Virus record (IMG/VR): IMGVR_UViG_3300025009_000378
Location: 1 to 22,578 of that record
Direction: 5' to 3' (one strand)
Length of the DNA stretch: 22,578 nt
From: a virus
This document shows, piece by piece, positions 1-22,578 of this stretch. The stretch's first letter is position 1. Each line of letters opens with the position of its first letter. The translations under genes and the position numbers were made by a program. A model generated the notes under the pieces. That model saw nothing but the letters and a program-made list of their open reading frames with translations, made no database searches and had not been told where the DNA came from.

Positions 1-85
1 CGGCGGCGGCCTGGGCGGCGAGGGCGAGGGCGGCGGAGGCGGCGGCGGCGGCGGCGAGGGCGGCCTGGGCGGCGAGGGCGGATGT
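1..85. repeat. Low-complexity GGC/GAG-rich tract at left edge
   Basis: The first 85 bases are built almost only of GGC, GAG and CTG-type triplets. The unit GGCCTGGGCGGCGAGGGCG occurs twice, near 8-26 and 62-80. On the plus strand one frame reads Gly-rich (GGLGGEGEGG-like); on the minus strand one frame reads Ala-rich. It stops abruptly near 82, after which composition is normal for this window. It may be an internal coding repeat or the place where an assembly ended. Confidence 0.8.
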
Positions 86-127
86 GAAGACAGCGATAAT
101 TCGGTACGGTATGGAGCTATTAAACAT
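1..127 (-). CDS. Possible Ala-rich protein, 5' part only, runs off left edge
   Basis: Read leftward from an ATG at 127, this frame is open to the window edge. It begins MFNSSIPYRIIAVFTSA and then becomes an Ala-rich run with scattered Leu, Gln and Ser in an ALAAQA-like pattern. Nearly all Ala codons are GCC, which is also common in the confident genes here. A weak purine-rich GGTGAG lies a few bases upstream of the start. The hydrophobic N-terminus could be a signal peptide, or the run could be the Ala-rich stretch of a fibre-like protein. The opposite strand is also open (Gly-rich) and has better operon linkage, so this call is weak. The two candidate starts abut in the palindrome CATATG, and both genes are unlikely to be real. 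Confidence 0.25.
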   Translation of the reverse strand, partial: MFNSSIPYRIIAVFTSALAAQAALAAAAAASAALALAAQAAA

Positions 128-238
128 ATGATACTCTCACCACCCGACTGGCACGAATCGTATTTACCCCCCGCCCGGCCGTCTGTTCGAACCGGGATAC
201 TCCTTGCTGTAATAATTCTGATATCGGTGATTATATGA
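128..238 (+). CDS. Small membrane protein (36 aa)
   Basis: The ATG at 128 is preceded by GGAG at 113-116, 11 bases upstream, slightly far but usable. The peptide starts MILSPPDWHESYLPP and ends in a hydrophobic C-terminal helix, about residues 22-36 (TGILLAVIILISVII), suggesting a C-terminally anchored inner-membrane protein. Its stop overlaps the next start as ATGA, the same linkage as in the following genes, which supports a real operon member. The frame is open upstream through the Gly-rich tract to the edge, so it could instead be the end of a larger Gly-rich protein. No family is recognised; tail-anchored small phage proteins of this kind often act in lysis or superinfection control, but nothing here shows that. 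Confidence 0.45.
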   Translation: MILSPPDWHESYLPPARPSVRTGILLAVIILISVII

Positions 239-423
239 GTGCCCAGGCCGCCGCTGAAACCGGCAGATTTGATTCTGATCACCCTATAACGGTACTCTGT
301 GCCGCGTGTGGGACAGAACTGCAAGCCTATGTGGCTGCCTGTTCACCGGGAAACAGTTTACCCGCTTTATATGTCGATCCTTGTATCGACTGCACACCTG
401 ACCCAGAGGAGAACGAATCATGA
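235..423 (+). CDS. Small Cys-rich zinc-binding-like protein (62 aa)
   Basis: The start overlaps the preceding stop (ATGA) and the stop overlaps the next start (ATGA), so it sits in a translationally coupled chain. Cysteine pairs C22-x2-C25 and C50-x2-C53, with C36 between, make a plausible one-zinc ribbon. The C-terminus is acidic. There are no membrane segments and no recognised family. It is one of about eight short Cys-pair proteins in this window. Confidence 0.65.
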   Translation: MSAQAAAETGRFDSDHPITVLCAACGTELQAYVAACSPGNSLPALYVDPCIDCTPDPEENES

Positions 424-590
424 CCAGCCTACGCCGAAAACTCGAACGACAACAACCATTTATCGTGATAAACCGCCCATCACCTTACGGGTCGGAATAC
501 CCGGTTCCCCGCCGATACACTGGATGGTGGGTATCTGTAGCCGTAACCCTTGTCATCGTCTGCGCCCTGGTGGTATGGGGGCCGGTATGA
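420..590 (+). CDS. Small single-pass membrane protein (56 aa)
   Basis: The frame starts at ATG 420, inside the ATGA overlap with the upstream gene, and ends at 590 in another ATGA overlap. The N-terminal half is basic and polar (MTSLRRKLERQQ). Residues about 36-54 (WWVSVAVTLVIVCALVVWG) form one clear transmembrane helix, and the protein ends just after it. The basic N-terminus suggests an N-in orientation with an anchor at the C-terminus. Function is unknown. It overlaps a longer frame opening at 299, but the coupled start/stop pattern favours this gene. Confidence 0.6.
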   Translation: MTSLRRKLERQQPFIVINRPSPYGSEYPVPRRYTGWWVSVAVTLVIVCALVVWGPV

Positions 591-769
591 AAATATTTAC
601 CCATCTACGGCAACCGGGAATCTATGGTATTACCGACAACGGGCTCACATACCGGTGGGATGGTACCGGGTGGACCCCCTGTCTGAATATTCCACCCGAC
701 GATGAATTCCGAATCCCGCTGACGGTCGAGGATTATCCGGGGTTGTATCGGCGGTTAGGGGTGTCGTGA
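587..769 (+). CDS. Hypothetical protein (60 aa)
   Basis: I place the start at ATG 587, in the ATGA overlap with the membrane-protein gene, giving MKIFTHLRQPGIYGITDN. The same frame is open back to 299, but that extension would cover two other coupled genes and reads like an out-of-frame shadow. The protein is Trp/Pro/Tyr-rich (YRWDGTGWTPCLN) with no membrane segment and no metal motif. The stop overlaps a GTG start at 766. Function is not recognised. Confidence 0.55.
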   Translation: MKIFTHLRQPGIYGITDNGLTYRWDGTGWTPCLNIPPDDEFRIPLTVEDYPGLYRRLGVS

Positions 770-1029
770 CGGATGCACGGTTGGAAAATACAATCTTCTA
801 CCGGCGATTGCCGGAAATGGAGCGGAGTATGAAGAGAATTCTGCACCTTATAACTCAAGATGACCAGCCAATTGGCAGTTGTCGAAAGTGCTGTGAGATC
901 TGCGGTAAAGCGCAATTTACCATGGACGGCAACACTGTCGGCTGGACGGACTCTCGGGAAGAATATGCCGATCCTAAGCGTTATTTCGGAGAGGGAACAT
1001 TAACCTGTAGGGAGGAAAAACATGCTTAA
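766..1029 (+). CDS. Small Cys-rich protein (87 aa from GTG, or 66 aa from 829)
   Basis: Two starts are possible. GTG 766 is coupled to the previous stop (GTGA). ATG 829 follows GGAGCGGAG closely and starts MKRILHLITQDDQP. The Cys cluster C39, C42, C43, C46 (numbered from GTG) with a late Cys suggests a metal site. The first 24 bases after GTG match 20 of 24 bases at 7331-7354, just upstream of another small Cys-pair gene. That makes me suspect the first 21 residues are a shared leader and ATG 829 begins the main product. No family is recognised. Confidence 0.5.
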   Translation: MTDARLENTIFYRRLPEMERSMKRILHLITQDDQPIGSCRKCCEICGKAQFTMDGNTVGWTDSREEYADPKRYFGEGTLTCREEKHA

Positions 1030-1225
1030 AGCAGGAATCGCTATAGATGACTGGAAGTTACCGATTTTCAAGCGCCATTTGTCCGAAGCTGGATATCAAT
1101 TTGAACAACATCCCGGCGTGACCAAAGATACTCTCACTCTGACGGTATTCGCTACCTCTATTGATGAGTTGGGAGAAATCGTCCTGGCGGCAAACACTGA
1201 AGCAGCAAAAGGGAGAATGCAATGA
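1022..1225 (+). CDS. Hypothetical protein (67 aa)
   Basis: A strong Shine-Dalgarno (GGGAGG) lies about 7 bases before ATG 1022, which overlaps the end of the upstream gene by eight bases. The product reads MLKAGIAIDDWKLPIFKRHL and ends with a helical Glu/Ala-rich stretch. The pattern (IDDWK, then a Gly-Tyr turn, then a strand-rich middle LTLTVFATSIDEL) suggests a small alpha/beta fold. Short proteins of this general look are common in proteobacterial phages, usually without assigned function. The stop overlaps the next start (ATGA). Confidence 0.7.
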   Translation: MLKAGIAIDDWKLPIFKRHLSEAGYQFEQHPGVTKDTLTLTVFATSIDELGEIVLAANTEAAKGRMQ

Positions 1226-1536
1226 CCGAGCCGAAAACCTGTATGACCGATGGAAGCCCTGTCGCACCCGATCACCGGGAGATTGACGAGAATACCGGTC
1301 AACAAAAGGGTTATGTCGTCCTCTGCCCCGAAGAGAGGGCCAAGGGTTTTGTCCGCCCTGTCCGCAGAAATTACCAGCACACCAAATGCGGCGTGGTGAC
1401 GAAGATGGGACTTTCGCTGGCTGAAACATATGCCCGTGATCCGAAATTCTATAGCGGGACGTTCTGCGCCGGTTGTGGTGCTCACTTTCCTGTTGGGGAA
1501 TTTACCTGGCTTGATGGTTCAGTAGTTGGTTCGTAA
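1222..1536 (+). CDS. Conserved phage zinc-ribbon-like protein (104 aa)
   Basis: Start ATG 1222 is coupled to the preceding stop (ATGA). The second half holds H53-x2-C56 and C82-x2-C85 within FCAGCGAHFPVGEFTW, with H88 close by, so one zinc is likely bound. The arrangement HTKCG, then a long helix with YARDPKFYSGT, then CxxC-HFPVGEF is one I associate with a widespread small phage protein of unknown role; that is recall, not a search. Its codon use is less GC-biased than the nuclease gene that follows. Confidence 0.75.
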   Translation: MTEPKTCMTDGSPVAPDHREIDENTGQQKGYVVLCPEERAKGFVRPVRRNYQHTKCGVVTKMGLSLAETYARDPKFYSGTFCAGCGAHFPVGEFTWLDGSVVGS

Positions 1537-1550
1537 GGCATCCTGCACAA

Positions 1551-1561
1551 TAACGAAATAA
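1551..1561 (+). promoter_or_regulatory. Leader motif TAACGAAATAA before a start codon
   Basis: This 11-mer ends one base before ATG 1563, where no Shine-Dalgarno is visible. The identical 11-mer recurs at 7253-7263 and 7550-7560, each ending 4 bases before the start of a small gene. It may be a translation enhancer or processing site, or just a shared recombination scar. Confidence 0.3.
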
Positions 1562-1562
1562 C

Positions 1563-2045
1563 ATGAACCCCGACACACTTCACACCTGGGCCGCCCGCTG
1601 GAACATACCCCCCGCAGCCCTAATCGACCTGCGGAACCGGTTGATCGCTGACATCCCCGTGCCGCCGGACCCTTCTGTTACGTCCGAGGCCGCTGTGCAA
1701 CAGACGATCCGGCTGGAAGCCTCGCGCCGCGGGTGCCTGTTGTTCCGGAATAACGTCGGCGCCGGGCTGATGGACACGGGTTCGTTCGTCCGGTTCGGGC
1801 TGGCGAACGATTCGGCCCAACTGAACGCCCGGCTGAAATCGGCGGATCTGATCGGTATTCGGCCGGTTGTGATCACACCGTGCATGGTCGGTCGGACCGT
1901 CGGGGTGTTTTTGTCCCGCGAGATTAAGGCGGCCGGCTGGAAATACCGGGGAACGGAACGAGAACAGGCCCAGTTACGTTGGGCCGAATTAATAATTTCT
2001 ATGGGTGGCGACGCAGCGTTCGCCGTCGGCGAGGGGACGATTTAG
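1563..2045 (+). CDS. VRR-NUC domain nuclease (160 aa)
   Basis: This is a stand-alone VRR-NUC (PD-(D/E)xK-type) nuclease, the class seen in phages and in the FAN1 C-terminus, presumably acting on branched or damaged DNA. Visible motifs, in order, are E42 in SEAAVQQTIRLEA, the RNNVGAG turn (about 62-68), D95 in SADLIGI, and E120-x-K122 in LSREIKA, followed by a helix with Q136 in EQAQLRWAELI. The last stretch GGDAAFAV is typical of the fold. About 40 residues precede the domain. It lies upstream of HD, methylase and replication genes, fitting a replication/recombination role. It has no clear Shine-Dalgarno; TAACGAAATAA sits just before the start. Confidence 0.85.
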   Translation: MNPDTLHTWAARWNIPPAALIDLRNRLIADIPVPPDPSVTSEAAVQQTIRLEASRRGCLLFRNNVGAGLMDTGSFVRFGLANDSAQLNARLKSADLIGIRPVVITPCMVGRTVGVFLSREIKAAGWKYRGTEREQAQLRWAELIISMGGDAAFAVGEGTI

Positions 2046-2047
2046 GT

Positions 2048-2266
2048 ATGAAGATAAAACGGATAATATCGCAACACCGAAGAGATTTCCGAGCAGATTA
2101 CGAATGTGAACATTGCGGCCACATTGAGCTTAACGGTTCCGGCTACGATGACTCGAATTTCCATGTGAACGTGATACCGACAATGGTCTGTAAGAAATGT
2201 GGTAGAACCGCCCCTGAAGAATATCGTCCACTTGCGACAAAATATCCCGACTCGGTGACCATATGA
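2048..2266 (+). CDS. Zinc-ribbon protein (72 aa)
   Basis: I choose ATG 2048, two bases past the nuclease stop, rather than the upstream in-frame ATG 1979, which would overlap the nuclease by 67 bases. Two Cys pairs, C20-x2-C23-G-H and C48-x2-C51-G-R, form a classical zinc ribbon with a 24-residue spacer. The N-terminus is basic (MKIKRIISQHRRDFR), which would suit nucleic-acid contact. The stop overlaps the next start (ATGA). Function is unknown. Confidence 0.7.
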   Translation: MKIKRIISQHRRDFRADYECEHCGHIELNGSGYDDSNFHVNVIPTMVCKKCGRTAPEEYRPLATKYPDSVTI

Positions 2267-2808
2267 ACCCACTGAACGAAGAACTCTGTTTAATCCGTGA
2301 CCGCGCAGTCCGCGAATTCACCGAGCACTGTCTCGCCGAGGCGCCGGAATATTTCTGGACCGTACCGTCGTCCTCGTCGGGAAAATACCATCCCGAGCAA
2401 TCAAACGGTGAAGGCGGTCTCGTCCGTCACACCCGGGCCGTGGTGTATTTCGCGATAAAACTGTGTGATGTGTTCAGCGCGACCCGGCTCGAAACCGATT
2501 GTGTGATCGCGGCATCGATCCTGCACGACGTTCTGAAATATGGGTTACCGAAACAGGACCATACCACGAAGAACCACGACTATGAGGGCGCCGTGTGGGT
2601 ACGGGAACACGGTATCGCCCAAGGCCTGGACAAACGGTTGCTTGATCTGATCACCGGGTCGATTGCCTGGCACATGGGACGCTGGACGGATCTGACCGGC
2701 CGGGACGTGGAGCGGAAATTCCCGGAGGAATATGGGTATATCCATTTGGTGGTCCATCTGGCCGATGTGATCGCTGCTCAGAAGAATGTTCGACTCAGTC
2801 ACATATGA
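2263..2808 (+). CDS. HD-domain phosphohydrolase-like protein (181 aa)
   Basis: The HD superfamily signature is present: H56 in GGLVRHTRAV, the H88-D89 pair in ASILHDVLKYG, H105, H137 in SIAWHMGRW, and D168 in HLADVIAA. These are the metal ligands used by phosphohydrolases acting on nucleotides or cyclic nucleotides. The layout (RH..., HD, then a late HLAD) resembles YfbR/KH-type HD phage proteins that hydrolyse nucleotides, but the substrate cannot be read. It starts in an ATGA overlap with the zinc-ribbon gene. A role in the nucleotide pool or in countering host signalling is inference. Confidence 0.8.
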   Translation: MNPLNEELCLIRDRAVREFTEHCLAEAPEYFWTVPSSSSGKYHPEQSNGEGGLVRHTRAVVYFAIKLCDVFSATRLETDCVIAASILHDVLKYGLPKQDHTTKNHDYEGAVWVREHGIAQGLDKRLLDLITGSIAWHMGRWTDLTGRDVERKFPEEYGYIHLVVHLADVIAAQKNVRLSHI

Positions 2809-2815
2809 ATACGTA

Positions 2816-2844
2816 TTGACACGCCCGACACTACGCGGTAATAT
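2816..2844 (+). promoter_or_regulatory. Sigma70-like promoter for the double-HTH regulator
   Basis: A perfect -35 box TTGACA (2816-2821) is separated by exactly 17 bases from TAATAT (2839-2844), which matches 4 of 6 positions of TATAAT. Transcription would start near 2851, about 28 bases before ATG 2879. It sits just past the HD gene stop at 2808, so it could drive the regulator and the genes after it separately from upstream transcription. Confidence 0.6.
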
Positions 2845-2878
2845 CACCCGTATTACTAACCTCAACACCCGTAAAACC

Positions 2879-3403
2879 ATGACAACCGAATACCCCCTGA
2901 AACAAACCGTCCGCACGATCGCGATAAATCTAGCCCGTACCGACGGCCTGATCAACCTTACCCGTGTGGGTTTATGCGCCGCCGCAGGCATACCGGACGG
3001 TAGTTTCCGCCACGTTACCGGCCAAACGTTCAACGAATTTATCGACTCGCTCCGACGTGATCCGGCCGTTGCGAACCTACCGGCCCAGTCGGTCCGTAAA
3101 CTCAGGGCGAACCCGGAATTACGCCGTGAACACATCCTCGAATCGGCTGTACAGGTGGCTCAGTCGGTCGGGTATCGGAAGGTAACACGGGTGCTGGTGG
3201 CCGAACGGGCCGGGGTGTCCGACACCCTCGTCAGTCGATATTTTGCCACGATGAACCAATTGCGCCAGGCGATCATGCGTCGGGCGGTGGTGCTGGAAAT
3301 CCCAGAGATCGTCGCTCAGGGACTCGCGGACGGGGAAACTCAGGCACGTAAGGCGCCTGAAGCACTGAAGGAGAAAGCGGTTGCGTTGTTGAAGGGGGCG
3401 TGA
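2879..3403 (+). CDS. DNA-binding protein with two TetR-like HTH units (174 aa)
   Basis: Residues about 83-135 (REHILESAVQVAQSVGYRK, then VAERAGVSDTLVSRYF) match the TetR N-terminal helix-turn-helix well: ILxAA-like helix, GY turn, VAxxAGVS, RYF. Residues about 9-58 repeat the same plan more weakly (TVRTIAINLARTDG, then CAAAGIPDGSFRHV). The usual TetR ligand-binding domain of about 130 residues is absent; only about 38 residues follow, ending in an Ala/Lys-rich helix. A start at 2786 is possible in frame but would overlap the HD gene and include the promoter, so ATG 2879 is preferred. It probably acts as a phage transcription regulator; its targets are unknown. Confidence 0.75.
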   Translation: MTTEYPLKQTVRTIAINLARTDGLINLTRVGLCAAAGIPDGSFRHVTGQTFNEFIDSLRRDPAVANLPAQSVRKLRANPELRREHILESAVQVAQSVGYRKVTRVLVAERAGVSDTLVSRYFATMNQLRQAIMRRAVVLEIPEIVAQGLADGETQARKAPEALKEKAVALLKGA

Positions 3404-3406
3404 GCG

Positions 3407-4342
3407 ATGAGCGCCCACGTTGAGATAAATACCGGAGATTGTTTAACGGTTCTGAAATTATACCCCGATAAGTGGGTAAATTGTTGCGTCACTTCCCCAC
3501 CGTATTGGGGGCTGCGAGACTATGGCGTTGAAGGGCAAATCGGACTCGAACCTACACCCGAAGAATATGTTGAAAAATTGGTACGGGTGTTCCGTGAAGT
3601 GCGCCGGGTTCTCCGTGACGATGGTACATTGTGGTTGAATTTGGGTGATAGTTACAGCGCCCACCCAGGTCAGCGGAAGGGAACAGACAAGGCGGGCAGT
3701 AAGCAACAGTCCAAGCGGGGGTCTACCGGTTCCCCTTCCCACAGCGTGGGCGGACTCAAACCCAAAGACCTCATCGGCATCCCCTGGCGTGTAGCCTTTG
3801 CCCTGCAAGAAGATGGTTGGTATCTCAGACAGGATATCATCTGGCACAAACCAAACCCTATGCCTGAAAGCGTGACAGATCGTTGCACAAAATCACATGA
3901 GTATATCTTTCTGCTGTCGAAATCGGGACGATATTTTTATGACGCAGATGCGATCCGTGAACCCCACAAAGCCGAGTCCATTACAAGGGCAAAGAGGAAT
4001 TCCCACCCAAATGAACTCAGGGCAATCGCTTTCCCTGGTGGTAACCCGTCCGTTCGGGACCGTGGGGAGGGGACAATACAACTCGCTGCCAACGGTCGTA
4101 ACAAGCGCTCAGTTTGGACCGTTCCGACCAAACCCTATAAAGGCGCACATTTCGCAACGTTCCCCCCAGCCCTAATCGAGCCGTGCATCCTCGCCGGTTG
4201 TCCGGTAGGTGGAACGGTACTAGATCCGTTTGGCGGCAGTGGAACAACCGGAATGGTGGCGAAACAGAACAACCGTCACGCAATACTGATCGAACTGAAT
4301 CAAAAATACGTCGACCTACAGCACAACCGGGTGGCTATATGA
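3407..4342 (+). CDS. Beta-class DNA methyltransferase (N4-cytosine or N6-adenine, 311 aa)
   Basis: Catalytic motif TSPPYW (29-34) comes first and the AdoMet-binding motif LDPFGGSGTTG (272-282) comes near the C-terminus, the order of the beta class (DNA methylase N4/N6 family). SPPYW is seen in both N4-cytosine and N6-adenine enzymes of this class. The middle has typical elements, such as EYVEKLVRVFREVRRVLRDDGTLWLN and a DIIWHKPNPMPES block. Length is normal and all motifs are intact. A GGGGG Shine-Dalgarno-like run precedes ATG 3407. No restriction endonuclease is next to it, so it is probably an orphan that protects or marks phage DNA. The stop overlaps the primase start (ATGA). Confidence 0.9.
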   Translation: MSAHVEINTGDCLTVLKLYPDKWVNCCVTSPPYWGLRDYGVEGQIGLEPTPEEYVEKLVRVFREVRRVLRDDGTLWLNLGDSYSAHPGQRKGTDKAGSKQQSKRGSTGSPSHSVGGLKPKDLIGIPWRVAFALQEDGWYLRQDIIWHKPNPMPESVTDRCTKSHEYIFLLSKSGRYFYDADAIREPHKAESITRAKRNSHPNELRAIAFPGGNPSVRDRGEGTIQLAANGRNKRSVWTVPTKPYKGAHFATFPPALIEPCILAGCPVGGTVLDPFGGSGTTGMVAKQNNRHAILIELNQKYVDLQHNRVAI

Positions 4343-6936
4343 CCGAACCACTATCCGCCCTGATCACCCGTCCCGGTCCGCTCGCTCCGCTCGTCGCACG
4401 TAATCAGTGGATCCTCGTCCGTCTGGTACCCAAACCCGACGGGAAAACCAATAAACTCCCCGTCGATCACCGGACCCTGCAGGTATTCGCCGCTGGCGCC
4501 GACTGGCAGAACGATCCGGCCGCCTGGACCGATTACCCCACGGCCCGATTCCTCGCAGGTCAGTGTGGCGACGGGTACGGTGTGGGTTTCCTGTTCACCG
4601 TCACAGATAATCTGTTTTTCCTCGATATCGACGACTGTCTCACACCCGACGGATGGTCCGCCACGGCACTCACCGTTCTCGCGGCCCTACCCGGTGCAGC
4701 GGTCGAGGTGTCACAGTCGGGCCGAGGACTGCATATTTTCGGGTCGTACAGCGGTTTACCGCCTGCTCACGGGTGTAAAAATATCCCCCTGGGCCTGGAA
4801 CTCTACACCGAATCACGGTTCGCCATGATCACGGGGGACCGGGCCATGGGTAACGCTGCAACCGACTGTACGGCTGCACTGACAGGGGTTATCGACCGGT
4901 GGTTCCCCCCGGCTACCACGATAACCCCTGTCGCCTGGACCACTGAGCCCGTCCCGGAATACACCGGACCGGCCGACGACCAGGAACTAATCAACCGGAT
5001 GCTCTCATCGAAACAGACGGCCGGGGCGGCGTTCGGCGGTCGGGCGTCGGTGACGGATCTGTGGAACGCGAACGAACCGGCACTCGCTATCGCCTACCCC
5101 GATCCGGGCGGTAGCCGAGCTTACGACGCCTCATCGGCTGACCGGGCGCTTGCTCAACATCTGGCGTTCTGGACCGGCCGGAATGCCGAACGTATTCACC
5201 GCCTGATGCTGCAGTCGCAGTTACGCCGGGATAAATGGGACCGCGAGGATTACCTGATCCGCACGATCACCGGGGCCGTCGCCTCCCAGACCACTGTGTA
5301 TTCGATACCCGCCCCGACCCAGACCGACACCGCGGCCTTACGTGGAACCGAACGACAGGTGACCTGGGCACTGCAGATCCGGGCGCAGAAACTGGCTGAG
5401 TATCCCGCCGGCGCCGAAGTGTTCGACACGATCCCCGATGCCGCCTGGTGGGTGGAGAACCGGGAAAAATCCGGCGAACAGCTGGCCCGGATGCTGACCC
5501 CGATCGAATCACCGACGGCCCGGCCGACCGACGGTCCCGCATACACAGTTGGGCACCAGATTCTTGGACCGGAGCAACAGGTCGAGCATTTCCGGGGGTG
5601 TGTGTATGTCCAGGACCAACATAAAATATTCGTGCCGAACGGTTCGCTCCTAAAACCGGAACAGTTCAACAGTACGTTCGGTGGATACGAATTTACCATC
5701 TCATCGAACGGCCGGAAAAAACCGACGACCAAGGCCTGGGAAGCGTTTCAGGAATCCCAACTGGTAAAATATCCGATCGCTGAATCCACATGTTTTCAGC
5801 CGAATAAAACACCGGGGGAAATCGTCGTCCGGGACAGCCGGTCATTGGTGAATATTTATGTCCCGGTGATTACCGGCCGCCGCCGTGGCGATGCCGGCCC
5901 GTTTTTCAATCTGCTCTCGCGGATTCTGCCGAACACCGACGACCGGGCGATTGCCCTTGCATATCTGGCCGCCCTGATCCAGCACAAGGGCGTAAAATTT
6001 CAGTGGGCGCCGCTGTTCCAAGGGGCAGAGGGCAATGGTAAATCGTTCCTCACCCGTTGTGTGGCCGCGGCCATCGGCGAACGATATTTCCACAGTCCGC
6101 CGGCAACCGAGATCGGCGAAAAATTCAACGAGTGGTTATTCAATAAACTCGTTATCGGTGTGGAGGATATTTACATCCCGGAGCAAAAACGGGAACTGAT
6201 TGAGATTCTCAAACCGATGATCACGGCGGACCGCTACCCCTGCCGGGCCATGCAGACCAGTCAGGTCATGCGCGATCTGTGTTGTAATTTTATTTTTAAC
6301 TCGAACCACAAGGACGCCGTGCGAAAAACCGACAACGACCGGCGTCTGGCTGTGTTTTACACCGCCCAACAGTGCGCCGCTGATATCAAGCGGGACGGCA
6401 TGGCCGGTGATTATTTCCCGAACCTGTATAACTGGGCACGGTCGGGTGGGTATGAAATCGTCCATGAGGTTCTGGCTACCCATCAGATACCGGACGCCCT
6501 GAACCCGGCCGGCGATATGCACCGGGCGCCCCGGACCTCATCGACGGTCGATGCCATCGCCGCCAGTCTGGGTAGTGTCGAACAGCAGATCCTGGAAGCG
6601 GTCGACGAGGGCAGGCCGGGATTCGCCGGCGGGTGGATATCGAGTACGGCACTGGACACCCTGCTAAAATCAATGCGTCGGGATAATTCGATTCCGATTA
6701 ACAAACGGCGCGAGTTGTTGAACGATCTCGGTTATGACCACCATCCGGCGTTACGTGGCGGCCGGGTGAATAACGCGGTCCTGCCGGACGGGGGGAAACC
6801 TAGATTGTTTGTGAAACGGGGCCATCTGGCCTGTAATATCACGGTGCCGGCAGCGGTGGCGAAGGCGTATCAGGACGCACAGGGTGCGGTGGTGGCTGGT
6901 GGATCGGCGGCGGTAGTGTTTGGGGGTGGGCGGTAG
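4339..6936 (+). CDS. PrimPol-like primase / SF3-type helicase (865 aa)
   Basis: Start ATG 4339 is in an ATGA overlap with the methylase stop; the frame is open upstream but would lie inside that gene. The N-terminal part has the archaeo-eukaryotic primase-type residues: FFLDIDD (93-99), SQSGRGLH (125-132) and ELYTESRFAMITGD (154-167), which resemble PrimPol proteins such as that of phage NrS-1. The C-terminal part (about 450-780) has the DUF5906/D5-like helicase plan: Walker A GAEGNGKS (562-569), Walker B-like VIGVED (605-610), a sensor-like NFIFNSNHKDA, and an Arg region DNDRRLAVFY. The enzyme would make primers, or short DNA, and unwind at the origin. No separate replicative polymerase is seen in this window. 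Confidence 0.88.
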   Translation: MTEPLSALITRPGPLAPLVARNQWILVRLVPKPDGKTNKLPVDHRTLQVFAAGADWQNDPAAWTDYPTARFLAGQCGDGYGVGFLFTVTDNLFFLDIDDCLTPDGWSATALTVLAALPGAAVEVSQSGRGLHIFGSYSGLPPAHGCKNIPLGLELYTESRFAMITGDRAMGNAATDCTAALTGVIDRWFPPATTITPVAWTTEPVPEYTGPADDQELINRMLSSKQTAGAAFGGRASVTDLWNANEPALAIAYPDPGGSRAYDASSADRALAQHLAFWTGRNAERIHRLMLQSQLRRDKWDREDYLIRTITGAVASQTTVYSIPAPTQTDTAALRGTERQVTWALQIRAQKLAEYPAGAEVFDTIPDAAWWVENREKSGEQLARMLTPIESPTARPTDGPAYTVGHQILGPEQQVEHFRGCVYVQDQHKIFVPNGSLLKPEQFNSTFGGYEFTISSNGRKKPTTKAWEAFQESQLVKYPIAESTCFQPNKTPGEIVVRDSRSLVNIYVPVITGRRRGDAGPFFNLLSRILPNTDDRAIALAYLAALIQHKGVKFQWAPLFQGAEGNGKSFLTRCVAAAIGERYFHSPPATEIGEKFNEWLFNKLVIGVEDIYIPEQKRELIEILKPMITADRYPCRAMQTSQVMRDLCCNFIFNSNHKDAVRKTDNDRRLAVFYTAQQCAADIKRDGMAGDYFPNLYNWARSGGYEIVHEVLATHQIPDALNPAGDMHRAPRTSSTVDAIAASLGSVEQQILEAVDEGRPGFAGGWISSTALDTLLKSMRRDNSIPINKRRELLNDLGYDHHPALRGGRVNNAVLPDGGKPRLFVKRGHLACNITVPAAVAKAYQDAQGAVVAGGSAAVVFGGGR

Positions 6937-6943
6937 GTGACGG

Positions 6944-6963
6944 TGTTGAAACTAGTATCAACA
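6944..6963. promoter_or_regulatory. 20-bp near-perfect palindrome, possible operator
   Basis: TGTTGAAACTAGTATCAACA is symmetrical at 18 of 20 positions. It fills the short gap between the primase stop (6936) and ATG 6992. Its size and symmetry fit a dimeric repressor site. TTGAAA inside it could be a -35 element, but no convincing -10 follows at the right distance. Confidence 0.4.
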
Positions 6964-6991
6964 TTTTGAAAACCTGAAAATAGGATGGATT

Positions 6992-7252
6992 ATGTGCGAT
7001 TGCAGAAAGGTGCTTGAAGAAAAATTGCTGGCAAAAGTTCAGGAGATGCGACCGGATGCGATAAACATCACAGGGAGCCTGGCTGGTTACGGATTTATTA
7101 TCAAAAACAACAAGATGACTTCGAGGCCGACAACAACTTTTGATGTCGAATACACCCACAAGCTGAAGAATGGGAAAGAGAAATTGAAGAAAGAAAAGGT
7201 GAGTATTGCCCTGTCCCACTGCCCTCATTGCGGCGAGAAAGTGGCTGATTGA
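6992..7252 (+). CDS. Small phage protein with terminal Cys pairs (86 aa)
   Basis: ATG 6992 follows an AGGATGG purine run. C2 and C4 at the N-terminus, with C77-x2-C80 in HCPHCGEKVAD at the C-terminus, suggest that the two ends meet to hold one zinc. The middle is Lys-rich and strand-like (GFIIKNNKMTSRPTTTF, KLKNGKEKLKKEKV). Base composition is clearly more AT-rich than the primase gene, suggesting a different origin. The stop codon lies at the start of a 72-bp repeat shared with 7542-7613. I have seen similar MCxC...CPxCGxK phage proteins, but the function is unknown. Confidence 0.7.
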   Translation: MCDCRKVLEEKLLAKVQEMRPDAINITGSLAGYGFIIKNNKMTSRPTTTFDVEYTHKLKNGKEKLKKEKVSIALSHCPHCGEKVAD

Positions 7253-7316
7253 TAACGAAATAATACCATGATCTACATCCAACGAACCGATAAAATATAC
7301 GAAGGCGGCGGCAGTG
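7245..7316 (+). repeat. 72-bp direct repeat, copy 1
   Basis: Identical to 7542-7613 at 71 of 72 bases (C/T difference within GAAGGYGGCGG); spacing is 297 bases. It spans the end of the upstream gene, the motif TAACGAAATAA and the first 16 codons of a small gene. Confidence 0.95.
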
Positions 7317-7405
7317 TTTGGGGCGAACCGGTGACGGATACACGGTTAGAAACTAGAATCGACCAGAGGTTAAGCAATGCGGAAAACATACCAACAATGC
7401 AATGA
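7268..7405 (+). CDS. Short chimeric ORF sharing its N-terminus with the 7565 gene (45 aa)
   Basis: ATG 7268 lies in the first copy of the direct repeat, so its first 16 residues (MIYIQRTDKIYEGGGS) are identical to those of the gene at 7565. After the repeat the sequence diverges to VWGEPVTDTRLETRIDQRL and stops at 7405, 29 bases inside the next gene. The diverging DNA at 7331-7354 resembles 766-789, the start of another small gene. The ORF therefore looks like a patchwork: a duplicated start fused to another leader. It may be expressed, or it may be a remnant. Confidence 0.4.
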   Translation: MIYIQRTDKIYEGGGSVWGEPVTDTRLETRIDQRLSNAENIPTMQ

Positions 7406-7568
7406 TTGCGGATCGACTGATATTGACCAAGACTCTTCTGCAATGGGGGTGCATATATGTAATTCATGTGGCTCAGGTGCAAGCATATCGTGGAAAGAGA
7501 AAAAGGCAGTGATAACACCAATCCATCATGACAGATACAGTCTGATTGATAACGAAATAATACCATGA
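7377..7568 (+). CDS. Small zinc-ribbon protein (63 aa)
   Basis: ATG 7377 has AGAGG about 8 bases upstream. C8-x2-C11-G-S and C28-x2-C31-G-S form a compact zinc ribbon at the N-terminus. The C-terminal tail (about residues 51-63) is encoded partly by the second copy of the 72-bp repeat, giving SLIDNEIIP. The gene lies almost entirely between the two repeat copies and is more AT-rich than its neighbours, so it looks like an inserted cassette. Function is unknown. Confidence 0.65.
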   Translation: MRKTYQQCNDCGSTDIDQDSSAMGVHICNSCGSGASISWKEKKAVITPIHHDRYSLIDNEIIP

Positions 7569-7613
7569 TCTACATCCAACGAACCGATAAAATATACGAA
7601 GGTGGCGGCAGTG
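7542..7613 (+). repeat. 72-bp direct repeat, copy 2
   Basis: Second copy of 7245-7316, 71 of 72 bases identical. It covers the last codons of the zinc-ribbon gene and the first 16 codons of the gene at 7565. Recombination between the copies would delete exactly 297 bases. Confidence 0.95.
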
Positions 7614-7768
7614 ACCGGGATCGTCCGGTCGCTCTGAAACCGGAAACGATAGCAGCTGTCGACACATATGGTGAGGCGGCAAAACTGATTCGGTCGTTAC
7701 CGGCCGGACCAAAATATTACACATCAACCCGACCGTGCCGCGAGTGGGCTGGTCAAAACAGGAGGTAA
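7565..7768 (+). CDS. Hypothetical protein (67 aa)
   Basis: It begins in repeat copy 2 with MIYIQRTDKIYEGGGS and continues with a genome-like, GC-richer sequence: a helix AAVDTYGEAAKLIRSLPAGP and a basic C-terminus. This is probably the full-length version of the gene whose start is duplicated at 7268. The start has no clear Shine-Dalgarno and is preceded by TAACGAAATAA. It ends just before the strong ribosome site of the RdgC gene. No family is recognised. Confidence 0.6.
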   Translation: MIYIQRTDKIYEGGGSDRDRPVALKPETIAAVDTYGEAAKLIRSLPAGPKYYTSTRPCREWAGQNRR

Positions 7769-7772
7769 CACA

Positions 7773-8627
7773 GTGGGAACAAATTTTACACGCTACAAGG
7801 TGGTCGGTGACGACCGTCCCGACCTCAGTCGATTCACGGTGGCACGATTCATTGACATCGACGACTATGTGGTCACAACACTCAGGATTGACGAACGAAC
7901 GGTTCCGACGGCGTTGCTGAAAAAATTCTGCGCCAAGGAAGAGCAGCGGGTCCGGATCGAACAACAGATTCCCCGGCTGTCCCGTGGTATGCGTATGGAA
8001 ATTAAAGAGCGTATCCGGACCGAGATGATCCGCCGGGCGAAACCGACCACCGTTACCGTCGATGTCGTCTGGAACGTCGCCACAGGGACCGTGTTGTTCT
8101 TCTCGACCAGTGGGAAACATCGGGCGATTTTCGAGGATTTTTTCAAGGAATCGACTGGACTGATCATTAACTCCGTGGTCACGGAACCGCAACCGGATTT
8201 TCTCACTTGGCTATGGTGGAAATCGGAAACCGGCGACGATGTTCAGATCGGTAAACGACTGGTCCTAGAAGACAACGCCGGCGGCAAGGTCACATGTACC
8301 GGCCCGGAAGAACTGCCGGAAGCCATGACCGCACTTGCCACCGGTAAAAAACTGGTTCAGGCTGGTATGCAGATCAGTGATTTCTCCCTGACATATACCT
8401 CACTGGACGAATTCAAATCGGTAAAACTCCCCCGCACGGGCGGTACTGAACAGTCTGACCGGGACGGGGCGACCCTGGAACGGGTTTACCTGATTGAACA
8501 ATTGATCGCGGCGATCGATGGGTACCGGAATACGTTTATGATCCGACGGGCCGATCCGGGGTTATGGGCGATCGAATCCGGACGGATCAATGCGTGGATC
8601 TCTGAACACATGGGGGCGCGGGCATGA
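7773..8627 (+). CDS. rdgC: RdgC-family recombination-associated protein (284 aa)
   Basis: The start is GTG 7773, fixed by a perfect AGGAGGT at 7760-7766. RdgC hallmarks run through the protein: RAKPTTVTVDVVWNVATG, then LFFSTSGKHRAIFEDFFKE, FLTWLWWKSETG (about 147-158), a DGATLERVYLIE segment and a final WAIES. E. coli RdgC has about 300 residues, so this is near full length. RdgC forms a ring-shaped dimer on double-stranded DNA and restrains RecA. In a phage it could modulate host recombination during replication. It lies in the early block, and its stop overlaps the next start (ATGA). Codon use matches the GC-rich phage genes. Confidence 0.85.
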   Translation: MGTNFTRYKVVGDDRPDLSRFTVARFIDIDDYVVTTLRIDERTVPTALLKKFCAKEEQRVRIEQQIPRLSRGMRMEIKERIRTEMIRRAKPTTVTVDVVWNVATGTVLFFSTSGKHRAIFEDFFKESTGLIINSVVTEPQPDFLTWLWWKSETGDDVQIGKRLVLEDNAGGKVTCTGPEELPEAMTALATGKKLVQAGMQISDFSLTYTSLDEFKSVKLPRTGGTEQSDRDGATLERVYLIEQLIAAIDGYRNTFMIRRADPGLWAIESGRINAWISEHMGARA

Positions 8628-9145
8628 GTTATAAACCATTACAGGTTGAATTACTCTCAGTCTGTGGGATGTTAGAATCATTAGTAGCGATGCGACTACC
8701 AAAAAAATCTTTCAGTGATTCCCGTCAATGGAATGATATCGTCATTATCGGTTCCGGTGACAAAGATCTCGCTTCCCGTTTGATTCGTGCTGGCGCCGAT
8801 CATGCCAAGGCGATGCGTGGTATCGTCGCTTATCTCCGTTTAGATATGCAAGTCGGATGGATGATTGAATTCGAAACATATCGTCACGGGGTCGAATGTT
8901 TATCAACATCCTCGGCGATGCATGGTGAGTTGAAAACCCTCACAGGTGCCGAACTGGCGGAACAGAAACAGACCGATCTTCCGAGTAAGGTTTATACTCG
9001 AATTGTTACGGTTTCTTATCAGGCATTACGGGCAATGTATCGAGCACGGCGGAAACATCGTCATCCGGACTGGCAGATATTTTGTGATTTCGTTGAAACA
9101 TTGCCACACTTTCGCGCTTTAATCATGCCGGAAGCCGCACGATGA
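8624..9145 (+). CDS. Phage protein of unknown function (173 aa)
   Basis: It starts in an ATGA overlap with rdgC. The centre reads HAKAMRGIVAYLRLDMQVGW, then EFETYRHGVECLSTSSAMHG, with a basic region RAMYRARRKHRHPDW and a C-terminal FVETLPHF. The pairing of a Trp-x2-Glu-Tyr helix with an S-T-S-x-M-H loop is one I associate with phage proteins sometimes likened to ThyX. However, the ThyX RHRxxS motif is absent, so I do not call it a thymidylate synthase. It is more AT-rich than rdgC. It has no membrane or Cys motifs. Its neighbours (rdgC, dNMP kinase) suggest nucleotide or DNA metabolism. Confidence 0.65.
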   Translation: MSYKPLQVELLSVCGMLESLVAMRLPKKSFSDSRQWNDIVIIGSGDKDLASRLIRAGADHAKAMRGIVAYLRLDMQVGWMIEFETYRHGVECLSTSSAMHGELKTLTGAELAEQKQTDLPSKVYTRIVTVSYQALRAMYRARRKHRHPDWQIFCDFVETLPHFRALIMPEAAR

Positions 9146-9216
9146 CCACACCCCTGTCGGTCCCACTCCGGGTGCAGGCGGCCGTGAAATCGGCGGCACA
9201 CTGGGAACGGGAATGA
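9142..9216 (+). CDS. Possible 24-residue leader peptide
   Basis: ATG 9142 overlaps the preceding stop (ATGA) and the frame ends at 9216, just before the kinase. The peptide MTTPLSVPLRVQAAVKSAAH resembles the beginning of a helical protein. It may be a truncated remnant or a coupling ORF. There is no supporting motif beyond the stop/start overlap. Confidence 0.3.
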   Translation: MTTPLSVPLRVQAAVKSAAHWERE

Positions 9217-9244
9217 ATTAAAATTCATGGGAGGCCGTAATTTT

Positions 9245-9769
9245 ATGATCATAGGATTCGCAGGCCGGGCTGGTGCCGGAAAATCGACTGCAGCGGAATA
9301 TCTGACCACCTGGTATAGTTTCACCCGAGACGCATATGCCGCAACACTCAAACAGGCCGCATCGATTATTTTTGGTGTTCCTGTCGAAACGTTCCTCGGG
9401 GATCTTGCGGTAAAATCTCAGATTGACCCGTACTGGGACATGACATATCGGCGGATGCTACAGTTACTCGGCACTGAAGCCTGCCGGGAAACGTTCGGTG
9501 ATGATATATGGGAGCTGGTACTGTGGCGCCGGCACGACGGGACGACGTATGATCTGGTGATCGACGACGTTCGTTTTCCGAACGAGGCCGAGGCGATCCT
9601 GAAACGCGGCGGCCGGGTGATTGAAATCGTTCGTGCCGGATCGGTGGATGATGCTCACAGGTCTGAGGTTCGGCTGCCGGGTAGGTTGGTGTCGGCTGAA
9701 ATCGAGAACAACAGAACAGTGGAAGAACTGCATGAATGGATAGATCGGGCATTAGATCTGTGGTGGTAA
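9245..9769 (+). CDS. Deoxynucleoside monophosphate kinase (174 aa)
   Basis: I choose ATG 9245 because GGGAGG (9229-9234) lies 10 bases upstream and the protein then begins directly with the first strand, MIIGFAGRAGAGKSTAAEYL. The Walker A GRAGAGKS is residues 7-14. The later DLVIDDVRFPNEAEAI and RGGRVIEIVR blocks are typical of phage dNMP kinases of the T4 gp1 type, which phosphorylate dNMPs to dNDPs for replication. An alternative start at 9227 would add MGGRNF. It is the last gene of the rightward early block and is followed by a hairpin. Length is in the usual range. Confidence 0.85.
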   Translation: MIIGFAGRAGAGKSTAAEYLTTWYSFTRDAYAATLKQAASIIFGVPVETFLGDLAVKSQIDPYWDMTYRRMLQLLGTEACRETFGDDIWELVLWRRHDGTTYDLVIDDVRFPNEAEAILKRGGRVIEIVRAGSVDDAHRSEVRLPGRLVSAEIENNRTVEELHEWIDRALDLWW

Positions 9770-9780
9770 AAACGAATCCC

Positions 9781-9810
9781 CCCCGGGTCACTATACACAG
9801 TGAACCGGGG
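9781..9810. terminator. Hairpin between converging operons
   Basis: CCCCGG and CCGGGG arms enclose TCACT/AGTGA, with one G/A mismatch and loop ATACAC. It sits 11 bases past the kinase stop and 8 bases past the end of the leftward operon. There is no U-tract on either strand, so it is at best a weak or Rho-aided two-way terminator. Confidence 0.5.
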
Positions 9811-9818
9811 ACATCTCT

Positions 9819-9983
9819 TCAGTCCTCGTCGAAAAATCCGAAGAACAATTCCCTGATTGTCTGTTTATCCTGTTTTATAATATGCCCGCAGCGGAGGCAC
9901 TTTCGGGCGACGTAATACCAGTTAAAATCGTACACCTCACCATATTTATGGCCGAAAACCTTACAGATCAACGCTCGTATCAT
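9819..9983 (-). CDS. Small prophage-type Cys/His protein (54 aa)
   Basis: This is the last gene of the leftward operon, starting in an ATGA overlap (9983-9980) with the XRE gene. The N-terminus MIRALICKVFGHKYGEV and the later ARKCLRCGHII give C7, H12, C29 and C32, a likely single zinc site. The KxFGHK...CxRCG pattern resembles small prophage proteins of the DUF1660 type; this is recognition by eye. It ends with an aromatic/acidic tail FFGFFDED. Function is unknown. Confidence 0.65.
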   Translation of the reverse strand: MIRALICKVFGHKYGEVYDFNWYYVARKCLRCGHIIKQDKQTIRELFFGFFDED

Positions 9984-10147
9984 TTCTGTACCATCTGTTT
10001 AATTATCACCAGGGCGGGTCCTCTGATCGGTCGCTGGCCCTGTTCCCATTTACGATATCCCGGCAGGCTCATACCGACCTTCTCGGCCATCTCCCTGCGG
10101 GTCAGGCCGAGGGCGGTACGGATCTGCGTTAGTTCGGCGGGGGTCAT
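9980..10147 (-). CDS. XRE/Cro-type helix-turn-helix regulator (55 aa)
   Basis: The product MTPAELTQIRTALGLTRREM continues AEKVGMSLPGYRKWEQGQRP and ends soon after with IKQMVQK. This is a minimal HTH_3 domain: helix 1 (AELTQIRTALG), helix 2 (TRREMAEKVG), recognition helix (SLPGYRKWEQG), then a closing helix. A GGAG Shine-Dalgarno is 8 bases upstream of ATG 10147. It overlaps both neighbours by ATGA. It probably represses a promoter in this control segment; a 13-bp palindrome in the promoter of its own operon (10571-10583) is a natural candidate site. Confidence 0.85.
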   Translation of the reverse strand: MTPAELTQIRTALGLTRREMAEKVGMSLPGYRKWEQGQRPIRGPALVIIKQMVQK

Positions 10148-10509
10148 ACCCGCGACTCCAGTTCGATAATTCTGGTACGGATCTCATCAATCTGCGGTTT
10201 CAACTTTTCCGAACGATTCTTTCCTATCGGACTACCCATTTCGGCGGCCGCGCATTCCTTCCAATATTTTTCATCTAAACGGCAGTAAGCTGCTTTCAAT
10301 ATTTCCAATTCGGTGATGGTCCTCGGCGTGAACGGAGCGGTAATCCGCTCGTAATATTCATTTGCCTGTTTTTCGTCTGGGAAAACGGCCGTGTACATAT
10401 CATAGAACGATGAATGAATTACCGAATTTTCCACCATGTTGGTCAGTTCTGGGGACCAGATTTTTCGGTATCCGTCCGGTTTTACCACTGTGATCACTGC
10501 GTATCCCAT
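10144..10509 (-). CDS. Hypothetical protein, first gene of the XRE operon (121 aa)
   Basis: I choose ATG 10509, preceded by AGGGGG with 5-base spacing, giving MGYAVITVVKPDGYRKIWSP. An upstream in-frame TTG at 10593 is unlikely as a start because that TTG is the first half of a -35 box (TTGACA) and lies directly at the end of a terminator. The C-terminal 50 residues are charged and helical (LKPQIDEIRTRIIELESRV), likely a coiled coil. No family is recognised. The stop overlaps the XRE start, so the two are probably co-expressed and may work as partners. Confidence 0.65.
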   Translation of the reverse strand: MGYAVITVVKPDGYRKIWSPELTNMVENSVIHSSFYDMYTAVFPDEKQANEYYERITAPFTPRTITELEILKAAYCRLDEKYWKECAAAEMGSPIGKNRSEKLKPQIDEIRTRIIELESRV

Positions 10510-10564
10510 AATATCCCCCTGTTCGATTTCACCCGTTATCGGGTCACTCACTCTTACGCTTCCT

Positions 10565-10593
10565 ACAATATACCCACTGGGTACACTTGTCAA
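10565..10593 (-). promoter_or_regulatory. Promoter with embedded palindromic operator for the XRE operon
   Basis: Reading leftward, TTGACA (10593-10588) is followed by TATATT after 15 bases or TATTGT after 17. Between them lies TACCCACTGGGTA (10571-10583 on the plus strand), a perfect 6-1-6 palindrome. A dimeric XRE repressor bound there would block the promoter, giving autoregulation. The match to the -10 consensus is partial. Confidence 0.5.
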
Positions 10594-10594
10594 T

Positions 10595-10635
10595 AAAAAA
10601 AACGACCGAGTGGAATTTATTTCCGTGCTCGGTCG
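10595..10635 (-). terminator. Intrinsic terminator of the zinc-ribbon repeat gene
   Basis: On the minus strand the arms CGACCGAG and CTCGGTCG, with an inner GGAA/TTCC pairing, form a stable hairpin. Eight U residues follow directly (A-run 10595-10602 on the plus strand). It lies 12 bases past the stop of the 403-residue gene and isolates it from the XRE operon. Confidence 0.85.
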
Positions 10636-10646
10636 CCTCTACACCC

Positions 10647-11858
10647 TCACCGTCCCTTCAAACACTCGATACACCCGCCCGTCGATACCCATCTGAACCC
10701 CCTGTGGCCTCGCTGACACGCGTCACCGGTCCGGTAGACCTTCAGGCCCAGCCGGCGGGCATCGTCGCGTGACACCACCATATCGGGGGCGGCTTCCATC
10801 ATTATGGAGGTTTCTCGATCTAACTGGGGTACGCAACCTTGACACTGACCATCACTTACCCGACGGTCGGCAATCATCCCGCAACGCGGGCATGGGTCTT
10901 TCGGCACATACCATTTCTTACCGGCACGTAACGCAGCTTGGCGGGGGCTCTCGGTATCACGATCAGTCATAGCGGGATAGCACCCATTGCATTTGTCGTC
11001 GTTCACCCGATGCCGGACTATCTTCCCGCATCGCGGGCATGGGTCTTCAGGGATGTACCATTTCTGCCCGAACGACCTGGCCAGTGCCCGCGGGACGTTT
11101 GTATCCAGTAATGGGGAACAAGCCGAACAACGATTATCGCTCACCCTGCGAAGGGCCATTTCACCGCATTTTCGGCACGGAGTCAAAGGGGTATACCAAA
11201 TCTTCCCATTGTTCCTTGCGTCGATTCTGGCAATATCGCTTACGTGCTTCCGCATTACCGGGAAACATCCCGTACAGCGGTTGTCACTCGTTCGCCGTTC
11301 CGCAGTGTGACCACAACGGGTGCAAGGTTGGCCCGGTGTATAATATTTCTCCCCTCTTTGCCGGGCAAGTATCCGTTCATCGGACTCTGATTCACAATAT
11401 GAGCATTTTCCGCTGATGGTGAGTACGCCGAAATGCCCGGACATCTCACAGGGGACAGGGACTAGATAGTGGGACAATCCAAGTCGGGACGCGTCGTATT
11501 CAGATTTTGCCAAAACACCGTTTTTCATAAACAGGCAATTTGGACTATCAACCATGGTATAAATATCTATCCATACCTGATCTGGGATCAAATGTTTCTT
11601 AACGGTTTTAACCATAGGACCGGGAATAACAAATACTCCTTCGTTCGTTCGTTCAAATTTAATCGCTCCTGCTGCGTAGCAAAACAGATCGTTGGCCCAA
11701 TCTTTTGAACAACGAACACAGATATCGGTTTTAGTGTAGTGGTCCTTCGTTCCGCAGATGGAACATTCCTCTCCTGTATAAATCTTGCTTCTTACTTTTC
11801 GTGCTTCCTGTCGCGAAAAAGGGAACGCCGACGAAGCACCGTTCTTGCCAAAGTACAT
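10647..11858 (-). CDS. Multi-unit zinc-ribbon repeat protein (403 aa)
   Basis: The start ATG 11858 has a strong AGGAGG 7 bases upstream. The protein is largely a tandem array of a unit of about 35 residues: A-R-x2-G-x2-W/Y-Y-x4-P-C-x2-C-G-x5-R-x-S-D-x2-C-x2-C. Four clear units have ligands C179/182/195/198, C228/231/244/247, C274/277/290/293 and C323/326/339/342, spaced about 46-49 residues. Diverged units occur at 17-50 (C32/35/47/50), 123-155 (C137, H142, C152, C155) and 367-399 (C381, H385, C396, C399). A 70-residue non-repeat segment (52-122) separates units 1 and 2. No catalytic domain is seen. Single units of this type occur in other phage proteins; a run of seven is unusual. A nucleic-acid or protein scaffold role is inference. 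Confidence 0.8.
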   Translation of the reverse strand: MYFGKNGASSAFPFSRQEARKVRSKIYTGEECSICGTKDHYTKTDICVRCSKDWANDLFCYAAGAIKFERTNEGVFVIPGPMVKTVKKHLIPDQVWIDIYTMVDSPNCLFMKNGVLAKSEYDASRLGLSHYLVPVPCEMSGHFGVLTISGKCSYCESESDERILARQRGEKYYTPGQPCTRCGHTAERRTSDNRCTGCFPVMRKHVSDIARIDARNNGKIWYTPLTPCRKCGEMALRRVSDNRCSACSPLLDTNVPRALARSFGQKWYIPEDPCPRCGKIVRHRVNDDKCNGCYPAMTDRDTESPRQAALRAGKKWYVPKDPCPRCGMIADRRVSDGQCQGCVPQLDRETSIMMEAAPDMVVSRDDARRLGLKVYRTGDACQRGHRGFRWVSTGGCIECLKGR

Positions 11859-11872
11859 TTTGCCTCCTTTCC

Positions 11873-11911
11873 ACCCCTAGCTCGGGGCCCATACCCCGCA
11901 GCTTCAGGGGT
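11873..11911 (-). promoter_or_regulatory. Long hairpin in the 5' leader of the zinc-ribbon repeat gene
   Basis: In the leftward transcript ACCCCT pairs with AGGGGT, AGCT with AGCT and CGGGG with CCCCG. That makes 15 base pairs with a two-base and a one-base bulge and loop UAUGGG. The hairpin ends 5 bases before the AGGAGG of the gene. The same C4/G4 blocks can form two shorter hairpins instead, so switching is possible. It has no U-tract, so it is not an ordinary terminator. Confidence 0.5.
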
Positions 11912-12032
11912 AAAATAAAAATAACTGTTTCAACTACTTAAACCTCAAAAATTGTTAGTACCTCAAAAATATGGTCGTTTTGCACCTTGTTGCTAGTTTT
12001 TTCGACAAAACAACTGTTTCTGGGTACCACCA

Positions 12033-12090
12033 ATTAATATTATCGTCCTATCATTAATATTAAATATCGTCAACATTAATTGTTATTAAT
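12033..12090. repeat. ATTAAT cluster, iteron-like
   Basis: ATTAATATTA occurs at 12033-12042 and again exactly 20 bases later at 12053-12062. ATTAAT recurs at 12075 and 12085, and ATCGTC follows the first two copies. The 20-22 base spacing puts the first three on the same DNA face. This suits an AT-rich unwinding element or a cooperative binding site. Confidence 0.5.
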
Positions 12091-12117
12091 ACCATATTTA
12101 CTTCTATTCTCTATTTC

Positions 12118-12146
12118 TTTAAAAGTAAAGGGTATTGGGGTATATA
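12118..12146 (+). promoter_or_regulatory. Candidate promoter for the packaging operon
   Basis: TTTAAA (12118-12123), a 17-base spacer and TATATA (12141-12146) each match 4 of 6 sigma70 positions. It is the best rightward candidate upstream of the terminase genes, though it would leave a leader of about 240 bases. Confidence 0.3.
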
Positions 12147-12181
12147 TATAGAAATAGATAAGAAGTACAGGGAGTTAGAGA

Positions 12182-12218
12182 TACACCGAAGGGTACACAC
12201 CGACCGTACACCGAAGGG
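12182..12218. repeat. Direct repeat TACACCGAAGGG
   Basis: TACACCGAAGGG occurs at 12182-12193 and 12207-12218 (25-base period), with a partial copy TACACACCGACC between them. It lies in the non-coding region upstream of the small terminase gene, where packaging-initiation sites are often found. Confidence 0.55.
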
Positions 12219-12294
12219 GTCAGTGATGGGGTATTGGACTGGGTGCCACACCGTGGTGGTTGGACGATGTGGACCGGCTGTCGAGGTGGTGGGA

Positions 12295-12327
12295 ATGTCC
12301 ACAGTCGGCGGCCGCAACTGTGGACAT
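12295..12327. promoter_or_regulatory. 33-bp inverted repeat upstream of terminase genes
   Basis: The perfect 11-base arms ATGTCCACAGT (12295-12305) and ACTGTGGACAT (12317-12327) flank an 11-base GC-rich centre that itself contains GCGGCCGC. It is followed by TGGTACGC repeated twelve bases apart (12327, 12339) and a T-rich run. Possible roles are a pac/cos-type recognition site, an operator, or a leader hairpin. Confidence 0.6.
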
Positions 12328-12394
12328 GGTACGCAAACTGGTACGCGAAAGGTTTTTTCTTTACAACTGCGAACAACTAATTTACCATTCAACC

Positions 12395-12961
12395 ATGAGC
12401 AAGATCGATCTTGAATCAATGGGTGTCGATGTTCGGGCCGGCATGTTGTCTCTCCGTGAGATTGGACGTAAACACGGTTGTTCGGAAACCTACGTCCGGA
12501 AAGTGATGAAGCGGGAGAAATGGCAACGTGATCTCTCCGACAAGGTTCGAGAACGTACCCGGATAAAACTTCTCCATCCTGACATAAAGCTCCCATCTGA
12601 GCAGGAAATAGTCGAACAGGCATCCGACGTCCGCGTAGCGGTGGTCAACCTGCAACGGGCCGATATACAGCGGCTACGGGCGTTAGAATTGAAATTACTG
12701 GCTGAACTCGGTGATCCCGATAATCCCCCGACAAAGGTCCATATCTCGTCGTTCCAGGGCCGCGTGACTCAAACCGTCCTTGGTATCACCGTCACCGAAC
12801 GGGCGTCGGCACTCGGCCAGTTGGCGTTCGTACAGTCCAAACGGATCGCCCTCGAACGCCAGGCCTACAGCCTGAACGATACCCCCACCACCGACCCCTA
12901 CGCCGACCTGTCCCGGGATGAGATCGAGCGGCGCCTGGTTGAACTGGAGAAACGACGATGA
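12395..12961 (+). CDS. terS: Terminase small subunit (188 aa)
   Basis: From ATG 12395 the protein starts MSKIDLESMGVDVRAGMLSL and has an N-terminal helix-turn-helix (LREIGRKHGCSETYVRKVMK, about 20-39) followed by W-x-RDLSDKVR, a frequent plan in phage small terminases that recognise the packaging site. The middle is a long helical region (RADIQRLRALELKLLAELG) suited to ring oligomerisation. The C-terminus is charged (SRDEIERRLVELEKRR) and may contact the large subunit. The frame opens earlier with TTG 12260, but that extension covers the inverted repeat and reads poorly. It overlaps the HAD gene by ATGA, and the large terminase follows. No strong Shine-Dalgarno is seen. Confidence 0.8.
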   Translation: MSKIDLESMGVDVRAGMLSLREIGRKHGCSETYVRKVMKREKWQRDLSDKVRERTRIKLLHPDIKLPSEQEIVEQASDVRVAVVNLQRADIQRLRALELKLLAELGDPDNPPTKVHISSFQGRVTQTVLGITVTERASALGQLAFVQSKRIALERQAYSLNDTPTTDPYADLSRDEIERRLVELEKRR

Positions 12962-13320
12962 ACGATACACACGGTTGTACTGGTAAAGGTTGGATTGGTG
13001 TTGATCTGGATGGGACACTGGCCGAATATCACGGGTGGAAAGGTCCGGAACATATCGGGTCGCCTGTTCCATTGATGGTTGAACGGGTGAAACGTTGGAT
13101 CACCGAAGGTCGTCGGGTACGGATTATGACGGCCCGTGTCGCCCCCGGAAAACCTGATTCGGGATTATGCCGGGAGGTAATAAACACGTGGTGTGTTACC
13201 CATCTCGGCCGGCCCCTACCGATTACGCACGAAAAGGACCACATGATGGTTGAACTCTGGGATGATCGGTGTGTTCAAGTCATCCCGAATACCGGCGTTC
13301 GTGCCGACGGCCGCCCGTGA
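12958..13320 (+). CDS. HAD-like phosphatase (120 aa)
   Basis: The signature WIGVDLDGTLAEYHGW (12-27) carries the nucleophile D16 and acid/base D18 of the haloacid dehalogenase superfamily. Motif II is probably T58 in RIMTARVA. The late DHMMVELWDDRCVQV block supplies the acidic metal ligands. At 120 residues it is a minimal, cap-poor HAD, as in many phage-encoded nucleotidase or polynucleotide-phosphatase-like proteins; its substrate is unknown. It is placed between the small and large terminase genes, overlapping the first by ATGA and the second by GTGA. Confidence 0.8.
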   Translation: MNDTHGCTGKGWIGVDLDGTLAEYHGWKGPEHIGSPVPLMVERVKRWITEGRRVRIMTARVAPGKPDSGLCREVINTWCVTHLGRPLPITHEKDHMMVELWDDRCVQVIPNTGVRADGRP

Positions 13321-14909
13321 CCTGGACCGACGCCGAAGCCCGCGAATACCTCGCCCTGCGCGAACGGTTGATCGCCATGGACCGGGCCGGTGTCGATTAT
13401 CGCCGGTATTCGAACGACTGTGAGGGATTTATCGAGCACGTCCTGGGCGAGCACCTGACGGACGATCTGCGGGAGATCTGCCGGTCGGTGGTGGAAAATT
13501 CGGTGACGATCGCCCAGTCGGGTAACGGTACGGGTAAATCGTTCATCGAATCGCGAATCGCCGTGTGGTTTTACAAGTGTCAGATCGAACCGCAAATTTA
13601 CTGCGCGGCCGCCCCGCCGCAGACGAACCTGGAGAACATCCTGTGGGCCGAGATATCTGCCACCGCCGATAAACACGCGCATCTGTTCGTTGGTTCATCC
13701 CTCAAAAACCTGAAAATTTCCCGTTCTCCGCTCGAATTCATCACCGGTGTGGCCATACCCTCGTCCGGTACCGATGCACAGCGTCAGGCGCGGTTCAGCG
13801 GCAAACATGCCCCGAGTCTGCTGTTCCTGCTCGATGAGGGTGACGCGATCCCGGACCCGGTATTCGCCGGCATTGAAACGTGTCTGTCCGGTGGGTTCAG
13901 TCGTTTGTTGATCACGTTCAACCCCCGGGAACGCCGCGGCCACGTGTACCGGACGATCAAGACCGGCCAGGCGAACGTCATCAAACTCACAGCTCTGAAC
14001 CACCCGAACGTTGTCACCGGTACCGATGTTATCCCTGGCGCAGTTGACCGGGAAAAAACCCTGCGCCGTATCGCACAGTGGACTCGGCCGCTCGGTCCGG
14101 GGGAACAGCGGGATAAAACGTGTTTCGATTTGCCGGAATATCTCGTCGGCTGCATACCGACCGACCAGCAACGGCGACCGCTGGCACCGTTGGCACCGGG
14201 GACGTATAAAATCGTCGAACATCAGTTCTCCCACGTCGTCCTCGGCGAATACCCGGCCCAGGCTGATAACCAGTTGATCAGCGAGGAGTGGATCGATAAG
14301 GCCCGTTCACGTTACGACCTGTTCGTTGCGGCCCACGGGGTCATCGTGCCGGAAACGATTCGCTGCACCGGTGGGCTCGATATCGCCGATCAGGGCCGTG
14401 ATTCGTCCGTTTGGTGTAAACGATTCGGGAATTTCGTTCATCCGCTCGTCAGTTGGCAGAAGCAAGACGTTATCGAAGTGGGCGATTTGGTCCAGGCTGA
14501 TCTGATCGTCCAGGGGATCACTTCACTGACGGCAATATATTGCGACGGTACGGGCGTCGGCGCCGGCACTGCGCCGTACATGGTCAAGCAGTACGCCCTG
14601 CCGGCCGTTAAGGTCATGGTTGCTTCGGCCGCCACGGATAAGACGGACCTGGGCGAATTCGGTATCCTGCTGGATCAATTGATGTGGGAGGTCCGCGAAT
14701 GGTTGCGTAATGATCTGGCTATGCTGCCGCCCGACCCGGAACTCATCGAGGAATTACTGGCGTTTAATTACGAGGTGAAGCTGGGTAAGGTTAAGGTGAG
14801 CAGTACGGACGAGGTGAAAACGTTACTCGGCCGGTCACCGGATCGTGCCCGGGCGTTGATGCTGTCGTTTATGAAGAGTGGATGGTTTTCTGAGATGGAT
14901 CTGAGTTAG
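13317..14909 (+). CDS. terL: Terminase large subunit (530 aa)
   Basis: The start is GTG 13317, in a GTGA overlap with the HAD stop; the frame is open to 13269 but that lies within the HAD gene. The ATPase domain shows Walker A SGNGTGKS (68-75) and Walker B LLFLLDE (D173-E174), with an ITFNP coupling motif after it. The C-terminal RNase H-like nuclease begins at GGLDIADQGRDSSVW, and a second acidic strand is AIYCDGTGVGAG. The protein cuts the concatemer and pumps DNA into the prohead through the portal. All expected motifs are intact. Confidence 0.93.
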   Translation: MTWTDAEAREYLALRERLIAMDRAGVDYRRYSNDCEGFIEHVLGEHLTDDLREICRSVVENSVTIAQSGNGTGKSFIESRIAVWFYKCQIEPQIYCAAAPPQTNLENILWAEISATADKHAHLFVGSSLKNLKISRSPLEFITGVAIPSSGTDAQRQARFSGKHAPSLLFLLDEGDAIPDPVFAGIETCLSGGFSRLLITFNPRERRGHVYRTIKTGQANVIKLTALNHPNVVTGTDVIPGAVDREKTLRRIAQWTRPLGPGEQRDKTCFDLPEYLVGCIPTDQQRRPLAPLAPGTYKIVEHQFSHVVLGEYPAQADNQLISEEWIDKARSRYDLFVAAHGVIVPETIRCTGGLDIADQGRDSSVWCKRFGNFVHPLVSWQKQDVIEVGDLVQADLIVQGITSLTAIYCDGTGVGAGTAPYMVKQYALPAVKVMVASAATDKTDLGEFGILLDQLMWEVREWLRNDLAMLPPDPELIEELLAFNYEVKLGKVKVSSTDEVKTLLGRSPDRARALMLSFMKSGWFSEMDLS

Positions 14910-14923
14910 CGGGAGGGTGGGGT

Positions 14924-15265
14924 ATGGAGTGGGAAGGGTACATTGAACGGTTGGAGAATAAGGTCGATCGTCAGCGGCGAGAACTGGCGAATCTGAAAGG
15001 GAAACGTCAGCGGTTGGCTGATGCGGAATTGACCCGGTTACGGACCATTGAGGAGGAGTATATTCGATTGAAGCGGATAGTCGATAGTCAGAAAAAAGAT
15101 ATTGCGTCCCTAGCCGAAGATAACGAACGGTTGCGGGCCGAATTACTCGGTCGGGTGAAATCTACTGAGCGGGGGATTACACGCCCGGACCAGTTTCAGT
15201 TTGACCACAAGGTCGGATTCGTAAATTTCGATGATACGTACCAGCGAGAAGGAGGATTCTGGTGA
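14924..15265 (+). CDS. Coiled-coil protein (113 aa)
   Basis: ATG 14924 follows GGAGGGTGGGG closely. Residues about 5-80 are a continuous charged coiled coil (LENKVDRQRRELANL, LKRIVDSQKKDIASLAEDNE), after which a Phe/Asp-rich tail (FQFDHKVGFVNFDDTY) forms a non-helical end. It lies directly after the large terminase, so a role in packaging or head assembly is possible, but none is shown. Its stop shares a base with the next start (TGATG). Confidence 0.7.
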   Translation: MEWEGYIERLENKVDRQRRELANLKGKRQRLADAELTRLRTIEEEYIRLKRIVDSQKKDIASLAEDNERLRAELLGRVKSTERGITRPDQFQFDHKVGFVNFDDTYQREGGFW

Positions 15266-15420
15266 TGATTAAACGATACTCAGTACAGTGGAACGAGTGG
15301 TTCAACGAGTTCGGTGTCGATGGTTGGTATCCCCATCCCCCGGGAGGTTGGACCGAAGCGGAACGACGACGGGCTCGTATTCAGTGGGGGATTCTACTCG
15401 GGGTGGGGGCGACGTTATGA
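15265..15420 (+). CDS. Small Trp-rich protein (51 aa)
   Basis: GGAGG at 15251-15255 lies 9 bases before ATG 15265. The protein MIKRYSVQWNEWFNEFGVDG is Trp-rich, has a PHPPGGWTEAERRRAR turn, and ends in a short hydrophobic stretch (IQWGILLGVGATL) too brief for a certain membrane helix. It is coupled to both neighbours (TGATG and ATGA), which supports its being a gene. Function is unknown. Confidence 0.6.
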   Translation: MIKRYSVQWNEWFNEFGVDGWYPHPPGGWTEAERRRARIQWGILLGVGATL

Positions 15421-15803
15421 AAATATTCGTAGTGAAAGTACCGATCTTCAACATCGGTGTGGCCACATGCGTCGGCTGTTCCGCACAGGAAGCTCGGAAC
15501 GCATTCTACGACTTGGACGGCTTACGTTTCGTTGTTCCCGTGCCGGAAAAATCCCGTGGTGCCTGCTGCATCCCCGACGATGCCGGGGCGGAAATTTTTA
15601 TGTGGGTCGAGGATCCGGACGAAAACGCCTCGGTCGTATTCCACGAATTGGTTCATGTGGCGCTGGGAATTTGTGATCTTAAGGGAATGCAGCGGGATGA
15701 TGAACTGATCGCCTACCTGATGGCTTGGTTGAAGATCGAGGTGGCGGATCGGATATTTTTCGATGATAAGGAACAGTCTAAAATGGAAAAGGGAGGGTTA
15801 TGA
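15417..15803 (+). CDS. HExxH metallopeptidase-like protein (128 aa)
   Basis: The start ATG 15417 is in an ATGA overlap; the frame runs upstream but only through the previous gene. The sequence VVFHELVHVALGICDLKGMQRDDELIAYLMAWL contains HELVH (zinc ligands and catalytic Glu) and, about 19 residues later, DDELIAY, where E is a plausible third ligand. This is the minimal gluzincin-like plan. Earlier Cys residues (CVGC, ACC) may be structural. No signal peptide is seen. Substrates could be phage or host proteins; processing of head proteins is one possibility, not shown. Confidence 0.7.
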   Translation: MKIFVVKVPIFNIGVATCVGCSAQEARNAFYDLDGLRFVVPVPEKSRGACCIPDDAGAEIFMWVEDPDENASVVFHELVHVALGICDLKGMQRDDELIAYLMAWLKIEVADRIFFDDKEQSKMEKGGL

Positions 15804-16219
15804 TGGAAACTTGCGGGTTTAAAGGTTGTTGCGAGATTAAGGGGCACGACCGATGTCATGTTGTTTTTGGTCGAGGTATTGGTCCGAATGATTTCACCGT
15901 CACAGTATTTGACGACGACGGAAATTCCCCAGAGCACGGACTCGTTTCGTGCGAATCGTTTCCATACCCCGGTACCACGATAGATGCAGTTATTGCTGAT
16001 GCTTGCGAGAAATTACCAAAAGGATCTGTGTTCGAAATACTCAAACGGAATGACGGTTCCGAAATTGCTTGGTATCATGTCCGTCGAGCTAATAATTACG
16101 AGTATTGGGCTGGCCATATCCCTGTTCCGACTTCCGATGGCCCCTTGTTCAAGGATGAAAATGCTCCGCTCGATCCGTTGCGTGGATGTTACGTTCTCGC
16201 AAGGTGCCGTGTGGTATGA
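15800..16219 (+). CDS. Hypothetical protein (139 aa)
   Basis: It starts at ATG 15800 (ATGA overlap) or ATG 15803, after GGGAGG. The first 20 residues are Cys/His-rich (METCGFKGCCEIKGHDRCH), likely a metal site, followed by a strand-rich region and FEILKRNDGSEIAWYHVRR. Base composition is more AT-rich than the neighbours, suggesting a recent arrival. No family is recognised. It ends in an ATGA overlap with the next gene. Confidence 0.6.
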   Translation: MMETCGFKGCCEIKGHDRCHVVFGRGIGPNDFTVTVFDDDGNSPEHGLVSCESFPYPGTTIDAVIADACEKLPKGSVFEILKRNDGSEIAWYHVRRANNYEYWAGHIPVPTSDGPLFKDENAPLDPLRGCYVLARCRVV

Positions 16220-16818
16220 TCATCAAACGCAGCTCCAAATACAACGATCGCGGCGAACTCTGGCATGACGGCCGACCGGTCCAGATCTCCCGGGTATTCG
16301 GCGGGCTCGGGTTCCCGCAGTTCGCCGTCCTGCTCGGGGAGGAACGATTCTTCCACGAAACGCATTATTTCGTCCTGGCCGAAGCGGAGACGGAACGGAA
16401 CGAATCGTTGGTCGATCTGGTCGACATCGCCCGACGGTTTCAGGCCGAATACCCGGTATTACGCTGGTTCGGCTGGTTAGATGTCAACGTAAAAGAAATT
16501 CTTGCAACTTGTAACAAACAATCGTATAGTTCTGGTGTGCGTAATTTAATCGTTATGGATACGCCGCGGATTGGTGAATACATTGACAATCAGGTATCGC
16601 TTGTACACATGCTGGTAAGACCGGTGGCAAAACGACTGCACTTCTTTAACGAGTCGATGATCACCGCCGAATTGTTCAGCCTGCCGAAAGTCGATATCCG
16701 AGCCGATCAGTACCACAAGGTTGCCGCCCTCAGTAATGCGGTGGCGGGGATGTTGCGGTACTCGGGGGAACGAGATGAATCATTCGACCCGAATCCGGAA
16801 CCCGAACCGGTGTATTGA
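16216..16818 (+). CDS. Phage protein of unknown function (200 aa)
   Basis: ATG 16216 is coupled to the preceding stop. The N-terminus reads as a strand-rich fold (FGGLGFPQFAVLLGEERFFHETHYF); the C-terminus has RLHFFNESMITAELFSLPKV and then DQYHKVAALSNAVAGML. The latter resembles the last helix of RNase H-like terminase nucleases, where a helix with Asp/His/Ala carries a metal ligand. This is only a resemblance and I do not assign nuclease function. A patch at about 16480-16625 has AT-rich codons unlike the rest of the gene. Confidence 0.6.
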   Translation: MIIKRSSKYNDRGELWHDGRPVQISRVFGGLGFPQFAVLLGEERFFHETHYFVLAEAETERNESLVDLVDIARRFQAEYPVLRWFGWLDVNVKEILATCNKQSYSSGVRNLIVMDTPRIGEYIDNQVSLVHMLVRPVAKRLHFFNESMITAELFSLPKVDIRADQYHKVAALSNAVAGMLRYSGERDESFDPNPEPEPVY

Positions 16819-16821
16819 ACC

Positions 16822-16953
16822 ATGAACGGTACGGAACGAATTTTAAAATTACTGATCCGGGTAGCGAAATTTTTTATCGAACTGGCCGAGGCCGAGGTAA
16901 AACAATGTAACGCTGAAACCAAGAAGACCAGACGCATAATTACAAACCCCTGA
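16822..16953 (+). CDS. Small helical protein (43 aa)
   Basis: ATG 16822 follows the previous stop by three bases. The peptide MNGTERILKLLIRVAKFFIE forms an amphipathic helix and ends in a basic tail (KKTRRIITNP). There is no strong Shine-Dalgarno. It is the last ORF before the terminator at 17005. Function is unknown and the call rests on position and composition. Confidence 0.4.
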   Translation: MNGTERILKLLIRVAKFFIELAEAEVKQCNAETKKTRRIITNP

Positions 16954-17004
16954 TAGCCCGCGCCGGTAACGGCCCCTGCAGTCAGGTACAGTCATCGCCC
17001 CCAT

Positions 17005-17042
17005 AAGGCCCATGATTCGAAGGTGAATCGTGGGCCTTTTTT
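17005..17042 (+). terminator. Strong intrinsic terminator inside the late region
   Basis: AAGGCCCATGATTC (17005-17018) and GAATCGTGGGCCTT (17025-17038) pair over 14 bp with one G-U, loop GAAGGT, then a run of six T. It separates the packaging block from the head block, implying partial read-through, antitermination or a separate promoter for the head genes. Confidence 0.9.
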
Positions 17043-17058
17043 ATTTCGGAGGTACACG

Positions 17059-17193
17059 GTGCCCAGATTAACGAAGCGAGTCCGCTACACCAAAACAACC
17101 ATCAAGCAGCAGGTGCAGATCCGTGACCCGAAACCGGCACCGACGGTCGTTTACGAATTTTCCAACGGTCGACAATTCAAGGAGCGTTCCTGA
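17059..17193 (+). CDS. Small basic protein (44 aa)
   Basis: A GGAGGT Shine-Dalgarno at 17048-17053 fixes the GTG start at 17059. The protein MPRLTKRVRYTKTTIKQQVQ is basic with short strand-like segments, and ends YEFSNGRQFKERS. It is the first gene after the terminator and is coupled to the next (TGATG). It could bind nucleic acid or be a minor head protein; nothing further can be read. Confidence 0.6.
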   Translation: MPRLTKRVRYTKTTIKQQVQIRDPKPAPTVVYEFSNGRQFKERS

Positions 17194-17558
17194 TGAGTAT
17201 CCTGTTACCCGGCGGCGTTCTTACCGGCCGGAAAACTCTCCGTCACCATCGCCAACCGACGAATGAAGAAGCGTTCGCAATGTGTCGCGGATTCGCCGAA
17301 GCGTTGCACATCGTCTATCCCGGCTATCTCTGGCAGGTGGGCATGATTGGCGATGTGGTTTACGTGCAGAACCTGAACCTGAATAAAAAACAAGGATTCC
17401 GAGTACCGGTGCACGACATCGACCCCGAAGGCCGAGTACTCATGCGGGCCGGTGGCGAACTGCTGGAACGTTACGGCTGCAAGCGAACCGGCGGCCGGGA
17501 TGAAAAACAGTTAAAAACCCTCAAGCGGGATATCCGCGGAGACGCCCTACAGGTATGA
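17193..17558 (+). CDS. Hypothetical protein upstream of portal (121 aa)
   Basis: AAGGAG precedes ATG 17193, which shares a base with the upstream stop. The sequence has a helix EEAFAMCRGFAEALHIVYPG, two or three strands (YLWQVGMIGDVVYVQNLNL), and GFRVPVHDIDPEGRVLMRAGGELLERY, a compact alpha/beta fold. The placement right before the portal, with ATGA coupling, suggests a head or packaging-linked role. No family is recognised. Confidence 0.65.
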   Translation: MSILLPGGVLTGRKTLRHHRQPTNEEAFAMCRGFAEALHIVYPGYLWQVGMIGDVVYVQNLNLNKKQGFRVPVHDIDPEGRVLMRAGGELLERYGCKRTGGRDEKQLKTLKRDIRGDALQV

Positions 17559-19558
17559 TCGAAACCGCCGCTGATACGACTGGCGCCCCCGTCGACCCAA
17601 CTGATCCGTCGGCCGAATTCCTGCGGCTGGCCAGGCGGGCGCACGAACAGTCGGAATCGTTTCTCGAAGCGTCCCAGATGCGACGATGGCGCCGGAATTA
17701 CAGCCGGGCCCAGTCGGAACATCCGGACGGCTCGAAATATCTGTCCGCAGCGTATCAGAACCGTTCAAGGCATTTCCGGGGCAAGACCGAAGCGTCGATC
17801 CGCAAGAACGAAGCGGCGATGGCTGTCGCCCTGTTCTCGAACCACGATGTGGTATCGATTACCGGCGATCAGTCGGTTGCCCCCTCCCTACATAAACTGG
17901 TGAATAACCACCTGGACGAATCGATTAAATGGTTCATGATCTCGCTCGGCGCCTACCACGAAGCGATGATTGCCGGCAACGTGGTATCAAAAAATTACTG
18001 GAACTATGACCGGGACGAAGACGGTACGGTCCATGTGGATCAGGCGGCAATTGACCTGGTGCCGCTGGAAAACTGTAAAATCTCCCCGCAGGCGAATTGG
18101 CTCGACCCGATCAACACGTCCCCGTTCCTGATCGTCGAATGGCCGATGTTCATCTACGACATTAAAGAGCGGATGAAAGCGGACTGGATCCTGTACACGG
18201 ACCAGGAGATCCAGTCGGCGTGTGTAAAATTCAAGCAAAACAACATGAAATCGGCCCGGCAGGGGCGGGAACAGACCGCCGCCGAGGATGCCGCCGTTTC
18301 AGCGGTCACCGATTTCGATTTCGTCTACGTCCACGAAAATTTCATCAAGCGGGATGGTGAAGACTGGTTTTTCTACACGCTCGGCAAAGAACTCATGTTG
18401 TCTCAGCCGATCCCGGTAATCGAGGCGTTCCCGCACCTGAAACCACGAAAGCGGCCATACACCTGGGGCACGATCACCATTGAGCCCCACAAGGTTTACC
18501 GGCGGTCCCTGGTTGACCGGGTATCCGGCGCCCAGGATCTGAGTAACGAGATCGGTAACCTGCGGGTGGATAACGTCAAGCAAGTCCTGAACAAACGGAA
18601 ATACGTGCAGCGGTTCATGGGTGTCGACTACCAGGCCCTGAAATCGAGCGTTCCGGGCGGCATGGTCATGATGGACGACATTAATGCCGTGAAACCGGAA
18701 GATACCATCGACGTTACCGGCTCATCGTATCAGGAACAGGCTGTCATAAATTCCGATTTCGACGAGTTGTCCGGCACGTTCAGTTCGTCAAGTGTGGCCA
18801 CAAACCGCCAGTTGAACGAAACGGTCGGCGGCATGGCCCTGCTCGAAGGGAACGCGAACACCCTCACCGAATATCAGTTGCGGGTGCTGGTGGAAACGTG
18901 GGTCGAGCCGGTCCTGCGCGATCTGGTCGATATGGTGAAATTCTACGAGGACGACGCGAAGATCCAGGAAGTCCTTGGTGATCCGTCCATAACCAGTGAA
19001 ACCCTGCAGGCTCCGGTGAAGGTCCGGGCCGATGTCGGGTTCGGTGCGACCGATCCGAATGGCAAGGTGCAGAAACTGATCGCTGGTGTCCAGACCGCCC
19101 TGCAGTTACCAGCGGCCGCGGCGATTCTCGACCAAGTGGCGGTCAGCCGTGAATTGTTCTCGATCCTCGGATTCAACGACGGGAAGAAATTCCTACCGGA
19201 TGACGCCGAACAACCGGAGGATCCACGTATCGCCGAACTGACGGCGATGGTCCAGCAGCTGCAGCAGGTCATCCAGACGAAACAGGTCGAGGGTCAGATG
19301 CAGATGCAGCTTGAGGTACAGCGGGGTAAAAACCGGCTGACCGAAGCCGCAGTGAAAACCACGAACGACCGGCAGATCCGGTTAACCGAGATGGCCCTCA
19401 ATCGTGGGATAAAACTCGCGGAACTGGAACGTCAGACCGGAGTCGACTCGGGTAAGATCAACCTGGAATACCTGAAAGAAATCAATCGCCGGATGGATAT
19501 AACGAACCAGCAAAAAGAACTGGCGTACAAAGTTCAGACCGGAAACGAGGGAATATGA
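17555..19558 (+). CDS. Portal protein (667 aa)
   Basis: It lies between the terminase and scaffold/capsid genes and has the size and features of a podovirus-type portal (P22/N4-like length). The N-terminal domain contains SRHFRGKTEASIRKNEAAMA and the wing region VEWPMFIYDIKERMK. A middle block LVDRVSGAQDLSNEIGNLRVDNV and the VGGMALLEGNAN loop match the stem/clip order of portals. Residues about 550-660 are a long Gln/Glu-rich coiled coil (VQQLQQVIQTKQVEGQMQMQ) like a barrel. The dodecameric ring would be the DNA gate and the docking site for terminase. It starts in an ATGA overlap and ends in another. The assignment rests on context and by-eye similarity. Confidence 0.85.
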   Translation: MIETAADTTGAPVDPTDPSAEFLRLARRAHEQSESFLEASQMRRWRRNYSRAQSEHPDGSKYLSAAYQNRSRHFRGKTEASIRKNEAAMAVALFSNHDVVSITGDQSVAPSLHKLVNNHLDESIKWFMISLGAYHEAMIAGNVVSKNYWNYDRDEDGTVHVDQAAIDLVPLENCKISPQANWLDPINTSPFLIVEWPMFIYDIKERMKADWILYTDQEIQSACVKFKQNNMKSARQGREQTAAEDAAVSAVTDFDFVYVHENFIKRDGEDWFFYTLGKELMLSQPIPVIEAFPHLKPRKRPYTWGTITIEPHKVYRRSLVDRVSGAQDLSNEIGNLRVDNVKQVLNKRKYVQRFMGVDYQALKSSVPGGMVMMDDINAVKPEDTIDVTGSSYQEQAVINSDFDELSGTFSSSSVATNRQLNETVGGMALLEGNANTLTEYQLRVLVETWVEPVLRDLVDMVKFYEDDAKIQEVLGDPSITSETLQAPVKVRADVGFGATDPNGKVQKLIAGVQTALQLPAAAAILDQVAVSRELFSILGFNDGKKFLPDDAEQPEDPRIAELTAMVQQLQQVIQTKQVEGQMQMQLEVQRGKNRLTEAAVKTTNDRQIRLTEMALNRGIKLAELERQTGVDSGKINLEYLKEINRRMDITNQQKELAYKVQTGNEGI

Positions 19559-19836
19559 ACACTGACGAAGCGTTTAACATGGCGGTTCTAGGGGTGGAAA
19601 CGGAAAAATTTCTGCTCACCCCCACCGGTAAATACCTGCTCGAACGGGCAGAGATCGACCGTGAGAAAGCGATAAACGAGTTCAAGACGGTTGATCCGAC
19701 GAACACAAGTGAGGTACGGCGAATTCAGACCGACCTCGACACGCCGGATCGAATCGTTAAATGGTTGTCGGATGCTATCGATAGCGGCAGGGCCGCCCAT
19801 GACGCACTCCGCAACCAAGAAGCGGAACTATCCTGA
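19555..19836 (+). CDS. Small helical protein after portal (93 aa)
   Basis: The start ATG 19555 overlaps the portal stop. The sequence is helical: FNMAVLGVETEKFLLTPTGK, then YLLERAEIDREKAINEFKTV and a C-terminal SGRAAHDALRNQEAELS. The pattern LGxExExFL...GxYLxxRA recurs, as I recall, in proteins beside portals in phages with this head module. A role in portal or scaffold assembly is inference. It is followed by a 50-base gap with no gene. Confidence 0.65.
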   Translation: MNTDEAFNMAVLGVETEKFLLTPTGKYLLERAEIDREKAINEFKTVDPTNTSEVRRIQTDLDTPDRIVKWLSDAIDSGRAAHDALRNQEAELS

Positions 19837-19886
19837 CGCTGCCGGGACGTTACCGAATATCAGCAGCATGAAAGGTGGATGTAAAA

Positions 19887-20765
19887 ATGGAAACTGAAGA
19901 GACTACCGTAACAGGCGTCATCGACCAGGAACCGAAGATGTCCCAGCGTGAACAGGCTATGCAATCTATCCTCGCCGCCGGCCGGGCCGATGTACCCGAT
20001 ACGGGCGAACAGGACGATACCAATGGGGCCACGGACCCGCCGGAACCAGAACCCGAACAGATAACACTCAAAATCGATGGGACGGAAGTCCTGGCCCCAA
20101 AGGAAAAAGTCATCGAGGCCGGTGTTCGTGCCCTGCAGAAAGAAAGTGCCGCTGATAAGCGACTGTTCGAAGCATCCGCCAAGGAACAAGCATTGAACGC
20201 CCGTGAACAGGAACTGCGGCGAATGGAACAGGATCTACTCAAGAAGCGAGATCAACAACCCGATCAAGTCGGTCGGGAATTCGTTGACGCTGTTTTTAGC
20301 GACCCTGATACCGCTGCTGGAACCATCAGTACCCTTGCGAGACAGGTACAACACATCTCGGACAAGGTGGCCCGGGTGGAACAAACCGAAGTGGCGAAAC
20401 AAGAATCCGTGAAACAGTCGTTGGTGCAGCATTACCACACGAACTATCAGGACATCGCGTCGGACGAAGTAATGAATTTTGCGTTGAATAAGTTCCGGGC
20501 GGAAGTTGCCACGGAGGATCCGACTCTCAACCCGATTCAGGTGGTCGACAGGGCCGCCGAGCGGGTGTACCAGAAGTTTGGCCGAACCACTGTCGCAGAT
20601 CCTGAACCGACCGATGCTGAAAAACGCAAACAGGCTAAGGAAAAAATGCCGGCCCCGGTGAAACAGGCGTCAGCCCGTACCACCCCGCCGCCGGAAGTGA
20701 AACCAAAAACGCCCTCGCAGATCATCGATGAGATGCGCCGCGGTCGCGGTCCGAGGGCCTACTGA
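19887..20765 (+). CDS. Probable scaffolding protein (292 aa)
   Basis: ATG 19887 is favoured because AAAGGTGG (19871-19878) is 8 bases upstream; a GTG at 19875 is also in frame. The protein is acidic, Glu/Gln-rich and lacks hydrophobic blocks. A Pro/Glu-rich linker lies near 50-60, a charged coiled coil near 90-120 (EASAKEQALNAREQELRRME), a helical C-terminal half, then a basic Pro-rich tail ending RRGRGPRAY. This profile, immediately upstream of the major capsid gene, is typical of scaffolds. The basic tail may bind the capsid inner surface. Confidence 0.82.
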   Translation: METEETTVTGVIDQEPKMSQREQAMQSILAAGRADVPDTGEQDDTNGATDPPEPEPEQITLKIDGTEVLAPKEKVIEAGVRALQKESAADKRLFEASAKEQALNAREQELRRMEQDLLKKRDQQPDQVGREFVDAVFSDPDTAAGTISTLARQVQHISDKVARVEQTEVAKQESVKQSLVQHYHTNYQDIASDEVMNFALNKFRAEVATEDPTLNPIQVVDRAAERVYQKFGRTTVADPEPTDAEKRKQAKEKMPAPVKQASARTTPPPEVKPKTPSQIIDEMRRGRGPRAY

Positions 20766-20780
20766 TAAGGAGTATTTACA

Positions 20781-21728
20781 ATGGCTGGACAAGTCTGGGC
20801 AACCAATGAACTCGGCGGATATATGTACAGCGATACGCTGTCTAATATTCTCCGTATGGCACTTCAACCGCTGATGCGTTTTCGTCAGCACTGTTTCATC
20901 GACCCGGCAATCGGGAAGAATAAAGGGGCAATCCACCACTGGAACATTTATTCCAAGGTTGCTACCGGCGGCCGGGCGCTTTCAGAGAATGAAGCGATGC
21001 CGGAAACCAACTTCACGATCTCGCAAGGTAGCTTAACTATTACAGAATTCGGAAATTCCGTACCGTTCACCGAAAAATTGGACAACCTGTCCGAACAACC
21101 CGTCACTGTGGTTATTCACCAGGTTCTGAAGGACGACGCGAATGACACACTCGAATCGGCCGCTCACGAACAGTGGGATGATACTCTGCTCACCGTTACC
21201 CCGGCGTCTGGAACCAGTGAGACGGCGATCACCGTTGAGGTAACCGGTACCCCCACCGCAACAAACAACGTTGCCATGGGTAATTCCCACGTGAAATTGA
21301 TTGTCGATGAGATGAAGGAACGGAACCTTCCGGCGTTCGATGGTTCGAATTACGGGTGTATTGGTCGCCCGGCGACCTTCCGTCCGATCAAGGACGACCT
21401 GGAAGCATTGTCGATGTATACCGATCGCGGCTACGGCGATATCATGAATGGTGAGATCGGCCGTTCCTACGACGGGGTACGGTTTTTCGAGCAGACCAGT
21501 GTGGACTCGGAAGGCTGGTCCAATGCGAAATCCGATGCGGCCTATTTCTTCGGCGCCGATACCGTTTGCGAAGGTGTGGCGGTTCCGGAAGAGATCCGCG
21601 GGAAGATCCCGACCGATTACGGCCGTGCTCGTGGTGTCGCTTGGTACAGTCTGAACGGGTTCGGTATCGTTCATAATCAGACCGGCGCCGTACAGAATCG
21701 TATTTTGAAATGGGCCTCGGCCGCGTAA
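20781..21728 (+). CDS. Major capsid protein, N4-gp56-like (315 aa)
   Basis: AAGGAG precedes ATG 20781. The opening MAGQVWATNELGGYMYSDTL, the strong ITQGSL/ITEFGNSVPFTEKLD strand pair, the GRPATFRPIKDDLEA segment and the closing GVAWYSLNGFGIVHNQTGAV match the N4-gp56 type of HK97-fold coat proteins. The length, about 315 residues, is suitable. A Thr/Ala-rich segment (TVTPASGTSETAITVEVTGT) near 130-155 is probably an inserted surface loop. It should be the most abundant virion protein. The assignment is by eye, supported by context. Confidence 0.88.
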   Translation: MAGQVWATNELGGYMYSDTLSNILRMALQPLMRFRQHCFIDPAIGKNKGAIHHWNIYSKVATGGRALSENEAMPETNFTISQGSLTITEFGNSVPFTEKLDNLSEQPVTVVIHQVLKDDANDTLESAAHEQWDDTLLTVTPASGTSETAITVEVTGTPTATNNVAMGNSHVKLIVDEMKERNLPAFDGSNYGCIGRPATFRPIKDDLEALSMYTDRGYGDIMNGEIGRSYDGVRFFEQTSVDSEGWSNAKSDAAYFFGADTVCEGVAVPEEIRGKIPTDYGRARGVAWYSLNGFGIVHNQTGAVQNRILKWASAA

Positions 21729-21782
21729 CGGCCGTACCGTGACTGGATAATAATTTCGGTACGACTGGTAACGGTCGTACCG
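21725..21782 (+). repeat. Repeat and hairpin downstream of the capsid gene
   Basis: GTAACGGYCGTACCG occurs at 21725-21739 and 21768-21782. CGGTACGAC (21757-21765) pairs perfectly over 9 bp with GTCGTACCG in the second copy, and over 7 bp with the first, so two folds compete. There is no U-tract. It may protect or process the highly expressed capsid transcript. Confidence 0.6.
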
Positions 21783-21805
21783 ATTCAACAAAAGGAGTAA
21801 ATGAA

Positions 21806-22201
21806 ATGCCTGGATATGATAATCCGATTCACGCGTGTTACAATTTCCCGAACATGGATTTCGGGGCGTCTGCCGGCGCAACCACTCATACCATTGCCGG
21901 GCCGGCCGGTAAAAAAGGTCGACTTGTCGATATCGCCGTAGGGGTGACTGAGGTTTTTGAAACCGTCACTACCTTAGCCCATGTGCAGGTCGGTAAATCT
22001 GACGATCTAGACGCCTATGGGAAATTGAATATCCCCACTGGCGCCGCCGACAATACCGTTGTCAATAAACTCGACGATACCGACGCTATCATCGCCGCCG
22101 ATATCCCGGCCGAGACTGCGGTACACGTCACCCTTACCGAGGGTACTGGTGCCGCCCTCACCGGACAAGGCTACGTCTGCGTGTATATCGACTGGTATTA
22201 A
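21806..22201 (+). CDS. Probable capsid decoration protein (131 aa)
   Basis: AAAGGAG precedes ATG 21806. The protein MPGYDNPIHACYNFPNMDFG is rich in small and beta-forming residues (GRLVDIAVGVTEVFETVTTL, HVTLTEGTGAALTGQGYVCVYIDWY) and looks all-beta. Its size and its position just after the major capsid gene fit a decoration or head-stabilising protein. The family is not certain. It could also be another head component. Confidence 0.65.
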   Translation: MPGYDNPIHACYNFPNMDFGASAGATTHTIAGPAGKKGRLVDIAVGVTEVFETVTTLAHVQVGKSDDLDAYGKLNIPTGAADNTVVNKLDDTDAIIAADIPAETAVHVTLTEGTGAALTGQGYVCVYIDWY

Positions 22202-22226
22202 TCAACAATAACCATTGAGGTAAACT

Positions 22227-22376
22227 ATGGACGTTTTGAAAAAAGGCCTGACCGAACAAACACCGGTCGGCCAGAAGCAACCCCGTAAAACCGATGAGGC
22301 AACCCAGCGCCCGATGCAGCAGGATACGAAAGCGTCTGGCGGCGACAAGCCTGGGAAGTTCACCGTAAGAAAATAA
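22227..22376 (+). CDS. Small hydrophilic protein (49 aa)
   Basis: GAGG lies about 6 bases before ATG 22227. The protein MDVLKKGLTEQTPVGQKQPR is Lys/Gln-rich, without hydrophobic segments, and probably unfolded. It ends GDKPGKFTVRK. It sits in the head operon between the decoration-like gene and the next structural gene. Function is unknown. Confidence 0.55.
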   Translation: MDVLKKGLTEQTPVGQKQPRKTDEATQRPMQQDTKASGGDKPGKFTVRK

Positions 22377-22388
22377 CCCGACGAGGAA

Positions 22389-22410
22389 GTGCCGGCGTAA
22401 CACCCGGCAC
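22389..22410 (+). other. Short hairpin between head genes
   Basis: GTGCCGG (22389-22395) and CCGGCAC (22404-22410) form a 7-bp hairpin with an 8-base loop in the 47-base gap. There is no U-tract, so it is more like an mRNA structure than a terminator. Confidence 0.35.
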
Positions 22411-22423
22411 GACTGGTGAAATT

Positions 22424-22578
22424 ATGAAAATGATGCCGTTCGACGAGGTGTACGAGAACGTGAAACCCGGTTCGGATGACAGTTGCGTAAAGGACGGCCT
22501 GTCCGAGCGAAAACCGTTGTTCGACGGTTGGGGTGATAGTCGTGTTTCTCGGACCCCTCGTTCCATTCCGATAAAATC
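22424..22578 (+). CDS. Hypothetical protein, cut by right edge
   Basis: The frame starts at ATG 22424 (also ATG 22430 and 22433) with a weak upstream GGTGAAATT, and is still open at the end of the window after about 51 codons. It reads MKMMPFDEVYENVKPGSDDS and then a charged, Ser/Arg-rich stretch. Its position after the capsid block suggests a structural protein, but nothing more can be said. Confidence 0.5.
   Translation, partial: MKMMPFDEVYENVKPGSDDSCVKDGLSERKPLFDGWGDSRVSRTPRSIPIK

Follow-up and report, generated by a model that had tools for sequence, protein, structure and literature searches.

The stretch of viral DNA analysed here (the window, 22,578 nucleotides) encodes a 403-residue protein made up of seven zinc-ribbon-like units. 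Comparison across phages suggests that this array protein, which the phage itself encodes, controls late operons by binding DNA in a sequence-specific manner and reads repeated words in the gap next to its own gene; we assign this reading a probability of roughly 0.47. More specifically, the array product would bind repeated TACCCCG-type words in the gap shared with the late operon, and this binding would regulate the late (terminase and structural) operon as well as the array's own gene. The neck and tail operon of phage KpV52 and its relatives would come under this control too, through a duplicate of the region. Each unit would consist of a short helix and a zinc-bound hairpin, with the number of middle units varying among phages. 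Many phages have no known late regulator, and their late control is unexplained; if the array is the switch, one family would explain it in dozens of Klebsiella phages and their relatives. Such a system would also offer a ready protein/word pair and a natural modular zinc DNA-reader from bacterial viruses.

Architecture of the array protein

The array gene starts with an ATG at 11858, which is preceded by a good to strong Shine-Dalgarno sequence, AAAGGAGG. The open reading frame and its units, with bit scores from a leave-out unit model and predicted metal ligands, are as follows.

10647..11858, minus strand: array open reading frame, 403 aa (open reading frame call and unit models)
11709..11825, minus strand: unit 1, diverged (C-x2-C ... 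C-x2-C), residues 12-50, 15.6 bits, ligands C32 C35 C47 C50
11394..11513, minus strand: unit 2 (C-x4-H ... C-x2-C), residues 122-155, 20.9 bits, ligands C137 H142 C152 C155
11265..11387, minus strand: unit 3, residues 159-198, 45.6 bits, ligands C179 C182 C195 C198
11118..11237, minus strand: unit 4, residues 209-247, 44.2 bits, ligands C228 C231 C244 C247
10980..11105, minus strand: unit 5, residues 253-293, 37.1 bits, ligands C274 C277 C290 C293
10833..10958, minus strand: unit 6, residues 302-342, 59.7 bits, ligands C323 C326 C339 C342
10662..10784, minus strand: unit 7 (C-x3-H ... C-x2-C), residues 360-399, 46.7 bits, ligands C381 H385 C396 C399

The leave-out model was built from 10 units of other phages only, with none from the 403-residue protein. 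It recovers all seven units at 15.6-59.7 bits, compared with 4.8 bits for the best domain in 200 shuffles of the protein, and thus bears out the preliminary description, which had read seven such units from the letters alone. The 'C..GH' forms noted there are also confirmed and correspond to units 2 and 7; the unit 7 form is seen as well in phage proteins annotated as HNH or endonuclease VII. A full profile of 17 units (the seven from this protein and ten from five other phages), in which the query's own units are included, scores the seven at 47.7-70.6 bits. Across units 3 to 6 the spacing from first Cys to first Cys is 49, 46 and 49 residues, and a linker of ~65-70 residues, modelled partly as helix and strand, separates units 1 and 2. 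The ligand places hold 26 of the 28 cysteines, with C60 and C108 alone falling outside the units; because two histidines (units 2 and 7) join these 26, every unit has four predicted metal ligands and may bind zinc.

The whole array was modelled with AlphaFold2 using an alignment with 13 relatives, giving a mean pLDDT of 82.4 and a pTM of 0.43. According to this model, the array may resemble beads on a string, with most units formed by a short helix followed by two short strands. Unit 6 modelled singly (mean pLDDT 88) likewise has a helix and short strands. Fold comparison against the PDB at E <= 0.001 gave no match for the whole model or for unit 6 alone. In VIA the best match of the whole model reached Z 2.1, with none for unit 6 at Z >= 2, and a profile search for solved relatives returned nothing significant (best E 0.099). 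From the absent PDB match one can conclude neither that the fold is new nor that there is none.

Stand-alone arrays and their relatives

Pfam and NCBIfam searches with the array protein, and Pfam searches with all 17 units, gave nothing above cut-off. A single-protein IMG/VR scan with the 403-residue protein (P0001) returned only two contigs, both from the window's own phage, as did a scan with a two-row alignment (A2), and scans with the array proteins of SppYZU01 and B2 found no relatives. Relatives were gathered by running a degenerate DNA pattern of the CxxC unit against IMG/VR; the pattern favours the CxxC form with W-Y, so that forms without W-Y are under-sampled. It yielded 30 loci, 29 of them with units (including L047 and L049, which are the window's own phage); L027 carries the pattern without a unit match. 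Furthermore, tblastn with the array protein matched 86 phage records, 65 of which are Klebsiella. Some of the best 50 of these 86 match via an HNH protein, and among the matches listed the alignment covers most of the array length in one, SppYZU01.

A stand-alone array had initially seemed unusual. The 29 IMG/VR loci, the 86 tblastn records and several PHROGs speak against this. The PHROGs that share the units (29682, 20468, 1081, 15231, 11472, 23777 and 30250) are catalogued without function. Nor were long arrays found to be already described with a known function, as had been considered: the searched databases give the family none, and among the open-access journal papers listed, no title or abstract opening describes it. 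Stand-alone arrays thus appear, at the level of sequence, to be a widespread and undescribed family.

Many of the 29 loci share a common architecture, consisting of an N-terminal unit, a linker, a GH unit, a variable number of CxxC units and a C-terminal GH unit, and the 403-residue protein has it as well (alignment A3, with 13 relatives). Exceptions in this alignment are L033 and L046, which are without N-terminal and C-terminal GH units, and L043, which ends in a CxxC unit. There is one CxxC unit in SppYZU01, L028, L037 and L050, two in L026 and L038, three in L034, four in the window's protein and five in L052, which is without the C-terminal GH unit. In Klebsiella jedunaviruses, KpV52 among them (gp75), the array takes a short form: a single clear CxxC unit plus a degenerate GH unit.

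Single units had also been described as attached to other phage proteins, and this holds. One or two N-terminal units are present in proteins of PS-1 (gp48), KsaM-C1 and Vibrio 455E52-1 annotated as HNH or endonuclease VII, in which an HNH-like stretch was seen by eye; these proteins share the array's unit but add a nuclease-like part that is missing from the arrays. In Bas95, PTXU04 and Vibrio phages 1.251.O and 1.103.O, units are joined to other C-terminal parts, which in the two Vibrio phages means two units followed by a helix-turn-helix-like part (by eye); Pfam found no family in the 1.251.O protein.

The array could also be what is left of a mobile HNH or endonuclease VII gene after loss of its nuclease part, with the grip on DNA retained. 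The annotated nucleases with the same units would fit such a descent, as would an open reading frame in contig G005 (L064; L031:2000-2944) that has two units and an HNH-like end by eye, and lies ~4.6 kb from the array. This frame measures ~315 aa, and contig G012 (L071) likewise has a second unit-bearing open reading frame of this size near its array. One of the 17 units touches phrog_1035 endonuclease VII, and phrog_2255 'HNH endonuclease' matches unit 1 at E 0.036 only. Pfam and NCBIfam gave no HNH or endonuclease match in the array protein; Pfam was also blank on PS-1 gp48, and the scan can therefore miss nuclease domains. Remnants should decay, whereas stand-alone arrays keep their own architecture across diverse phages together with a fixed place, and we regard such a descent as decidedly improbable.

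Position of the array gene at the start of the late operon

The features surrounding the array gene in the window are listed below.

9819-10593, minus strand: second leftward operon (149-aa unknown, 55-aa HTH and 54-aa Cys-containing protein)
10595-10635, minus strand: intrinsic terminator of the array gene (fold z -3.26, matched by 1 of 200 shuffles)
11859..12394, no strand: array-TerS gap, 536 bp, presumed two-way control region
11873-11911, minus strand: leader hairpin just 5' of the ribosome-binding site (z -2.69, matched by 1 of 200 shuffles)
12395..12961, plus strand: terminase small subunit (TerS), head-to-head with the array gene (phrog_1206, E 2e-28)
13269..14909, plus strand: terminase large subunit (phrog_2)

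The TerS open reading frame extends from 12260, and the ATG at 12395 was taken as its start. Both the own terminator and the structured leader first proposed for the array gene withstand the shuffle test; the consensus terminator scan missed 10595-10635 because its loop exceeds the length that the scan allows. The leader hairpin contains one TACCC and one GGGTA. Transcription of the array gene alone, as also proposed, is plausible, but the second leftward operon begins ~50 bp past the stop, directly beyond the terminator and with its own promoter-like sequence (TTGACA-17-TATTGT).

Two smaller observations concern this locus. The promoter-like sequence of the second operon contains TACCCAGTGGGTA (10571-10583), one of two TACCC-N0..8-GGGTA pairs within the 56-kb contig of the window's phage, and the operon may be under the same control as the array gap. 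A perfect 10-bp inverted repeat, TGTCCACAGT-N11-ACTGTGGACA, is located at 12296-12326, ~70 bp 5' of the presumed TerS start.

Among the 29 loci, the neighbour could be scored in 25, since L036, L041, L042 and L054 stop short of it. In each of these, a late operon starts opposite the array gene or opposite the small operon that ends with it. The 25 loci do not amount to 25 independent events, because several are close kin and two (L047 and L049) come from the phage of the window itself. The facing gene is TerS in 19 loci (phrog_51, 1206 or 309) and a minor tail protein (phrog_4688) in six, with a terminase gene next in all three of the latter that reach one (L035, L037, L040). Individual loci vary in detail: TerS lies behind a 113-aa open reading frame of no known family in L034 and across ~825 bp in L028, the facing gene of L043 is only a weak TerS match, the array is the last gene of the small operon in L026 and L050, and the neighbour of L052 was taken from its contig G015 (L073). 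Among named phages, TerS faces the array in B2, KpV52 (across the record ends), KsaM-C1 and AAM22, and a minor tail protein does so in SppYZU01. The gap usually measures ~290-620 bp. Arrays that carry a different C-terminal part (Bas95, PTXU04, Vibrio 1.251.O and 1.103.O) sit elsewhere.

Repeated words in the gap

An unsupervised ranking of 6-mers, with no motif fixed beforehand, compared 22 gaps with dinucleotide shuffles; L029, L030 and L053, which are close to other loci, were left out of this pool, and the gaps of L026 and L050 were misplaced in it. The top 6-mer was ACCCCG (42 vs 5.0 expected, in 16 of 22 gaps), followed by TACCCC (55 vs 11.5 expected, in 19 of 22). For larger pools, split by the gene facing the array and with corrected gaps, L039 was also left out, and the non-redundant pools were further reduced by AAM22 (96% like L048) and by L046, L050 and L040 (60-72% like a kept gap). 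Twelve phrog_51-type gaps contain 33 ACCCCG (2.9 expected) and 39 TACCCC (5.7 expected), and seven gaps with other first genes contain 9 (2.6 expected) and 18 (4.9 expected), counts reached in none of 200 shuffles. The corrected gaps of L026 and L050 have 4 and 5 TACCC, and the gap used for L028 measures 824 bp.

Some phages have their own form of the word, namely TAACCCAG in L040 and ACCCCAAGTAC in B2, where the core ACCCCAAGTA occurs four times in the genome, always within the gap. In KpV52 the words are found in the gap and one other region, and the other eight intergenic stretches of at least 90 bp have at most 2 TACCC. In 5 of 11 genomes (G005, G009, G010, G013, G015), the gap is among the two densest word windows genome-wide. 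In KpV52 the neck copy described below leads, and the gap, split by the record ends, ties for second place. The gap is tied lower in G012, and lies outside the top four in G007, SppYZU01 and B2, the last of which has its own word.

In the window, too, a gap with words separates the array gene from the late operon opposite, and here the word enrichment is moderate. The gap contains 7 TACCC/GGGTA (2.25 expected, 0 of 100 shuffles), including 4 TACCCC, and 1 ACCCCG. In the 56-kb contig of this phage (G001), the gap merely ties with other windows, so that the link between array and words rests largely on relatives. General repeat density was rejected as evidence, the gap being unexceptional in most genomes; in the window, its density is equalled by 24 of 559 windows. 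The notion that more units read more words was also rejected, as unit number and word number correlate negatively (Spearman -0.49, n = 20, confounded by kinship). A code of one unit to one word is therefore not supported.

Among the roles raised at the outset, the reading of a repeated nucleic-acid site is favoured by this comparative evidence, and no support was found for a scaffold or for host mimicry. Zinc ribbons often bind RNA or proteins, and the array might act on RNA or on a host protein as scaffold, anti-defence factor or mimic. Such a role leaves both the fixed gene position and the co-varying DNA words unexplained, the lack of a PDB fold match shows little in this respect, and we consider it improbable.

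Phages in which the array is absent or replaced

Five phages with a related TerS served as controls; they were called array-less from 3.9-6.4 kb of fetched sequence without a unit match and from tblastn organism counts. Within 450 bp before TerS they have 0, 0, 0, 1 and 0 TACCC, and no ACCCCG. The words thus appear to follow the array rather than TerS. TerS itself is disfavoured as the word reader, given that related TerS without arrays are all but without words.

Four phages with a similar layout and another gene at the gap (R9Y1, CP-T1, CKB-S1 and PY6) have 6 TACCC, compared with 6.3 expected. In Alteromonas phage R9Y1, an HTH_17 gene takes the position of the array, and one 424-bp divergent gap next to it (L087 28821-29244) carries nine TGTAACG (0 of 100 shuffles). 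CKB-S1, which also has an HTH_17 gene there, has five GTGCCCC (2 of 100 shuffles), and PY6 has five GTGCCCC in its gap (0 of 100 shuffles), beside a primase-like gene annotated as integrase. CP-T1 showed no significant repeat by the shuffle test. In Acinetobacter phage Scuro, another zinc-ribbon-like protein (CPEHG...GCVLC, by eye; L086 13314-14093) occupies the array's place, and the phage keeps five TACCC (2.16 expected, 1 of 100 shuffles) as well as a primase of the window's type. A TetR-like protein (PF00440) beside the window's primase was considered as word reader and is disfavoured: it has a relative in R9Y1, CP-T1, CKB-S1 and PY6, all of which are without TACCC excess.

On the favoured reading, the words would be read by the array and not by some other protein, and the effect would be on transcription. 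A broader and tentative reading is that many tailed phages have a fixed slot between early and late genes that takes interchangeable DNA-binders (zinc arrays, HTH_17 proteins and others), each with its own repeated word, the commonest reader here being a modular zinc array that gains and loses units. Such an array would parallel, in bacterial viruses, the tandem zinc-finger transcription factors known from animals. TGTAACG with the HTH_17 gene of R9Y1 is an independent candidate protein/word pair.

A duplicated, presumed control region and the layout of predicted late promoters

In KpV52, ~290 bp of the gap region are repeated nearly unchanged before the neck gene gp25. The element occurs at 160 places across 71 phage records, a count that includes duplicate accessions of a single phage. 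Contigs G009 and G010 likewise have a second word cluster before their neck homologue, and in G013 such a cluster lies at the 5' end of that gene. Duplication before the neck gene argues for shared control of two structural operons.

Proximity to TerS could alternatively mean that the array acts in DNA packaging, binding a cos or pac region and helping the terminase. Array genes do lie beside TerS, and so does PS-1 gp48, the unit-bearing protein annotated as endonuclease VII. However, the duplication of the KpV52 region away from TerS, and its spread over so many places, argue against a packaging site as its sole role. The minor tail protein that faces the array in six loci and SppYZU01, and the related TerS that lack both arrays and words, count against it as well, and we judge packaging very improbable.

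An extended -10 precedes the late gene in 12 of 26 regions, compared with 4.8 expected. In 10 of these 12, the last word ends 14, 14, 15, 25, 25, 25, 26, 26, 26 or 27 bp before the extended -10, two spacing classes (14-15 and 25-27 bp) that differ by one helical turn; in the remaining two the last word is 44 and 89 bp away. We judge that about four lineages stand behind the ten spaced regions. No extended -10 was found before TerS in the window. Activation of late promoters is slightly preferred as the sign of control: several phages place a word at, or immediately 5' of, the -35 region of an extended -10 promoter.

As a separate observation, KpV52 gp24 (L056 13346-13984) adjoins the second control region. 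It has a winged-helix-like TrmB match (E 2.4e-05, below the Pfam cut-off) and ends with a C-x2-GH ... C-x2-C stretch, and is possibly a second reader.

The same words could instead be replication-origin iterons read by the primase-helicase, with the array as an accessory origin factor or a mere neighbour. In KpV52 an AT-rich core lies between the words. A relative of the window's primase (phrog_1829) is present in 14 of 30 fetched loci, whose flanks are limited, and also in KpV52, SppYZU01, B2 and AAM22, and Scuro retains words and primase without the array. Where the gap has other repeats, R9Y1 and CKB-S1 have an annotated primase gene in the operon beside it and PY6 has its primase-like gene adjacent, and none of the three has an open reading frame detectably related to the primase of the window or of KpV52. 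Two copies of the region per genome recall ori and crr of phage P4, whose alpha protein reads its origin. Since the primase travels with the array, the data do not cleanly separate the regulatory reading from an origin. On the other side, KpV52, G009, G010 and G013 all have the second copy at one and the same structural gene, the neck gene, as would be expected of a promoter region, and the words keep a recurrent spacing to the extended -10. In a weak test, the OLIVR4 primase is 34% identical to that of Scuro, and 46 kb of that phage have no TACCC cluster (at most 4 per 400 bp). We consider the origin explanation unlikely.

Comparison with known late and middle regulators

At T4 middle promoters, which have an extended -10, MotA is bound near -30 and stands in for the -35 contact. 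The likeness to the proposed regulator would lie in promoter layout, and MotA is not a zinc protein.

A second comparison is offered by phages P2 and P4. P4 Delta consists of two domains in tandem. According to published reports, P2 Ogr and P4 Delta (PF04606) are phage-encoded late-gene activators, Ogr has a zinc-finger motif, and the Ogr-type late promoter regions of phage phiRSY1 are without a sigma-70-type promoter (PMC5694545, PMC8628076). PF04606 is not among the Pfam matches of the array at E up to 10, a range in which HMMER filters drop most weak matches. In contrast to Ogr and Delta, the array has another zinc motif, another DNA word and 2-7 units instead of 1-2, and its gene is divergent and placed beside the late operon. 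On the simplest account, the array would be a DNA-binding late-operon regulator placed next to its own target, resembling P2 Ogr in task, not in family.
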